Notes under the pieces: model-generated
Databases searched by the model: none
What the model was told of the DNA's origin: nothing
The model's input: only the letters and a program-made list of their open reading frames with translations
From: Paenibacillus taichungensis
Lineage (GTDB): Bacteria > Bacillota > Bacilli > Paenibacillales > Paenibacillaceae
Direction: 5' to 3'
Length of the DNA: 64,000 nucleotides
Assembly: GCF_003287275.1 (NCBI RefSeq)
Contig: NZ_QEVW01000008.1
Location: forward strand, 186,001 to 250,000
Shown here: in pieces, positions 1 through 64,000 of the stretch
How positions within the stretch are numbered: the stretch's first letter is position 1
Layout: every line of letters starts with the position of its first letter
Program-made: the position numbers and the translations under genes

Positions 1-1361
1 AGATCCTGGTTCATCTCCTTGTCGCGGTAGGCATCCCAGATGCCCTTGACCGTCTTCGGAATGATTTTCCCGTTATAGGTATAGAACCATGAACCCGGCT
101 CGGACCAAGGCTCAGGCGTGGTAATGAAGTGGGTCAGCACCTCTGAGCCGTCAATTCCGCGCCAGTGGAATGTATCGAATGGCATGCGGTTGTATTGGTT
201 CCAGCTGATTTTGGTCGTCATGAACGTATGAATGCCGGATTTTTTCAGAATTTGCGGCAGGGACCAGCTATAGCCGAATACATCTGGCAACCAGAGATAT
301 CGGCAATCCGTCCCGAATTCTTCTTTGAGAAAACGAGTACCGATCAGCAATTGCCGGACCAGAGATTCGCCCGAAGTCAGGTTGCAGTCAGCCTCCAGCC
401 ACATGCCGCCGCCCGCTTCCCAGCGACCTTCAGCGACACGTTCCTTGATGGATTCGTACAGTTCCGGGTAGTCCTCTTTCACATATTCGTACAATTGGGG
501 CTGTGTCTGAAGGAAAACATACTCCGGGAACATCTCCATCAGTCGCATGACCGTAGAGAAGGAGCGGGCGCATTTCTCGCGCGTATGCTTCAACCGCCAC
601 AGCCAGGCAACGTCAATATGAGTATGGCCGATACAAGTAACAGTCACATCAGAGGCTTTGTCCATCGCACTCAATCGGGAGCTCAAGTCATCCCTTGCGT
701 CATGCACAGAAGAATAGAAAACATCGGACTTAGGCTGCGACCAGTCAATCAGGCGGAAGGACTGCTGGAGCGCATGAAGCAGCTTTGTGCGTTCCGGTGC
801 ATGGGCATCCAGAATGTTGACCGTTTCCAGAATCGCCGACCCTGTAAATACAAGATCATCAACAGCTTCATCCAGCCAGCACAGTTCTGCTTGTCTGAAC
901 GTATGCGTCTGGTTGCGGGGCTGACCGCCACCTTCCAGACCGGACCATAAGCGGAAGACCAGCTCGTTGGTGCTGCCTGCGGCAGAGGCTGGAAAGAACA
1001 CTTCCTTGTGGTTGGAATCTACGCCTTGAAACGGCTTGCCATCCCAGTAGAACAGGGATTCAAACCCGGAATTGTTACCACCCCCGGTATCGCCAAAATC
1101 AAACAGTCCGACAATCCGTTTATCTGCCCAGGAGGCAGGGAACTCGACTTTTGTACGCAGCCACAAATAGAGATCTCGACCGGACCAACTTTCTCCTGTA
1201 TGCATAGGCTTCCAATGGCTATTATCTGCCGGCAGGACCGGGTTGATCTCTTCCCTGCGGTCTTCGCAGGCAAGAAAATGATTTAAAGGCAAACGATTCC
1301 GGTAACGGAGCTCGGATAATTCATGAATACGTGCTTGTAGTTTGTTTTCAGTAAGAAACAT
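1..1361 (-). CDS. Alpha-mannosidase, GH38 (3' end outside window)
   Basis: Reading the minus strand from the ATG at 1361 gives 453 codons with no stop before the window edge, so only the N-terminal part is present. The family cleaves terminal alpha-mannose and uses zinc. The protein has HTHIDVAWLW near residue 245 (zinc ligands) and WLPDVFGYS near residue 360, where the Asp is the usual nucleophile. GH38 enzymes are often about 1000 residues, so roughly half is missing. A GGGGG ribosome site lies 8 bases before the start. There is no signal peptide, so the enzyme is probably cytoplasmic and acts on imported glycans. It is divergent from the YesM/YesN pair and shares the GH85/ABC neighbourhood, which suggests N-glycan trimming. 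The family call is secure; the substrate is inferred. Confidence 0.93.
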   Translation of the reverse strand, partial: MFLTENKLQARIHELSELRYRNRLPLNHFLACEDRREEINPVLPADNSHWKPMHTGESWSGRDLYLWLRTKVEFPASWADKRIVGLFDFGDTGGGNNSGFESLFYWDGKPFQGVDSNHKEVFFPASAAGSTNELVFRLWSGLEGGGQPRNQTHTFRQAELCWLDEAVDDLVFTGSAILETVNILDAHAPERTKLLHALQQSFRLIDWSQPKSDVFYSSVHDARDDLSSRLSAMDKASDVTVTCIGHTHIDVAWLWRLKHTREKCARSFSTVMRLMEMFPEYVFLQTQPQLYEYVKEDYPELYESIKERVAEGRWEAGGGMWLEADCNLTSGESLVRQLLIGTRFLKEEFGTDCRYLWLPDVFGYSWSLPQILKKSGIHTFMTTKISWNQYNRMPFDTFHWRGIDGSEVLTHFITTPEPWSEPGSWFYTYNGKIIPKTVKGIWDAYRDKEMNQD

Positions 1362-1461
1362 CGTTAAAAACCCCCAGTTCATTTTATCGGGGAGTGATTC
1401 ATATATAGAGAGCATCCAAAGCGAGTATGTATTACATAACTTTTATAGGGGAATGCGCCCA

Positions 1462-1475
1462 TTATAGCGCTTCCA
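1462..1475. promoter_or_regulatory. Possible CcpA (cre) site
   Basis: TTATAGCGCTTCCA lies between the divergent mannosidase and sensor-kinase genes. It keeps the AGCGCTT core and final CA of the Bacillus cre consensus but departs at two positions. A similar core precedes the transporter (5103-5116). Carbon catabolite control would fit a glycan-use locus; this rests on motif similarity only. Confidence 0.35.
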
Positions 1476-1593
1476 TTCAATTTTGACAAATCATAATATG
1501 GATTACGGGTTCTGAGGGCTGGTGATTGTCGAATTTAACCAAACGGTGATACACTGAGTTGGAAATTGGTCTGGAGGAGGTGTTCAGGCGCGA

Positions 1594-3426
1594 ATGTCCA
1601 GGATACGAACCATGTATAAGAACTACTTGAAGAAAAAAATGTTCAACAAAATCCTGCTCTTTTATTCCATGGTGATGGTCCTGTTGTTCATCAGCATATC
1701 GGTGTTGGCCTACCGCTATTATGAACAGCGAGTGGTACAGGAACAAATGGATGCCAGTTTGCAGGAGCTGGATATTGTCAGTATCAACCTGAATCAGCAA
1801 TACGAACGGCTGTATAATGCCGTGCAGCAGATTTATACCGACGCCATGATCGGCGATGATCTGAAGTATTTTTTGACTCATGAATACGAGGATTTTCTCA
1901 ATTGGCGTCTGAATCAATATGCTTACAGCTACCGTACAGAGCGAGGGAACTTCGATTATCAATTACGTCTGTTGTTAAAGGATGAGGCTTCGATTGCAAA
2001 TGTCGTGTTATACAGCACGGATCAGGATTTCTTCTATGTGCTTAATCGGGAGACTCAGCACTTTTACTATCATCCCAAGCTGCCTGCAGGGCATCAGGAC
2101 TGGTTCCAGCGGCTGAGGAGTGCACCTTGGCAATACATGGGCAGCGAACCGCTGTTCGAAGGGAAAATGGCTGATGAGCCTACCCCTTACAGCTACGCGA
2201 ATGTGCTCAAAGACTCCGTGACATTGAAGCAGTACGGAGCAATTATGTTTGAGCTGAATACAGACCGTATCAAAGGGCTTCTTCGAGATAGACTCGACGG
2301 CAAGAACAGTCGGATCATGTTGATGACAGGGGAAGGTCAGGTGATTTTCGATTCGCAAGGCAAGTATGACAACACCGTCTACCCGTACTGGGGGAAGATG
2401 AATTTGCCGGAGGATTGGGTGGATCTGGAGGAGCGCTCCAAGGTGCAGCTGCTGAATATCGGGAATACGGGAATGGTCGTGGCTTCTATTATTCCGGAGT
2501 CGCAAATCAAACAGAGCCTTCAGGCGATTCGTTTCAGCCTCATTGGGATTGTGATTCTGTGCATCATGATTAGCATCGCGGTGACGTTCACCATCATCCG
2601 CCGTTATTCCAAAAAAATTCATAGACTCGTGCTTTACATGCGTCGCTGGCAGGAAGGTGATCTGAGTAAACGTATCGAGATGGAGGGGGAAGATGAGCTG
2701 CAGCAGATTTCGCAGAGATTTAATCATATGTGTGATCGGCTGGAGTCTTACATAGAAACGGTATATGTGTCGGAGATCAAACAAAAGAACGCACAGCTTG
2801 TGGCTCTGCAAGCCCAGATTAATCCCCATTTTCTGTATAATACGTTGGAAAGCATCCGCATGAAAGCCATCAGTTTGGGAGCCAGGGATGTTGGGCAGAT
2901 GATTTATATTCTCGCCACGATGTTCCGTCATTTGATCAAAAAGCAGACACATGTAACCTTGGCGGAGGAAATAGAGCTGTGCGGCATGTACCTGGCTTTG
3001 GTCCAGTACCGGTATGAGGACAAGCTGCACGTGGAGACCCGTATCGAGAATGCAGCGGCGGGAAGCATGGTCGTCAAGTTGCTGGTCCAGCCGATTATTG
3101 AGAATTACATTGTGCATGGTTTTCGTACAAATGATGAGGATAACCGAATCTCCATCACAGCCGAAGAAGAGAACGGCGTGATTCGCATCCGTGTAAAGGA
3201 TAACGGAAAGGGGATTTCCGCGGAGAGGTTGCTTGAACTGCAGCATGGGTTGCATAAGGGCGATGAAGCTACTGAGACATCTGACCGATCTTTGGGTCTT
3301 AAGAACGTCCACGACCGCATACGTCTGAATTATGGCAGTGATTATGGTCTGCACCTGAACAGTGTGGAGGGCGAAGGATGTGAGGTGACCATCAGCATTC
3401 CAGTTACAAGGGAGGAAACGGGATGA
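1594..3426 (+). CDS. Sensor histidine kinase, YesM/LytS type
   Basis: A 610-residue membrane sensor kinase. A transmembrane helix near residues 20-42 is followed by an extracellular sensing region to about residue 300. A second helix (about 310-335), a HAMP linker, and a His_kinase domain with NPHFLYNTLE follow; the phospho-accepting His is residue 412. An HATPase domain follows, with VQPIIENYIVHG as N box and DNGKGIS as G1 box. GGAGGAGG lies 13 bases before the ATG; an in-frame ATG at 1612 is the alternative start. The stop overlaps the next gene (ATGA), so the two are translationally coupled. Such YesM/YesN pairs typically sit beside CUT1 sugar transporters and control them. Here the signal is probably a glycan or its bound receptor, which is inferred. 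Confidence 0.93.
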   Translation: MSRIRTMYKNYLKKKMFNKILLFYSMVMVLLFISISVLAYRYYEQRVVQEQMDASLQELDIVSINLNQQYERLYNAVQQIYTDAMIGDDLKYFLTHEYEDFLNWRLNQYAYSYRTERGNFDYQLRLLLKDEASIANVVLYSTDQDFFYVLNRETQHFYYHPKLPAGHQDWFQRLRSAPWQYMGSEPLFEGKMADEPTPYSYANVLKDSVTLKQYGAIMFELNTDRIKGLLRDRLDGKNSRIMLMTGEGQVIFDSQGKYDNTVYPYWGKMNLPEDWVDLEERSKVQLLNIGNTGMVVASIIPESQIKQSLQAIRFSLIGIVILCIMISIAVTFTIIRRYSKKIHRLVLYMRRWQEGDLSKRIEMEGEDELQQISQRFNHMCDRLESYIETVYVSEIKQKNAQLVALQAQINPHFLYNTLESIRMKAISLGARDVGQMIYILATMFRHLIKKQTHVTLAEEIELCGMYLALVQYRYEDKLHVETRIENAAAGSMVVKLLVQPIIENYIVHGFRTNDEDNRISITAEEENGVIRIRVKDNGKGISAERLLELQHGLHKGDEATETSDRSLGLKNVHDRIRLNYGSDYGLHLNSVEGEGCEVTISIPVTREETG

Positions 3427-4982
3427 GAAGTGTAATGTTGGTCGATGATGAGCCGCTTATTGTGAAAGGAATGCAAGCCATCATTGATTGGGATCAGAAT
3501 AATATGCAAATTGCCGGAACGGCTTGCAATGGGTTGGAAGCGCTAGCAATGATGGACGAGGTTCCTGTCGATCTGATTATTACGGATATCATGATGCCGC
3601 AAATGACCGGACTTGAACTGATCCGGGAGACCAAAGCGCGCAATCCATATACTAAATTCATTATTTTGAGCGGTTACGAAGAATTCAAATATGTGCGGGA
3701 GGGCATCTCGCTTGGAGTCGAGAACTACCTTCTCAAGCCAGTCAATATGGATGAACTGGAAGCGACCATCAAGCATATGCAGCAGGATTGGGAGCACGAA
3801 GAGATGCGCCAGATTCAGATGGATCAGAGCTGGAGGATTCTGCGCAACAATATTTTGCAGCGGTGGGCGAACGAGACCATTGACGCCAAAGAATTCCGTG
3901 AGCGTGCGCAGCTGCTTGAGATTCCCATGAATAAGTCCACATATTGTGCGGCTTCTTTGCGAATTGTAGGGGAGGATAAAGGGGAGGATTCCCAGATGTA
4001 TCTGCCTGGAATTGCTGAGAAGTGTGAGCAGATCGGGAACAAAGACCTCCCGGATGGCTGCGGTATCATCTGTTTCCCCGATCAGGAGGGAGACATCATG
4101 CTGCTGTTCATTTCATCAGGTACGGAAAGTAGTGATGAATGGCAGCTCCAGGCACTTAACAAGATGAAGCAAGCGGTTGCTGAGGACACAGGTGCACGTG
4201 TATGGGGGATCATCGGTCAATCCGAGTCGACCTATCTGGGTTTTCCGAAGAGCTGTAAGTCTGTCAAGCTGTGGCTTCAGAACCATTTGTTTATGGATTG
4301 TAATACCTTCATCATGCAAGTGGAGAACGAAGAACCTACCAATCAGCATCAAGAGAAGCCAGGGCCAGCGATGGAGCAATTCCACAAGCTGCTGCGGGAT
4401 GGGGAAGGTACAGAGGTGGACCGGTTCATCGACGAATTCTTCAGTGTTGAGGGTAAGGAACTTTGTCTCGCAAGAACACCGTTCTTCAATTCTGCCATCC
4501 AGCTTATGCTAGCCGCCAAGGAACTGGAGAAAACGCCTGACTACGGGGACATCTTCGGGCCCCTGTCCAGAATTCATACGCTCAGCAAACTGAAACAATT
4601 GGTCAGAAAAGTTGTTCATCACACGCTGGATACATATCATACCGCCGAGAAAACGTACAGCCCGCATATCATGTCTGTGCTGGAGGTGGTGAAAAATCAC
4701 TATCAAGATGAGCTTTCACTTAAGACGCTCAGCCAGAGGATGGAGCTTCATCCGAACTACCTCGGCCAATTGTTCCAGCAAGAGGTCGGTACCACGTTTT
4801 CTGATTATGTGAACCAGTACCGGATCGAGCGTGCCACTCATTTGCTGTTATATTCGGACAAAAAGACGGCAGAAATAGCGGGCGAGGTGGGTTATTGGGA
4901 TTCCACTTATTTCTACAGACAGTTTAAGAAATATGCTGGCGTTTCTCCTACGGAGCTGCGGTCGATCTACATGAAAAAATAA
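3423..4982 (+). CDS. Response regulator with AraC output, YesN type
   Basis: A 519-residue partner of the preceding kinase. The N-terminal receiver domain has the acidic pair DDE near residue 8, the phospho-acceptor Asp55 in TDIMMPQ, and the conserved Lys in LLKPVN. A long middle region of unclear fold (about 130-400) is typical for YesN proteins. The last 100 residues form two AraC-type helix-turn-helix units, including HPNYLGQLFQQEVG and GYWDSTYFYRQFKK. The start overlaps the kinase stop by four bases. A terminator follows, so the pair is its own transcription unit. It most likely activates the ABC transporter genes starting at 5244, and perhaps the mannosidase and GH85 genes. Confidence 0.93.
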   Translation: MRSVMLVDDEPLIVKGMQAIIDWDQNNMQIAGTACNGLEALAMMDEVPVDLIITDIMMPQMTGLELIRETKARNPYTKFIILSGYEEFKYVREGISLGVENYLLKPVNMDELEATIKHMQQDWEHEEMRQIQMDQSWRILRNNILQRWANETIDAKEFRERAQLLEIPMNKSTYCAASLRIVGEDKGEDSQMYLPGIAEKCEQIGNKDLPDGCGIICFPDQEGDIMLLFISSGTESSDEWQLQALNKMKQAVAEDTGARVWGIIGQSESTYLGFPKSCKSVKLWLQNHLFMDCNTFIMQVENEEPTNQHQEKPGPAMEQFHKLLRDGEGTEVDRFIDEFFSVEGKELCLARTPFFNSAIQLMLAAKELEKTPDYGDIFGPLSRIHTLSKLKQLVRKVVHHTLDTYHTAEKTYSPHIMSVLEVVKNHYQDELSLKTLSQRMELHPNYLGQLFQQEVGTTFSDYVNQYRIERATHLLLYSDKKTAEIAGEVGYWDSTYFYRQFKKYAGVSPTELRSIYMKK

Positions 4983-5005
4983 GCCGGGAGCTCCGGCTGA
5001 ATGGA

Positions 5006-5034
5006 GACACTCCCCATGTGGGGGTGTCTTTTTT
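5006..5034 (+). terminator. Rho-independent terminator after the response regulator
   Basis: A 9-bp stem (GACACTCCC pairing with GGGGGTGTC, one G-T pair), a five-base loop, then TTTTTT. It closes the kinase/regulator operon. Confidence 0.85.
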
Positions 5035-5102
5035 GTAATGCAATGAATGCACGATCTTTAATTAATCCATCAAATTATTGGTTTTTTCAACTATCTCAAA
5101 AT

Positions 5103-5116
5103 TGGTAGCGCTTGCA
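5103..5116. promoter_or_regulatory. Probable CcpA (cre) site before the transporter operon
   Basis: TGGTAGCGCTTGCA matches 11 of 14 positions of the consensus TGTAAGCGCTTACA and lies about 130 bases before the first permease start. This would put the transporter under catabolite repression. The rest of 4983-5243 shows no further gene. Confidence 0.5.
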
Positions 5117-5243
5117 TAATGGAGGTAGGAGTGAACGAGGAAATCCAAAGCAACAAAAGAGCTTAGGTCCAGTGTTGATTATAGGGGATTAATACTGGAT
5201 GTAGCTAAAGCGATAATGAACGAGATTATAAGGAGGGACAGCC

Positions 5244-6173
5244 GTGCAGGGCATCTTCAAAAGTCTGATGAAGAACAAGGCGTTTCTTCTGCTGGTACTG
5301 CCGGGAGCAGCTTGGTTTATCATTTTTGCCTATTTGCCAATGTTCGGAACGATTATTGCTTTTAAGGACTTCCGGATTCATCCGGGCGGATTTCTTGAAA
5401 GCGTTCTAAAAAGCGAATGGGTCGGGTTCAAAAACTTTGAGTTTCTGTTCTCCACCAGTGACGCCTATATCATCACACGTAACACCATTCTGTATAACCT
5501 GGGTCTGATCTTTCTCGGGTTGGTGCTCGCGGTGACGCTTGCGATCATCATGAACGAACTGCTGAACAAACGGCTGGCGAAGATCTATCAGACCGCAATG
5601 TTTATGCCTTATTTCCTGTCATGGGTTATTATCAGTTATTTCGTCTTCTCGTTTCTGAGTGTGGAAAAGGGTGTGTTCAACCAGATCATTACCTATTTTG
5701 GTGGAGATCCGGTTAGTTGGTACAGTGAGACAGGGTATTGGCCGTATTTTCTCATTCTGCTCGGCCTGTGGAAAGGTGCAGGTTATGGCAGTGTAGTTTA
5801 TCTGGCGGCAATCGCAGGTATCGACCGTTCTTATTATGAGGCAGCGATGATCGATGGCGCCACGAAGTGGAAACAGATCCGGTATATTACGCTGCCACTG
5901 CTCCGCCCACTGATGATCATCCTCACCATTCTGGCGATCGGCGGGATCTTCCGTTCCGACTTTGGACTGTTCTATCAGGTTCCGCGGGATTCTGGTGCGC
6001 TGTATCCGGTCACCAATGTCATCGACACGTTTGTATACCGCGGCTTGACCATTATGGGTGATACAGGAATGAGTACAGCTACAGGATTGTATCAATCGGT
6101 TGTCGGTTTGATTCTTGTCCTGCTGGCAAACTATGCTGTGCGTAAAATTGAAAAGGATTATGCCGTATTCTAG
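5244..6173 (+). CDS. Sugar ABC transporter permease, LplB type (CUT1)
   Basis: A 309-residue inner-membrane permease with about six transmembrane helices. The N-terminal segment FLLLVLPGAAWFIIFAYLPM is typical of LplB-like subunits. The ATPase-contact (EAA) loop reads EAAMIDGATKWKQIRYITLP, at about residues 200-220. The start is GTG, fixed by AGGAGG eight bases upstream (5231-5236). It forms an operon with a second permease and a binding protein. No ATPase gene is present; CUT1 systems of this type usually share an MsmX-like ATPase encoded elsewhere. Next to GH38 and GH85 enzymes the cargo is probably an N-glycan oligosaccharide. The family is certain and the cargo inferred. Confidence 0.93.
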   Translation: MQGIFKSLMKNKAFLLLVLPGAAWFIIFAYLPMFGTIIAFKDFRIHPGGFLESVLKSEWVGFKNFEFLFSTSDAYIITRNTILYNLGLIFLGLVLAVTLAIIMNELLNKRLAKIYQTAMFMPYFLSWVIISYFVFSFLSVEKGVFNQIITYFGGDPVSWYSETGYWPYFLILLGLWKGAGYGSVVYLAAIAGIDRSYYEAAMIDGATKWKQIRYITLPLLRPLMIILTILAIGGIFRSDFGLFYQVPRDSGALYPVTNVIDTFVYRGLTIMGDTGMSTATGLYQSVVGLILVLLANYAVRKIEKDYAVF

Positions 6174-6197
6174 GCTTGCGGCAAGGGGGTGCTGTCC

Positions 6198-7154
6198 ATG
6201 AGTAATTTAAGCGAACCGGTAAAGCGGGCATCTGCCCATGCGAAGAGGACCAGACAGAAATCGAAAGATTTGAATGCCATTTCGCCATTTTCCAATGTGA
6301 TTTTTAATATAGCTATCGGTCTTTTTGCCTTATCTTGTATCTTTCCGTTTCTGTTCATCGTTATCATCTCATTTACCGATGAGAAGACGCTGGCGATCAA
6401 TGGATTTAAGTTATTCCCTGAAGTCTGGACGCTGGATGCCTACAGATTCCTTATGGAATCCGGGCAGCAGATGGCCCAATCGTTTGGGGTTACTTTAACG
6501 GTGACGGTTGTCGGAACCGCGCTCACACTGTATTTGGTCACGACATATGCGTATGCCATCTCGCGCAAAAATTTTGCTCAGCGTCGGTTTTTCAGCTTTT
6601 TGGCCTTCTTCACCATGCTATTTTCCGGCGGTCTCGTTCCCAGTTACATTGTGGTTACGCAGGTGCTGCACTTGCGGGATTCAATCTGGGCGCTGATCCT
6701 GCCGTCAATCATGAACGCTTTTTACATTATCGTTATGCGCACATTTTTCACGACCACTGTGCCGGATGCGGTTATTGAGTCGGCCAAAATCGACGGAGCT
6801 ACTGAATTCGGTATCTATACGCGCATCGTACTGCCGATTTCGTTACCGGGCATTGCGACTATTGGATTGTTCAGTACGTTAGGATTCTGGAATGACTGGT
6901 TCAATGCGCTGCTCTATATCGACAATGCGAATTTGATTCCACTCCAGACATTGCTGATTCGAATACAGAACAATATGGATTTTGTTGTGCAAAACAGCAG
7001 CCGGGTCGTGTCCTATGACATTGCCTCGACACTGCCAACGGAGACCGTCCGCATGGCAATGGTTGTCTTGGCAACACTGCCGGTTGCGCTGGCGTATCCG
7101 TTTTTCCAAAAGTATTTTATACAAGGCCTGACCATCGGTTCGGTCAAAGAATAA
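6198..7154 (+). CDS. Sugar ABC transporter permease, YtcP type (CUT1)
   Basis: A 318-residue second permease of the same importer. A cytoplasmic N-terminus is followed by six predicted transmembrane segments, and the EAA loop contains ESAKIDGATEFGIYTRIVLP. The C-terminus FFQKYFIQGLTIGSVKE is characteristic of this subfamily. I chose ATG 6198 over GTG 6189 because the AAGGGGG ribosome site ends eight bases before 6198 and overlaps 6189. It starts 24 bases after the first permease gene, in the same operon. Confidence 0.93.
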   Translation: MSNLSEPVKRASAHAKRTRQKSKDLNAISPFSNVIFNIAIGLFALSCIFPFLFIVIISFTDEKTLAINGFKLFPEVWTLDAYRFLMESGQQMAQSFGVTLTVTVVGTALTLYLVTTYAYAISRKNFAQRRFFSFLAFFTMLFSGGLVPSYIVVTQVLHLRDSIWALILPSIMNAFYIIVMRTFFTTTVPDAVIESAKIDGATEFGIYTRIVLPISLPGIATIGLFSTLGFWNDWFNALLYIDNANLIPLQTLLIRIQNNMDFVVQNSSRVVSYDIASTLPTETVRMAMVVLATLPVALAYPFFQKYFIQGLTIGSVKE

Positions 7155-7212
7155 GTCTGGTTGTGCCTGCCCTCAAAGGGCAGTAACAATAACATTGATA
7201 AGGGGGATACAC

Positions 7213-8712
7213 ATGAAGACAAGAAAAATCGCTCTGCTCATGGTTACTTTACTGCTTGCTTTTTCTACTGTTCTAGCAGGCTGCGGTGGCAGTAATACCA
7301 ATGATACAAGCGGAAATGCGGCATCCGGGGGAGAATCCGGCGATAAGGACACAGTGAAGCTCAAAGTATATCTGATTGGTGGTCCACAGCGCGATCTGCC
7401 AATGGTGCAGGAAGAAATGAACAAATACTTAATGGAGAAAATAAACACAACCGTCGACATCACGATGATTGACTGGGGTGATTATTCCAAACGTATGCCA
7501 GTCATTACCGCTTCGGGCGAAAATTATGATATCGCTTTCACCTCTTCCTGGGCTTATGACTATCTGCCAAATGCCACCAGAGGAGCCTTCCTGCCAATCA
7601 ATGATCTGTTGGATAAGTATGGTCAGGGTATTAAAGAGCAGCTTGATCCACGATTCCTCACAGGATCGCAGATTGATGGCCAAAACTATGCCGTGCCAGT
7701 TAATAAAGAGTTGGCTTCGCAATGGGTATGGCGCTTCAACAAGCAGTACGTTGATAAATACAACATGGACATCAGCAAGATTCGTACATTAGAAGATCTG
7801 GAGCCTTACCTGCAGCAAATCAAGGACAATGAACCAGCAGACATTACTCCGCTGGCTGTTCCGAAGGGCTTTAAGCCTTATCTGGCGTTCGACTTCCTGC
7901 TCGGTGACGAATTCCCGGTTGGTATCAACATGAATGGAGACACCGGTAAATACGTTAATGTGTTGGAATCTGAAGAGCTGAAAAGCTCATTGAAAACCAT
8001 CCGTAAATACTATCAGGCTGGTTATCTGCGCAAGGATGTAGCGACACTGGAAGGCATCGACAACATCAAAACAGGCAAATGGTTTGTTGACCGTGAACAG
8101 ACACAGCCGTACGCCGAACTGGGATGGTCCAGAAGTGCGGGCTATGATATCGTGACTACACCGATGCAGGATCCGGTTATTTTCACTGGCTCAGCAACAG
8201 GCGCTATGCATGCAATTTCGGCGAACTCCAAGAACCCGGAACGGGCTATGATGTTCCTGAACTTGCTCAATACCGATCCATATCTGCGTAACCTGATCAA
8301 CTACGGTATTGAAGGAACACATTACAACAAGATTTCGGATAATGTCATAGAGGATCTGCCAGCGATGAAGGACGGATTCCAGATGCCCGGTTTTGCTCTG
8401 GGTAACCTGTTCTTGACCTACATGCACAAGGAAGATCCAGCCGATAAGTGGGAAGCGTTCAAGGAATTCAACAATTCCGCGAAAGTTGCCCCGAGCTTTG
8501 GCTTCAACTTCAATCCTGATCCGGTGAAGACGGAAGTGGCTTCCATCTCCGCCATCGTGAAGGAATTCTACCCATCCATCATGACGGGAGCTGTTGACCC
8601 GGATGAGCATCTGCCGAAAGCGATCGAGAAGTTGAAAGCGGCAGGTCTGGATAAAGTGATTGCGGAAGCGCAAAAGCAGTACGACGAATGGAAAGCTGCA
8701 AATCAAAAATAA
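7213..8712 (+). CDS. Extracellular sugar-binding lipoprotein (DUF3502 type)
   Basis: A 499-residue solute-binding lipoprotein. A basic and hydrophobic signal peptide ends in the lipobox LAGC (Cys near residue 23), followed by a Ser/Gly/Asp-rich linker. The body has the extracellular binding-protein fold, and the C-terminal part (about 360-495) resembles DUF3502, typical of LplA-like proteins. I chose ATG 7213 over TTG 7195 because AGGGGGA sits at 7201-7207 and the signal peptide then begins normally. As the last gene of the transporter operon, it gives the importer its specificity. The streptococcal N-glycan importer has a comparable setting, but the ligand here is inferred. Confidence 0.92.
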   Translation: MKTRKIALLMVTLLLAFSTVLAGCGGSNTNDTSGNAASGGESGDKDTVKLKVYLIGGPQRDLPMVQEEMNKYLMEKINTTVDITMIDWGDYSKRMPVITASGENYDIAFTSSWAYDYLPNATRGAFLPINDLLDKYGQGIKEQLDPRFLTGSQIDGQNYAVPVNKELASQWVWRFNKQYVDKYNMDISKIRTLEDLEPYLQQIKDNEPADITPLAVPKGFKPYLAFDFLLGDEFPVGINMNGDTGKYVNVLESEELKSSLKTIRKYYQAGYLRKDVATLEGIDNIKTGKWFVDREQTQPYAELGWSRSAGYDIVTTPMQDPVIFTGSATGAMHAISANSKNPERAMMFLNLLNTDPYLRNLINYGIEGTHYNKISDNVIEDLPAMKDGFQMPGFALGNLFLTYMHKEDPADKWEAFKEFNNSAKVAPSFGFNFNPDPVKTEVASISAIVKEFYPSIMTGAVDPDEHLPKAIEKLKAAGLDKVIAEAQKQYDEWKAANQK

Positions 8713-8734
8713 CCTGAATTATAAAGTAGACATG

Positions 8735-8773
8735 GAAACGTCTGTCCTGGTTTGACGGGCGTTTCTTTTTTTA
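8735..8773 (+). terminator. Terminator after the transporter operon
   Basis: A 12-bp stem (GAAACGTCTGTC with GACGGGCGTTTC, including G-T pairs), seven-base loop, then a T-rich tract. It separates the ABC operon from the GH85 gene. Confidence 0.85.
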
Positions 8774-8812
8774 CCCTGATTGGATTGCCAAAAATGGATT
8801 GGAGGGTATGGC

Positions 8813-11470
8813 ATGAAAAAACTTGGTGCGAGTCTCATATTTGTAGTATTGGTATGCGCTGTTCTTTCCTCAGCGGCCTTGGCGAAGCAACCTTATTCAT
8901 CCTATTGGCTGCCTGAACAATTGCTTAACTGGAATCCAGCTTCCGACCCGGATGCGGCCTTCAACCGGAGCACTATTCCACTCCAAAGCCGATTCACAGG
9001 AGAGGCAGTTAACCCGAACGCAACGAAAGATCCCAAAGTGATGGCCTTGTCTGCACTGAACCAGGGAACCAGCGGCGTTCCATCACAGGGATCGGATACA
9101 TTTTCTGCAAATACGTTCTCTTACTGGCAGTATGTTGACAAGCTCGTATATTGGGGTGGCTCGGCGGGTGAAGGTATTATTGTGCCGCCAAGCGCTGACA
9201 CGATTGATGCGGCACACCGGAACGGAGTGCCAATCATGGGCACAGTGTTCTTCCCGCCATCCGTATACGGTGGAAAATATGAGTGGGTGAAGCAAATGCT
9301 TCAGCAGAACAGCGACGGCTCCTTCCCGGCTGCGGATAAACTGATAGAGGTGGCAGAGTATTACGGTTTTGACGGTTGGTTTATCAACCAGGAGACTGAA
9401 GGTGGAACAGCCACTGACGCACAGTTAATGAAGACATTCCTCCGTTATCTTCAAGATCATAAGCCCGCGGGTATGGAGATCATCTGGTATGATTCCATGA
9501 CGAAGGAAGGCAATATTTCATGGCAAAATGCGCTGACGGACCGGAATGCGATGTTCCTTCAGGATAACGGGAACAAGGTATCGGACAGCATGTTCCTGAA
9601 TTTCTGGTGGAATGATCTTGGCAGTTCTGCGGCCAAAGCCAAAAGCCTGGGCAGATCGCCATTTGAACTGTTCGCAGGTATTGATGTGGAAGCAAAAGGA
9701 TACGATACCAGTCTGAAATGGAATTTGCTGTTTCCTGAGGGGAAACCGGCTGTAACTTCCCTCGGCATTTATCGGCCGGATTGGTCGTACAACAGCGCGG
9801 ACAGCATGACCGATTTCTTTGCTCGTGAAAATAAATTCTGGGTAGGGCAGAACGGCAACCCGGCCAATACGGGGACAAGCCAGGCCTGGAAAGGGATTGC
9901 GAACAATGTGGTTGAATCATCGCCGGTGGACCAACTGCCATTCACGACCAACTTCAACACGGGCAGTGGCGAGAAATTCTATGTGGATGGCACGCAGGTG
10001 CGGGAGACTGGATGGAATAATCGCAGTTTGCAGGACGTACTTCCGACATGGCGCTGGCTGACAGAGAGTAAAGGTAACGCACTTACGCCGTCCCTGGATT
10101 GGTCGGATGCCTACTATGGGGGCAGTTCCCTCAAGGTATCGGGTACGCTAAGTTCGGCGAATGCCACCCATCTGAAACTGTATCAAACCGATCTGAAGAT
10201 TGAGCCAGCTACCAAGCTGTCGATCACGTACAAAACGCAGAACAAGCCGAGCATGAAGGTTGGCCTGGCTTTTGCAGACCGTCCTGACCAGTTCGTCTTT
10301 CTGGATGTAAAAGACAAAAAGGCATCGGGGTGGACGACGGACATCTTGAATCTGACGCCTTACAAAGGAAAGCGGATTGTGGCATTGTCTCTGCATTTTG
10401 ACAGCAAGGAAATCATATCGGATTATGACATCCATATTGGTCAGATATCCATTCGGAACAATTCTAATCCAGTGAAGCCACTTGAAGCAGTTCAAGAATT
10501 GAATGTCATCCAATCCGATTTCCGCGGGGGTATATACGGTGATGCCAGATTGCAGTGGAAAGCACTGGATGAGGAAGTTCAGCAGTATGAGATTTACCGT
10601 GTTCTGCCCGACGGCAAAGAGACTTGGGTGGGTGCGACCACCAATAACGTCTTCTATGTGCCTGAGATGAAGAGAATCAACGCGGAACAGGCAACTATAC
10701 TGAAAGTCGTAGCAGTGAATGCAAAATATGAGCGAGGCCAAGCTGCAAGCGTGACCATCCAGTGGCCAGCGTATCCGAAGCCGGAAGCAGGATTCAAGGC
10801 CGATGCAACACTTATCACACCTGGCCAGCAAGTGCATTTCACTGATCTCTCTTCCGAGGTGACGGAAGGCTGGTCTTGGACTTTTGAGAATGGCAGTCCG
10901 GCTGTCAGCACGGAGCAAAATCCAGTGGTAACGTATGACAAGGAAGGCACGTACAATGTGACGCTTACAGCTACCAACAGTTCGGGGCAGGATACCGTAA
11001 CGAAGCAAGCTTTGATCACCGTAAGCAAGGGTGCTTCCGGGATCAAAAATGTCGCACTTGGCAAAACGGCCACTGCCGACCATGCCTGTGGACCTGCTGA
11101 AGGTGCGGGAAAGGCAATTGACGGCAAGGTGACGGACAACAGCAAGTGGTGCGCACTGGGTAACCAGCCGCATTGGCTGCAAGTTGATCTTGGCAAAGAA
11201 CATCAGATCAGCGGTTTTGTCATCAAACATGCGGAGAGCGGTGGGGAATGGTCTGGTTTTAATACAAGCGACTATTCGATCCAGGTCAGTGCTGATGGCG
11301 TGAATTGGTCAGATGTAGTTCATGTACAGGGGAACGCCGCAGCCGAAACCTCGGATGCAATTGCGCTGGTCAAGGCTCGTTATGTGAAGCTGAATGTGCT
11401 GAAACCTACGCAGGGCGGTGATACCGCAGCCCGAATCTATGAATTTGAGGTTCATGGGTTGCAGCCGTAG
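8813..11470 (+). CDS. Secreted endo-beta-N-acetylglucosaminidase, GH85
   Basis: An 885-residue secreted enzyme. A signal peptide ends near ALAKQ, then comes a GH85 catalytic domain (about 40-400). GH85 enzymes cut the GlcNAc-GlcNAc core of N-glycans, releasing the glycan from the protein. The motif GFDGWFINQETEG gives the catalytic pair Asn192 and Glu194. A beta-sandwich and an Fn3-like region follow (to about 660), then a PKD domain (about 665-745, WSWTFENG) and an F5/8 type C (CBM32-like) domain to the end. There is no SLH or sortase signal, so it is probably released. I chose ATG 8813 because GGAGGG lies at 8801-8806. With the importer and GH38 mannosidase next door it should supply free glycans for uptake. 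Confidence 0.93.
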   Translation: MKKLGASLIFVVLVCAVLSSAALAKQPYSSYWLPEQLLNWNPASDPDAAFNRSTIPLQSRFTGEAVNPNATKDPKVMALSALNQGTSGVPSQGSDTFSANTFSYWQYVDKLVYWGGSAGEGIIVPPSADTIDAAHRNGVPIMGTVFFPPSVYGGKYEWVKQMLQQNSDGSFPAADKLIEVAEYYGFDGWFINQETEGGTATDAQLMKTFLRYLQDHKPAGMEIIWYDSMTKEGNISWQNALTDRNAMFLQDNGNKVSDSMFLNFWWNDLGSSAAKAKSLGRSPFELFAGIDVEAKGYDTSLKWNLLFPEGKPAVTSLGIYRPDWSYNSADSMTDFFARENKFWVGQNGNPANTGTSQAWKGIANNVVESSPVDQLPFTTNFNTGSGEKFYVDGTQVRETGWNNRSLQDVLPTWRWLTESKGNALTPSLDWSDAYYGGSSLKVSGTLSSANATHLKLYQTDLKIEPATKLSITYKTQNKPSMKVGLAFADRPDQFVFLDVKDKKASGWTTDILNLTPYKGKRIVALSLHFDSKEIISDYDIHIGQISIRNNSNPVKPLEAVQELNVIQSDFRGGIYGDARLQWKALDEEVQQYEIYRVLPDGKETWVGATTNNVFYVPEMKRINAEQATILKVVAVNAKYERGQAASVTIQWPAYPKPEAGFKADATLITPGQQVHFTDLSSEVTEGWSWTFENGSPAVSTEQNPVVTYDKEGTYNVTLTATNSSGQDTVTKQALITVSKGASGIKNVALGKTATADHACGPAEGAGKAIDGKVTDNSKWCALGNQPHWLQVDLGKEHQISGFVIKHAESGGEWSGFNTSDYSIQVSADGVNWSDVVHVQGNAAAETSDAIALVKARYVKLNVLKPTQGGDTAARIYEFEVHGLQP

Positions 11471-11629
11471 TTGGCGGTTAAGAAGTGACAAGTGTAGCTG
11501 TGAAATTAGCAAAAAAGGAACCATGCGGCCAATCCGGTTTCAATGACGGCTGGCTATCCCTGAAGTAGCCAGTCATCTAATGAATGTACCGCATTGCATC
11601 AGATTACGACTGAATATAATTGATTATGA

Positions 11630-11664
11630 GACTCACAGATCATTGGATCTTGTGAGTCTTTTTA
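11630..11664 (+). terminator. Terminator after GH85
   Basis: GACTCACAGATC pairs with GATCTTGTGAGTC around a short loop, then TTTTT. A second, imperfect hairpin lies at about 11541-11575. The 325-base gap 11471-11795 otherwise holds only a possible promoter region. Confidence 0.85.
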
Positions 11665-11673
11665 CATTTATGC

Positions 11674-11687
11674 TGGATTCGCTTGCA
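11674..11687. promoter_or_regulatory. Weak cre-like site
   Basis: TGGATTCGCTTGCA resembles the site at 5103-5116 but departs from the cre consensus at about three positions. It lies about 110 bases before a probable sugar dehydrogenase gene. Suggestive only. Confidence 0.25.
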
Positions 11688-11795
11688 AAGGTTATCAAAT
11701 CGTTGTTTTAGATAAAAAATCGGTTTTGCAATCAAAGACAATGCGAATGAAAAGTCTTATATTGTAGTTAAAAAGATAAGAAAGGAGTGAAGGTG

Positions 11796-12803
11796 ATGAA
11801 GAATAGAAAGATCATGTTTGCTCGTCCGCTGCAAGTGGAAACGGTAGAAGAGGATTTTATTTTGCCAGCCCTAGGGGAGAAGGAAGTATTGGTTAAATTA
11901 ATCTATTCCCTCATCAGTCCGGGGACGGAGCTGGCCATGTTATCGGGAAAAGAAGAGTGGGCCAAGCTTCCCGTATGTCCGGGGTATGCAAGTGTAAGTG
12001 AAGTGATCGAGGTGGGACAGGGTGTACGCCATGTTCAGCCCGGGGACGCTGTGTTTCATTATGGTCAACATGCTGAATATCAAGTGGTATCCACAGATCA
12101 TGTTTTCATCAAGGTACCTGAGCACTTGGATTTGAAGTGGGTTCCCTTCACCCGCATGGCAACCGTGGCATTCACCTCAGTTCGTGTATCCAATATTGAA
12201 CTTGGGGACGTTGTGGGGGTGACGGGGCTTGGACTTGTAGGGAATTTGGCTGCTCAATTGGCACGCCTTCAAGGTGCAACTGTGATTGGCGTGGACCTGT
12301 CACCGGAACGAATTCGAACTGCCCAGACATGTGGGGTTGACTATACGCTTCATGGCGGAGAAGATAAAGTAAAAGAAAAGATACATGCCATAACGAATGG
12401 AGCAGGTGTATCCACTCATATTGAGGCGACGGGTGTACCCAGAGTAGGTGTTCAAAGTCTGGAGTGGATCGGGAAGCTGGGAGAGATTATTTTCCTCGGC
12501 AGTCCACGAGGCGAATATAACACGGATGTCACTGATATATTGAATTACTGCCACCTGTATGGACGAGGCTGCATTACGTTTAAGGGGGCACATGAATGGC
12601 GCTTCCCGGTTGAGCCGAACGAATTCGTTAAGCATTCTCTGGTGAGAAATTCGAACATTGTATTTGAACTGATGTTAAAGAACAAGCTGCATATCGAACC
12701 ATTGATCAGTCATGTGATGAAGCCGGATCAGGCACAAGAAGCATACGAGGGACTGAGATTGAATAAAGACCAGTATAACGGTGTACTGTTTGACTGGTCC
12801 TAG
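11796..12803 (+). CDS. Medium-chain (zinc-type) dehydrogenase
   Basis: A 335-residue member of the MDR alcohol/polyol dehydrogenase family. It has the N-terminal GroES-like fold with SLISPGTELAMLSG, then an NAD(P)-binding Rossmann domain with GLGLVGNLAAQLARLQG (about 147-165) and VDLSPER. The usual Cys/His-Glu catalytic zinc set is not obvious, so zinc dependence is uncertain. I chose ATG 11796 over GTG 11787 because AAAGGAG ends at 11787 with normal spacing to 11796. The next gene starts 12 bases later and encodes a sugar-isomerase-like barrel, so a role in oxidising a sugar or cyclitol is likely. The substrate cannot be told. Confidence 0.85.
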   Translation: MKNRKIMFARPLQVETVEEDFILPALGEKEVLVKLIYSLISPGTELAMLSGKEEWAKLPVCPGYASVSEVIEVGQGVRHVQPGDAVFHYGQHAEYQVVSTDHVFIKVPEHLDLKWVPFTRMATVAFTSVRVSNIELGDVVGVTGLGLVGNLAAQLARLQGATVIGVDLSPERIRTAQTCGVDYTLHGGEDKVKEKIHAITNGAGVSTHIEATGVPRVGVQSLEWIGKLGEIIFLGSPRGEYNTDVTDILNYCHLYGRGCITFKGAHEWRFPVEPNEFVKHSLVRNSNIVFELMLKNKLHIEPLISHVMKPDQAQEAYEGLRLNKDQYNGVLFDWS

Positions 12804-12815
12804 GAGGAGATTGGG

Positions 12816-13643
12816 ATGATTAGAGGGTTAACAAGAGCAGGCTTAGGGAACATCGAGTCCAATGAACAATATATTACAAACGCTGCAACTTACGTATTTC
12901 AGTCTGTAGATTTGAATCCGCTCTCATTGATTGAAGAGGTTGGCAAGGAACAGGCTATACATCTGTTGGAGAGCAATCAGGTGATCATCGGTTCATCCGA
13001 TCTGACCGTAGACTGGAGAACCACAGATGAACAGTTTCGTGATGGACTTCAATCGCTGGTTCAAATGGCAGAAGCCTCTGCTGCATTGAACTGTTACAGC
13101 TGTTGCACCTATATTTTACCTTCCACAGATCAGCCAGCAGCATCATTTATGGCGGCAGCTACCAAACGATTGAGATTGTGTGCAGATATTCTGGACGCCT
13201 ATGGCATTCGACTGGGCCTGGAGTTTGTGGGTTGCCATCATCTGCGCACTCAATGGAAGAATCCATTTATTTGGAGTGTGGAGGATACTCTTGACTGGAT
13301 CGAAACAATTCATGCTCCGAATGTTGGTTTATTGGTGGATTCCTATCATTGGCATACGAATGGATTAAAGATCGAAGAGGTGTTGGATCTTAAGAAGGAA
13401 CAGATTGTCCATGTTCATATCAATGATGCTTATGATCTGCCCATTGAAGAATTGCTGGATCATGAGCGTTTATACCCTGGCGAGGGAGTAATCGATTTGC
13501 AGGGGTTCTTGAAGAACCTGAAGGCGATTGGATACAATGGCGTCGTATCTCAAGAGGTGCTGGCACCAACGCCAACCGTCGATTCAAGTGAATTGTTTGC
13601 CAAGTCCAAAGCAGGCTTCGATAAAGTGTTTGCGACAATATAA
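12816..13643 (+). CDS. Sugar phosphate isomerase/epimerase-like TIM barrel
   Basis: A 275-residue xylose-isomerase-like (AP endonuclease 2 superfamily) barrel. Likely metal-binding stretches are LGLEFVGCHH (about 130-140), VGLLVDSYHWH (about 168-178) and IVHVHINDAYD (about 193-203), followed by PGEGVIDLQGFL. Such enzymes isomerise, epimerise or dehydrate sugars and inositols. It has a good GGAGG site and follows the dehydrogenase by 12 bases. The product and pathway remain open. Confidence 0.85.
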   Translation: MIRGLTRAGLGNIESNEQYITNAATYVFQSVDLNPLSLIEEVGKEQAIHLLESNQVIIGSSDLTVDWRTTDEQFRDGLQSLVQMAEASAALNCYSCCTYILPSTDQPAASFMAAATKRLRLCADILDAYGIRLGLEFVGCHHLRTQWKNPFIWSVEDTLDWIETIHAPNVGLLVDSYHWHTNGLKIEEVLDLKKEQIVHVHINDAYDLPIEELLDHERLYPGEGVIDLQGFLKNLKAIGYNGVVSQEVLAPTPTVDSSELFAKSKAGFDKVFATI

Positions 13644-13678
13644 CCGGATCAGTGAGAAGGCAGTTGGGAGGAATACAT

Positions 13679-14557
13679 GTGTATGAGCCATGGATGAATA
13701 GCATTTCGCCATTCGTAAGAGCGGCAAGAGTGACGGAATCATTTTCTTTGGCAGGGGAATGGATAGACCACGATCATGTGTATACATACATCGAACAAGG
13801 GGAAGCGGAGTTCTTCTTGAGTGGTGTGAAATACCAGGTCAAAGAAGGCGATATTGTGCTGATGCATCCATTCATGTCTCATATCATTCGGTCCACCTCC
13901 CAGCAGCCATTGATTCAGTATATTTTTCATTTTGATCTGTATTATGAGGAAGAGCGCAGTTTATTGAAGAATACGAGTGCAGCGCATAGTGAAAGACCCG
14001 ATCTGGAAGATAGGGAAATGAAGCTGGCTTCCATACGCCCAATCTCTCATTTGCAGCTAGCCGATCGAATCGAATGGAAAAAGAGATTTGCGCTTATGCA
14101 TAAGGAGTTTCAGGAGCAGCGGGGAGGATCTTCGTTAATTACGAAATCCATATGTTTGGAGATGCTACATCTCTTTTTCAAAAATCAATCCGAAGATCAC
14201 GACCAAGAGGGGAATATGACCAAGGGGTGGGCATTCATTGAAAAGTCGATTCGTTATATTCATGAATGCTACGCCGACCCTCAATTAAATAATACTGCCA
14301 TCAGCAGACATGTTGGTGTATCGACGAACCATTTATCGCATTTGTTCAAAAGCAAGCTGGGGATTACCCTTCACAAATATGTGACACATATCAGAATAGA
14401 GCAGTCCCAGAAAAGAATTATTGAAGGAACACATAATTTAACCCGGATTGCCGAGGAGGTTGGCTTTTCGAGTATTCATCTGTTCAGTCGGTCTTTCAAG
14501 GCTGCTGTAGGTATCACCCCCAGTAAATATGCAGCGATGAAGTCGAGGGTAGAGTAA
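13679..14557 (+). CDS. AraC family regulator with cupin sensor domain
   Basis: A 292-residue regulator. The N-terminal cupin fold (about 10-100, with YIEQGEAEFFLSG and VKEGDIVLMHPF) probably binds a sugar. The C-terminal 100 residues hold two helix-turn-helix units (VGVSTNHLSHLFKSKLG and VGFSSIHLFSRSFKA). The upstream GTG 13652 lacks a ribosome site; GTG 13679 has GGGAGG seven bases before it and is preferred. It lies 35 bases after the barrel gene, in the same direction, so it probably controls this three-gene unit in response to its substrate. Confidence 0.88.
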   Translation: MYEPWMNSISPFVRAARVTESFSLAGEWIDHDHVYTYIEQGEAEFFLSGVKYQVKEGDIVLMHPFMSHIIRSTSQQPLIQYIFHFDLYYEEERSLLKNTSAAHSERPDLEDREMKLASIRPISHLQLADRIEWKKRFALMHKEFQEQRGGSSLITKSICLEMLHLFFKNQSEDHDQEGNMTKGWAFIEKSIRYIHECYADPQLNNTAISRHVGVSTNHLSHLFKSKLGITLHKYVTHIRIEQSQKRIIEGTHNLTRIAEEVGFSSIHLFSRSFKAAVGITPSKYAAMKSRVE

Positions 14558-14611
14558 ACTCAGTAAAGTTCAGCGAAGTTCATGCGTCCGTATGACAGCA
14601 ATAACGATCAT

Positions 14612-14644
14612 AAAAAATGGCCCATACATCAAGTATGGGCCATT
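14612..14644 (-). terminator. Terminator of the MBL-fold gene
   Basis: A perfect 12-bp stem (AATGGCCCATAC with GTATGGGCCATT, loop ATCAA) is flanked by six A on the plus strand, which become a U tract on the minus strand. It ends the minus-strand gene and may also weakly stop plus-strand transcription. Confidence 0.85.
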
Positions 14645-14650
14645 GGTGTT

Positions 14651-15394
14651 TCACGATGCATAGGATTGAAGTAGTCGCTGAAGCGCAAGTCGAACATCCC
14701 CTTGAAAATGACCCCCATGGTAGCAAATGAGCGAATCGATCTCATATCCAAGCAAGCGTTGTACAGAGCGAACCGCTTCCTTCAGGTCCAGTGTATGCTG
14801 GGGATTGGCGATTCCGAGCTCCCCATTGTTCTCAATGATCACAGCATCACCAGCGATCAGGGTACGACTTGAGGGAAGGTAAATGGAAATGTGCCCTGGT
14901 GTATGACCAGGTGTGTGTATAATCTCCATACCTTCACACCATGGCAGTAGTTCATGATCATGAACCGCCTGATCAACCGGACTTGGTTCAATCATTTCCA
15001 ACGTACAGATGAATTCCTTCGCTGCGGGCTGTGCTTTTTCAGGCAAAAGGCTAAGTGTCGCTAGCGCTTGCTCCAGCCGCAATGAGGTTCTCGTGCCATC
15101 AATATATGGAGCTTCCTGTTCATGCGCGATAATCCGGATATCGGGATGGGTTCGCTTGATCTCTGCGAGAGAGCCTACATGATCCAGATCATGATGGGTA
15201 ATGATGAGGCCAGTTAGATTGGACAACGACAACTCATGTCTATTCAATGCTTTTTCAATATGTGGAATGAAGCCGGCGTAACCGCAATCTACCAGAAAGG
15301 CATGCCGTTGATCACCAATCAGGGCAGGTGAAATAACCTGTGATATCCCGTTGTATTCAAATTCGATACTTAGTGGTGTAACGTATAAACTCAT
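14651..15394 (-). CDS. MBL-fold metallohydrolase
   Basis: A 247-residue metallo-beta-lactamase-fold hydrolase. The metal-binding motif THHDLDHVG lies near residues 65-73; HTPGHTPGHIS (about 155-165) and LIAGDAV supply further ligands. The length matches the YflN/glyoxalase II-like group, which act on thioesters, lactones or similar substrates. There is no signal peptide. It has an AGGAGG site upstream and its own terminator. The substrate cannot be read from the sequence. Confidence 0.9.
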   Translation of the reverse strand: MSLYVTPLSIEFEYNGISQVISPALIGDQRHAFLVDCGYAGFIPHIEKALNRHELSLSNLTGLIITHHDLDHVGSLAEIKRTHPDIRIIAHEQEAPYIDGTRTSLRLEQALATLSLLPEKAQPAAKEFICTLEMIEPSPVDQAVHDHELLPWCEGMEIIHTPGHTPGHISIYLPSSRTLIAGDAVIIENNGELGIANPQHTLDLKEAVRSVQRLLGYEIDSLICYHGGHFQGDVRLALQRLLQSYAS

Positions 15395-15484
15395 GAAGTA
15401 AAGGCACCTCCTGATTTGAATCCTTCAGGAACAGATTACCGTATGCTCTTAACAACGAGCAAGGACATACATGATACAACATTA

Positions 15485-15760
15485 TTATTGTCCGTGTTTA
15501 TGCTGGAGAAGGATACGGCGAATACTGCGCTCTGTCAGGTAGTACTACTGTGCCAAAAGACGAACAGAAATTCCGGAATGATGAGCCTCAGCAATCGCCT
15601 TATTGCGTTTTTGCAACATGGCTCTCGAACCGGAACATGCTCCCCATGGTTTCTTATATTCTTCCTGGACCGGGATATACAAATAGGTTCCCTGAATATA
15701 TTGTTGAATGCGCTGCACCAGTTCTTGTGGTAGTACATAGTCTGCATTTTTGTATTTCAT
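15485..15760 (-). pseudogene. CD3324-like DNA-binding protein gene with in-frame TAG
   Basis: From ATG 15760 the minus strand encodes MKYKNADYVLPQELVQRIQ and YIQGTYLYIPV, typical of small CD3324-family helix-turn-helix proteins. Translation stops at TAG (15545-15547) after SVRLLAQ. The same frame then continues without a gap as YYLTERSIRRILLQ to a TAA at 15485, which is the missing recognition helix of the family. A single base change therefore seems to have truncated a protein of about 91 residues to 71. A GGAG ribosome site is intact. It may be a recent pseudogene, a read-through case or a sequencing error. Confidence 0.7.
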
Positions 15761-16032
15761 CTGATTTTGCTCCTATCTATATAACGTAATGGATATATAG
15801 AGGGGCAAAGCTCTTACCTTCAATGCTGTTAGAAAAGGCTCCAGGCAAATATGGAAAGAGGGCTCTGCCCAGAGCCGGATGCATCGATTCGAACCATCCC
15901 ATCAGCTCCTTTCTTAAGTTCAGGATGATGTGCAGATGAACATGATATACATTTAAAATTGGCATTGTATTACACTGGAAGGGAACAGTCAACCGAATGT
16001 ATCTTGACCTTGCTTTGGAGATTGTGTTGTAG

Positions 16033-16067
16033 TTGCTAACTAAACATAAAAGATATATAGTATATTT
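16033..16067 (+). promoter_or_regulatory. Promoter and candidate operator of the Rrf2 gene
   Basis: TTGCTA (16033-16038), a 17-base spacer and TATAGT (16056-16061) form a likely sigma-A promoter. The AT-rich word GATATATAGTATATTT overlaps the -10 box, and a related word precedes the next gene (16545-16570), as expected for an autoregulated repressor. Between 15761 and 16032 I see no convincing gene. Confidence 0.45.
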
Positions 16068-16091
16068 AGAAAAAAAGTTAGGATGAATGCA

Positions 16092-16523
16092 ATGGCATAC
16101 TCTACAGCCTTATCACAGGGAATCTCCATTCTGCTCTACGTTCACACGTACACCGAGAAGAACTGTCTTAACTATCTATCGACCAAAGTGATATCGGAGC
16201 AGCTAAATATTCCGGTTCCTACGACGGTAAAAGTCATTCGCAACCTGAATAACGCCAAACTGACAATGGCCAAAGAAGGGGCGAAAGGCGGCATATTGCT
16301 TGCTCAGCCGTTATCGGAAATCACGATGTTGGACGTATTCCTGGCGGTTGAACCTGGCAAAGACTTGTTTAAAATTCATACCGATGTAACACTCCAGGGA
16401 CAGGACGTGGATGACGTGAAACAAAAGGTCATTCATCATCTTGAAGGTGCGGAGATCGCCATGCAGAATTATTTAAAAGACATACGGTTAACCGATCTGC
16501 TTCATGAAGAAAAAAAGGGTTAA
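16092..16523 (+). CDS. Rrf2 family transcriptional regulator
   Basis: A 143-residue winged-helix regulator. The N-terminus YSTALSQGISILLYV and the helix-turn-helix VISEQLNIPVPTTVKVIRNL, with wing AKGGILL, match the Rrf2 family. The three Fe-S cysteines found in IscR/NsrR are absent (only one early Cys), so it belongs with the cluster-free YwnA-like members. I chose ATG 16092 over 16083 because AGGA lies directly before 16083, leaving no spacing. It probably represses itself and the aldo/keto reductase that follows 69 bases later. Confidence 0.88.
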   Translation: MAYSTALSQGISILLYVHTYTEKNCLNYLSTKVISEQLNIPVPTTVKVIRNLNNAKLTMAKEGAKGGILLAQPLSEITMLDVFLAVEPGKDLFKIHTDVTLQGQDVDDVKQKVIHHLEGAEIAMQNYLKDIRLTDLLHEEKKG

Positions 16524-16544
16524 CCTCTTTTTTTGGCTTTAACT

Positions 16545-16570
16545 AGATATAATATATATCAAGTATATTC
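16545..16570 (+). promoter_or_regulatory. Promoter region and candidate Rrf2 operator before the reductase
   Basis: TATAAT (16548-16553) is followed by ATATATCAAGTATATT, which resembles the word overlapping the Rrf2 gene's own -10 box. The -35 region is poor. Regulation by the neighbouring Rrf2 protein is inferred. Confidence 0.4.
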
Positions 16571-16592
16571 CGTTTTGAGAGGAGTAGTTAAA

Positions 16593-17462
16593 ATGAATTT
16601 GCATACCAAAGTGATTGAAGCCAGTAACGGGGTTCCCATTCCCCAACTGGGTTTTGGGGTTTACAAAATAACGAAAGAAGCAGAATTTACAACAGCGACT
16701 CGTGAGGCCATTCAAGTCGGGTACCGGCATTTTGATACTGCCAGAATCTATGGGAATGAGAAAGCGCTGGGAGCAGAGATCCGGCATAGTCAGATTCCGC
16801 GCGAGCAATTTTTCATCACGTCGAAAGTCTGGAATACGGATCATGGTTATGAAGCGACCAAAAAAGCTTTCCAGAAAACGATAAACAAGCTGGGGGTCGA
16901 CTACCTCGACATGTATTTAATCCATTTTGCCTCGCCAAAGTATATCGAATCGTGGAAAGCCATGGAGGAATTATACGAGGAAGGCAGGATCAAAGTCATT
17001 GGGGTCGCGAACTTTGAGATTCAGCATCTGGAAGAATTAAGGAAGCACGCGAAAATCTTGCCGATGATCAACCAGATCGAGACGCACCCGGAATTTCCGC
17101 AGAACGAACTACGAGCCTATATGAACAAACATCAGATTTTACATGAGGCATGGGGTCCGTTGGGACAGGGGAATAAAGTGTTATTGCAGCATCCCATATT
17201 GAAGGAAATCGCTGATCATCATCATAAGACGGTGGCTCAAGTGATTTTGCGTTGGCATCTGGAACGAGGTGTTATTCTGATTCCCAAATCATCCAATCCA
17301 AAGCGGATCAGAGAGAACAGTGAAATCTTTGATTTTGAGCTGTCCGCTGAGGAAATGGAGAAGATCAGCCGTCTGAACTCGGGTAAGAGGTATTCTATCC
17401 ATCCGACAGGTTATATTGTGAATCCGATTTTTAATACATTGATGAAACTTTTTATTCGGTAG
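16593..17462 (+). CDS. Aldo/keto reductase
   Basis: A 289-residue NADPH-dependent oxidoreductase of the AKR family. The catalytic residues appear in order: Asp and Tyr in RHFDTARIYGNE, Lys in FITSKVW, His in DMYLIHFASP. The C-terminal cofactor-binding segment IPKSSNPKRIREN is also conserved. I chose ATG 16593 over TTG 16533 because GAGAGGAG precedes it and the family start MNLHTKVIEASNG then aligns. It reduces aldehydes or ketones; with an Rrf2 regulator beside it, a response to reactive carbonyls or oxidants is plausible. Confidence 0.92.
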   Translation: MNLHTKVIEASNGVPIPQLGFGVYKITKEAEFTTATREAIQVGYRHFDTARIYGNEKALGAEIRHSQIPREQFFITSKVWNTDHGYEATKKAFQKTINKLGVDYLDMYLIHFASPKYIESWKAMEELYEEGRIKVIGVANFEIQHLEELRKHAKILPMINQIETHPEFPQNELRAYMNKHQILHEAWGPLGQGNKVLLQHPILKEIADHHHKTVAQVILRWHLERGVILIPKSSNPKRIRENSEIFDFELSAEEMEKISRLNSGKRYSIHPTGYIVNPIFNTLMKLFIR

Positions 17463-17520
17463 AACGAAGGATGCGTTGCATTGGCATATCTAATTTTATA
17501 TGAATGAAACAATTGCGATA

Positions 17521-17558
17521 GGGATTAACGGGTGTATCCGTTAATTCCTTCGTTTTTT
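17521..17558 (+). terminator. Terminator after the aldo/keto reductase
   Basis: GGGATTAACGG pairs with CCGTTAATTCC (one G-T pair), six-base loop, followed by TTCG and a run of nine T. Confidence 0.85.
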
Positions 17559-17675
17559 TTTGAGGAAAAAGGTCTTTTGCACCCTACTCTGTTGGTTCTT
17601 AGGTGTTCAGTGATTGTTAAGAACTGCTTGCTATATTGGTACAGAACGTTATCAGAAACCTAAGGAGGAGACCAT

Positions 17676-19169
17676 TTGAGTTTACACACTAAAAAGGGTG
17701 CAAGAGTCAAAAGAACACGATGGAGTGTGCTTGCTCTTGTCATTACATTACTCACAAGCGTGGGTTTTCCAGCTTCATCGGCTCTGGCTGCAACAGAACC
17801 CGTTTCATTAAACAGACCTACAGATATCGAGTTCTATAAGACGGCTAATGGTGAAACAGAGTTGCTGATTGCAGACACTGGAAACAATCGGGTTATTCGG
17901 TCTACACCGGAAGGCAAGGTACTATCGACGATAGAGGTCAACCAGGTGACGGCGGTTACGATGGGGAACGATGGGCTGATCTACGCTGCTGAATCCGGAG
18001 CAGCCGCAAAAGTACATATTTTTAATCAGGATGGTACTGTGAACGGACAGCCTATAGACGTTATGCGTAAATTTTCGTTGTATCCGCATCCAGATGAGGA
18101 TAAGCAGCCTTACATTCGAAACTTAATTCGATATAAGCAGGGCGATTATGAAAGACTGTACGTTTTCTTCAACGTGTATAGAGAAATGAATAATGCTCCA
18201 GCGAGATATGGCACATTGGCCAACTTCGCTTTGGGACACGAAGGATGGGGAGGTTTGAGTGGCGCATTCTCAGAATACTCTGGCGCAACCCAGGGAACTG
18301 GAGATCAGGTATGGTATACCAATGGGCAGGGAGCGATGCTTTACCCCGTTACAAGTATACTGAATTCAACAGATAAACTCGGAGACTTGACACTGGATCC
18401 AGTAAACAAACGTGTATACGTTGTGAGCGAGAACCAGATCATGCAGAGTGGCTACGAGGGCTTTGTATCTCCTGAACGTCCTGTCCTGAGTACGTGGGCG
18501 AGTGGAAACGAGACATATCCGATTGACCTCACTAATCAGATTGCCTTCGGACCGGAAGGCGAATTGTATATGGCTGATACGGCGAGAGACCGAATCGTTG
18601 TATTCAGTGCAGATGGCAGCTCTGCCCGTATCTTGGGACTAACGCTGGATAACACCCCCAAACCTGTTGTAGGCACGTTTAACAAAACGGTAAAACAGGG
18701 GCTCCCGGTATCCTTTACATCTACGGATTTTACCAGTAACTATGCCGACCCAGAGAACCGGTCTATGACGGATATTCGCATCGCATCCCTGCCTGACAGC
18801 GGTAAATTACAACTGAATGGTACAGACGTTGTGAAGAATCAGGTGGTTCCTGTCGCAGAGTTGAACACATTGGCCTTCGTTCCTTCTTCGGCTTTTACAG
18901 GGATCAAGACAACGTTCGGCTGGCAGGCCAAGAATGGAGCTGTGTTTTCGGATAGCGTGGAGGTAACGATCATGCTGCGAATTAAAGGGGATGCGAATGG
19001 AGACGGTGTGATTACACCTGCAGATGCCTTATTGGTGAATAAATATATCAAAGGTTTAATCACGTTAACACCGAGTCAGATTGAAGCGTTGGACATGAAT
19101 GATGATGGTGTACTGGATGCCGAAGATTCAGCCCTGATTATGGGCGTTTACTTGGGGATTAATTCTTAA
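17676..19169 (+). CDS. Secreted beta-propeller protein with type I dockerin
   Basis: A 497-residue exported protein. The TTG start is supported by AAGGAGG seven bases upstream. A signal peptide ends near ALAAT (about residue 38). Residues about 45-330 contain NHL-like propeller repeats (LLIADTGNNRVIRST, LYMADTARDRIVVFS). An Ig-like region follows (about 330-430). The C-terminal 60 residues are a type I dockerin: two calcium-loop repeats, GDANGDGVITPADALLVNKY and DMNDDGVLDAEDSALIMG. Dockerins bind cohesins. The next gene, 21 bases on, encodes two cohesins with SLH anchors, so this protein is probably fixed to the cell surface through it. Enzymatic activity, if any, is unknown. Confidence 0.88.
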   Translation: MSLHTKKGARVKRTRWSVLALVITLLTSVGFPASSALAATEPVSLNRPTDIEFYKTANGETELLIADTGNNRVIRSTPEGKVLSTIEVNQVTAVTMGNDGLIYAAESGAAAKVHIFNQDGTVNGQPIDVMRKFSLYPHPDEDKQPYIRNLIRYKQGDYERLYVFFNVYREMNNAPARYGTLANFALGHEGWGGLSGAFSEYSGATQGTGDQVWYTNGQGAMLYPVTSILNSTDKLGDLTLDPVNKRVYVVSENQIMQSGYEGFVSPERPVLSTWASGNETYPIDLTNQIAFGPEGELYMADTARDRIVVFSADGSSARILGLTLDNTPKPVVGTFNKTVKQGLPVSFTSTDFTSNYADPENRSMTDIRIASLPDSGKLQLNGTDVVKNQVVPVAELNTLAFVPSSAFTGIKTTFGWQAKNGAVFSDSVEVTIMLRIKGDANGDGVITPADALLVNKYIKGLITLTPSQIEALDMNDDGVLDAEDSALIMGVYLGINS

Positions 19170-19190
19170 AATTAGAAGGGAGTGACTATC

Positions 19191-21554
19191 TTGCCAAACA
19201 ATAAGGGACATTTCATTTCTGTAAAATCCAAACGATTCATGAAGGCGCTTCTGGCTGTGCTGCTCTTGGTTTCCATGAGCTTTTCGTGGCTTCCTCAAGC
19301 ACATGCCAGTGTAGATCCTGTAATTCATATCGGAGAAGTATCTGGTAAACCAGGAGACATCGTCGAAGTGCCTGTATCCTATGATTCAAAAGGCTCAGAA
19401 TTTTCTTTTTATCACTCTGAATTGTCCTTTGCCTATGATTCGGCTGTGCTTGAACTCGTTGAAGGGGACAAGGTTGTAAACCGCCAAGCTTATGAGAATT
19501 ATCAGGGAGTCAGCCTAACTGAAGATACGTCTGCTCCAGGATATATATCAGTGATAATGACGACGCAAAATTTCATTCAGGAATCCACGGCGCTGTATTC
19601 CCTTCATTTTAAAATTAAGGAGAGTGCGGCTATCGGTCAAAGTTCAGTAGCTCTTCATGCGGGCGCACTGGTAGAGGAATTTGATCCGTTTCAGGTGACT
19701 GGGGAAAATGGGCAAGTTACTGTGCTGGCCGATGTGAAACCGGTGGGGAGTGTTGTTGTCTACATTGGATCAGAAGAAGGAAAAGCAGGTGACAAGGTAA
19801 CGCTAACTGTCGACACGGTGGCGCTTTCTCAACCGATTGGCTCTTACGGGGTACGTCTGAAGTTCAACCCGGCAGCCTTACAGGTGACTGATGTTACAGG
19901 CAGTCCGGGAATACGACATCATGCGAATAATGAGACAGGATCGCTTATCGTGGGCTGGAGTGATGAAAATGGAGGGCTGAGTCCTATCCCGGCGTTCGAG
20001 ACCTACCAGACGTTGTTCAAAATTGAATTCACGATTACCTCCAATGCTGTTGCAGGCGAGTATCCGGTGGAGTTCGTCAACGAGACGCTACTAGAACACT
20101 TCACGGTGACGGATACCGATGGAATTGAAATGCATAAACAGGCAATATCAGGCGATATCACGGTCGTTGGTGAGCCAACAACACCAACAACGCCAACAAC
20201 ACCATCCAATCCGGGTTCGTCCGGTTTAGGAAGTTCATCCGGTGGTTCGACGCCAACCTCACCGTCTGCAAGCACTTCCGAGAAGATTACGCTAAATGTG
20301 ACCAATGAACGGAATGCAAATGTAGTTGTTTCTACAACGATCATCGAAAGAACAACAGGGGCAGATGGACGTAAAAAGGATGTGGTGAATCTGACAGCCG
20401 AGCAGACTTCTCGTGCGATTGAGAGCTTGAAGAAGGCCGGTTCGAATATTGCCCGGATCATGATTCCGGATGAGAAGGACGAGGTATCCGAACTGAATGT
20501 GAAGCTGCCAGCCAAGTCTACTTCACTGATGGCAGATGAGAAGATGAATCTGTATATTGAAACGGATAACGCTTCCCTTCAACTTCCGGCGAATTCTTTA
20601 AAGGGACTGGGCTCGGATATATTCTTCCACCTTGTTCCGATTAAGGATGCCGCAGGGCGTGAAGCGGTGGAGCAGCGTATCCAGAAAGATCCATTAATCA
20701 TCAAAGCATCAACAGATCCTGCCGACTTCCGCTTGGTAGGACGTCCAATGACGATTGAGACGAATATGAGCAGTCGTCCAGTGATGGTTGTGCTTCCGGT
20801 CAGAGATAAGAACCTGACGCAGAAGGAACTGGACAAGCTGCAAGTATTTATCGAACATAGCGATGGGACAAAGGAACTCGTTAAGGGTAAAATCGTTAAG
20901 TTTAATGGAACAGATCAACCAGGAATTGAGTTTGAAGTCACCAAGTTCAGCACATTTTCCATTATTTTGATGAATGGGGGCCAGTCATCAGCCTACATTC
21001 AAGGATTTGCGGACGGCACGTTCAGACCGAATCAAGCGGTTCAGCGTGCTGAAATGGCTGCCTTATTATCTCGAATACTGCCGTCTGGCAGCGACGAGGC
21101 TGCGCACAATAGATCATATCGGGATATGCCGGTTGCGGAATGGGCACGCGAAGCGATTACAAAGGCTACTGCAGCAGGTTACATGCATGGCAATGCTGCC
21201 GGGGATTTCATGCCAGGGCGTTCCATTACACGAGCCGAGATGGCTGTCATTATTGAACGGATTTTGAAAACTCAGGAAGCAACTGCAGAAACAACGGCTG
21301 TGCCAAACGAAGCTGCTGATCTTACACAGCACTGGGCACGCGAAGCAGTTCAGCGTGTATTGGCAGCAGGCATCATGAGTGTGTCGCAAGACGGAGCATT
21401 CCGTCCAAACGATGCTGTGACACGAGCAGAGGCCGTTACATTGCTGAATCGTCTGGTTCATATCGAACCTGATCTGTCCAGTACATCCATGTGGAAGGAT
21501 GTATCTGTTGGTCATTGGGCTCACGGCGCAATCCAGGCTGCATCCCAAAATTAG
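19191..21554 (+). CDS. Cell-surface scaffold: two cohesins and three SLH domains
   Basis: A 787-residue surface protein. TTG 19191 is preferred to GTG 19182 because GAAGGGAG lies eight bases before it. After the signal peptide (cut near AHASV) there are two cohesin-like domains, about 42-182 (GKPGDIVEVPVSYDSKGSEF) and about 187-327 (GKAGDKVTLTV). A Pro/Thr and Gly/Ser linker and a domain often seen in Paenibacillus S-layer proteins follow (about 363-595). Three SLH repeats end the protein (for example FADGTFRPNQAVQRAEMAAL). SLH domains bind wall pyruvylated polymers; cohesins bind dockerins. The dockerin gene directly upstream makes an anchored pair likely. It is much smaller than classical scaffoldins. 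Confidence 0.88.
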   Translation: MPNNKGHFISVKSKRFMKALLAVLLLVSMSFSWLPQAHASVDPVIHIGEVSGKPGDIVEVPVSYDSKGSEFSFYHSELSFAYDSAVLELVEGDKVVNRQAYENYQGVSLTEDTSAPGYISVIMTTQNFIQESTALYSLHFKIKESAAIGQSSVALHAGALVEEFDPFQVTGENGQVTVLADVKPVGSVVVYIGSEEGKAGDKVTLTVDTVALSQPIGSYGVRLKFNPAALQVTDVTGSPGIRHHANNETGSLIVGWSDENGGLSPIPAFETYQTLFKIEFTITSNAVAGEYPVEFVNETLLEHFTVTDTDGIEMHKQAISGDITVVGEPTTPTTPTTPSNPGSSGLGSSSGGSTPTSPSASTSEKITLNVTNERNANVVVSTTIIERTTGADGRKKDVVNLTAEQTSRAIESLKKAGSNIARIMIPDEKDEVSELNVKLPAKSTSLMADEKMNLYIETDNASLQLPANSLKGLGSDIFFHLVPIKDAAGREAVEQRIQKDPLIIKASTDPADFRLVGRPMTIETNMSSRPVMVVLPVRDKNLTQKELDKLQVFIEHSDGTKELVKGKIVKFNGTDQPGIEFEVTKFSTFSIILMNGGQSSAYIQGFADGTFRPNQAVQRAEMAALLSRILPSGSDEAAHNRSYRDMPVAEWAREAITKATAAGYMHGNAAGDFMPGRSITRAEMAVIIERILKTQEATAETTAVPNEAADLTQHWAREAVQRVLAAGIMSVSQDGAFRPNDAVTRAEAVTLLNRLVHIEPDLSSTSMWKDVSVGHWAHGAIQAASQN

Positions 21555-21623
21555 AATGTTTATTGCTGATGCTGCTTTGTTCCTATCCTGCGCTAGGGAC
21601 GAGCAGCATCAGATGAACTCCAG

Positions 21624-21647
21624 AGGCATCTGCGGATGCCTTTTTTT
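21624..21647 (+). terminator. Terminator after the cohesin/SLH gene
   Basis: AGGCATC, loop TGCG, GATGCCT and seven T. A longer hairpin just upstream (about 21565-21612, CTGATGCTGCT with AGCAGCATCAG) may help to end or protect the message. Confidence 0.88.
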
Positions 21648-21745
21648 CATCGTTATATCGTAGCCTGGGAAAAGGATGGACAGGGTCAAGCGTGAGTGCG
21701 AAAATAACGCTATATTGAGTGGTAGCTGCTACGGAAGAAGGAGAG

Positions 21746-24700
21746 ATGACTGTCATCAGAAAGGATCGGTTTTTGTTAGGGGTTGGATTAATGACAATGC
21801 TGCTCGCACTCGTGGTTGTGTTGCAGATCGGGGGTGGACGAGGGACGCCTGTTGCCAAGCAGGGGACTCTGGAGCTGGTAGACTTCTCATGGACAAGCGA
21901 TACCATTATTCCACTGGATGGAGAATGGGAATTCTATCCTGAGCAGCTGCTCTCACCACAGCAGATCCATCTAACGCGTATCAAGCCCATCATGATGCAA
22001 GTGCCTGGGAACTGGGATGAGGATGTGATTAATCAAGGCTATCCAATGAGCGGGAAGGGATATGGGACCTATCGCCTGATTGTGCGGAATTTGCCTCAGG
22101 GGGAGCAACTGGCAATTGCCAAACGATATGTTCGATTCGCGGATGCGATGTATCTGGATGGGCAGCAGATGAGCCGATCAGGGCTTCCGAGCACGTCTGC
22201 GGCATCCTATATACCACGCAATGAGCCATATACGATTTATTTTCATACGAAACAAGCAGAGCTCGAAATTGTGTTACAGGTAGCTAATTTCGATTTTCGC
22301 AGCGGTGGTATCTACAACTCGATTGAACTGGGGTATGCCAGTCAGATTGAAAGAAGAACGATGATTCAGTCTGGACTGGAGCTGTTCATCATGGGGATTG
22401 TAGTCATCTTTGGTTTGCTGTTTTTCTATCTCTATCTTCGTCTGCATCGTGATCGCATTCAGTTGCTTTATGCGCTATTTTTCTTGGGTTTTGCCGTCAT
22501 TGTGGTGACGAATGGGGAGCGTCTGTTATTACAGCTTGCGCCGGGAATTCCCTTTGAGTTCGCCTTTAAAATGAAATATGCAGCGGTATATGGTGTATCC
22601 GTCATTGTTAGCATGATTACATGGAAACTGGCACCTGGGCTGGGGCAAACGATCAGAAGATGGCTTCGGCTGCCAAGTGTTCTGCTTGCTCTATACGTCG
22701 CCCTGATCATGATATCTCCATTTCGAGTGTATTCCTCCATTCAGGAAGCCATGTATATCGTTAACCTGTTGTCTTATGCTGTAGCCTTTGCTGTCATTCT
22801 GCTTCACTATGTTCTGAAGAAATATGAGAGCAAGAGTCGTTCCCAGTTACAACTTCTCATCACATGTATCTGGCTTATGCTTGTAAATTACGTTCTTGGC
22901 ATCCTCGTAACGTGGTATCCGGTGAGTCAGATTCTACTTAATTGTACAACATTAGTAATTTTGAGTGTCTTCGCCGTGCTCCTGATCTATCAATATGTCG
23001 GAGCTTATGATGCAATGCAGCGGCTTACGCAACAGCTTCAATTATCGGACAAAGTAAAGGATGAGTTTTTGCTGCTGACATCGCATGAACTGAACTCTCC
23101 GCTTCACAGCATCATTCATTTATCCCGTTCTCTTCTAGGAACGTCGTTGAGACGCACGAATGAGACCGAAATTCGAAGTAAGCTTCAACTCATACGCAAT
23201 ACATCATACCGGATGTCCAATCTTGTGAATGATCTGATCGATATGTCGCGATTTAGAGACGGCAATATGAAGATTGCGGTGGGCACTGTTGATCTGGTAT
23301 CCTGCCTTTCTTTGGTCACTGAGGTGCTCGGGTTTCTGGCTACGGGAAAAGGAATCGTTATGGTACGCAGGCTGGAGCTTGAGGCCCGCTATGTTATGGC
23401 AGATGAGAGCCGTCTGCTGCAAGTGCTGTACAACCTTGTTTATCATATGATTGGTCAGCATAGTCACAGGGAGCTGGTATTCGAGTGCGAGCGGCATCAA
23501 GAGCGAGTGCGGATTATACTTCGTTTCGAGGCATACACGGAACAGTTTACCCGATTGGGGAGAGAAGACCGCGCTGATTTACAGAGTATGCAGAACGGTT
23601 CAGCAGGCTTGTCTGTTTCAGCAGAGCTTGTCGGCATTATGGGGGGGCGGCTTACGGTCAACGATGCAACAGAATCAATTCAGATCGAGCTTCCATCCGC
23701 AGAAAATGCTGGCATGGAGAGCGTTACTGAGACTGCAGTATCTCAGGAAACGTACGTAGAGGATTTATCGGAATTACCATCTAGCAACGCTTCAGCAGCC
23801 ATATTAATTGCAACAACCGATCTTGTGGACATGGAGCACTTGAATACATTACTTTCTACAGAAGGTTTTCAGGTTAGCTTTGCGGACTCCGACATAGAGG
23901 TGCAATCATTACTTGCAAGCGGTAAGCTGCCTGATCTCGTCATCGTGGATGCGATGCTGCCTGCGGTTACAGGTTATAAGGTGTGTAAACAGATTCGGCT
24001 GGAATTCAGCCAGGTGGATCTGCCGGTTCTGTTTATCAACATGCGCAGTACACCAGCGGATATTGAGGCATGCATTAAGGCAGGAGGCAACGATTTTATT
24101 ACACGCCCGCTGGATGCGGGAGAGATTCTGGTCCGAGTACATACCTTGCTCGGTATGAAACGACTGGTGAAGGAAGCTGCGAACAACGAAATGGCGTTTC
24201 TTCGTTCACAGATCAAACCGCATTTTCTGTATAATGCCTTGGGAACGATTATGTCGTTATGTTTCACAGACGGGCCCAGAGCGGGAGAGCTGTTAGGCAG
24301 CTTCAGTCGTTATTTGCGAATTCTTTTTCATCTGGATAACTCGGAGGAGTTGATTCCGCTCAGCAAGGAGATGGAGTTGATTCAGGCCTATGTGGAGATT
24401 GAGCAGGAGCGCTTCGGTTCACGTCTTCAGGTTGAGTTGGATGTGGACAGATCACTGAATTCCTGTAAAGTGATGCCACTCCTCATCGAACCGCTGGTGG
24501 AGAATGCTATCCGGCATGGGGTGTCGAAAAAGATTGATGGAGGAACGGTGCGGTTATTCATCCGAAAATGTGAAAATCGGGTTCAAGTGGTGGTTGAGGA
24601 TGATGGGATCGGCATGTCTCCTGAGCAGGTCGCAAGTATTCTGGAAAGAGGCCATGCCGAACAGGGAATTGGCTTGCAAAATGTACAGAGGCGACTGAAA

Positions 24701-24781
24701 CACATGAACGGACAAGCACCTGTGATCCAGAGTGAACAAGGTCACGGGACGAAGATAACGATTGAATTCCCATACCAATAA
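21746..24781 (+). CDS. Hybrid sensor kinase: 7TM, HisKA, receiver and LytS-type kinase
   Basis: A 1011-residue membrane protein. After a first helix comes an extracellular jelly-roll (7TMR-DISM-like, about 35-190), then seven or so helices (about 205-440). A HisKA domain follows with His447 (TSHELNSPL); its ATPase region is poorly conserved. A receiver-like domain has Asp735 (VIVDAMLPAVTGY) but FITRP where a Lys is usual. A second kinase module of LytS/YesM type ends the protein (IKPHFLYNALG, His826; EDDGIGMS). ATG 21746 is chosen over GTG 21719; its GGAG is close to the start, so this is less certain. It is followed by a response-regulator gene, its likely partner. The signal is unknown. Confidence 0.85.
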   Translation: MTVIRKDRFLLGVGLMTMLLALVVVLQIGGGRGTPVAKQGTLELVDFSWTSDTIIPLDGEWEFYPEQLLSPQQIHLTRIKPIMMQVPGNWDEDVINQGYPMSGKGYGTYRLIVRNLPQGEQLAIAKRYVRFADAMYLDGQQMSRSGLPSTSAASYIPRNEPYTIYFHTKQAELEIVLQVANFDFRSGGIYNSIELGYASQIERRTMIQSGLELFIMGIVVIFGLLFFYLYLRLHRDRIQLLYALFFLGFAVIVVTNGERLLLQLAPGIPFEFAFKMKYAAVYGVSVIVSMITWKLAPGLGQTIRRWLRLPSVLLALYVALIMISPFRVYSSIQEAMYIVNLLSYAVAFAVILLHYVLKKYESKSRSQLQLLITCIWLMLVNYVLGILVTWYPVSQILLNCTTLVILSVFAVLLIYQYVGAYDAMQRLTQQLQLSDKVKDEFLLLTSHELNSPLHSIIHLSRSLLGTSLRRTNETEIRSKLQLIRNTSYRMSNLVNDLIDMSRFRDGNMKIAVGTVDLVSCLSLVTEVLGFLATGKGIVMVRRLELEARYVMADESRLLQVLYNLVYHMIGQHSHRELVFECERHQERVRIILRFEAYTEQFTRLGREDRADLQSMQNGSAGLSVSAELVGIMGGRLTVNDATESIQIELPSAENAGMESVTETAVSQETYVEDLSELPSSNASAAILIATTDLVDMEHLNTLLSTEGFQVSFADSDIEVQSLLASGKLPDLVIVDAMLPAVTGYKVCKQIRLEFSQVDLPVLFINMRSTPADIEACIKAGGNDFITRPLDAGEILVRVHTLLGMKRLVKEAANNEMAFLRSQIKPHFLYNALGTIMSLCFTDGPRAGELLGSFSRYLRILFHLDNSEELIPLSKEMELIQAYVEIEQERFGSRLQVELDVDRSLNSCKVMPLLIEPLVENAIRHGVSKKIDGGTVRLFIRKCENRVQVVVEDDGIGMSPEQVASILERGHAEQGIGLQNVQRRLKHMNGQAPVIQSEQGHGTKITIEFPYQ

Positions 24782-24807
24782 ATGAAGCAAAGGGGGAACC
24801 TGTAGTG

Positions 24808-25932
24808 ATGCAAGCGTATTTGGTGGATGACGAGCCGCATGCTTTGAATATGCTGGAAATGTTCCTTACTCGAACAGGTAAAGTACACGTCGCAGGGCGT
24901 GCGGCTAATGGCTTTGATGCGCTTGTGGCACTTCGGAACATTCACCCGGATATCTGGTTTCTGGATATTGAGATGCCAGGAATGAGCGGATTGGAGTTGG
25001 CAGCGAACATACACGAGGTGGAACCGGACGCCATGATCGTGTTCACGACTGCCTATGATCAGTATGCTGTGGCCGCTTTCGAGCATGAAGCGCTGGATTA
25101 CCTGCTCAAACCAATCGAGATGGAGCGCTTGTCACGGACCATTGAGCGATTGACAAAGGAGAAGAACAGACCCACGGATCACGTTGTCGTCAAGACTGAT
25201 AATATGGACAAGTTGTTTGTCCAATTGCTTGGGACATTCCGTGTTGCAATCACAAATGGAAAGACGATGATGTGGCGAACAGCCAAAGAGAAGGAGCTTT
25301 TTGCGTATTTGCTGCTGAATAACCCTGCCACAAGTGCAGTTCACCGGGATCGTATTATCGAAAAGTTATGGCCGGATGAACCTTATGAGAAAGCCAAAAT
25401 TTATTTGCACACCTGTGTGAGCCTGTTGCGAAAAAATTTGCGGAACGTTGGTATTGAACATTTGTTGAGATATAAAAGTGAGCACTATATCCTGGATAAG
25501 GAACGAATCAGAGCAGACGTATATGATTTTCTGGACATTTCGTTCAGGATGGAGCAAGAAGATATGCCGATATCTCTAATCGAGCAAACCTTACATTTGT
25601 ATCTGGACGAACTGTTACCTCAGGAGGATTACCCATGGATAGTGGAGCTAAGTCATAAGCTGGAGCAAATTTCACTGGAGCTTAAGCTGAAACTTTCCGA
25701 GAAATATCTGGATTCACGTAACGGCAGAAAAGCAGCAGAGGCAGCAGAACGTGCAATCAGTCAATCGCCATATGAAGAAGAAGCCTATCGTCGTGCCATG
25801 CAGGCGTACTTGTACATGGGTAAACACGACCATGTGCTGCGGATCTATCGCAATCTCAAAGAAAGATTGACTGAGCTTAACATTCAGCCCTCCTTTCTCA
25901 CGAGACAGTTATATGAACAGATTGAGGTCTGA
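24808..25932 (+). CDS. Response regulator with winged-helix and BTAD (SARP-like) output
   Basis: A 374-residue regulator. The receiver domain has DDEPH, the phospho-acceptor in WFLDIEMPGMSGLE (about residue 53) and the conserved Lys in YLLKPIE. A winged-helix region (about 135-225, FAYLLLNNPATSAVHRDRII) and a helical bacterial-transcriptional-activation domain (about 230-372) follow. GTG 24805, one codon upstream, is an equally spaced start. The gene begins 27 bases after the hybrid kinase and is surely its partner. The target genes cannot be named; the neighbours on both sides are surface or exported proteins. Confidence 0.88.
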   Translation: MQAYLVDDEPHALNMLEMFLTRTGKVHVAGRAANGFDALVALRNIHPDIWFLDIEMPGMSGLELAANIHEVEPDAMIVFTTAYDQYAVAAFEHEALDYLLKPIEMERLSRTIERLTKEKNRPTDHVVVKTDNMDKLFVQLLGTFRVAITNGKTMMWRTAKEKELFAYLLLNNPATSAVHRDRIIEKLWPDEPYEKAKIYLHTCVSLLRKNLRNVGIEHLLRYKSEHYILDKERIRADVYDFLDISFRMEQEDMPISLIEQTLHLYLDELLPQEDYPWIVELSHKLEQISLELKLKLSEKYLDSRNGRKAAEAAERAISQSPYEEEAYRRAMQAYLYMGKHDHVLRIYRNLKERLTELNIQPSFLTRQLYEQIEV

Positions 25933-25982
25933 AGAATCGACATGTTCGGATACTGGAGCCGCAATTTTAACTCACAAAAAAC

Positions 25983-26016
25983 GAGTCATGGATCATATTC
26001 CATCGACTCTTTTTTT
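25983..26016 (+). terminator. Terminator after the response regulator
   Basis: GAGTC-A-TGGA pairs with TCCA-TC-GACTC around a short loop, then seven or more T. Confidence 0.8.
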
Positions 26017-26031
26017 GTATTTATGAAAACA

Positions 26032-26085
26032 TTGACAATTCGTTAACAATTCCAGGATTTCCCGTTTACAAATCTCTCCTATAAT
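26032..26085 (+). promoter_or_regulatory. Pho box and promoter of the phosphate operon
   Basis: TTGACA (26032), TTAACA (26043), AGGATT (26054) and TTTACA (26065) recur at exactly 11-base steps, the spacing of Bacillus PhoP boxes; three of the four fit TTHACA. TATAAT follows at 26080-26085. The long leader to 26240 has no gene. Phosphate starvation should activate the operon that includes pstSCAB. Confidence 0.8.
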
Positions 26086-26239
26086 TACAATCGTGATAGG
26101 TCATTTTTACTATGAACGTGGAAGTTTGGGGGGATGAGCCGGACAAGCTCTCATAAAGACGATACATGCAGAATACCAGACAGCAGGGCATGACAAAACA
26201 AGGCAAATTAAATGGAATAGAGAAGGGTGACAAGAGCCA

Positions 26240-27640
26240 ATGTCAATGAAAAAAGTGTTAGTGGTGTCCATGGTAGCAACAGTGTTAGGTACTTCTGTGG
26301 TTAGTGCAGTATCGGCTGCTCCTGCAGTGAAACCTGCGGCTAATGCAGCTCAGGTGCAAAATTCCACGCTTACAATAAACGGTAACAGCGTCATCGTTCG
26401 TTCCATCGTTAAAAATGGGGAGACACTTGTGTCACTTCGTGATGTGATCAAAGCCATCGGCGCACAAGCCGAAGTACATAGCGGAACGACGGTGATCAAG
26501 CTGAATGATCACAGCGTGACGCTCCAAAACAATAGCAAACAAATTGTGGTAGATGACGTCAAAGTGAATCTGAATCAACCGGTTACCATCATCGGTGGTA
26601 CAAGTTATATCGCTCTTCGTCCACTGGTGTCGGGCGTTGGCGGTACGATTGTCAAACGAAACGGACTGCTTGAGATCAGTACGGTATCCTTGATCGATGA
26701 AGTCGAGAATCCTCGTTTTGCCGGAGCGGATAAGCTGATTGTTTCCAAGAGCGACAACAATGGCAGAAACGATTATCTCGTGAATACAACAAGCGGCAAA
26801 TATGAGTTGTTGCTAACGACAGACGGTGGATCGGATCTCGTTATTTCGCCAAGTGGTGATCAAGCGGCTTATACGAATGCCGAAGGAGCCGTTTATATTA
26901 TTGATCTGAAGACCAAGGCTTCCAAACTGATCACGAGTGACAACAGCATCAAGCCTGAGTTGGTTTGGTCTGCTGACGGGAGTGCAATCTACTTCCTGCA
27001 AGGAGATAAAGGGTCTGTGATTGCCAAGCTGAATCTGGCGGATGGCGCGATTACGAAAGTGGTCGAAGACAAGGTGGATTATAAGGAAAACCTGAATGTT
27101 TCTGCTGACGGCAAGAAATTCATCTATACCGTAACAACACTTGGTACCGTAACTTCGGATACAACCAATGTGGATGAAGACAATGTCTCCATTGATTTCT
27201 CATCCAATCAACAGCAAATATTTTCGTATAACACAGGAGATTCAAAACCCGAGGCTGTGAAGCTTACAACATCAACCGACGACAAGGTATTTGTATGGTC
27301 TGCTGACGGACAAAAAGCCTACTACGTGAGTGTACCTTCCGAAGACGGTAAAGCATCGTTGCTGTCTGTGAATTCATCCCAAAAGTCTACGCCGGTGTAC
27401 ACCGAGTACGATGTAGAACAAGCTATTCTGTCAGGTGGAATCTTGTATGTACTGGCAGCCCAGGATGACAACAACAGCGTGATCCTTTCGATCGACCCGG
27501 TAACTGGAAAACAAACCAAGTTGTACACCGTATCTTCCGATGTATCATCCATCGCGGTTGCCGGATCACAGATCTCTGTGGTTGAGAACGGCCGAGTTCT
27601 GGTACAAGCTGGCGGAAGCTGGAGAGCCGTTACGAAGTAA
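26240..27640 (+). CDS. Exported copper-amine-oxidase-N-like and beta-propeller protein
   Basis: A 466-residue exported protein. The signal peptide ends near VSAAPA. Residues about 40-150 form a copper amine oxidase N-terminal-like domain (GETLVSLRDVIKAIGAQ and SYIALRPLVSGVGG), a wall- or ligand-binding module common in Firmicutes. Residues about 160-460 look like a TolB/WD40-like propeller with repeated VWSADG segments. There are no oxidase residues, so it is not an amine oxidase. It lies directly behind the Pho box and 55 bases before pstS, so it is probably co-transcribed with the phosphate importer. A function in phosphate capture or sensing at the wall is conjecture. Confidence 0.8.
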   Translation: MSMKKVLVVSMVATVLGTSVVSAVSAAPAVKPAANAAQVQNSTLTINGNSVIVRSIVKNGETLVSLRDVIKAIGAQAEVHSGTTVIKLNDHSVTLQNNSKQIVVDDVKVNLNQPVTIIGGTSYIALRPLVSGVGGTIVKRNGLLEISTVSLIDEVENPRFAGADKLIVSKSDNNGRNDYLVNTTSGKYELLLTTDGGSDLVISPSGDQAAYTNAEGAVYIIDLKTKASKLITSDNSIKPELVWSADGSAIYFLQGDKGSVIAKLNLADGAITKVVEDKVDYKENLNVSADGKKFIYTVTTLGTVTSDTTNVDEDNVSIDFSSNQQQIFSYNTGDSKPEAVKLTTSTDDKVFVWSADGQKAYYVSVPSEDGKASLLSVNSSQKSTPVYTEYDVEQAILSGGILYVLAAQDDNNSVILSIDPVTGKQTKLYTVSSDVSSIAVAGSQISVVENGRVLVQAGGSWRAVTK

Positions 27641-27695
27641 TGTTTTATATCAAATATGATCACAAGCTTTTTAATTCGAGAGGAGTTTAATTAAC

Positions 27696-28559
27696 ATGAA
27701 AAAATGGATCAAACCCTTCACAGCAATGCTTATGGCTGTATCTCTGATTGGTGGACTGGGTGGCGCAACGACAGCATCAGCTGCCAAGAGCACAGAGAAA
27801 GGTAAAATCGTCATTAACGGTTCCTCCGCATTACTTCCGCTGACACTTCAGGCAGCCAGCGAATTCAAAAAGGATAATCCAAAAGTTAAAATCTCGGCTT
27901 CCGCAGCAGGTTCCATCACAGGTCCCCAATCCGTTCGTAAAGGGATCGCGGACATTGGGGCTGTAGACTGGGATGCATCCAAAGATGTACCTGGCTTCAA
28001 GAAATTTGATGGCTTGGTAGCCAATCCGGTAGCTGTAACAGTGTTCACGGCAGTCGTTAATACCAATGTGGGTGTAAGCAATCTGACAACAAAACAACTG
28101 CAGGACATCTTCTCCGGCAAAGTGACAAACTGGAAGGAAGTCGGCGGATCGGATGCCAACATCGTTGTAGTTAACCGTAAATTTGGTTCCGGTACACGGG
28201 TTAACTTCCAACAAAAAGCACTGGATGGCAAGGACTTCATGAGCAAAGGGGACAACTACAAAGAGGTTGGCTCCAGCGGTGATATGAAAACAACGATTGA
28301 AACAACACCAAATGCAATCGGTTATATTGACCTTCCGTATGTAACTAGCAAAATGAAGGCTGTATCCATCAATGGCGTAGCACCAACAGAGAAAAACGTC
28401 CTGAACAAAACATACAAAGTATGGGGTATTGGATATTACATGACCAAAGGTCAACCTACGGGAGCAACGAAAGCGTTCATCGAGTATATCCAAAGCAGCA
28501 AGTTCCAGAACGGTTCCCTGAAAAAACTGAAATTCATTCCGCTTGCTGCCGTTAAATAA
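27696..28559 (+). CDS. pstS: Phosphate-binding protein PstS
   Basis: A 287-residue exported binding protein of the high-affinity phosphate importer. The signal peptide ends near ASAAKS; no lipobox Cys is present, so wall association must be by another route. Phosphate-binding stretches are INGSSALLPL (about 35-44), AAGSITGPQSVRKG and RKFGSGTRVNF (about 163-173). It precedes pstC, pstA and pstB in the conserved order. GAGGAG lies before the ATG. It is induced, presumably, through the Pho box at 26032. Confidence 0.95.
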   Translation: MKKWIKPFTAMLMAVSLIGGLGGATTASAAKSTEKGKIVINGSSALLPLTLQAASEFKKDNPKVKISASAAGSITGPQSVRKGIADIGAVDWDASKDVPGFKKFDGLVANPVAVTVFTAVVNTNVGVSNLTTKQLQDIFSGKVTNWKEVGGSDANIVVVNRKFGSGTRVNFQQKALDGKDFMSKGDNYKEVGSSGDMKTTIETTPNAIGYIDLPYVTSKMKAVSINGVAPTEKNVLNKTYKVWGIGYYMTKGQPTGATKAFIEYIQSSKFQNGSLKKLKFIPLAAVK

Positions 28560-28607
28560 CGAAAGCTGCGAACGTTCATCATTCTCGCATTTCATAAGGA
28601 AAGGGAT

Positions 28608-28640
28608 AGCCAGCTTCTGCGCACGGTCGCCAAGCTGGCT
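28608..28640 (+). promoter_or_regulatory. Hairpin between pstS and pstC
   Basis: AGCCAGCTT pairs perfectly with AAGCTGGCT around a 15-base loop, with no T tract after it. A structure at this place may slow decay of the pstS part of the message, which would make the binding protein more abundant than the membrane subunits. Confidence 0.5.
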
Positions 28641-28666
28641 TCTCTATGTGAAAGGAAGAGCCCTTC

Positions 28667-29635
28667 ATGATCGATTTAAATCCATCCACGAACAGCCCTG
28701 CTCCGAGTGAGCTTGGTCCAAGCATTGGCAAGGCTCCCGGATCGGGAACCCGTTTTGACCGTAAGGCGCGTTTAAGATGGTCCAATAAACTGTTTCGCAT
28801 GATCTGTATTGGCAGTACATTGTTCGTTTGTCTGGTTCTGTTATGCATTCTGGTTCTTATGCTTCGTACGGGCGTTCTGACCTTTGCGGATGTTTCGCTC
28901 AGCGAATTCTTTTTCTCTACCAACTGGGACCCGGAAAATGAGCATTACGGCGCACTGACCTTTATTCTGGGAACGCTGGCACTGACGGGGCTCACGATGC
29001 TGTTTGCCATTCCAATCTCCGTCATCATTGCTGTGTTTCTGGCCGAAATGACGCCAAAATGGCTTCGCCATATTCTGCGACCCGTATTGGATCTGTTGGT
29101 GGGTATTCCTTCTGTGGTATACGGTTTCTTGGGACTGACGATTCTCATCCCCTGGCTTAGGGATATCAGTGGACATGATCTGGCGGATGGATTGCTCGCA
29201 GCATCCATCGTTCTGACGATTATGGTGCTGCCAACCATTAGCCGGATCAGTGATGATGCCATATCTGCTGTACCGAACAAATACCGGGATGCAGCTTATG
29301 CGCTGGGTACGAACCGATTCCAAACCATAACCCGTGTGGTCTTGCCTGCTGCAAGAGGCGGAATCATGTACGCCGTCATTCTCGGGATGACTCGTGCCAT
29401 TGGAGAGACGATGGCGGTGGTAATGGTCATCGGCAATACGGCGCAGCTCGCGAACAGTCTGTTCACGCCAACAGCCGTGCTGACAAGTAATATCGTTATG
29501 CAAATCTCAAGCGTCGAATTCGATTCCACCTGGAATCACGGGCTATACATGATGGGCTTTATCCTGCTTGCCATTTCCATCTTGATGATTGTAGCCGTAA
29601 GAATGCTTCAGAAGAAAGGGGGACGCTACTCATGA
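28667..29635 (+). CDS. pstC: Phosphate ABC transporter permease PstC
   Basis: A 322-residue inner-membrane permease with six predicted helices. Family motifs include VGIPSVVYGFLGL (about 145-157), the cytoplasmic loop YRDAAYALGTNRFQTITRVV for the PstB contact, and RAIGETMAVVMVIGN. The N-terminal 40 residues form a hydrophilic tail. AAAGGAAG precedes the ATG. It overlaps pstA by four bases. Confidence 0.95.
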   Translation: MIDLNPSTNSPAPSELGPSIGKAPGSGTRFDRKARLRWSNKLFRMICIGSTLFVCLVLLCILVLMLRTGVLTFADVSLSEFFFSTNWDPENEHYGALTFILGTLALTGLTMLFAIPISVIIAVFLAEMTPKWLRHILRPVLDLLVGIPSVVYGFLGLTILIPWLRDISGHDLADGLLAASIVLTIMVLPTISRISDDAISAVPNKYRDAAYALGTNRFQTITRVVLPAARGGIMYAVILGMTRAIGETMAVVMVIGNTAQLANSLFTPTAVLTSNIVMQISSVEFDSTWNHGLYMMGFILLAISILMIVAVRMLQKKGGRYS

Positions 29636-30540
29636 GTATGAAGAAACAGGCGAACGCTGTCCCCGTCTATTCGTTCGGCAAACGCAGAGGTGCATCCACG
29701 CTGATGGACCGGATTTTCACGGGCATGGTATGGGGTGTAGGGATTGTCGTCATTTTATTCATTGTTGGACTGTTATTTCTTCTTCTAGAAAAGGGGTTGC
29801 CTTTGCTAAGCTGGGACTTTCTATATGGTGTTCCAAGCGAGATTGAAGAAGGAGGAGGGATTGGGCCGGCGCTGTTCAACTCGTTCTATGTGCTGATTCT
29901 ATCCCTTCTGATCTCCATTCCCATCGGTATGGCGGCCGGGATTTACCTGGCGGAATTTGCCCCAAACAACAAACTCATGGAGATCGTGCGGATTTGCGTG
30001 GAGGGACTATCATCTGTTCCATCCATCATCTTTGGATTGTTTGGTATTGCCCTGTTTGTGGAGTTCTTTGAGATAGGTCTTACGATTCTGGGCGCCGCTG
30101 TCAGCCTTGCCTTTCTGAATTTGCCTGTGCTGACCAGGGTAACCGAGGAATCGGTCCGGGCGGTTCCGGTTGAACTTCGTAATGCGTCCTTTGCGCTTGG
30201 CTCCACCCATTTGCAGACGATCCGTAATGTATTGCTGCCGGTGGCTGTAAACGGGATCATGACAGGCATTTGCCTCACGGCAGGTCGGGCATTCGGTGAG
30301 AGTGCCGTCATTATTCTGACCGCAGGGGTGTCTACATCCGGGGAAATGTGGGACTTCAATTTGCTATCGCCGGGAGGAACCCTTGCTGTGCATCTGTGGT
30401 ACATTCAATCCGAAGCAATTGTGCCGGATGCCGAGGAAATTGCGCAAAAGACAACGGCTGTGTTGATCTTTGTGGCCTTGCTCATCAATATTCTGTTCCG
30501 TGTGCCGCTGTGGCTGAACTCACGCAAAAACCAAGCCTGA
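29632..30540 (+). CDS. pstA: Phosphate ABC transporter permease PstA
   Basis: A 302-residue partner permease of PstC. Motifs are [15 protein letters not shown] (about 124-138), the EAA-type loop [20 protein letters not shown] and [15 protein letters not shown]. The ATGA overlap with pstC gives coupled translation, helped by AAAGGGGG inside pstC. Confidence 0.95.
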
Positions 30541-30593
30541 TGTGCCAGGCTGATCCAGTAACCAGATCAATTTCAACACCGGGAGGAACTATT

Positions 30594-31349
30594 GTGCAGC
30601 CAATCATTGAGATCAACAAATTGAATTTATATTACGGTCAGTTTCAGGCACTTAAGGATGTCTCCATTGAAATTCCGGAACGGGCCATTACCGCTTTTAT
30701 CGGACCGTCCGGCTGTGGCAAATCGACGCTGCTGCGAACCCTCAACCGCATGAATGACCGTATACCCGGAACACGCATCGAAGGGAAAGTGGCTGTAGGT
30801 GGGACGGATATCTACAGCGGCGAGGTGCATGTGGAAACCATTCGCAAGAAGATCGGCATGGTTTTTCAGCAGCCGAATCCCTTTCCGAAATCCATCTACG
30901 ATAATGTGGCCTTCGGCCCACGACAACATGGCATTCATGGCAAAAAGAAGCTGGATGAAATCGTGGAACAGAGCCTGCGTTCTGCTGTCCTGTGGGATGA
31001 AGTAAAGGATAACCTGAAGCGCTCCGCGTTAAGTTTATCCGGAGGACAACAGCAGCGCCTCTGCATCGCACGTGCACTGGCAGTGGAACCAGACATTCTG
31101 CTGATGGATGAGGCTACGGCATCGCTTGATCCCGTCTCGACTTTCAAGATCGAAGAGTTGGCCCATGAGTTGAAGGAACGTTATACCATCGTGATGGTCA
31201 CACACAATATGCAGCAAGCAGCTCGGGTTTCTCAGCAGACGGTGTTTTTCCTGAATGGGGAGGTCGTGGAATACTCCGCTACCCAAGACATGTTCGCCGA
31301 GCCCGTCGATTCGCGTACGCAGGACTATATCAGTGGTCGATTTGGTTAA
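30594..31349 (+). CDS. pstB: Phosphate ABC transporter ATPase PstB
   Basis: A 251-residue ATPase that powers phosphate import. Walker A is GPSGCGKST (about 35-43), the signature LSGGQQQR, Walker [14 protein letters not shown], and the switch His is in VTHN. Most PstB proteins have DEPTSALDP; the variant here keeps the catalytic Glu. The GTG start at 30594 is fixed by GGGAGG seven bases upstream; an open frame further upstream is only an overlap with pstA. No phoU follows. Confidence 0.95.
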
Positions 31350-31369
31350 TTGTAGATCGGCAAGAGGTG

Positions 31370-31403
31370 AAGTCTTTCAGATAGTTATCTGGAAGGCTTT
31401 TTT
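31370..31403 (+). terminator. Terminator of the pst operon
   Basis: AAGTCTTTCAGATA pairs along its length with TATCTGGAAGGCTT (some G-T pairs), followed by six T. Confidence 0.85.
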
Positions 31404-31424
31404 CTCATTTGTGATCTTCACTAC

Positions 31425-32381
31425 CTAGGGAATCATCCCCATATAGTCCATCTCTTTTAATGACATGATCTCGTTGGAAATGTTATTGAGTTTTGCTGAA
31501 TAAGGTTTAATCGCTTGAAGGAATTCATTAAGGATTTTCTTGCGATCTTTATCAAAGGCGGCTGATGTTATGGAATTCTCTTTTAATACATTATCGTTCT
31601 TTACGACTTGTTTAGAATAACTAACTGGATTACCATAATCGATTAGATGCGTAGACCCCGTGAATTTGCCACTAGTTAATGTGCCTTTGGAGAATTCGGA
31701 AGGTTTAATCCCAATATATTTTTCTAAAGAGCCGTCTTTCTTTTTATAATTGATAATCGTGTCAAAAAAGTACTGGTCCCCGGTTAACTTTCCATTGAAA
31801 TAATTGTTTTTGAGGGTGATTGTCGTCGTGTAATCTGTATATCTTAGTGAAACAATATCTGAGGAATGGATTGCGTAATAACCCTGAGACATCTTGCCTT
31901 GATTGTATGTTCCATCGTTAATGGTGTTTATGTAAATACTAGGTATAGGATGAACCTTGTTGTCAGAAGTAAGATACTGTACTTCTAACCATTGCGTAAT
32001 TTCTTTTCCTTTTCCATGATATGTATCATTAATCCACGATCCGTTGTAGGTTTTTGTTGTGAATTCACCTGTTCCTTTACCCATGTTAGATTCATCATAA
32101 TCATCAAAGGGTACACCCGCACCTTCGACTAATTTATATGTATACTTGCCTTTTCCTTGCCGCTTACCATTCACCCAATCTCCAGAGTATATTTCGGTTT
32201 CTCCCCACCTCGCTGTCCCTTTACCATGAGGTTTCCCGTTTAAAACTTCGCCATAAAACGTCGCTCCATCTGACAATTTTAAATTTATTTTCTTCGATGC
32301 TGCTTCTGTTGGAGTAGAGCTTAGTAATAGTAAAATTAAAGCTATAATAGTTAGCCCCAAACCTTGATAAAATCTTCTCAA
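31425..32381 (-). CDS. Exported MORN-repeat protein
   Basis: A 318-residue exported protein of unknown function. The signal peptide is cut near TEAAS (about residue 28). MORN-type repeats follow (about 38-135): GEVLNGKPHGKGTARW, GDWVNGKRQGKGKYTY and GSWINDTYHGKGKE, and more degenerate copies further on. MORN repeats form extended beta surfaces that bind lipids or proteins. The TTG start has AGAAGGAG about ten bases before it. It is transcribed away from the Pho-box region and convergent with pst. Confidence 0.78.
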   Translation of the reverse strand: MRRFYQGLGLTIIALILLLLSSTPTEAASKKINLKLSDGATFYGEVLNGKPHGKGTARWGETEIYSGDWVNGKRQGKGKYTYKLVEGAGVPFDDYDESNMGKGTGEFTTKTYNGSWINDTYHGKGKEITQWLEVQYLTSDNKVHPIPSIYINTINDGTYNQGKMSQGYYAIHSSDIVSLRYTDYTTTITLKNNYFNGKLTGDQYFFDTIINYKKKDGSLEKYIGIKPSEFSKGTLTSGKFTGSTHLIDYGNPVSYSKQVVKNDNVLKENSITSAAFDKDRKKILNEFLQAIKPYSAKLNNISNEIMSLKEMDYMGMIP

Positions 32382-32501
32382 AAGTGTGCAACTCCTTCTA
32401 TATAATATGATCTATGTCTAATGAGCCAGAGCCATCTTCAATAGTATCGGTTTATTGGGAGAATTTTTCTAGTTTAAATATAAAGTAGAGAGTGACCACA
32501 T

Positions 32502-32529
32502 TTCACAACCCGTTAACTTCACATTCACA
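32502..32529 (+). promoter_or_regulatory. Second Pho box
   Basis: TTCACA (32502), TTAACT (32513) and TTCACA (32524) stand at exact 11-base steps. A poor -10 (ATGTAA at 32539, or TGTAAA one base on) lies at nearly the same distance as in the pst promoter. The next protein start in this direction is 460 bases away, so the first product seems to be a short RNA or a long leader. Confidence 0.65.
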
Positions 32530-32549
32530 AAAGTAAACATGTAAAACCT

Positions 32550-32630
32550 AAATCAAAACCCAGTCAAATCCAGAGTACCTGCGGATTAAGGGCGCGTTGC
32601 GCCTGTGCATTCGGGGGTTCTTTTTTCTAT
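32550..32630 (+). ncRNA. Candidate Pho-box-driven small RNA
   Basis: Downstream of the Pho box an AACCC...GGGTT helix would close a junction containing two hairpins, AATCC...GGATT (32567-32587) and GGCGC-GTT-GCGCC (about 32591-32603). It is followed directly by CTTTTTTCT, as in a terminated transcript of about 80 nucleotides. No open frame fits. I do not recognise a known family. It could also be the attenuated leader of the downstream hydrolase gene. Confidence 0.4.
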
Positions 32631-32926
32631 ATTCGGCAGATGCTCCGTCCTCAAATATTTACAAAGTCCTTCATATATACCTCTTCATCACCCTTGTTAT
32701 GCTAATTCTCTTCCTAATGCTCCACTAGCTGTGGTGGAACTTTCCTGAATGGTGAACAAAATTCGAATTTTTCTCCACCCTCTTGCAACCTTTCTCTAGT
32801 ACATTTCAGCACCTCAATATGGAGAATGATAGAGCATGATCTTCATAGACACAGCAAAAGAAATCGTTAACGAAATGTAAAGTAATGCAGGAATGTGTCA
32901 AATTTTTAATAGGCGCTTTCATTGCG

Positions 32927-32955
32927 TTGACCCAGTCCTCAAAGTTTCTTATATT
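32927..32955 (+). promoter_or_regulatory. Promoter of the PHP/SLH hydrolase gene
   Basis: TTGACC (32927-32932), a 17-base spacer and TATATT (32950-32955). It lies just before ATG 32990 and downstream of the alternative ATG at 32885, which supports the later start. The gap 32382-32926 otherwise holds the second Pho box and the RNA candidate. Confidence 0.6.
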
Positions 32956-32989
32956 TACTCCCGACACAACAACTCAGAACGGTGGTGGG

Positions 32990-35900
32990 ATGATTTTGTT
33001 CAACAATAAAGGAAAGAAAATGCTCGCTATGCTTACGCTTATACCACTGGCTACAGGCCTTGTCATGGGAGCTTTTCCTGCTGCGGTAACCTATGCGGAT
33101 GCAGGAGATAACACACCAACCAACAGCTCGACAACAGGTTCATGGCAAACGGGAGATTTGCACGTACATACGTTTGAGTCCGATGATGCGCAGAATTCGC
33201 TGGAAAATGTACTCGACGCGGGACTGACGAAGTATGGTCTGGACTGGATTGCGCTTACGGATCATTTACGGTTATCCAAACGGGATCACAACGGAGTAGA
33301 CATTCCAGGCGGATCGATTCCGATGTCCAAAGGGATGAACGAATATCAGGTACCACAGATCAAGGCCCTTCAGGCAGCAGGCAAATATGCAGGCAAAACG
33401 ATCTTCTCCGGTTTCGAATGGGACATGCCGACACATGAACATGTTGGGGTGGGGATTCTCACGGATGAGCCAAGTTCGACCGAAGCGCTGGAAGCTGCAA
33501 ACGAATTTGAGTATCGTTTTACCAATCGGGACGCAAATCTTTTCGATGCGGCTGACGTAGCGAATTGGGATCTGACGGGGGGACGTGCCTATACAACTCA
33601 TCAGGATGCACTGGCTGCTATCAATTGGCTGGCAACCAAGTATCCGACGACGAGTTATGCAATGATCAATCACCCTTCACGGGGCAAATACAAATATACC
33701 ATCGCGGACTTCCGTGAGTTCAACGATCTGGCTCCACAAGTTGTTTTTGGTATCGAAGGTATGCTTGGCAACCAGATGGAACCGGATCGCGGTGGGTATA
33801 ACACGAGCTACAACGTAGCCAATCCGACCGCAGATGATGGATACAAATACCGTACATACGGCGGTGTGGATTACATGGTCGCCAAAGTGGGCGGTCTGTG
33901 GGATGCATTGCTGGGAGAAGGGCGTCACTTCTGGAACTATGGCAATTCGGATTACCATTTTAAGACGATTGGCACGAATTCCAGCGGTTATTTTCCGGGC
34001 GAATATGCGAAGACCTATTCGTGGGTTGATGGTACAGGTATGCAAGCCGTGCTGGAAGGACTGCGTTCGGGGAAATCATTTTCCGTATTCGGTGATCTGA
34101 TCAACGCACTGGACTTCACGGCTTCCGGCGCGGGTACTCAGGCTGAAATGGGCGGTGACCTGGGTGTGACCCAAGGTGACGAAGTGGAACTGAAAATCCG
34201 TTTCAAGAGTCCAACCACGAGCAACAACTATGAAAAACCAATCAACAGTGGCACGTCCGCTGGACAAGTACCGGTGGTCGATCATGTCGATCTCATCGCG
34301 GGAGATGTGACGGGCAAGGCCGAGAAGGGCACAGCCGCATACTCCAAAGATACTAACGACTCTACCGAAGTGCTGGCAACCTTCACGTCCAACGATTGGA
34401 CAACCGATGCGGAAGGTTACAATGTCATCACGTACAAGATCAAAGCTACAGATCAGGATAAATATTATCGCCTGCGCGGTACAAATCTGGGCATGAATGT
34501 TGCTGGTGAGACCGTAGATGGTGAACCGCAACTTGATCCGAAGATCACAACAGCGGATGCAGAGACTCGGTTCAACGAGATCAATGATCAGAACTATCGC
34601 GATCTGTGGTTCTACTCCAATCCGATCTTCGTGAGTGCTACATCTTACAGTGATGCACAGGCGGTAACGGATACGCTTCAAGCGATTGATCTGGGTGATC
34701 TCAACGCGGTCACTTCCGACCTTACCCTTCCTGTTGAAGGAAAACATGGAGCTACGATTAGCTGGTCCAGCTCCAACCCGGAATTGATGGATGCACAGGG
34801 TAAGCTTCTTACACAGCCTGAAAATAATGAGCGACTGGAATTGACAGCAACGGTACAACGTGGCAGCGAAACGGATACCAGAACGTTCACAGTCATTGTG
34901 GAAGGAACAAATAATCAGGTATTGGTGTTAAAAGACAACATGACCACCGCTGACGGCCAGCCGTATCATACGGATACATGGACAAACCAGTCCGTAACGG
35001 TTAGCGTAACCAGCGCAGTTTACGCGCCAGCCACTTCGGCGACTATTGAGTTATCCCGTGATGGAGGACAGACGTACGAACCATATACGGAGAATACACC
35101 TCTTGAGGAAACGGAGCCGGGAGAGCACAACCTTTTATTCCGAGCAACAGACGATTTGGAACAAACGTATACTTTACCTCTGGTCATTAAAATAGACCGC
35201 GAGATTCCCGTCATCACCCTGCAAGGCAGCAGCCAGATGACATTAACCGTGGGAGATATGTATAACGAGCCTGGGGCACAGGCTACCGATAATGTAGGCA
35301 TCCGTGGTTCCGTGCAGATTGATGGCACAGTGAACACACAAGTGGCGGGGCTCTACACCATTCGTTATAACGTGAAAGATATTGCCGGCAATGCTGCACA
35401 GGAAGTCACACGTACGGTTACTGTACAAGCCCGTTCGGGCAATGGAAGTGGGGGTTCAAGTGGAGGTAATGGAGGCAACGCTGGAGGGAATTCCGGTGGA
35501 GGCACACCAAGCGTGCCAACAACGCCTGCCGTGCCAACCACACCAACCAACCCGGATACGGGATCAGATTCAACTACTGAAGTGGAGGTAGATGTCGAAG
35601 CGAATCAGCCAGTACAAACGGGTCTGAAAGATATCGTGCAATTCAACGCTCCGGCTGGAGCCATTGGGGAAAAAGATACTTTGCAACTGTCCGTAGTATC
35701 CCAGGACCAATTGCAGAATGCAGCTTCGCTGAATGTACTGGGCCAAGCGGTCCAGATTACTCGCAGTGGAGGACGGACATTGAACGATCAGGCAGCATTG
35801 AGTCTGCAATATGATGCTTCCAAGCTGCCACAAGGAACACAGCCAGCGATTTACTATTATAATGAAGCCCGTCAGAGCTGGGTATTCATTGGTGGCAAGA

Positions 35901-36532
35901 CGAATGCAGCAGGAACAATATCAGCTAATGTGAATCATCTGGGTACCTTTGTTGTGTCCAGTTACACAGCTGCTAATCTGTCCGATCTGAACGGACACTG
36001 GGCATCCGACTATGCAGATCGTTTGATTGGCATGGACGTTATCCAGGGTTACACAGATGGTACATTCCAACCATCCAAGAAGATTACACGGGCAGAGTTT
36101 GTTACGTTGATCAGTAAGGCATTGGCTTTGAAGTCCGTGCAGTCGGATTCGACGTTCGCAGACCAAGGCAGTCTGCCAGACTGGGCTAAGAACGACATTG
36201 CCGCAGCCGTGCAAGCTGGAATTGTGAAGGGCTATGGAGACAACACGTTCAAGCCTAATCAGACGATCACTCGTGCCGAGATGGCTGTGATGATGGCGAA
36301 TGCATTGAAGTTAAGTGCAGATGCACAATCGGGAACGAGTGGAGATACTGTAAAACCAAGCTTCACTGATGCGACGCAAACGCCGGCTTGGGCACAAGAA
36401 GCACTCAATACAGCCGTTCAAGCCAAAATTGTGAACGGATATACGGACAATACGGTTCGTGCAGGAAATATGACGACCCGTGCGGAAGCCGCGGCAATGA
36501 TCTATAAGTTGTTGTTGGCGTTGCATGTGTAA
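32990..36532 (+). CDS. SLH-anchored PHP-domain hydrolase (CehA/McbA-like)
   Basis: A 1180-residue surface protein. The signal peptide ends near VTYADA. A PHP-type metal hydrolase domain follows (about 52-390): His58 and His60 in GDLHVHT, Asp91 and His92 in LTDH, and GNSDYH near residue 320. These families hydrolyse phosphoesters or related bonds. Next come a mixed beta region, an atrophied Ig-like domain (about 560-640), a DUF5011-like domain (about 740-815), a Gly/Ser and Pro/Thr linker and a further beta domain. Three SLH repeats end it (YTDGTFQPSKKITRAEF). ATG 32990 is chosen because a promoter lies between it and ATG 32885. Location near pst suggests extracellular phosphate release, an inference. 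Confidence 0.85.
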   Translation: MILFNNKGKKMLAMLTLIPLATGLVMGAFPAAVTYADAGDNTPTNSSTTGSWQTGDLHVHTFESDDAQNSLENVLDAGLTKYGLDWIALTDHLRLSKRDHNGVDIPGGSIPMSKGMNEYQVPQIKALQAAGKYAGKTIFSGFEWDMPTHEHVGVGILTDEPSSTEALEAANEFEYRFTNRDANLFDAADVANWDLTGGRAYTTHQDALAAINWLATKYPTTSYAMINHPSRGKYKYTIADFREFNDLAPQVVFGIEGMLGNQMEPDRGGYNTSYNVANPTADDGYKYRTYGGVDYMVAKVGGLWDALLGEGRHFWNYGNSDYHFKTIGTNSSGYFPGEYAKTYSWVDGTGMQAVLEGLRSGKSFSVFGDLINALDFTASGAGTQAEMGGDLGVTQGDEVELKIRFKSPTTSNNYEKPINSGTSAGQVPVVDHVDLIAGDVTGKAEKGTAAYSKDTNDSTEVLATFTSNDWTTDAEGYNVITYKIKATDQDKYYRLRGTNLGMNVAGETVDGEPQLDPKITTADAETRFNEINDQNYRDLWFYSNPIFVSATSYSDAQAVTDTLQAIDLGDLNAVTSDLTLPVEGKHGATISWSSSNPELMDAQGKLLTQPENNERLELTATVQRGSETDTRTFTVIVEGTNNQVLVLKDNMTTADGQPYHTDTWTNQSVTVSVTSAVYAPATSATIELSRDGGQTYEPYTENTPLEETEPGEHNLLFRATDDLEQTYTLPLVIKIDREIPVITLQGSSQMTLTVGDMYNEPGAQATDNVGIRGSVQIDGTVNTQVAGLYTIRYNVKDIAGNAAQEVTRTVTVQARSGNGSGGSSGGNGGNAGGNSGGGTPSVPTTPAVPTTPTNPDTGSDSTTEVEVDVEANQPVQTGLKDIVQFNAPAGAIGEKDTLQLSVVSQDQLQNAASLNVLGQAVQITRSGGRTLNDQAALSLQYDASKLPQGTQPAIYYYNEARQSWVFIGGKTNAAGTISANVNHLGTFVVSSYTAANLSDLNGHWASDYADRLIGMDVIQGYTDGTFQPSKKITRAEFVTLISKALALKSVQSDSTFADQGSLPDWAKNDIAAAVQAGIVKGYGDNTFKPNQTITRAEMAVMMANALKLSADAQSGTSGDTVKPSFTDATQTPAWAQEALNTAVQAKIVNGYTDNTVRAGNMTTRAEAAAMIYKLLLALHV

Positions 36533-36704
36533 GATATGAAGAAGAGAATTAACCGTATATAAGTAGAAAAAAAACGGCCCATAATTGTCGAGATAACGTC
36601 TCTGTGATTCGTTACAATTCGGAATTGTACAAAAAAGAGGGAATTAGCGTATCCTCAATTCGTTAGAATGAAGCGAATTCCAGAACAAAGCGATAGAGAA
36701 AAGG

Positions 36705-36730
36705 CATCGAGCAAAGCCATCGAGCAAAGC
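36705..36730. repeat. Two tandem copies of a 13-base word
   Basis: CATCGAGCAAAGC occurs twice in a row in the 307-base gap 36533-36839. The rest of the gap holds only the terminator at 36751-36797. Confidence 0.8.
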
Positions 36731-36750
36731 CACAAAGCAAACCCCAAAAG

Positions 36751-36797
36751 GGCATTCCCTGTCTTCCGTATGACGTATGACAGGGAATGCCTTTTTT
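36751..36797 (+). terminator. Strong terminator after the PHP/SLH gene
   Basis: A 13-bp perfect stem, GGCATTCCCTGTC with GACAGGGAATGCC, then six T. Four A precede it, so it may also serve the convergent TetR gene. Confidence 0.9.
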
Positions 36798-36839
36798 CTT
36801 ATGATTTTTAGCTAGAGTTCTTCTATGTTGAGCTACTGA

Positions 36840-37469
36840 TTATACTGAAGCACTAACCAGAGGCCATGTTCTCTGCAATCTGACGTAGGCACGCTCCGCA
36901 CCGCTGCGTAGCAACTCAACCCACAACCCTTGCAGATGCACCATGAAAAAGGCGAAGGAGCTTTCCGCAGCTGGATAAGGTTTCGTTCTTTGCAAGGGAA
37001 CAGCAACCTGATATTGTCCAGAGTTAGCAAGGGATATGTAGAATTCCTGATCCGCCGGCTCCTTACTGAACACAGTGAACAAAATCTGCTCCAATTCATC
37101 GATATAATGATTACGCAAGTCCTGAATTGGAGCTTGCAGGTGCTGCGGAGGATAAAGGAATGTTTTGAGCATATAAGAAACACTCGGTTCGCTCTCGTAA
37201 CGATCAATGAAGCTGGACAAGAATTGAAAGAGCACTTCTTTGAAAGCTACGTCAGAACGAATTTTCGTTAACTGACGGGCGAAGTCCAACTCCTGTGTAA
37301 GTGAATCATGCAGTAATTCGAGATACAACGCATCTTTACTTGTGAAATACGTGTAAATAGAAGGCTTCTGTATACCGACTTGTTGTGCAATGGTTTGCAT
37401 CGAAGTGCCGTCAAAGCCGTGGATGGAAAATAACATCAGGGAAGCTTGTTTGATTCGTTCCAACGTCAC
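36840..37469 (-). CDS. TetR family regulator
   Basis: A 209-residue repressor-type protein. The N-terminal helix-turn-helix is clear: SMQTIAQQVGIQKPSIYTYF (about 23-42). The C-terminal ligand domain is helical and specific to this subfamily. The GTG start has GGAGGG seven bases upstream. The gene follows the APC permease on the same strand after 176 bases, so it may control that permease. The ligand is unknown. Confidence 0.9.
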   Translation of the reverse strand: MTLERIKQASLMLFSIHGFDGTSMQTIAQQVGIQKPSIYTYFTSKDALYLELLHDSLTQELDFARQLTKIRSDVAFKEVLFQFLSSFIDRYESEPSVSYMLKTFLYPPQHLQAPIQDLRNHYIDELEQILFTVFSKEPADQEFYISLANSGQYQVAVPLQRTKPYPAAESSFAFFMVHLQGLWVELLRSGAERAYVRLQRTWPLVSASV

Positions 37470-37645
37470 AGCAATCCCTCCCGTTACGCGCTATTCTATT
37501 ACTCTATCTGTTGGCTCTACATGCTGTGTTCTAACAATCCGTCAGTGGGTTAAGCACTACCGCCAAATCTCGTGTGCCCTCACTAACTAACATGTCAAAC
37601 GAACAACTGAACAATCAAAGTACCATTGAACAAAATCACCTTTGT

Positions 37646-38971
37646 TTACAAGGCTTCATCCACTTTGGATATGCTTATGGTTGCGGGCTTCAAACGTTTA
37701 ACAAGGTAGTATATGAGTCCAGCTACGAGCCATCCGGAGCCAAGCATCAACGAGGAAACATCGAGTAGCGTGATAAGATAAAATACAAATCCGGCACCGA
37801 GTAGCGGACATAGGAAACGTACGAACATATCACGGGGAGAACGCTGTTTTTCACGAATAATATAGTGGAATATAACGGATAGATTGACGAACAGAAATGC
37901 GGTTAATGCACCAAAACTAACAAACATGATCGCTGTCTCCAGGCTGATAAACATAGCCGATAACGAGATGACACTCATGAGAACAATGTTGAACACTGGA
38001 GTTCGAAGTGTAGGATGGAGTGATGCGAATGCTCGTGGCAACAAGGACGTTTTTCCCATCACGAACATAAGACGTGTTACGGTCGTCATGGAGGACATAC
38101 CCTGAGATAGTACAGAGAATATAATGACAAAGGTGAAGATCGAGGCAAGTAAGGGACCACCGATCGATTGCATGAGTTCAAAACCTGCGGAATCGACATG
38201 ATTAAACGTGAATGAAGGGTACATCTGCTGAATCAGGAAAGCTGTGACGAAATACATTAGTCCTGCCAATAAAACGATGATTATGATGGCCCGAGGGATG
38301 GTTTTCCTTGGGTTCTTCGTTTCTTCGGTCATGGTCGTAATGGAATCAAAACCAAGGAACGAGAAGCATACTAGCGAAGCTCCGGCAAGAATCGTGGAAA
38401 TGGGGACACCATCTTGAGTATTAAGCGGATTCCAGCCTGCGGTGATCCCGCTCTGAAATGCTCTGTATACAAGTAAGGAGCAAAAACCTGCAATGAACAG
38501 GATCTGCATGATTACGAAGATTTTGCTGACATTGGCTGATGTTTTGATCCCGATAATATTAATGATCATGACCACAAGGGTACATAACAGAATCCAGACA
38601 AAGGAAGGTATCGAGGTGAATTGTGCGTGAAGATTAATACCGAACATGAGCACGGCGATAATACAGGAGAAGAGATAATCTAACAGGATGGCCCACCCGA
38701 CAAGGAAGCCGATAAATGGGTTCATGGATTTGGTTACATAGGTATACGCTGATCCCGACACGGGGAACGCCTTGGCCATCTGACCATAACTGAGCGCGGT
38801 GAACAAGATGGCTATAAATGCAAGCAAGTAAGCTGCGAGAAGCATGCCTCTGGAACCTTCATGCAACACACCGAAACTGGTGAAAAAGATCATGGGTGAC
38901 ATCCAGGACAGACCCATGGTCACGACGTGAGACAACGATAAGTCTCTTTTCAAAGTTAGTTTATCTGACAT
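37646..38971 (-). CDS. APC superfamily amino acid permease
   Basis: A 441-residue membrane transporter with about twelve helices. The N-terminus LSLSHVVTMGLSWMSPM and the early helix FPVSGSAYTYVTKSMNPFIG match amino acid/polyamine permeases; FLGFDSITTMTEE is the usual helix 6 region. ATG 38971 with GGGGGGAG at five bases is preferred; an extension to 39025 begins with poorly conserved residues. It is divergent from the guanidine-riboswitch operon, so it could bring in a nitrogen source linked to that pathway, but the cargo is unproven. Confidence 0.88.
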   Translation of the reverse strand: MSDKLTLKRDLSLSHVVTMGLSWMSPMIFFTSFGVLHEGSRGMLLAAYLLAFIAILFTALSYGQMAKAFPVSGSAYTYVTKSMNPFIGFLVGWAILLDYLFSCIIAVLMFGINLHAQFTSIPSFVWILLCTLVVMIINIIGIKTSANVSKIFVIMQILFIAGFCSLLVYRAFQSGITAGWNPLNTQDGVPISTILAGASLVCFSFLGFDSITTMTEETKNPRKTIPRAIIIIVLLAGLMYFVTAFLIQQMYPSFTFNHVDSAGFELMQSIGGPLLASIFTFVIIFSVLSQGMSSMTTVTRLMFVMGKTSLLPRAFASLHPTLRTPVFNIVLMSVISLSAMFISLETAIMFVSFGALTAFLFVNLSVIFHYIIREKQRSPRDMFVRFLCPLLGAGFVFYLITLLDVSSLMLGSGWLVAGLIYYLVKRLKPATISISKVDEAL

Positions 38972-39155
38972 AGAATCTCCCCCCGATTTCGGAATGTATC
39001 GATTTTTTGCATTGGTGTTTGTCATGACACCTCACATTTAACCAAGTTTTTTTGGAAATCACAAGCTTTTTTTTCGTAAATGAGGTGGGAATGCCTCTAA
39101 ATATAACATGAATCCGATCGCTATATTGAAGAAAATAATTAAAATAAAATTATTG

Positions 39156-39184
39156 TTGTCACTGTTTTTGTTATGTGTTAGGAT
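39156..39184 (+). promoter_or_regulatory. Promoter of the guanidine operon
   Basis: TTGTCA (39156-39161), 17 bases, TAGGAT (39179-39184), giving a transcript that starts just before the riboswitch. The inverted repeat AATAATT...AATTATT at about 39135-39153 may be an operator. Confidence 0.5.
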
Positions 39185-39216
39185 TGTTAACATGAAAAGC
39201 AACCGAATACAAAATG

Positions 39217-39318
39217 TTTTCTAGGGTTCCGAACGGTGGCTCACATTGTTGCCTGGTCCGAGAGAAAACGCATGGAAGTAGCCGATCTGGCTCACATCCA
39301 TGTACACGGCGGGAAAAA
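39217..39318 (+). ncRNA. Guanidine-I riboswitch aptamer (ykkC-yxkD)
   Basis: The aptamer has the conserved words of the class in order: CTAGGGTTCCG (39221-39231), CTGGTCCGAGAG (about 39252-39263) and ACACGGCGGGAAAAAAGCCC reaching into the terminator. These RNAs bind guanidinium and turn genes on. The downstream DUF1989/carboxylase/allophanate hydrolase genes are the usual partners of this class, which confirms the call. Confidence 0.92.
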
Positions 39319-39370
39319 AGCCCGGGAGAATGTACCAAATTCATTTTTGGTATTTCTCCCGGGCTTTTTT
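39319..39370 (+). terminator. Riboswitch-controlled terminator
   Basis: AGCCCGGGAGAA pairs with TTCTCCCGGGCT, with an inner TACCAAA/TTTGGTA stem, followed by six T. The 5' arm overlaps conserved aptamer bases, so guanidine binding should prevent the terminator and allow readthrough. Confidence 0.9.
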
Positions 39371-39402
39371 ATATTTTTTTCTACTACACAGGAGGTACTG
39401 AT

Positions 39403-40116
39403 ATGACTTCAATTCGCATCCAAGCAGGTGGCAAGTGGTCAGGTTACATTAGCCGGGGCAAGAACATTCGAATGACAGCAGCGGGGGATCGCGCTAACCT
39501 GACAACACTTCTGTTTCAGGCTTCCGATCCTTCCGAACGTTACAACATGCCGGATTCACTCAAAGCGCAACACACCGCATACCTGACATCCGGTCATGTG
39601 TTGATGAGTGATCAGGGCCGTGTCCTTGCATCCATTATCGATGACACGACGGGTTGGCATGATACGTTGTCGGGATACACAACACGTCGAAGTACGGATC
39701 ACAAATATGGAGTCACGACCTATCAGCAGGAGCGAAATGACTGGTACCGTAGCGGATATGAGAATCTGGTGGTAGAGATGTATCGACATCGGCTGACGCC
39801 TCGTGATCTCTGTACGCCGGTTAACTTTTTTTCCAAAGTGGTCTGTGAGCTGGATGGCACGATGCGATACGAATCGCAACCGACTGCAGGTACTTCGATA
39901 ACGCTTCGCACGGAAATGGAACTTCTTCTCGTCGTATCCAATACACCGAATCCGCTGGACCCGGAAGGGCGTTATCCAGATTCAGTTATTGAGCTGACGT
40001 TCAGTGATGCCGAACCTGTGAAGGAAGATGATCGCTGCCTTGTTCATTGTGAGGAGAGTCGGAGAGCATTTGAAAATACCTGGCAAGCACAATCGTTACT
40101 GAAAGGGGCCTATTAA
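39403..40116 (+). CDS. DUF1989 protein (carboxyguanidine deiminase subunit / UAAP1-like)
   Basis: A 237-residue soluble DUF1989 protein, formerly named urea carboxylase-associated protein. Related two-subunit enzymes deiminate carboxyguanidine to allophanate. Conserved stretches are [20 protein letters not shown] (about 25-45), HDTLSGY and [11 protein letters not shown] (about 133-143), with a Cys in the last. ATG 39403 has GGAGGT at 39391; the longer open frame upstream is only the riboswitch. It lies two bases before its partner. The guanidine riboswitch argues for the carboxyguanidine role rather than a urea role. Confidence 0.88.
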
Positions 40117-40117
40117 T

Positions 40118-40792
40118 ATGAGCACATCAACATTTGTAGCGACCACGAGCACACGGGAACCCGCCACAGCGATCTACGACCACATCATCCCGGCAGGGGA
40201 TGGGTGGATTCATGATCTGGCCGCAGGCCAGGTACTCCGCATTGTCGATCTGGAAGGGAATCAGGCGGTGGATACACTCTTTTATGCTACGGAAGATCCT
40301 GGGGATCACTATAGTGCTATTCAAACGATTACTGGACAGCAGAACCTGTATCTGACGACCGGATCAGTGCTGGTTGCGGAGTCGGGTCGGGAACTGCTTA
40401 AGATTACCGCGGATACCTGTGGCAGACACGATACGATTGGTGGAGCTTGCTCGGCACAGAGCAATACCGTTCGGTACTCCCATGATGCGCTGCCGATGCA
40501 TAACTGCCGGGATACGTTCATGCTGATGCTGTCCAGTCGCCCGGAGTTCTCCAAACGGGATCTGGCTCCCAACGTCAATTTCTTCATGAATGTGCCGGTT
40601 ACACCCGAAGGCAAGCTCACATTTGCAGATGGCGTATCGGGACCAGGGCGGTATGTAGAACTGGTGGCTCTAGCTCCTGTCACGGTGTTGATCAGCAACT
40701 GTCCACAGCTTAACAATCCATGCAATGCATACAATCCGACACCTGCTCAGGTGCTGATCTGGGAAGCAGAAGGGAGCGATTCTCATGTTTAA
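40118..40792 (+). CDS. DUF1989 protein (carboxyguanidine deiminase subunit / UAAP2-like)
   Basis: A 224-residue paralogue and likely partner of the preceding protein. Shared features are [20 protein letters not shown] (about 45-64), HDTIGGAC and [13 protein letters not shown], plus Cys residues near the end ([16 protein letters not shown]) that are typical of this family. It overlaps the carboxylase gene by eight bases. Together the two proteins should convert carboxyguanidine to allophanate and ammonia. Confidence 0.88.
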
Positions 40793-43700
40793 AAAAGTGC
40801 TCATAGCCAATCGCGGAGCGATTGCCGTCAGAATCATTCGTACGTTGCATCAGATGGGCATTGCTTCTGTGGCCGTCTACACCCAAGCAGATCGCGATAG
40901 TCTGCATGTTGAACTGGCAGATGAATCCATCCTGATCGGTGATGGCCCGGCGAAGGAGAGTTATGTGAATGCCGAACTTATCCTGAACATGGCCTTGGTG
41001 GCTGGTGCTGATGCAATTCATCCGGGGTACGGATTTCTAAGTGAGAATGCGACTTTTGCGAGAGCGTGCGGAGAGCAGGGAATTACGTTTATTGGACCAA
41101 CTGCGGAGCATATTGAACTGTTTGGCCTGAAACATACGGCGCGTTCCATTGCGGAACAGGCGTCTGTGCCGTTACTTCCGGGTACGGGGCTGGTGCCATC
41201 GCTGGAGGTGGCGATGGAACAGGCTGCTGCGATTGGTTATCCCGTTATGCTCAAGAGCACCGCCGGTGGCGGCGGGATCGGGATGCGTATCTGCACGGAT
41301 GAACAAGCGTTGCAAGAGGCATACGATTCGGTAACCCGACTGGCCGTTGCGAATTTTAACGATGGCGGCGTGTTTCTGGAAAAGTATATCGCAAGAGCAA
41401 GACATGTCGAGGTGCAAGTCTTCGGTAATTCTTTTGGAGAAGCGGTGGCACTGGGTGAACGGGATTGTTCCGTACAACGTCGGAATCAGAAGATTATTGA
41501 AGAGACCCCGGCACCGAACCTGCCGGAAGCAACGCGAAGCGCCATGCATGAAAGTGCCAGAAGGCTTGCTGCGACAGCAGGATATCGCAGTGCGGGTACG
41601 GTCGAATTCCTGTATGACCCGGAGACAACACAGTTTTATTTCCTGGAGGTAAACACCCGGCTACAGGTTGAGCATGGGGTAACGGAAGAGGTGCTGGGCA
41701 TTGATCTGGTTGAATGGATGGTTCGGGAAGCAGCCGGAGAGATGGAAAATCTGGCGGCTCTGGTTCATCAGCCGCAAGGCCACAGTTTGCAGGTGCGACT
41801 GTATGCGGAGGATTGTTTGCATGATTTTCGCCCGAGTGATGGCCGGATCGATGCTGTCGTGTGGCCCGAACATGTTCGGGTGGAAACGTGGATTCGCAGT
41901 GGTGTACAAGTGACAACCCTGTATGATCCAATGCTGGCCAAGGTAATCGTGCATGCCGAATCCAGACAGGCCGCCATTGAGAGCATGATTGAAGCACTCG
42001 CTGCATTGCGAGTATATGGCATAACCACCAACCAGACTTACATTCAGGCGTTTCTGGATACGGAGCCTTTTCGGGAAGGGTTGGTATATACGAACATGCT
42101 CGCTGGATTCAGTCCGGCAGAGCATGCCATTGAAGTGCTGGACGGCGGGATTCAGACTACGGTGCAGGATTATCCGGGCCGTAAAGGATATTGGGATATC
42201 GGCGTACCGCCTTCGGGTCCGATGGATTCGCTTGCGTTTCGAATCGGCAATCGTCTGCTAGGTAATGATGAAGGTGCGGCGGGGCTGGAAATGACTTTGC
42301 GCGGAGGCTCGTACCGCTTCCGTGATGAAATGACATTCTGCCTGACAGGTGCGGATATGTCTGCAACGCTGGATGGAACACCGATTCCGCTCTACACACC
42401 CACACTTGCGGCTCAGGGTTCTACTTTAGTTCTGGGTGAAGCTGTGGTCGGCATGCGGGGTTACCTGCTTGTCTCTGGGGGACTGGATATGCCGCTGACG
42501 CTGGGCAGTGCGTCAACCTTTACTCTGGGGGAGTTCGGCGGGCATACGGGCAGTGCACTGCGAACGGGAGCGGTATTGCGAGTTCATCCAGAGCGGCAGC
42601 AGGAGCAACAGCAAAGTCAGCAGCGGAATCAGGAGCAAGAGCAAGTGCTGCAGTCTAAGCCAGAGGGAATGCAGCAACAAGTGCAGCAAGGCCAGCAACA
42701 GAAAACTGTTTTGCAGCCGCTCTCTCTTCATCAACAACCGGAATTAACCCATAACTGGATGATTGGTGTTATTCCGGGGCCTCACTGCACGCAGGAATAT
42801 CTTTTACAGGAATATTTGGAGCAGTTGACGGAGACGGAGTGGGAAGTTCATTTTAACAGCTCACGTACAGGCGTGCGTTTGATTGGCCCTAAGCCGCTGT
42901 GGGCAAGAGAAGATGGCGGAGACGCCGGGCTTCATCCATCCAACATTCATGATAATGCCTATGCGGTTGGGGCACTTGATCTGACCGGAGATATGCCAAT
43001 TCTTTTGGGGCCGGATGGACCGAGTCTGGGAGGATTCGTATGTCCGGTGACAACGGCGTCGGCGGAATTCTGGAAAGTCGGACAGCTGTCTCCGGGCGAC
43101 AAAATAAAGTTTAGGCTGATCACAGTGGAGGAAGCCGAGCAGCTCCGGGATGCACAGCATACCTATCTCGATGCATTGATCGAGGGGGGCGAACGTCTTT
43201 CTTTGCCGAAACTGTTGGATATTTCTTCTGACGCCTATATGCCAATTCTCGCTTATGAGGAGCAGGGACGTCGGTTCAAGATCGGTATTCGTTGCTCTGG
43301 TGACGAGAATATTCTGATTGAATATGGAGATCGGGAACTGGATCTTCTGTATCGCTTCCAGGTCTATGTGTTAATGCAAACGGTGCGTGACAGTGGACGG
43401 ATACCGTTCATCGAGATGACACCGGGCATTCGCTCCTTGCAGATTCATCTGGACAGCACCCGAATGACGGTGAAGGAAGCCGCGGCAATCATTATGGAAC
43501 TGGATCTGCAATTGCCGTCGCTGGATTCAATTGAAGTGCCATCCCGGATTGTGAAGCTGCCGCTGTCCTGGGATGATCCGGCCACCCAACTGGCGATTGA
43601 ACGTTACCAGCAAAATGTACGCCCGGATGCGCCTTGGTGCCCCAGTAATCTGGAATTCATTCGTCGCATGAACGGACTCGGCTCGCTGGAAGAAGTCGCT

Positions 43701-44510
43701 GAAGTGGTATTTAACGCATCCTATCTGGTGATGGGACTGGGTGACGTATATCTCGGAGCGCCAGTAGCTGTACCGCTTGATCCGCGTCATCGTCTGGTGA
43801 CGACCAAATATAATCCTGCACGCACATGGACACCGGAGAATGCGGTTGGCATTGGCGGCGCGTACCTGTGCATTTATGGCATGGAGGGGCCGGGTGGATA
43901 TCAATTTGTCGGTCGTACGATCCAGATGTGGAACAAATTCAGGGAGACAGCCAACTTCCAGGAGGGCAAACCGTGGTTGCTGCGTTTCTTCGATCAGATT
44001 CAGTTCTATCCGGTATCCCAGGAGGAATTGTTGCAGATGAGAGAGGATTTCCCGCGTGGGCAGATGGTGGTTGACGTGGAAGAGACAACGTTCAATCTGG
44101 GTGAATATCTCAGCTGGCTGGAAGAGATTCAGGAGCCTTCCGCACGTTTCCGGGATTCACAGCAGGCTGCATTCCAGCAGGAGCGGGAGTACTGGAAGGA
44201 GCTTGGCATCGCAGAACATGTGTCCGAACCGGAAGGTGCGAGTGCGGCGGAGCAAGAGGCTTTGCCCGAAGGAAGTCTGGAAGTGAACAGTTCGATGTCC
44301 GGCAGTGTATGGAAGGTGCTTGTGGAAGTGGGTCAGAAGGTACTCCAAGGCGAAGACATTATAATAGAAGAAAGTATGAAAATGGAGTTCCCGCAAAAGG
44401 CACCTTATGACGGAATTGTCGCTTCCATCTATGTCTCATCAGGGGACCAGGTTCGTGCCGGGGACTGCATTGCAGCTATATATCCTGTAGAAGAGGTGAA
44501 TGCGTCATGA
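40785..44510 (+). CDS. Biotin-dependent guanidine/urea-type carboxylase
   Basis: A 1241-residue single-chain carboxylase. Domains in order: biotin carboxylase (about 1-445, ATP-grasp [10 protein letters not shown] and [15 protein letters not shown]), a carboxyltransferase half of KipA/AHS2 type (about 447-790, [20 protein letters not shown]), a KipI/AHS1 half (about 800-1010), a further conserved region, and a biotinyl domain with Lys1199 in ESMKMEF. It uses ATP and bicarbonate. Under a guanidine riboswitch and with DUF1989 partners, guanidine is the likely substrate; urea is the alternative. A glutamine-rich stretch at about residues 603-650 interrupts the AHS2 half and is unusual. Confidence 0.92.
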
Positions 44511-46249
44511 ACCAATCATCTGTACCAGGGCAATTCACCGTACCTAACTTGCAAAAAGCTTATCGCCATCGCCACTTCACCCCACAGGATGTGATCGAGG
44601 CTATTATCCAGCGGGCAGAGCATGCCCGGGATCGTAACATCTGGATTCTGCCGCCGACCCTTGAACGGATTCAGCCGTTCCTGGATCGACTTGCGCTGAT
44701 GAAACCGGAGGATTGCCCGCTTTGGGGCATTCCGTTTGCCATCAAAGACAATATTGAGGTAGCCGCTTGGACGGTTACGGCGGCTTGTCCTGACTACGCT
44801 TATGTCCCGGATCGCCATGCGACCGTGGTAGAAAGACTTATTGCTGCAGGTGCCATTCCGGTGGGGAAATGCAATCTGGATCAGTTCGCCACCGGACTTG
44901 TAGGCACACGAAGTCCGTATGGCGATACACATAATGCGCTTCGTCCCGAGCTGATCAGCGGAGGCTCCAGTTCGGGATCGGCCATAGCGGTAGCGTCTGG
45001 TCAGGCGGCGTTTGCTCTCGGAACGGATACCGCCGGATCAGGACGTGTGCCAGCAGCGCTGAATAATCTTGTTGGATATAAGCCGGCGGTGGGTGCATGG
45101 CCTTCGGCTGGAGTTATTCCCGCTTGTCGCAGCATCGATTGCGTCACCGTATTCGCTCATGAACTGGCCGATACACAGCGCGTGGACGAGGTGGTGCGGG
45201 GTGTGGATGTGCAAGATCCGTATTCTGTGCATCGCCCGTTGAGTCGAGGGGAGATGCCGCGTACCTTTTTGCTGCCGTCCAATGCACTCGAATTCTATGG
45301 CCCTTATGCTATAGCGTATGAAGAGGCATGGTACCGGAAGAAGGAAGCCATTCTAGCATCCGGCGTAGCTGTGAAAGAGATCGATATTGCCATGCTACAA
45401 GAAGCGGCGGCACTTCTGTACGAAGGTCCTTTGGTTGCGGAGCGCTGGTCTGATCTGGATGAATATGTAGAGGCACATGGGGAAGCGGTCTTTCCGGTTA
45501 CGAAGACGGTACTGGAGTCTGGGAAAAAAGAAGCCTTTACCGCTTCGGCCTTGTTCAAGGCTCAGCATCTCTTGGCAGAGATTCGGCGGCACACGGCGAC
45601 TTTGCTGGAGGATGCCGTGCTGATTCTGCCGACATGCGGGGGAACCTGGACCCGCGAGCAGGTGATTGCGAATCCGATCGAAACGAACAGCAAGATGGGA
45701 CTGTACACCAACCATTGCAATCTGCTTGATCTGAGTGCCGTGGCGATTCCCGCAGGCTGGGCAGAGGAAGGGCTTCCTTTTGGTATAACGCTGTTTGCCC
45801 GGCCGGAAGAAGAAGCGAATATCATCGTGGCATCTGAACTTCTGCTTCAGCAGGAAGATGTCATTACGGTTGCCGTGTGCGGACTTCACCTGCGCGGAAT
45901 GCCACTGGAACCCCAGATGACTGGACTCGGTGCCGTATTCCGGGAAGAGTCGCTGACGGCGCCTGTGTATGAGATGTATGCACTGCCCACCACGCCAGCC
46001 AAGCCTGGTCTTGTGCGCACAGTAACAGGCGGCACATCTATTGAAGTCGAGCTGTGGGATATGCCGCGCGCTTCGTTTGGAGCCTTCACCGCGTCGATCC
46101 CCGCCCCGCTTGGCATCGGTCAAGTCGAGATGATCGATGGCAGAAGTGTGAGCGGATTTGTCTGTGAGGCCTACGCTGCGGAAGGTGCCGAGAAGATCAG
46201 TGACTCGGGCGGATGGAGAGAGTGGATTGAGACAAGGGTTATATCTTGA
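44507..46249 (+). CDS. atzF: Allophanate hydrolase
   Basis: A 580-residue amidase-signature enzyme that splits allophanate to ammonia and CO2. The catalytic Lys is in FAIKDN (about residue 81) and the Ser pair in GGSSSGSAIAVASGQ with TDTAGSGRVPA (about 155-180). The C-terminal domain (about 460-580) is the usual second domain of the family. The ATGA overlap with the carboxylase gives coupled translation. It is the last step of the guanidine route here. Confidence 0.93.
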   Translation: MNQSSVPGQFTVPNLQKAYRHRHFTPQDVIEAIIQRAEHARDRNIWILPPTLERIQPFLDRLALMKPEDCPLWGIPFAIKDNIEVAAWTVTAACPDYAYVPDRHATVVERLIAAGAIPVGKCNLDQFATGLVGTRSPYGDTHNALRPELISGGSSSGSAIAVASGQAAFALGTDTAGSGRVPAALNNLVGYKPAVGAWPSAGVIPACRSIDCVTVFAHELADTQRVDEVVRGVDVQDPYSVHRPLSRGEMPRTFLLPSNALEFYGPYAIAYEEAWYRKKEAILASGVAVKEIDIAMLQEAAALLYEGPLVAERWSDLDEYVEAHGEAVFPVTKTVLESGKKEAFTASALFKAQHLLAEIRRHTATLLEDAVLILPTCGGTWTREQVIANPIETNSKMGLYTNHCNLLDLSAVAIPAGWAEEGLPFGITLFARPEEEANIIVASELLLQQEDVITVAVCGLHLRGMPLEPQMTGLGAVFREESLTAPVYEMYALPTTPAKPGLVRTVTGGTSIEVELWDMPRASFGAFTASIPAPLGIGQVEMIDGRSVSGFVCEAYAAEGAEKISDSGGWREWIETRVIS

Positions 46250-46286
46250 GTGGGATTAGCGAATAAATAAATAAGGTGTCAAAAAC

Positions 46287-46318
46287 AAGTCTTTCGGATA
46301 TGATCTGAAAGACTTTTT
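46287..46318 (+). terminator. Terminator of the guanidine operon
   Basis: AAGTCTTTC pairs with GAAAGACTT, with a small inner GAT/ATC pair, followed by TTTT. Confidence 0.85.
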
Positions 46319-46486
46319 GCTGTATGTTTAGATGGGGGAACCAAGCGGTAACTGATAGAAAAAGCGGTGCTTTACCTGAACTTGTACGTTATGATAATAA
46401 TCCAGTGATGAAAGGAACGTCTGCACGTATACGGATGGGGTTCAAGTGCGCAGGTCCCACAAACAAAATAAAGGAGATGTCCTCAT

Positions 46487-46825
46487 ATGATTCGAACCTA
46501 CCAATACTATGCGATTTTTAATTTTGCTGACGACGGAATTAATGTTTCGTTCCCCGATCTGCCGGGTTGCCTTACCTGGGGGGATTCCATAGAAGAGGCA
46601 TTGATGATGGCCAAAGAAGCACTTGCTTTATTTATAGATGAAGTACCCGTGGAAAAACTTCCGCCTCCTCAGACAATGCCTCAGGTAGTTGAATCAAATG
46701 ACAAAGCTTATTTAATTGAAGTGAGTATCCATTTGGAGATGGCCCCAAGGGTACTCCCGCATATAATGGAAAAGCAATTGACCAATATACCAAGCGTGAT
46801 TTCACTCCTGAATTCACCAAACTGA
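46487..46825 (+). CDS. HicB-like protein, apparently orphan
   Basis: A 112-residue protein with the HicB/UPF0150 fold: YYAIFNFADDGINVSFPDLP and GCLTWGDSIEEALMMAKEAL cover residues 7-46. HicB antitoxins neutralise HicA RNases, but no HicA gene lies on either side. The C-terminal half lacks a recognisable DNA-binding motif. AAGGAG sits ten bases before the ATG. Its end overlaps the end of the opposing amidohydrolase gene by 12 bases. Confidence 0.78.
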   Translation: MIRTYQYYAIFNFADDGINVSFPDLPGCLTWGDSIEEALMMAKEALALFIDEVPVEKLPPPQTMPQVVESNDKAYLIEVSIHLEMAPRVLPHIMEKQLTNIPSVISLLNSPN

Positions 46826-48136
46826 GTTTAGAACATCGTCGACTTCTTTGATTTTGGTGACAGATGGTGTTTGAATTAGATTTCCTTTGACCATGACCAT
46901 AGAGATATCCGACAAGGCATCAATATGTTCCAGCGGATTTTGCTCCATGATAATCAGATCAGCATGTTTCCCGATATCCACCGTCCCTGTAACATCGTCA
47001 ACACCGAGGATCTTCGCATTAGTTCGAGTCACCATGTCAATGACCTGCTTGTTGTTCAGGTTGGCCTGTCTCATGTAGTGGTCCATCTCTCTCCACATAT
47101 CATAGTGAGTCACGTAAGGCATGGCGGCGTCGGTGCCGATCCCGATGGTGATGTCGTTTTCGATTGCTTGCTTGACGCCCTTGAGCATGGAATCATAGAC
47201 CAGTCTGGAATTCTCTTTTACCGTTGCACTTACCTTCGTTACGCTGGTATCCAGTGAAGCGGATGGATAGGCGGCTTGCAGGGTGGGGATGAGTGCGGTG
47301 TAGCCATTCAGGGCATTGGGATTATTTTTGTATAAACGAATGATTTCGTCATCCATCTCCGAACCGTGCTCAATCGTATCGACGCCACCTTGTAACGCAA
47401 CTCTTACGCCTTCCGTGCTTTCCACATGCGCTGCCACCCGCAGGCCAATCTTATGCGCTTCATCGCAGATCGCCGCAACTTCCTCCACCGTCATCTGTAA
47501 ACGTCCAGCTTCGCCAACCATTTTCGCATCCGTCACGCCACCCGTCACACAGATTTTGATCAGATCCACGCCGTGTTTCACATTCAGTCGTACATTTTTC
47601 CGTGCTTCCCACGGGGAATCGCCTACCAGAGCGAGGAATGGGGCACCATGTCCGCCCGTGACACTTAGGAAGAACCCGGAGACAAGCAGATTAGGGCCGA
47701 CAACTTCACCGTTGTTAATCTCATCCCGCAGCTGGACGTCCGTGTAAAAGAATTCTCCCACACTGCGCATCGTTGTTACACCCGCATGGAGTGCGGTCAG
47801 CGCGTTGCGTTTCATGCGTTTTTTCAAAACGTTTCTACCAAATTTGGTGTTCAATATCCGATCATAGGCAAACTGCAACAAACCTTCACTGACCGAAAGA
47901 CTGAATGGTTTACCATCTGCAAAGAGGTGCACGTGGGCGTTGATCAGTCCTGGCATTACGTATTTTCCTGAGAGGTCGATTGTTGTGTAGTGACTTGGGA
48001 TATTGAGTTCATGATCTCGGCCGATGTCCTGAATAAGACCTTGTTCATTGACGAGAATCGTCATGTTTTTTTGCAGATTGCGGCTTGAGTCGCCGTGGAT
48101 CAGATTGACGTTTTTCAATGCGTAAGCGGTGTTCAT
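46814..48136 (-). CDS. Metal-dependent amidohydrolase (imidazolonepropionase/prolidase-like)
   Basis: A 440-residue cytoplasmic hydrolase of the amidohydrolase superfamily. Metal-binding residues are in LINAHVHLF (about 63-71); LIKICVTGGV carries the bridging Lys, and HVESTEG, TIEHGSEMDD and IGTDAAMPYV give the remaining ligands and the catalytic Asp. This subgroup hydrolyses dipeptides with C-terminal Pro, Arg or Lys, or related amides. AAGGAGG precedes the ATG. A 25-base palindrome 63 bases upstream and a TetR gene behind it point to ligand-controlled expression. Confidence 0.9.
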   Translation of the reverse strand: MNTAYALKNVNLIHGDSSRNLQKNMTILVNEQGLIQDIGRDHELNIPSHYTTIDLSGKYVMPGLINAHVHLFADGKPFSLSVSEGLLQFAYDRILNTKFGRNVLKKRMKRNALTALHAGVTTMRSVGEFFYTDVQLRDEINNGEVVGPNLLVSGFFLSVTGGHGAPFLALVGDSPWEARKNVRLNVKHGVDLIKICVTGGVTDAKMVGEAGRLQMTVEEVAAICDEAHKIGLRVAAHVESTEGVRVALQGGVDTIEHGSEMDDEIIRLYKNNPNALNGYTALIPTLQAAYPSASLDTSVTKVSATVKENSRLVYDSMLKGVKQAIENDITIGIGTDAAMPYVTHYDMWREMDHYMRQANLNNKQVIDMVTRTNAKILGVDDVTGTVDIGKHADLIIMEQNPLEHIDALSDISMVMVKGNLIQTPSVTKIKEVDDVLNSVW

Positions 48137-48198
48137 ATGGTGGTTCCTCCTTAGAATGTGGGTGAGGTGAGTGGTTAGGGTAACGATGATCCTTTTTC

Positions 48199-48223
48199 AA
48201 AAATGAATAATTAATTCATTTTT
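48199..48223. promoter_or_regulatory. Palindromic operator before the amidohydrolase gene
   Basis: AAAAATGAAT, five bases, ATTCATTTTT: a perfect 10-bp inverted repeat of a size usual for TetR dimers. It lies between the TetR gene and the amidohydrolase. A second shorter repeat, GCGTGCA...TGCACGC, spans about 48263-48299. Confidence 0.65.
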
Positions 48224-48332
48224 AGGTCAAAAAAATAGGCTGATCTATGATTAAGTTTTTTCGCGTGCAAACCAATTGGAGTTGATATGATCTGCACGCT
48301 TTGGCTACCTAGATAAGTGATGAGATGGAGCG

Positions 48333-48944
48333 TTATTCGTTGAGGCTCTTCATACCGTACAGTCTGTATACATACAACGCTTCAAATATTTGCTTCCGGC
48401 TGTCCTCACTCATATCTCGCTTTAATAGATCCAGGTTCATGTCGATCACATTATGCGCGAGAATGTTCAGCAAGATCAAGTTCTCCTCGGTGCCAATCTC
48501 ATACCGTTTATATTGATTCTTCAAATAGGCCTTCTTGGTTTCGATCATCAGCTCAACAAGTTCATTCTTCGCGTTGGTGTAGATCGTACCTTTATTCTTT
48601 TCAAAGATGATGACAATCTGGTTCCGGTATTTACGTAGGACATCCACCTGTTCCTGCAACAGTGCCGACTTTCGCTCGCTATCCGTTTCCTCGAACAAGG
48701 TCTGGTTATCAAAGTGAATCGTCTCCACCAGCACATTTTTCAGATAATCCACCAGATCCGGCGGCACGACGGCGTAGAATAGTTCCTTCTTGTTCTTAAA
48801 ATAAGTATAGATATTGCCCACGGAAATATTGATTTCATCCGCGATATCGCTCATCTTGGCATCCACATAGCCTTTTTCAAAAAAGACCTTGAGCGCCGCA
48901 TATTCAATCTCTTTCCTGACTTCGTCTTTCTTGGCTTGCACCAT
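48333..48944 (-). CDS. TetR family regulator
   Basis: A 203-residue regulator. The helix-turn-helix is clear: MSDIADEINISVGNIYTYFK (about 31-50). The ligand-binding part is helical. The start at 48944 (MVQAKKDEVRKEIEYAALKV) has GGAG nine bases upstream; the longer open frame to 49151 has no family support. It most likely binds the palindrome at 48199-48223 and controls the amidohydrolase. Confidence 0.9.
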   Translation of the reverse strand: MVQAKKDEVRKEIEYAALKVFFEKGYVDAKMSDIADEINISVGNIYTYFKNKKELFYAVVPPDLVDYLKNVLVETIHFDNQTLFEETDSERKSALLQEQVDVLRKYRNQIVIIFEKNKGTIYTNAKNELVELMIETKKAYLKNQYKRYEIGTEENLILLNILAHNVIDMNLDLLKRDMSEDSRKQIFEALYVYRLYGMKSLNE

Positions 48945-49043
48945 CGGGAACGACTCCTTAATAGTGAATGATTGGTTCGTTATTAGGGTAGACTTGTTTT
49001 GGGAAATTGTCAATGAGAAGGAGTGCGAAGGGAGGAAAGCCTG

Positions 49044-49074
49044 CAAAAATAAAGAGCACCGTTCTGGTGTTCTT
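49044..49074 (-). terminator. Terminator of the small membrane protein gene
   Basis: On the minus strand AAAGAACACC pairs with GGTGCTCTTT and is followed by ATTTTTG. Confidence 0.75.
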
Positions 49075-49138
49075 TGTCTTTTGACCTTAACCATGTTTAT
49101 TAATGAGAGGGAAGTATGAGTTTGATTGCTTGGGTAGA

Positions 49139-49480
49139 TTACATGCGCCAAGGAACCTGTGGCGTTTTATAGCGAAAAAAAGTGTTCGAATCTTTTTTTA
49201 CATAAATCCATGGTGGGTTTGGCGTTGTACCTTTGGCCTTGTAAAGTGCTTCGCCTTTATCACTTGATGCATATTCGTCAAGATCGGAAGGACTAGAAAA
49301 AATTGTTCCTTGATAAGATAGTCTTTTCCCCTGTACTTCAATATTAGGTGCACCAGAGATAATTCTGTTCGCTGTATTGAATAACCCAACTCTTCCCGAA
49401 GACCAAAGGAATAATTCACTGAGTAGTAATAAGCCAACCAGCGTATAAATGCCTATTAATATTCGTTTTTTTCTCATCAT
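49139..49480 (-). CDS. Small membrane-anchored protein, unknown function
   Basis: A 113-residue protein I do not recognise. A basic start and one transmembrane helix (about 6-27, ILIGIYTLVGLLLLSELFLW) are followed by about 85 residues outside the membrane. AAAGGAG eight bases before the ATG supports expression. It has its own terminator, and no clear functional partner. Confidence 0.65.
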   Translation of the reverse strand: MMRKKRILIGIYTLVGLLLLSELFLWSSGRVGLFNTANRIISGAPNIEVQGKRLSYQGTIFSSPSDLDEYASSDKGEALYKAKGTTPNPPWIYVKKDSNTFFRYKTPQVPWRM

Positions 49481-49601
49481 TTTTGATCTCCTTTTGAATT
49501 ATCGACTATGATGTTACAACCAAGTAACAACGTGTTACGTTTTTACGTACCACATTATCCCTAATTTAATGTTACTCTCTTTTTAACAAAGGAGTGATGA
49601 C

Positions 49602-49871
49602 ATGACAAGTACCAACAGCGAAGAATTAACTTTGCAGTACGCACAACTCGTAATACAGGAAGACGATTACGTTGATCAACTCATCACATGCAACAAACTA
49701 ATCTTGGACGCCATGGACATCATTGCGAAGCAGGCAGGTGTGCTAGAGATGGATACCGTGAAACAAGCAGCATATCACCTTCATTCCATGGAACAGGATT
49801 TGAACCGAAAGCTATTTAAAGTCCGACTGGAGAAGAGCATCTTAGCGAATCGGATGAGCCAGTCTACATAA
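49602..49871 (+). CDS. Small soluble protein, unknown function
   Basis: An 89-residue, mostly helical protein with no family I recognise. AAGGAGTG precedes the ATG and a strong terminator follows, so it looks like a real single-gene unit. No signal peptide or DNA-binding motif is seen. Confidence 0.65.
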   Translation: MTSTNSEELTLQYAQLVIQEDDYVDQLITCNKLILDAMDIIAKQAGVLEMDTVKQAAYHLHSMEQDLNRKLFKVRLEKSILANRMSQST

Positions 49872-49884
49872 AAACACCTTAACC

Positions 49885-49929
49885 AAAGGCAGCGCAGGAT
49901 CATATAAGATGATCTTGAACTGTCTTTTT
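49885..49929 (+). terminator. Terminator after the small soluble protein gene
   Basis: A two-part stem: AAAGGCAG with CTGTCTTT outside and AGGATCAT with ATGATCTT inside, then TTTTT. Confidence 0.75.
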
Positions 49930-50069
49930 GCCTTTCCATCCAAACGATTATTGCTCCCAATTAAGCATTGACTTTCCTCCCAAATCCCCCTACACTTCAA
50001 TTATTAAAACACTTTTAAAAACATTCATTGAATGGTTCGAAATGAACGAAAGGAGGCATACAACTAACC

Positions 50070-51107
50070 ATGTTACCCACATCACACAACACCCAACAGG
50101 TGAAACGCATTAACGTTGAACTGGTGAAGAATACGCTCCGATCCATGGGCGTAGGCACAAAAGCTTCCATTGCGAACCTGACCAAACTCAGCGTGGCGAC
50201 ATGCGGCACGATCCTGAACGAATTGCTCCAAACTGGTGAGATTATCGATCTGGGTCCAGACGAATCGAGTGGGGGGAGACCTGCGAGTCGGTATCAGTTT
50301 AATGCGGACTACGCGAGTGTGCTCTGTCTGATTATTCGAACAGAGGGCGGCATTCACTCGATCACACATACATATGCCAATCTGAACGGAGAGATGGCGG
50401 ACGAACAGACTCTCATTTTGGATGAGATTAATGTAACCGTGGTAGAAGATCTGATTGCGAGCCTGATCGAAACGCACCACAATGTGCAGGCCATTGGCAT
50501 TGGTATACCAGGGGTGGCACACAACGGTGTGATTGGCATTTGCGATGTGTCGGAGCTGGCGGGTCAACCTCTGGGGCCAAGGCTCAAGGAGCAGTACGAT
50601 GATGTTGAAGTAGTCATTGGCAACGACATGAACCTGACGGTCTACGGACTGTACAACCAGCAGCAATTTGAGGAAGAGAAGAACTTTGCGGTGGTGACTT
50701 TTCCGGAGAATCATTTTCCGGGTGCAGGCTTTATCATTGATGGTCGTCCGCTCACAGGGAACACGCAATTTGGGGGAGAGGTATCTTTTCTGCCATTTGG
50801 CGTGTCACGGGAAGAACAACTGCGAATGTTGAAAACGACGGAAGGGTTGCAGGAACTGGTGGTACAGACGCTGGTATCCATTATCGCAATCATCAACCCG
50901 GCCGCGATTGTCGTTACGGGCGATACAATGGACCCATCCATGCGGGATGGCCTGACGAAAGGTTGTCTGGATCACCTGATCCCACAGGAGCATATGCCTG
51001 AGTTGATCATCCAGAGAGACACTCGGCGAGAATATGTGACGGGGCTAGTCGCTGTTACGTTGGAGAGCCTGACCTACCGCATTCAGGTGATTGAGAAGCA
51101 GTGGTAA
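50070..51107 (+). CDS. ROK family transcriptional regulator
   Basis: A 345-residue NagC/XylR-type regulator. A winged helix-turn-helix at the N-terminus (KASIANLTKLSVATCGTILN, about 30-50) is followed by the ROK sugar-kinase-like fold with IGIGIPGVAHNGVIG and VVIGNDMNLTVYG. The usual zinc-binding CxCxxxxC cluster of ROK proteins is not visible, and the ATP-binding residues of true kinases are not clear, so it should bind a sugar and DNA. GGAGG lies 13 bases before the ATG, a long spacing. The next gene is an MFS transporter, its likely target. Confidence 0.85.
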   Translation: MLPTSHNTQQVKRINVELVKNTLRSMGVGTKASIANLTKLSVATCGTILNELLQTGEIIDLGPDESSGGRPASRYQFNADYASVLCLIIRTEGGIHSITHTYANLNGEMADEQTLILDEINVTVVEDLIASLIETHHNVQAIGIGIPGVAHNGVIGICDVSELAGQPLGPRLKEQYDDVEVVIGNDMNLTVYGLYNQQQFEEEKNFAVVTFPENHFPGAGFIIDGRPLTGNTQFGGEVSFLPFGVSREEQLRMLKTTEGLQELVVQTLVSIIAIINPAAIVVTGDTMDPSMRDGLTKGCLDHLIPQEHMPELIIQRDTRREYVTGLVAVTLESLTYRIQVIEKQW

Positions 51108-51358
51108 AGGACAAAGGAACTTTTACAAGTATTCTATTTTTAGGAATAATGCTTAACCATGTTTCCTATTTCAAATGTACAAATCATTGACACGATAAAG
51201 GAGAGGGCAGAACCAGTCTGAAGAACGCCTTTATCACTGTATTTTCACCGTTAGAAAGAAATTCAAAAAAATACAGGGATAACAGCGGGCGGAAGATGGT
51301 ACTGCAATCGTAGTTATGAAGTGTAACCATTTTTCTGAACATAATGGAGGAACTTATT

Positions 51359-52615
51359 TTGAATCAGCAAGCAGGTACAGAAGGAACCAAGAAAAAGTTC
51401 AACAAACTATACGCCATGCAACTGGCCACGATCTTTCTGGGATTTATCGTATTCGGTATATCGGAAAATATTAAGGGACCAGCCATCCCGCGTATTCAAT
51501 TCGACTTCAATCTGGATGAGAAACAGCTCGGGACGCTGTTGTCCCTGAATGCGCTGGGTTACTTGATCGCCTGCTCATTCACCGCCATCCTGGTACGCAA
51601 ATGGGGCATTAAGGCGGTTAGCATCATTTCATTTGCATCGATGATTCTCTCGGGTGTGTTCATTTACGTATCTCATACATATCCACTTTTTGCTTCATCA
51701 TACTTCTTCATGTATATCGGAAACGGCATGCTGGAGATTGCCTTGGCAATTCTGGGAGCGCGGATCTTTGTGAAAAACACAGGTACGATGATGAACCTGT
51801 CCCATTTCTTCTATGGGCTGAGTTCAACGGTGGCGCCTTTATTGGCGACAGGGGTGATGTCGTTAAGCGTGTTCGGACACGTACTGGACTGGCGCGGCAT
51901 GTATCTCGTGATGCTGTCACTCTGTTTGCTGCCGATCATTGCGGCACTGCGCAGCAAATTTCCGGGGGATGATCTTCCTCATGAAGATCGGACCTCGCTC
52001 AAGACGTTAACACGTGATCCAGCCATCTGGCTGATGGTGCTCATTCTTTCTTTTGGCGTGGTATCGGAGCTGGCGGTTGGGGGTTGGCTCGTTAACTTCC
52101 TGGAGAAAGCCTATACGTGGGACACGGTCAAAGCATCTGGGCTGCTCTCTGCGTTCTTCCTTGCTTTCTCGTTAGGTCGTCTGCTGCTGGGTCCACTAAC
52201 GGACCGAATCGGATTTGTGTTGTCGCTCATTCTGTTCTCGGCTTTCTCGGCGGTGTGTACGTTTGTGGCGCTTACAGGAGGAGAGAGTCTTGCATTCTTC
52301 TTTGCGGTATCCGGTGCGGGTATTGCGATGATCTATCCAACGGTGATGGCATTTATCGCACGCAGGTATCCGAACGGCAGTGACACCGCGATTACGTTCA
52401 CGGTCACCCTCATGGGGGTCGGAAGTGTCATTGGTAACTATGTGATTGGCTGGGTCATTGAAGGTGTGAAGAATATGTACGGTCCAACGACTCAGTTGGG
52501 GTTACTACGCGGACTTCAAGCAGGGTACGGATTCATCGGCCTATGCGCTGTGATCTGTGCGGCATCTGGAATAGTGTTGTACGGGTATTTGAAGCGGAAG
52601 CAGGAACTGATTTAG
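51359..52615 (+). CDS. MFS transporter
   Basis: A 418-residue major-facilitator transporter with twelve predicted helices, a loop between helices 6 and 7 and typical motif-A-like segments (LVRKWGIKAV, LGPLTDRIGF). TTG 51359 is chosen because GGAGG at 51346-51350 is eight bases upstream, while ATG 51344 overlaps that site. It lies 251 bases after the ROK regulator, which suggests a sugar or glycoside as cargo. The cargo is not identifiable. Confidence 0.88.
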   Translation: MNQQAGTEGTKKKFNKLYAMQLATIFLGFIVFGISENIKGPAIPRIQFDFNLDEKQLGTLLSLNALGYLIACSFTAILVRKWGIKAVSIISFASMILSGVFIYVSHTYPLFASSYFFMYIGNGMLEIALAILGARIFVKNTGTMMNLSHFFYGLSSTVAPLLATGVMSLSVFGHVLDWRGMYLVMLSLCLLPIIAALRSKFPGDDLPHEDRTSLKTLTRDPAIWLMVLILSFGVVSELAVGGWLVNFLEKAYTWDTVKASGLLSAFFLAFSLGRLLLGPLTDRIGFVLSLILFSAFSAVCTFVALTGGESLAFFFAVSGAGIAMIYPTVMAFIARRYPNGSDTAITFTVTLMGVGSVIGNYVIGWVIEGVKNMYGPTTQLGLLRGLQAGYGFIGLCAVICAASGIVLYGYLKRKQELI

Positions 52616-52739
52616 ATTATGTAGATATCATTTTATAGTATCAGAACAGAAATCGATGTTTGATGTAGAGAGGAAATAAAGTGTGGATTAACGATGCTTC
52701 TTTAAACTAACGTGATACGATAACTCAATAAAAACAAGG

Positions 52740-52767
52740 AGGCAGCCGACAACGTGATCGGCTGCCT
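52740..52767. terminator. Bidirectional terminator
   Basis: AGGCAGCCGA pairs perfectly with TCGGCTGCCT between the convergent MFS and chemotaxis genes; the flanks are moderately T-rich on both strands. Confidence 0.75.
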
Positions 52768-52825
52768 TTGTTCAATTAACTTAGGTTAGTCTATAACTGC
52801 AAGTGCAGTCGCAAATTTTTAGTGA

Positions 52826-54586
52826 TTAATACTTAAATTGGATTGTCAAACGCTCTAACTGCTGTGACATATCCGACAAGGTTGTGGCTAGGCTCGTAAT
52901 TTGCTCCATTGAAGCCAGTTGTTCTTCTGAAGATGCAGCTATATTTTGTGAATGGTCTGCAGCTTGAAGCGCAAGATTGGAGACTTGCTCTTGACCCGCT
53001 GTTATTTCCTGGACACTTGCAGTTATCTGCTGTGTAACACTGGCGAGTTCTTCCGTTTGTTGCGCAATAAAGTTTGTGGACCCCACAATTTTGTTGAACT
53101 GTTGTTCTGTCTCACTAGCAATCTGTATACCGGAGTCGACGTCCTGTTTAACTCGTTCCAACGTTTTGAGAGATTGCTCTATATCTGTACGCATATCATG
53201 AATCAACGTGGAAATCTGCCCGGATGACTGATTCGATTGTTCAGCAAGTTTTCTTACTTCAGCAGCAACTACGGAGAAACCGCGGCCTTCTTCTCCTGCA
53301 CGGGCAGCCTCAATCGAAGCATTTAAAGCCAGAAGGTTAGTCTGGTTTGCGATATCCGTAATGGCATGTAGCATCGTACCGATCTGCTGGCTGCGTTCAT
53401 CAAGCATCCTCATTACTACATCGGTTTCATTAACGGAATGGTTAATCAGGTTCATTTGCTTCGTCGTGTGCTCTATGGCAGTACTACCTATATTCGCCAA
53501 TTCCATCGCATCAACAGAAGAATCAGCAATAGTTGATGAACTTTCCGCTATTCGCTGGATACCAATTGATATTTCCTCGAGTGAGTTGGTTGTTCTTTGA
53601 AGCATCATTTGTTGCTCTTGTGCGCCGACTGCGGATTCTTGGATCGAAATGGTGATATTCTCAGTTGCTTGACTGGTGTGCTCTGCTCCAAGGTTCAATT
53701 CTTTGGAGGATGAAGCTACCTGCTTTGTGGAAAGATCGACTTGTCTAATAAGATATCTCATGTTTTTAATCATTTCATTAAAGTCTTTAGACAGCTCACC
53801 TATTTCATCTTTGGACTTAATTTTGACTTCTTCAACGGTCAGATCACCGTCCGCAACTGACTTCAGTCGCTTTGCGATCTTAAGGATAGGCTTCGTTAGA
53901 CGCCCTGAGACAATGCTGACGATAACTGATCCGAGAACTACTGCAACTGCCGTAACCATTATTACAAGATAAAGTACTTGGGTTGCACCGCTGTTGAACT
54001 CACTTAAATATGCACCAGAACCGACGATCCAGCCCCAATGTGGATCCATTTCAACATATGAAACTTTGGTTTCTATTTCACCAGTATCGGGTAGAGCCCA
54101 CTTGTAGGTGACAAATCCCCCTCCGGCTGACCCAACCTTAACAAGCTCTTTTCCCAAATACACGCCATCTTCCGTCACGACATCTGTCAAATCCTGACCT
54201 TCATTTGAAGGATTCATCACGGAATGAGCAACCTTATCAACTGCCCATGGATATCCTGTTTTCCCTACAGTATATTCACTTTTTACAGGCCGCTTATTAT
54301 CTGCATTTTTTTCACCGAGCAGTTCGGCGCGGAGTTTTTCCTGTGCTTGTTCCAATGTTAAATCTCCGCTCTCTACTTGCTCATTGAGGAGGCTAATCAT
54401 GCCAATAACCATATTCACACTATTTTCAAGTGCTGCCTTGCCTGATTCATTCATTTCATTTTTCGAAACCGTATACGAAGTGAACCCTATCACGATCGTG
54501 GGCACAATTAGTATAGCCAAGCATAGAGTGACTAACTTTGTTCTCAAAGATCTCATTTTTAGTATGGATACAATCTTTGTCTTCAC
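52826..54586 (-). CDS. Methyl-accepting chemotaxis protein
   Basis: A 586-residue chemoreceptor. A first transmembrane helix (about 17-37) is followed by an extracellular Cache-like sensor (about 40-195, [11 protein letters not shown]). A second helix (about 200-220), a HAMP linker and the cytoplasmic signalling domain follow, with the conserved tip [20 protein letters not shown]. The GTG start has GAGGGGG upstream. No che genes are nearby, so it is one of several receptors; the ligand is unknown. Confidence 0.93.
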
Positions 54587-54850
54587 TACATTTCCCCCTC
54601 AACACATCAATTTACAGCTCCCATAACTTCAATAGTTAAAATTTAAAATAAAAGTCTGTACATAATATATCGAAAAAATATACTGTAAAATGAAGTCCTT
54701 GATCTATACCTTTCCTCTTATCTAAATCCACTTGACCTACTAAAAAAATTACGACTGGGAGTTTGTGTTAGTTTTTGGTTTTGTATAGAAATGCTGTTAA
54801 TGGACTACGCTTAAGGTTAAATGTGATCTTATGAAGGAGGTCATCGTTTC

Positions 54851-55084
54851 TTGAAATTCGAACTAGGACGTTGCTTACTGAATGAACGATTGATGGAAAC
54901 CGGAAAGTCAGCGGAATGGCTGGCAAAAGAATTGCTTTTTAAACCGGAACGAGTTTATGACTTTATTGAAAACAAAAGAGTGATGCCACTCAAAATTGCC
55001 ATATCGATCGCCGATACCGTCGGTTGTGATGTTCGTGCCTTGTATGAATTAATTCCGAATGATTATGAAGTAATGGGAGACTAA
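54851..55084 (+). CDS. Small XRE-type helix-turn-helix protein
   Basis: A 77-residue DNA-binding protein with a Cro/CI-like fold (WLAKELLFKPERVYDFIENK and PLKIAISIADTVGCDVRALY). The TTG start has AAGGAGG ten bases before it. It stands at the edge of the AT-rich region with small exported proteins, and might regulate them. Confidence 0.75.
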   Translation: MKFELGRCLLNERLMETGKSAEWLAKELLFKPERVYDFIENKRVMPLKIAISIADTVGCDVRALYELIPNDYEVMGD

Positions 55085-55148
55085 TGAAATAAGTGGTAGG
55101 TTATGTTAAAGATAAATACGTGATTCATAAAATATGGAGGGAATGCCC

Positions 55149-55709
55149 TTGCTTAAACGGATTGTTTCATTGCTTTTTGTTTTTACGCTATCGGTTGGAA
55201 TCAACAATGACCTACCTGTCGCATCAGCTAAACCTACGCAAGCTTTTTCAAATGTTGATTTGGACAAGCTGAAAACTGCTGCGGATTTCAAACTCTATAC
55301 GCCGTCTTGCTTGGTTGAAAACTATAAATTAGAAATTAAGGAGCCATACCCGTTTGTTAGTAGTCCATCCGTTTCAAAAGTTAGACTTCATTTTTTTGAT
55401 GAATCAGGACAGACATATTTGTTTGGAATTGTAGAACATAAGGCGATTGGATATAAAGTAAACCGAGTTGTCACTAACGTCGATGTCCGTAACCGATCAA
55501 GTACAACACGAACTATAATCGAGGATTTTAAATTTAATGAACATGGAGAGAAAATGAACATAAATGGAATAGAGGGGCGATTTGAACCATGGGCTAACCA
55601 TATACCAGGCGGATACCTACGATGGGTACAAAATGATACTTTCATTGAAATGGACAGCGGAGAATTAACTAAAGAGGAAATGATCGCGTTAGCAAAATCA
55701 ATGAGATGA
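55149..55709 (+). CDS. Small exported protein, unknown function
   Basis: A 186-residue protein. The signal peptide is cut near VASAK. The rest resembles a beta-rich DUF4367-like sensor fold, but this is weak. TTG 55149 is preferred because GGAGGG ends seven bases before it; the upstream ATG overlaps that site. No catalytic motif is seen. Confidence 0.65.
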   Translation: MLKRIVSLLFVFTLSVGINNDLPVASAKPTQAFSNVDLDKLKTAADFKLYTPSCLVENYKLEIKEPYPFVSSPSVSKVRLHFFDESGQTYLFGIVEHKAIGYKVNRVVTNVDVRNRSSTTRTIIEDFKFNEHGEKMNINGIEGRFEPWANHIPGGYLRWVQNDTFIEMDSGELTKEEMIALAKSMR

Positions 55710-55747
55710 TTCAGTAATTCAAACTAACGGAAAAGGAAAGTAATTAA

Positions 55748-55780
55748 GGCTGCCAGCATACATGGGAGCCTATTTTATTT
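55748..55780 (+). terminator. Weak terminator
   Basis: GGCTGCC and GGGAGCC can pair imperfectly, followed by TATTTTATTT. Confidence 0.4.
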
Positions 55781-55878
55781 GACTTTAAGTAGACTACGAA
55801 AGCGGAATGACTTGTATTCTTGAAATTAAGCAACAAATTCTATATAAATCCGTTGTAGTATGAGAGAGGTGATATGAT

Positions 55879-56313
55879 GTGACAAAAAAGAGTAGTTGGA
55901 TCTTAATGTTGGTATTAGTGGTACCGATGATATTTGCTGGGTGTTCATTAACAGAAAAAAATGAAGAAATTGTGACTCAAAGTGTAGTAGCATCTGATTT
56001 TGTTCTCGAAGTAACAACCCCAACTAATATAGTTACTGGTGAAGCAATAAAAGTAAAAGGGACTCTTAAATATACGGGTATTCAACCCGTTGAAGTTTTC
56101 CATGGAAAACCAATCATTCGTTTTTACTTTTCGGGTAGTAACGAGGAGCGTAATTATAAGGATATGGCATATTTAACTGAGTTTAAGTCAGGTCAACTCG
56201 TTGAGGTTGAAGATGAATTTATAGTAACAAAAAAAGGGGAACAAAATCTTCTTGTAAATATTGATGGTGATATCTCATTAACAATGAATCCAATTGAAAT
56301 TCTTGTTAAATAA
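55879..56313 (+). CDS. Small lipoprotein, unknown function
   Basis: A 144-residue lipoprotein: hydrophobic signal and lipobox FAGC (Cys near residue 22). The mature part seems to be one Ig-like beta domain (TNIVTGEAIKVKGTLKYTG). The GTG start follows GAGAGGTG. It is AT-rich compared with the genes before 54 kb. Confidence 0.65.
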   Translation: MTKKSSWILMLVLVVPMIFAGCSLTEKNEEIVTQSVVASDFVLEVTTPTNIVTGEAIKVKGTLKYTGIQPVEVFHGKPIIRFYFSGSNEERNYKDMAYLTEFKSGQLVEVEDEFIVTKKGEQNLLVNIDGDISLTMNPIEILVK

Positions 56314-56357
56314 TCTTAGTTGAATTCTTACGTCGAATAAGAGTGGGGGCTATTAAT

Positions 56358-56675
56358 ATGAATGTTCAAGAAATAAAAGATTTTGTTGAAGAGTATAATT
56401 TAGAAGATCGGAGTTACTCAGGATTTTGGAACTACTTTAATAATTATAAGAAAGAATGTAATGATGATTTTAAAAAAGAATTCCCCGAATATGATCCAAA
56501 TAAAATAGAGTTGTTCGTGGATAGTGTATCACTTCGTATTACTAATTGGCCAGATGATGGCTATAATCATGTAGTAATTACACTTAGAGTACACTATAAA
56601 GAAGTATATGCTGCAATGTATCAAATGATATTTAACTTATCTGGAGAAGTAGAGGATGATCATTTATCCTTATGA
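56358..56675 (+). CDS. Small soluble protein, unknown function
   Basis: A 105-residue protein with no export signal, rich in Tyr, Asn, Asp and Lys. ATG 56358 has GTGGGGG before it. It follows the lipoprotein gene by 44 bases. The size and charge would suit an immunity or accessory protein, but no such family is recognised. Confidence 0.55.
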   Translation: MNVQEIKDFVEEYNLEDRSYSGFWNYFNNYKKECNDDFKKEFPEYDPNKIELFVDSVSLRITNWPDDGYNHVVITLRVHYKEVYAAMYQMIFNLSGEVEDDHLSL

Positions 56676-56847
56676 AGTGAAAGATTCAGCAAAATCTAAA
56701 CTGAACAATAAAATATACTAACAGGTTAACTCAGTGCCATTTTGTGAATTACAGATGTAACTCTCATTGATTTGATAGCGTTATTAATAACGAGGAACGT
56801 CTTATAGGTTCTAGAATAACTAATAAAAGAATACGAGGGATAAAGTT

Positions 56848-57360
56848 GTGAAAAAAAAGGGGCTTTTTTTTGCTGTTTTATTATTATCTTTAACAACAGC
56901 GACCTTAACTGCCTGTGATTCAACAAGTTCAACTCAAGAGAATACCTCTACTCCAAAGTCTGGTGTATTATCAAGCAAGTCAACAAGTACAACCCTTACT
57001 AATTCTTTAAGTGAAGAAGAGGATAAACCCTCGCACTATATTGCTTCTGGGGGCGCAACGGTACAGCAACTCTTTTCAATAAATCCGGAATTTGTACATA
57101 TAAAACTTCTAATGAAGAACAATAGTAGACACGAAGTCAATGTTAGTTTAACACATTTAGAAACTAGTAAAGTGTATTTCGCTATAACGATTGCTGCCGG
57201 GGAATCTTCGGATTGGATGAATATTAATCAAGGTTTCTCACAAGGCATGCGTACTGGAGGCTACTTGCTTCAATGGAGTGGTGGCGGTTATAACGTTGAT
57301 GGGGAAGTATGGGGAGCAGCTGGTTTAGACCCGGACGATACTGCTCCTCTATCTTATTGA
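56848..57360 (+). CDS. Small lipoprotein, unknown function
   Basis: A 170-residue lipoprotein with lipobox LTAC (Cys near 23), a Ser/Thr-rich linker and a beta-rich body. The GTG start is preceded by GAGGGA. Its stop codon TGA overlaps the first base of a palindromic repeat (57360-57379). Confidence 0.65.
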   Translation: MKKKGLFFAVLLLSLTTATLTACDSTSSTQENTSTPKSGVLSSKSTSTTLTNSLSEEEDKPSHYIASGGATVQQLFSINPEFVHIKLLMKNNSRHEVNVSLTHLETSKVYFAITIAAGESSDWMNINQGFSQGMRTGGYLLQWSGGGYNVDGEVWGAAGLDPDDTAPLSY

Positions 57361-57379
57361 ACTAACGGGCAGGTTAGTT
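57360..57379. repeat. Palindromic gene-end repeat, copy 1
   Basis: AACTAAC-GGGCAG-GTTAGTT starts at the last base of the preceding stop codon. The same 20 bases recur at 57843-57862, with a partial copy at 58774-58785. Confidence 0.9.
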
Positions 57380-57474
57380 TTAATTTGAGGTATCGCTGCA
57401 CGAAATCAATAGAACGAGCTGTGTGTTGAAATATAGGAGTGTTATTCAAAAAGTGAGGAGGCAACAAATACATA

Positions 57475-57828
57475 ATGGTCAATGATCTATACCGAAAAAT
57501 TGGTCCCTTGTTTATAAAGAAAAATCTAGTTCAGTTAGCATTTCAGTTTTTTATTTCAGCGTTAATCGGAGTTATATATACATTTATGATCATTGATGAA
57601 ACAATAAGTGGCTATATTAATAAAGTATTACCCAGTAAGGATGGACCGGATCTATATCATTATCTGCCCATTGTGATCACTGTGTTAATTTACTCGTGTT
57701 TCATTCAAAGAAAAGAAAGAATTTTTATAGAAAAAATTTCATTCAGTTGTCTTCATATTCTGATTGCAATACTAAGCTGCATTTCTTCTCTTATCGTTAT
57801 AATGATGATTCAATTCCGAATGATGTAA
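57475..57828 (+). CDS. Small membrane protein, unknown function
   Basis: A 117-residue protein with three likely transmembrane segments (about 20-42, 63-80 and 90-115). GGAGG is about 14 bases before the ATG, a long spacing. No family is recognised. It lies between two copies of the palindromic repeat. Confidence 0.55.
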   Translation: MVNDLYRKIGPLFIKKNLVQLAFQFFISALIGVIYTFMIIDETISGYINKVLPSKDGPDLYHYLPIVITVLIYSCFIQRKERIFIEKISFSCLHILIAILSCISSLIVIMMIQFRMM

Positions 57829-57842
57829 CTAATAAATCATTG

Positions 57843-57862
57843 AACTAACGGGCAGGTTAGTT
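57843..57862. repeat. Palindromic gene-end repeat, copy 2
   Basis: Identical over 20 bases to the copy at 57360-57379, and here the stem extends by one pair at each side (57842-57863). Confidence 0.9.
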
Positions 57863-57919
57863 CACCGCACTAAGTATACTAAAGGGCAGAATACTACGAA
57901 GCTTAGGAGGAGTAGGAAG

Positions 57920-58540
57920 ATGATTCGGGGTGTAGTTATCGAAGGGATGTCTACTGTAGGAAAAACATCATTATTTTCTGCTATAAAGAGATTACATAGT
58001 CAAACACCGAATAGTGAAAAAACTATAGTTGCAGTAAGTGAACACTATTCACAAGTATTGCATTCATACCAAGGTGTTTTAAGATCCATGGATAAGGATG
58101 AACATATTTCACTTCTAAGTCGACATGTTGATTATCTTGAACAACAATACGATTGGATTAACTCTCTGGGTCATTCCAAACCATCCAAAGGTATATTTTT
58201 TCTTTTAGAGAGGTTTCATGTAAATCATAGAGCCGCATTTAAAGCCTCTCCTGAGATTGAGTTGCTTGAGAAACGTCTATTCATGATGAATGCACATTGT
58301 GTACTCTTAACCTTGACCCCGGATGCAGTTGAGCCAAGGTATATTGTAAGTCGCGGTGAAGCTTGGAAGTCATATGTAATGGGAAATTCTACTACTCCCC
58401 AAGTATGTGAAACGTTTTTAGATAATCAAGAAAATCTTCGAATGGCTACGAAACAATCATTGATTCCAACTTTAGAGATTAACACAGATGAAGCAGACTG
58501 GGATGCTTATGCGAGACAAGTCCTTACGGATTTACGTTAA
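57920..58540 (+). CDS. Thymidylate-kinase-like P-loop protein
   Basis: A 206-residue protein with the Walker A motif GMSTVGKTS (about 9-17) and a dTMP-kinase-like layout, including LLERFHVNHRA (about 90-100). It could be a nucleotide, nucleoside or small-molecule kinase. AGGAGG precedes the ATG. It is followed directly by a DinB remnant. Confidence 0.7.
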   Translation: MIRGVVIEGMSTVGKTSLFSAIKRLHSQTPNSEKTIVAVSEHYSQVLHSYQGVLRSMDKDEHISLLSRHVDYLEQQYDWINSLGHSKPSKGIFFLLERFHVNHRAAFKASPEIELLEKRLFMMNAHCVLLTLTPDAVEPRYIVSRGEAWKSYVMGNSTTPQVCETFLDNQENLRMATKQSLIPTLEINTDEADWDAYARQVLTDLR

Positions 58541-58544
58541 GATC

Positions 58545-58777
58545 CGGAAGATGTTCGAAGACAACGCTGAGCAATATCACGTCTATATCGAAGGGCTTGA
58601 GGAATCTAAGTTGGACGAAATGATCGACTACGCGAATCAAAACGGGGTTCCCTTCCGGACATCCTGTTGCAGGTTCTCTTACATGGGCAATATCACCGGG
58701 GACAGATCAATCGGGCACTTCGGATCGAATCGGCAGAGCCTGTCCGAATCGATTACATCACGTTCGCGAGGCTCTAA
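58545..58777 (+). pseudogene. Truncated, frameshifted DinB-family gene
   Basis: One frame encodes DEMIDYANQNGVPFRT, and after about 58660 a second frame continues with LLQVLLHGQYHRGQINRALR and ends IDYITFARL then TAA (58775-58777). This is the C-terminal half of a DinB/YfiT-like metal-binding protein with its HGxYHRGQ motif. The N-terminal half is missing and a frameshift separates the two pieces. Confidence 0.7.
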
Positions 58778-58785
58778 CGGGCAGG
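58774..58785. repeat. Partial copy of the gene-end repeat
   Basis: CTAACGGGCAGG overlaps the stop codon of the DinB remnant and matches the middle of the copies at 57360 and 57843; the 3' arm is lost. Confidence 0.6.
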
Positions 58786-58842
58786 ATTGCTTCATCAATT
58801 ATCGAATGCTCTAATGAACATTTCTATTAAGGGAGAATAGGC

Positions 58843-59286
58843 ATGGAAATTAAGATACGAGAAATTGCAGCGAATGATTATACTGAAGTTGTTTTTTTAT
58901 GGAACGATGTGCTTGAGATTCGCACTGTTAATGAGGAAAATTTTCGAGCTACTACAGAAAAAATGAATGCGGCCGGGGATTACAAAACATTTGTTGCATT
59001 ATTTGAAAATGATGTGGTTGGTTTTGTAACTATAGTTCAGGCATTATCCATAGGGGTTCCGATTGGTTATTTACATATACAAGCTCTGGCCGTTAAAAAG
59101 GAATTTCAGCATCGTGGGGTCGGTACCAAACTATTAAGACACACTGAAAATTATGCTAAAGAATTCGGAATATCTAGTATTATTTTATGCAGCGGATTCA
59201 AGCGAGCTGAAGCCCATGCATTTTATGAGCATAATGGTTATGATAAAGATTCATACTGCTTTGATAAGGCTATTAAGTTTGACTAA
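58843..59286 (+). CDS. GNAT family acetyltransferase
   Basis: A 147-residue acetyltransferase that should use acetyl-CoA. The pantetheine-binding motif is QHRGVGTKLL (about 89-98) after LHIQALAVKKEF; FYEHNGY ends the fold. A ribosome site AGGGAG precedes the ATG. The acceptor is unknown. Confidence 0.88.
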   Translation: MEIKIREIAANDYTEVVFLWNDVLEIRTVNEENFRATTEKMNAAGDYKTFVALFENDVVGFVTIVQALSIGVPIGYLHIQALAVKKEFQHRGVGTKLLRHTENYAKEFGISSIILCSGFKRAEAHAFYEHNGYDKDSYCFDKAIKFD

Positions 59287-59350
59287 TATGTAAATCAACT
59301 TTTGAAGTTCCATTTGAAAAATACAAATATGTAGAAAGGAACGTGAAAAA

Positions 59351-59950
59351 ATGACACAGCGTGAAAATATAAAAAATGGATTGTTGTTTACAGACATGGG
59401 AGAAGGCTTGCCGGAGGAACGGCTTAAGGGAAAAGAACTGGTATACGACTTTAACCAAACGAGACCGTCCGAGGTGGCCAAACGTGAAGCATTGGCTAAG
59501 CAACTTTTTGGAAGCTTGGGCATAAATTGCTGGATTGAACCACCCATTCACTTTGCCTATGGCTCTAACACGTTTATTGGTGATAATGTCTATGTAAATT
59601 TCAATCTTACAATCGTGGATGACACAACGGTTACGATTGGCAATGGAGTCTTATTCGCCCCTAATGTTACGATATCTACGACCGGACATCCCGTCGATGC
59701 AGAGTTGCGTGCAACAGGGCAAATGTATGCATTTCCCGTTGTTATTGAAGATAATGTGTGGATTGGTAGCGGTGCAGTCATTAATCCGGGTGTAACGATA
59801 GGAAAGAATAGTGTAATAGGCGCAGGCAGCATCGTCACGAAGGATATTCCGCCAAACGTGGTTGCAGTAGGCAATCCCTGCAAAGTTCTGCGACTAATTA
59901 CGGAAGAAGACAAAACGTACTATTATAAAAATCGGAAGGTGCAACCATAA
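59351..59950 (+). CDS. Maltose/galactoside-type O-acetyltransferase
   Basis: A 199-residue left-handed beta-helix acetyltransferase of the Maa/LacA/NodL group. Hexapeptide repeats run from about 75 to 180 ([34 protein letters not shown]); the catalytic His is in TTGHPVD (about residue 115). It acetylates sugars with acetyl-CoA. It starts 64 bases after the GNAT gene. Confidence 0.92.
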
Positions 59951-59972
59951 TTTCACGTTAAAGGGGCTATTC

Positions 59973-60761
59973 ATGATGTATCCACATCACCAAACGGCTA
60001 TTCAAACGATTACCGACAAACTCAAGGTTAAGGAAGAAATCTTGGCTGTCATTGTAGGCGGGTCCGTTGCGCATGGTTTTGCAAAAGAAGATTCGGATAT
60101 AGACCTTATGTTGGTCGTGTCGGATGAGCATTATCGTTCGTTATTAGAAAGCGGGGATATTCATTACCATGAAACGGAGTCAACACCTTATGATGGCGGC
60201 TACGTGGATGGAAAATACACCTCGATTTCGTACATTAAAAAAGTAGCCGAATCTGGCAGTGAACCAGCTCGCTTTGCCTTCAAGGATGCAATAGTGAGTT
60301 ATAGTGAAATAATCGGCTTAGAAGAGTTGGTACAAGCGGCATCACGCTATCCGATTGAGCGGAAAAACGAAACGATGGAAAAGTTTCATGCGCAATTTGA
60401 AGGCTGGAGATGGATGTTCTATGAAGGGTTAAAAAAGAACGAGCCTTATGTAATTGAATTTTCAGCGACTAATTTCGTTTTATTTGCGGGGCGGCTCATT
60501 TTGGCCTATAACGAAGTTGTCTATCCTTATCATAAATGGTTTATGAAAGTGCTGGAAGGCGTCAATAACAAACCCAATGATCTTCATGTAATCATAAATA
60601 ACGTACTTAAAGATAAATCGAAGGAAAGCGTCGAAGTTTTATATGAGTGTGTCACACAATTTCATCAATGGCCTCAGTCAGAGAAAGGATGGCATATTCG
60701 ATTTATGCTGGATAGCGAACTGAACTGGATGACCGGACATGTGCCTGTAGCTGATCTTTAA
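59973..60761 (+). CDS. Nucleotidyltransferase-domain protein
   Basis: A 262-residue protein with the pol-beta nucleotidyltransferase motif GGSVAHGFAKEDSDIDLMLV (about 29-48), with the metal-binding Asp pair, and a helical C-terminal half. Relatives include aminoglycoside nucleotidyltransferases, but resistance cannot be concluded from this motif. AAGGGG precedes the ATG; it follows the O-acetyltransferase by 22 bases. Confidence 0.85.
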   Translation: MMYPHHQTAIQTITDKLKVKEEILAVIVGGSVAHGFAKEDSDIDLMLVVSDEHYRSLLESGDIHYHETESTPYDGGYVDGKYTSISYIKKVAESGSEPARFAFKDAIVSYSEIIGLEELVQAASRYPIERKNETMEKFHAQFEGWRWMFYEGLKKNEPYVIEFSATNFVLFAGRLILAYNEVVYPYHKWFMKVLEGVNNKPNDLHVIINNVLKDKSKESVEVLYECVTQFHQWPQSEKGWHIRFMLDSELNWMTGHVPVADL

Positions 60762-60796
60762 TACCATAACAGTTATCGGACCGTTCATTATTTTCC

Positions 60797-60826
60797 TTTA
60801 CTTGAAAGAGGTTCAAGACGTATAAT
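60797..60826 (+). promoter_or_regulatory. Promoter of the RarD-like gene
   Basis: TTTACT, 18 bases and TATAAT (60821-60826), about 33 bases before the start. CTTGAA...TTCAAG in the spacer might be an operator. Confidence 0.5.
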
Positions 60827-60859
60827 CCGTTGAGACATCAGAGCAAGAAGAGGGGAAAA

Positions 60860-61744
60860 ATGATTATGAATAACGGGTTGGTCAACGCTATTATTGCGTA
60901 TATCATGTGGGGGGTTCTCCCGCTTTATTGGAAGTTGTTTAGTGACGTGCCAGCAGGCGAAATTCTGTCGCATCGGGTCGTGTGGTCATTCGTTTTCATG
61001 GGTATTTTGGTCGCTGCCCAGCGGCGCTGGGGTGATATAAAGCGAATTGCAACTAACCGCTCGCTCCTGCTGTCGCTCGCCGCCAGTGGTCTGCTGATTG
61101 CTGCCAATTGGCTTATCTTCATCTGGGCAGTCAACAACGGCCATGTCGTAGAGACAAGCCTTGGCTATTATTTAAATCCGTTACTGAATGTGCTGTTAGC
61201 GGTTCTATTCCTTCGTGAGAAGCCAAACCGCGGTCAATGGCTTGCGATTGCCATCGCTGGCGTAGCGGTTCTTATCATCGCGATTGACTATGGACGGTTT
61301 CCGTGGGTCGCGATCTCGCTGGCTGCGTCATTTGGCTTGTACGGCCTGGCGAAGAAGAAAATCAAGCAAGATGCTTCAATAGGTTTATTCTCGGAGACGG
61401 CTGTAGTCCTGCCTGTCGCGCTTGGCTACTGGATCTATTTGGCGGTTGTGGGTAAAACGACGGCGTGGACGCTGCCTGCGCCGACGTTCATTGAACTGCT
61501 TCTTTCCGGTGTAGTCACGGCGCTGCCGCTGCTCTTTTTTGCGCGAGCAGCTGCCCGGATGTCGCTGTCAACGCTCGGCTTTGTTCAATACATCGGGCCG
61601 ACAATCATGTTGTTACTGAGCATATTCGTATTCAAGGAATCGGTCTCGCCGGTTCTACTCGTTGGTTTTGCGCTCATCTGGACAGCGCTCGTCGTATATG
61701 CTACAGCATCGATTCGCGGCACGAAACTCGCAAAGGCGAGCTGA
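60860..61744 (+). CDS. rarD: RarD-type EamA family transporter
   Basis: A 294-residue membrane protein with ten predicted helices and two EamA repeats. The N-terminus IIAYIMWGVLPLYWKLFSDV with HRVVWS, and GYYLNPLLNVLLAVLFLREK, match RarD proteins. ATG 60860 has GAGGGG just before it; the upstream ATG at 60830 has no ribosome site. The natural cargo of RarD proteins is not settled. It has its own promoter and terminator. Confidence 0.9.
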   Translation: MIMNNGLVNAIIAYIMWGVLPLYWKLFSDVPAGEILSHRVVWSFVFMGILVAAQRRWGDIKRIATNRSLLLSLAASGLLIAANWLIFIWAVNNGHVVETSLGYYLNPLLNVLLAVLFLREKPNRGQWLAIAIAGVAVLIIAIDYGRFPWVAISLAASFGLYGLAKKKIKQDASIGLFSETAVVLPVALGYWIYLAVVGKTTAWTLPAPTFIELLLSGVVTALPLLFFARAAARMSLSTLGFVQYIGPTIMLLLSIFVFKESVSPVLLVGFALIWTALVVYATASIRGTKLAKAS

Positions 61745-61767
61745 TGGCACAGGACCCCGGTATCATC

Positions 61768-61811
61768 AAAATGGCTCTTTCCGTCCGATATGGCGGAAAG
61801 AGCCATTTTTT
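61768..61811 (+). terminator. Terminator after the RarD-like gene
   Basis: A perfect 16-bp stem, AAAATGGCTCTTTCCG with CGGAAAGAGCCATTTT, then TT. Confidence 0.9.
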
Positions 61812-61930
61812 GTTTGTAGTGTTATCAGGCGTACCTGAGCGCACTACGTTGGAACGATAGCTCCATAAAACAGAGGCAGTCTGGACTTTATTTTTTCATC
61901 TAAGGCTTACAGCTGTTTTTTTTGTTGGGG

Positions 61931-61977
61931 ATGATCTAGGAACCCTCGTTTAGACCAAACGAGGGTTCCTAGATCAT
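61931..61977. repeat. Long perfect hairpin without a gene
   Basis: A 21-bp stem without mismatch (61931-61951 with 61957-61977, starting ATGATCTAGGAACCC) and loop AGACC. TTTT follows on the plus strand. It is too far from the RarD gene, which has its own terminator, to be needed there. The gap 61745-62148 has no other gene. Confidence 0.9.
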
Positions 61978-62148
61978 TTTGCTTTATATCAATGGTATAT
62001 CTATAGGTAATCATAGGCTTTACAATCATTATTTTACGGTAGAAAGCAATGTATCCTTTTATTGTTTTATGTATATCATATGGATATACAACTGTAGAGA
62101 GGTGAGGTATAATTGGAGCATCAATCAAACGAAAGGCGTGGGATTGCC

Positions 62149-62415
62149 ATGACTACAGCCACACTTAGCAAATGGGGAAATAGCAGTGCAATTCGCATTC
62201 CTAACCAATTGCTTAAGCGTCTTAATCTGGAAGAAGGCTCGGAAATTGAGATTTTGGTGACAGAAGATAATGAATTGTTGTTGCGTCCAAAAACCAAGCC
62301 TGTAGAGTCCAATGAGGAACTACGTAACCATCTAAAGACTTTGCTCTCTAAAGTGAAACAGGATACAAGACATGAAGAAATAGACTTTGGCACTGAAGGG
62401 AACGAGTTACTTTGA
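62149..62415 (+). CDS. mazE: MazE-type antitoxin (AbrB fold)
   Basis: An 88-residue antitoxin. The N-terminal swapped-hairpin DNA-binding domain reads LSKWGNSSAIRIPNQLLKRL (about 6-25) and EGSEIEILV; the acidic C-terminus should bind MazF. ATG 62149 is taken because the family begins near TATLSKWGNS; TTG 62113 is an alternative with a tighter ribosome site. The end overlaps mazF by four bases, so the pair is coupled and self-repressed. Confidence 0.9.
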   Translation: MTTATLSKWGNSSAIRIPNQLLKRLNLEEGSEIEILVTEDNELLLRPKTKPVESNEELRNHLKTLLSKVKQDTRHEEIDFGTEGNELL

Positions 62416-62747
62416 TTATTCCCAAGCGAGGCGATCTGATATGGCTTGACTTTGATCCTCAAGTGGGTCATGAGCAAGCCGGGAGACGACCGGCTATTGT
62501 TCTATCGGAACTTGAATTTAATGAAATAACGGGTTTTGCCGTTGTATGTCCCATAACGAGCCAAGCCAAGGATTATCCTTTTGAAGTTACACTACCAGAA
62601 GACCTGCCATTTTCAGGTGTTGTTTTGACGGATCAGTTGAAGAGTCTTGATGTGCGGCAACGACGTATCCAAATTGCGGGGCATGCCGAACCAACCTCTG
62701 AATTTATGAAATCAGTTCTACGCAATGTCCGTTCTATATTGGCATAA
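62412..62747 (+). CDS. mazF: MazF-type mRNA interferase toxin
   Basis: A 111-residue PemK/MazF-fold endoribonuclease. Family motifs are PKRGDLIWLDFDPQVGHEQ (about 4-22), GRRPAIVLS and VVLTDQLKSLD, with the catalytic Arg and Thr/Ser region in PITSQ. The TTG start is inside the antitoxin end (TTGA overlap). The toxin cleaves RNA when MazE is lost. The cleavage motif cannot be read from the sequence. Confidence 0.92.
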   Translation: MIIPKRGDLIWLDFDPQVGHEQAGRRPAIVLSELEFNEITGFAVVCPITSQAKDYPFEVTLPEDLPFSGVVLTDQLKSLDVRQRRIQIAGHAEPTSEFMKSVLRNVRSILA

Positions 62748-62776
62748 TTGAAGATTATTAGCTGTTCGTATACCTA

Positions 62777-62809
62777 AATCCACGTCTAACTCAGAGACGT
62801 GGATTTTTT
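62777..62809 (+). terminator. Terminator of mazEF
   Basis: AATCCACGTCT pairs perfectly with AGACGTGGATT, seven-base loop, then TTTT. Confidence 0.9.
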
Positions 62810-63044
62810 CTTTCATACCTAAATTTATTCGTCCATCACTGACACTTCGAACAAGAGCATTCGAATGGCATCTATAAGTTGAAAAGAAAGATTTTAATCC
62901 TCTGAAAATGTTTCCATTTATAGTATGATAAGACTATCGCTAGCTTCTTCAAACATGGCCTGTATTATCTCTGCGGCTATCGGGCAAAGGCCATATCGAA
63001 TGATCACGAAGACCATCCTATAGATAAAGATAAGGAGATCCAAA

Positions 63045-64000
63045 TATGACAGTAACTTCGATTATGGAACAAATCCGCATTATCGAATACGATCCCTCCT
63101 ACGCTGCCGCAGTCGCTGATATGTGGAACCGCAGCAATGAAAGTTGGGGAGGTGGAACCAACCAGAGAACAGAGGATACCGTTCGCCGGGAGATGGAGAA
63201 TTCGTCCAATCTTCATGTATTTCTTGCCGTTCATGAGAAAGAGGTTGTTGGCTTCTGTAGTTTTGCCCACTACCGCTATGACGAGAATGCCCTGTATGTA
63301 CCGCTGTTGAATGTGCGCCCCGATTATCACGGCTACAAAGTCGGACGCAATCTGATTCTGAACGCTGTTCGCAAGACCGTGGAAGCGGGATGGCCACGCC
63401 TGGATCTGTTCACGTGGGCAGGTAACACCAAGGCTGTACCAATGTACAAAAAATGCGGGTTCTTCTGGGAGAAAAAGGATGATAATGTGCATCTGATGAA
63501 CTTCATCCCGACCATTTTGCAGACGGAAGCACTTGCTCCCTATTTTGAGGAGCTGGACTGGTACGCAGACAGCACTCGCGAACTCGTCATTGAACCGGAT
63601 GGCCGTCGGGAGCGTGGTTTCGATTTCTTTGATTATTCCTGGCAAAAAGGAGATATCTCCTTGCGAGCCGAATTCGAGAAGTCTGGTCGCGGGCTGACAG
63701 CTCTTGAAACACCGGATTACGAAATTTCCACAGAGATCGACGATCATGACCTCGTATTTGGTTCCGCATACAAGGTTCGCTACCGGATCACGAACCGCTC
63801 AGCATCCGAGCTGAAGTTCGAGATCAAGGGCCAGGACAACAAAAATATCCGTTTTGCCCTGGACGATGCAAGAGCGGTTGCTCCGGGAGAAACGGTAATC
63901 GTGGAGGGCGAATTCTACCTTGATCCGGTTCAGGAGGAGCAAAGTCAGAATAAGACCCATCCCGTTGTCGCGAGCACATGGCTGATCGGTGGCAGAAAAG
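63045..64000 (+). CDS. GNAT acetyltransferase fused to a long C-terminal region (3' end outside window)
   Basis: The frame from ATG 63045 stays open for 318 codons to the window end. Residues about 8-155 are a GNAT domain (VRPDYHGYKVGRNLILNAV with the CoA-binding turn, and PMYKKCGFFW). The next part (about 155-318) is beta-rich and contains RYRITNRSASELKFEI, like an Ig or CARDB-type domain. AAGGAG lies nine bases before the ATG. The fusion of an acetyltransferase to such a region is less common than a stand-alone GNAT; its end and role are not visible. Confidence 0.8.

Follow-up and report, generated by a model that had tools for sequence, protein, structure and literature searches.

A dockerin-tagged propeller protein and a two-cohesin SLH protein as a predicted two-part surface display in Paenibacillus taichungensis

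The window analyzed here is a stretch of 64,000 nucleotides from the genome of the soil bacterium Paenibacillus taichungensis (contig NZ_QEVW01000008.1, positions 186,001 to 250,000), and the features described below lie on its forward strand. Two adjacent genes, both with TTG starts, encode a predicted secreted, dockerin-tagged NHL-type propeller protein (17676-19169) and an anchoring protein with two cohesins and three SLH domains (19191-21554). Upstream, a terminator-like hairpin with a 13-pair stem and a T run (17520-17549) closes an Rrf2/aldo-keto reductase unit, and it is followed by a heptamer direct repeat at a -35 position, TGTTCAG-N4-TGTTAAG with an 11-bp period (17604-17621), and, 10 bases past the repeat and at conserved spacing, by a -10-like hexamer, TATATT (17632-17637). 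This hexamer is absent from the output of a sigma-70 scan that demands a -35 hexamer; the promoter scan is not above chance, with 8 promoter-like sites against 14.5 in shuffled sequences. A second terminator-like hairpin (21622-21643) closes the operon of the pair and is kept by eye, together with its T run, in 10 of the 12 loci compared, and the terminator scan as a whole is likewise not above chance (9 sites against 7.1 in shuffles). A hybrid sensor kinase (7TMR-DISM, HisKA, REC and His_kinase; 21746-24781) and a SARP-like response regulator (REC, Trans_reg_C and BTAD; 24805-25932) follow, and pstS- and pstC-like genes are present further downstream, at 27696. The two pair genes adjoin in all 12 loci and thus are not together by chance. 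The mechanical reading frame of the anchoring gene opens at GTG 19182; the TTG at 19191, suitably spaced from a ribosome-binding site and with a counterpart by eye in 12 of 12 loci, restores the 21-base gap reported in an initial sequence-only reading of this DNA.

That reading had described the first protein as a dockerin-tagged propeller, and both assignments are borne out. Dockerin_1 (PF00404) matches residues 437-488 (E=1.6e-11; 44.7 bits, cut-off 22.9), identifying a dockerin of type I that has two calcium loops (18984-19139) and whose loop aspartates are invariant in an alignment across 12 loci. The NHL profile falls just under its Pfam cut-off (19.3 bits against 20), and a beta-propeller of this type (residues 40-325; 17793-18650) finds support in a profile-based comparison with solved structures and in an AlphaFold2 model with ten-residue means of 78-97 over residues 41-320 and a whole-model pTM of 0.61. 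Foldseek comparisons with NHL structures give modest TM-scores, with a top match of 0.38/0.40 and, among the matches listed, values reaching 0.64 by target length; Pfam matches to the virginiamycin-lyase and SGL-like propeller families are weak and below threshold. An Ig-like spacer with weak, sub-threshold Big_9/cadherin-like matches (residues 329-433; 18660-18974) separates the propeller from the dockerin, which in the full-protein model has a pLDDT of 30-53 (residues 421-497) despite its strong profile match, probably because the 9- and 12-row alignments are too shallow. The signal peptides proposed for both proteins look right at the N-termini (...SSALA/AT in the propeller protein and ...PQAHA/SV in the anchoring protein), a judgement made by eye only. 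Neither protein matches an anti-phage defence family at E<=0.01.

The second protein likewise proved to be as described, with two stretches that match Cohesin (PF00963; E=2.8e-19; 70.1 bits, cut-off 24.1) and three that match SLH (PF00395; E=3.3e-26; 20982-21551), the SLH part being a cell-wall anchor. Cohesin 1 (19323-19721; E=3.5e-12) and cohesin 2 (19755-20159; E=4.6e-9) are each individually over the PF00963 cut-off, and among cohesins with solved structures those nearest in sequence are the scaffolding-protein modules 6kg8, 6kgc, 2vn5 and 1g1k. Between the cohesins and the SLH domains is a conserved module without a Pfam match (20280-20981; 90% mean pairwise identity). A wall-polymer pyruvyl transferase family, PF04230, is matched in the genome at E=1.1e-42, and the link that it offers to SLH anchoring is weak because the family also matches 8 of 14 control genomes, including those of E. 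coli and B. subtilis.

To place the pair within its genus we used 75 genomes, all those returned by a genus search. A separate same-strand cohesin reading frame lies within 6 kb downstream of 44 of the 67 dockerin matches, six dockerins share one frame with a cohesin, and 16 of 67 dockerin and 13 of 86 cohesin matches are without a partner within 6 kb; because unpartnered matches and shared frames exist, pairing as separate genes does not hold throughout. Several operon types that are unlike one another have the dockerin gene ahead of the cohesin gene; these types were assigned from 40 loci and ORF sizes, type C resting on 10 of 23 loci. Nor is a propeller cargo a general rule, as just one protein (L084) of ten further genus dockerin proteins scanned has clear NHL repeats. 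The ORF sweep omitted overlapping genes, such as the L080 dockerin gene and, in L082, the dockerin gene that lies upstream; that of L080 is open in one frame across the translated stretch. A group II intron is found just 3' of the pair in genome G036.

The unpartnered modules would fit a reading in which the cohesin and dockerin folds are mere spacers without mutual binding and the two secreted proteins are just co-expressed. So would an AlphaFold2 model of the dockerin and both cohesins as one chain, made with 8 relatives and with intergenic stop codons read as Gln (table 6): the cohesins folded, with block means mostly of 58-92, but the dockerin did not (pLDDT about 40), and at a pTM of 0.40 from a shallow alignment the model gives no docking signal, from which we draw no conclusion. 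We nevertheless regard the spacer reading as most improbable, given the recurrence of the gene order in unlike operons and a dockerin that is far more conserved than the remainder of its protein. Among the type A loci mean pairwise identity is 90% in the dockerin versus 42% in the middle of the propeller (residues 126-235; 18051-18380). The dN/dS values for this middle, 0.60/1.3, come from saturated distances with 41 of 66 pairs usable, and on account of that saturation we do not claim positive selection.

The two cohesins of the window scaffold have counterparts on different parts of a cohesin tree, made by a quick search with a midpoint root and with a program warning of several long branches meeting. 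Second cohesins of several operon types cluster with the cohesins of single-cohesin pairs, whereas first cohesins fall outside and form two separate branches (types A and B/P) rather than one class. The 34-row side of the tree that holds the second cohesins is supported at 96, with cohesins 1 and 3 of a four-cohesin scaffold among its rows; without these two, the support for the group is 66, which is not significant. Because second cohesins group together with the first ones outside, the two cohesins of the window scaffold are, as judged from this tree, not recent duplicates.

This separation of first and second cohesins would also suit an anchoring protein that acts as a small hub, with cohesin 1, cohesin 2 or both holding other dockerin proteins, the cell's own or those of neighbors. 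Two genomes that carry the pair (G016 and G037) encode extra free dockerins with 58-65% identity to the window dockerin, as against 25-57% for other types, and the scaffold there would therefore be a small hub; in G017 a two-cohesin scaffold is flanked by dockerin genes on either side, and the available text of PMC11557425 raises foreign-dockerin scavenging for P. guangzhouensis. No spare dockerin of this kind was found in the two genomes of the window's species. At E<=0.001 the single-contig genome of that species (G058) has two cohesins and a single dockerin, all in this pair, and the dockerin count is still one at E<=10 with a genus-specific dockerin profile. The window genome has two dockerins, each with its own two-cohesin scaffold, the one further pair having an identical gene order and a cargo that bears CBM_X2; the genus-specific profile (E<=10, 8 chosen genomes) detected no additional hidden dockerins in either genome. 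The expectation that other dockerin proteins would use the second cohesin is thus not met by any free dockerin in this species, and we think a hub rather unlikely for the window pair.

Regulation is suggested by the genes that follow. The sensor kinase, which the sequence-only reading had pointed out, adjoins the pair in 11 of 12 loci. Its mechanical ORF runs from 21719, and the start is most likely ATG 21746, 191 bases past the pair and behind the terminator-like hairpin. The 11-bp direct repeat lies ahead of the operon in each of the 12 type A loci, and its exact pattern occurs at one site in the window genome, before this operon and not at pst, and at one site in G058. With the best 26 candidates per genome scored, a regulator homologue (E<=1e-60) and the repeat occur together in 12 of 75 genomes, the repeat alone in one and the regulator alone in none; a reversed-pattern control gave 0 sites. 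As the 12 loci are related, two of them coming from one species, these are not 12 independent events. A search over 25 chosen genomes (13 with the repeat and 12 without) returned 16 matches, none in the latter 12. Apart from the 12 loci and one relic locus, three further sites were detected, each before an SLH protein, one of the three being found only when 3 mismatches were allowed. Because the repeat tracks the regulator, control of the pair by the neighboring sensor system, which had been raised as a possibility, is strongly hinted at, and the occurrence of the repeat before the operon, tracking a SARP-like regulator across 75 genomes by sequence comparison, appears to be new here.

The regulator, which we propose to bind 17604-17621, combines Trans_reg_C and BTAD, and its predicted operator has two heptamers with a 4-base spacer at -35. 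This is SARP-like: the portions of PMC10972967 available to us describe SARP sites as direct repeats of heptamers, separated by 4-15 bases and placed over the -35 region, with 'classical' 11-bp units. Unlike those regulators, the one in the window has a receiver domain and a neighboring sensor kinase and is predicted to act on surface proteins rather than antibiotic clusters. The repeat might instead belong to another regulator, for example PhoP, with the neighboring sensor pair unrelated. OmpR-type regulators also use 11-bp direct repeats. Phosphate-transport-like genes do lie downstream; G036, of type A, keeps the pair and the repeat and has no regulator homologue at E<=1e-60; and the same partial text has Streptomyces PhoP and the SARP AfsR using a common site. 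Against these points stand the absence of the repeat from 62 of 63 regulator-less genomes and the position of its single exact site in the window genome, which is that of the pair operon and not of pst. PhoP in particular is the less likely owner, because a PhoP would be expected genus-wide whereas the repeat is not so distributed, and we judge the assignment to another regulator unlikely.

Comparison with cellulosomes is invited by the joint. Pfam supports the earlier statement that the pair lacks cellulases and a carbohydrate-binding module: no glycoside hydrolase, lyase or CBM family is over cut-off in either window protein, and 19191-21554 is without a cellulose- or other carbohydrate-binding module. 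As in the SLH-anchoring scaffoldins of Clostridium/Acetivibrio cellulosomes, a secreted dockerin protein is predicted to be held by SLH-anchored cohesins; unlike them, the pair has one cargo, no primary scaffoldin and no enzyme, its cargo and anchor come from adjacent genes, and the cargo is a beta-propeller with a variable middle. A multi-cohesin scaffoldin is present, two cohesins being the minimum used in the text seen of PMC11557425, and a dockerin-borne glycoside hydrolase is absent from both dockerin proteins of the genome by Pfam. The pair is not a cellulosome, since neither protein has an enzyme or a carbohydrate-binding module. The description of a two-part cellulosome therefore survives for the joint and for a very small dockerin/anchoring-scaffold set, and fails for function, the other predicted targets of the repeat, in relatives, being surface proteins fused to SLH domains, with NHL propellers in two of the three. 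A minimal polysaccharide-handling device, its propeller acting as an enzyme or binding carbohydrate, would share this joint, and the CBM_X2 of the paralogous cargo and the weak virginiamycin-lyase and SGL-like matches point the same way; with no such family over cut-off in the window proteins, and no enzyme family over cut-off in either dockerin protein of the genome, we hold it to be very unlikely.

Peer and colleagues reportedly described non-cellulosomal cohesin and dockerin modules in 2009. The window pair resembles these in that the joint is used outside cellulose degradation, and differs in that its two genes lie side by side as dedicated partners, the inventory is small, and a likely regulator of its own accompanies it. 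Such use is also reported for ANME archaea in the accessible part of PMC9012536. The system in P. guangzhouensis, going by the parts of PMC11557425 at hand, shares with the pair the genus, SLH-anchoring scaffoldins and at most two cohesins per scaffoldin; 28 of its 35 cohesin proteins are, unlike the window pair, dockerin-cohesin adaptors, many with a GH enzyme. As that survey took as its criterion a dockerin-GH gene in the genome, according to the same parts, genomes with just such pairs would have been passed over. Among the matches listed in the literature searched, judged by titles and the beginnings of abstracts, no paper concerns a dockerin-propeller/cohesin-SLH pair.

We consider it probable that the pair is a dedicated two-part surface display, with a predicted dockerin-cohesin hold and an operon switched by the neighboring sensor and regulator; regulated display of a propeller, with cohesin and dockerin in place of covalent anchoring, is the most likely reading. 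We infer that the propeller protein would be secreted and caught, via its calcium-dependent dockerin, by the anchoring protein of the same operon, which its three SLH domains would fix to the cell wall. The dockerin would serve as a constant plug, and the variable propeller middle may be the outward-facing part that meets a ligand, the matrix, a host or a phage. Cohesin 2, whose class is common to single-cohesin relatives, would be the likelier receptor of the plug, leaving cohesin 1 to take a second propeller copy or some other partner. The sensor kinase and the SARP-like response regulator would switch the operon, the latter by binding the 11-bp heptamer direct repeat that replaces a -35 box. 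Most work on cohesin and dockerin has treated them as the joint in complexes of enzymes, and here they appear in a very small form with no enzyme, one cargo and a likely regulator of their own. The pair is a clean system for asking what purpose the joint has in the absence of an enzyme, why one dockerin should have two unlike cohesins kept for it, and what a propeller head of this variable kind encounters at the surface of Paenibacillus. It might also be used for single-cargo display, as a natural system that comes with a promoter ready-made.

A broader proposal, which we put forward tentatively and rate as possible rather than probable, is that one two-component system governs a regulon of interchangeable surface propellers, which according to strain are SLH fusions or are attached through dockerin and cohesin, the plug being constant and the head hypervariable under diversifying pressure; if so, heads would be exchangeable with the anchor unchanged. 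Two of the three further repeat sites precede SLH proteins with NHL propellers (L144 and L145), which match the window pair in the kind of head, the anchor and the predicted operator, but which carry head and anchor in one polypeptide where those of the window are joined by dockerin and cohesin.

The gene at window 17676-19169 encodes a 497-residue protein with a signal peptide, a propeller, an Ig-like stretch and a C-terminal type I dockerin (PF00404, E=1.6e-11), and lies 21 bases before the gene for an anchoring protein (19191-21554) with a signal peptide, two cohesins (PF00963, E=2.8e-19), a conserved module matching no Pfam family and three SLH domains; both signal peptides were judged by eye. 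The Pfam scan confirms the dockerin, the paired cohesins and the three SLH domains proposed in the sequence-only reading, and its 21-base gap is borne out. Residues 40-325 form an NHL-type beta-propeller according to a structure-profile search and AlphaFold2, with a Pfam NHL match slightly below the family cut-off. The profile retrieves solved structures of NHL propellers (Pizza designs, TRIM71, PknD). The AlphaFold2 model is confident across residues 41-320 (ten-residue means of 78-97) and has about 25 strands, consistent with six blades; a Foldseek search with it retrieves propellers at modest TM-scores, headed by NHL-containing ones. A terminator-like hairpin (21622-21643) is located 3' of the cohesin/SLH gene, and the following unit comprises a hybrid sensor kinase, most likely starting at 21746, and a response regulator (24805-25932) with Pfam REC, Trans_reg_C and BTAD domains.

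Judged from sequence, this arrangement most likely provides regulated surface display: the propeller protein would be secreted, its dockerin would plug into the co-produced anchoring protein, and the SLH domains would fix the latter to the cell wall. SLH anchoring requires a pyruvyl transferase, and a match to that family is present in the window's genome, which proves little as the family is widespread. The joint and the SLH anchor are themselves already known, and Peer et al. reportedly described cohesins and dockerins outside an enzyme context in 2009. Such enzyme-free modules are known in general (PMC9012536). In PMC11557425, Paenibacillus guangzhouensis is classed as scaffoldin-containing, by a screen that demanded a dockerin-enzyme gene, and unlike the window's pair it has dockerin-cohesin adaptors together with enzymes. 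No publication on a dockerin-propeller/cohesin-SLH pair appeared among the literature search listings, and we class the pair as a cohesin-dockerin surface pair rather than a cellulosome. The proposal of a two-part cellulosome is retained as to the SLH-anchored surface pair, which the profiles support, and dropped as to the cellulosome.

Twelve loci carry the window's kind of pair (type A), and their mean pairwise identities are unevenly distributed: 90% for the dockerin and likewise for the module that separates the cohesins from the SLH domains, 77% for the SLH domains, 72-73% for the cohesins, and 42%, with a minimum of 15%, for the central part of the propeller (residues 126-235). At two of these relatives' loci (L068 and L075) an aldo-keto reductase neighbor is ∼94% identical to the window's, and identity falls to 71% and 59%, respectively, for the propeller protein. 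The propeller middle is variable; since the distances are saturated, we do not claim positive selection. Cargo also differs among the ten other dockerin proteins scanned for domains. One (L084) has clear NHL repeats, DUF6242 repeats are present in two (L007, L078), L082 gave a YCF48-like propeller match below threshold, and L081 and L083 gave no propeller-family match in the domain scan; three, from single-cohesin (type C) pairs, are Ig-like and carry their dockerin internally, and L096 combines fibronectin III and RHS repeats. The L096 protein (4018-5238, minus strand) has two dockerins and, like an RHS-repeat dockerin protein at L097 (3833-4543, minus strand), is free; both genomes also carry a window-type pair, and these dockerins are closer to the window's than are those of other types.

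A direct repeat with an 11-bp period (window 17604-17621), a predicted response-regulator operator, precedes the pair. The pattern TGTT(C/A)AG-N4-TGTTAAG is common to all 12 type A loci, two of which (L072, L075) have T in place of the first G; it begins 72-76 bases 5' of the start codon, is followed 10 bases later by TATA-like letters, and is preceded by varying sequence. Among 75 genus genomes the pattern occurs in 13, and reversed in none. All 12 genomes with a close response-regulator homologue (E<=1e-60) have it, and 62 of the 63 others do not (Fisher p=5e-13, ignoring kinship among the genomes). The exception, G036, has pair and repeat with no regulator homologue at E<=1e-60. A group II intron lies immediately downstream of its pair (L071, 2243-2932, minus strand). 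The kinase gene follows the pair in 11 of the 12 loci. SARP regulators share the BTAD domain with the window's response regulator, and their binding sites are described as direct repeats of heptamers, separated by spacers of 4-15 bases, over the -35 (PMC10972967).

Genome G006 retains repeat, kinase and regulator, and of the pair only the last SLH-region residues are readable between repeat and kinase (L143, 2600-3110). Further repeat sites in G006 lie 5' of a 1292-residue NHL-SLH protein and, with three mismatches allowed, of a 1511-residue SLH protein; another, in G016, lies 5' of a 1124-residue NHL-fibronectin-SLH protein. Because the same predicted operator precedes propellers fused directly to SLH domains in these relatives, the cohesin-dockerin joint appears to do here the job of a peptide bond. 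Elsewhere in G006 (L146, 1484-9308, plus strand), a kinase and a BTAD regulator precede a 1085-residue protein that unites head, cohesin and anchor in a single chain: it has NHL matches, one cohesin and SLH domains. Repeats built like that of type A accompany other pair types: TGTTCAG-N4-GGTTCAG in two of five type B loci, including the paralogous pair on contig C43 of the window's genome, and in five of the ten type C loci read, and TTTTAAG-N4-TTTTAAG 5' of the dockerin genes in L081 and L083. An OmpR-type regulator and a kinase lie downstream of the C43 pair.

Cohesins occur in 39 and dockerins in 41 of the 75 genus genomes, and in 158 and 140 of 245 wider-family genomes. By manual sorting of neighborhoods, 44 of 67 genus dockerin matches have, at most 6 kb downstream, a cohesin encoded on their own strand in a separate frame, six share a reading frame with a cohesin, one (in G017) lies downstream of a two-cohesin gene already having an upstream dockerin gene, and for the remaining 16 the nearest 6 kb hold no cohesin; 13 of 86 cohesin matches have no dockerin within that distance. 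The 44 pairs comprise 12 of type A, five of type B (as on C43), four mixed (group P, including a G041 NHL protein with a four-cohesin scaffold) and 23 of type C, assigned by size. When a named collection was scanned with two dockerin-peptide seeds, six Paenibacillus records, P. xylanexedens and P. amylolyticus included, proved to contain the entire type A protein; at the other 31 loci the match lies mostly at the dockerin end.

In a quick tree of 62 cohesins, built with long-branch warnings, types A and B each have their first cohesins in one group and their second cohesins in another. One side of a branch with support 96 holds the second cohesins from types A, B and P, together with the single type C cohesins and the odd-numbered two of the four-cohesin scaffold; outside it lie two separate branches of first cohesins, one from type A and one from type B with three of P. 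We read the two slots as probably old and non-equivalent, and cohesin 2 as the likelier dockerin receptor, since single-cohesin pairs retain the second class. The sequence-only reading asked which other dockerin proteins use the second cohesin. G058, a single-contig genome of the species, contains a single dockerin and two cohesins, which all belong to a window-type pair, and a genus-specific profile at E<=10 found no further dockerin there, so that, within the profiles' reach, the species offers no additional dockerin for that cohesin. In the window's genome (6.99 Mb, 57 contigs), searches at E<=0.001 give two dockerins and four cohesins, those outside the window forming the C43 pair. The cargo of the C43 pair (843 residues) combines a dockerin with CBM_X2, a divergent InlB-type repeat and DUF6242 repeats, the last read as BNR-like, and the next gene encodes a 920-residue two-cohesin SLH protein.

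Several other arrangements were seen. In G041 (L084, 2965-8837, minus strand) the NHL-dockerin gene adjoins the four-cohesin SLH gene, their mechanical starts overlapping. In G017 (L082, 2460-7858, minus strand, and upstream) dockerin genes flank a two-cohesin scaffold on both sides; InlB-type repeats precede the downstream dockerin and, by eye, the upstream one. Dockerin frames of ∼1,320-1,340 residues with no cohesin within 6 kb occur genus-wide (e.g. G048:C10:87115), several in genomes with no cohesin at all in the profile search. Within the window, past the sensor/regulator unit (26240-29635), a copper-amine-oxidase-N domain protein with weak WD40-like matches is followed by a phosphate-binding-like protein and a transport permease, read as pstS- and pstC-like, and a Guanidine-I riboswitch (39210-39330, plus strand) scores 84.4 bits, above the gathering score of 63.
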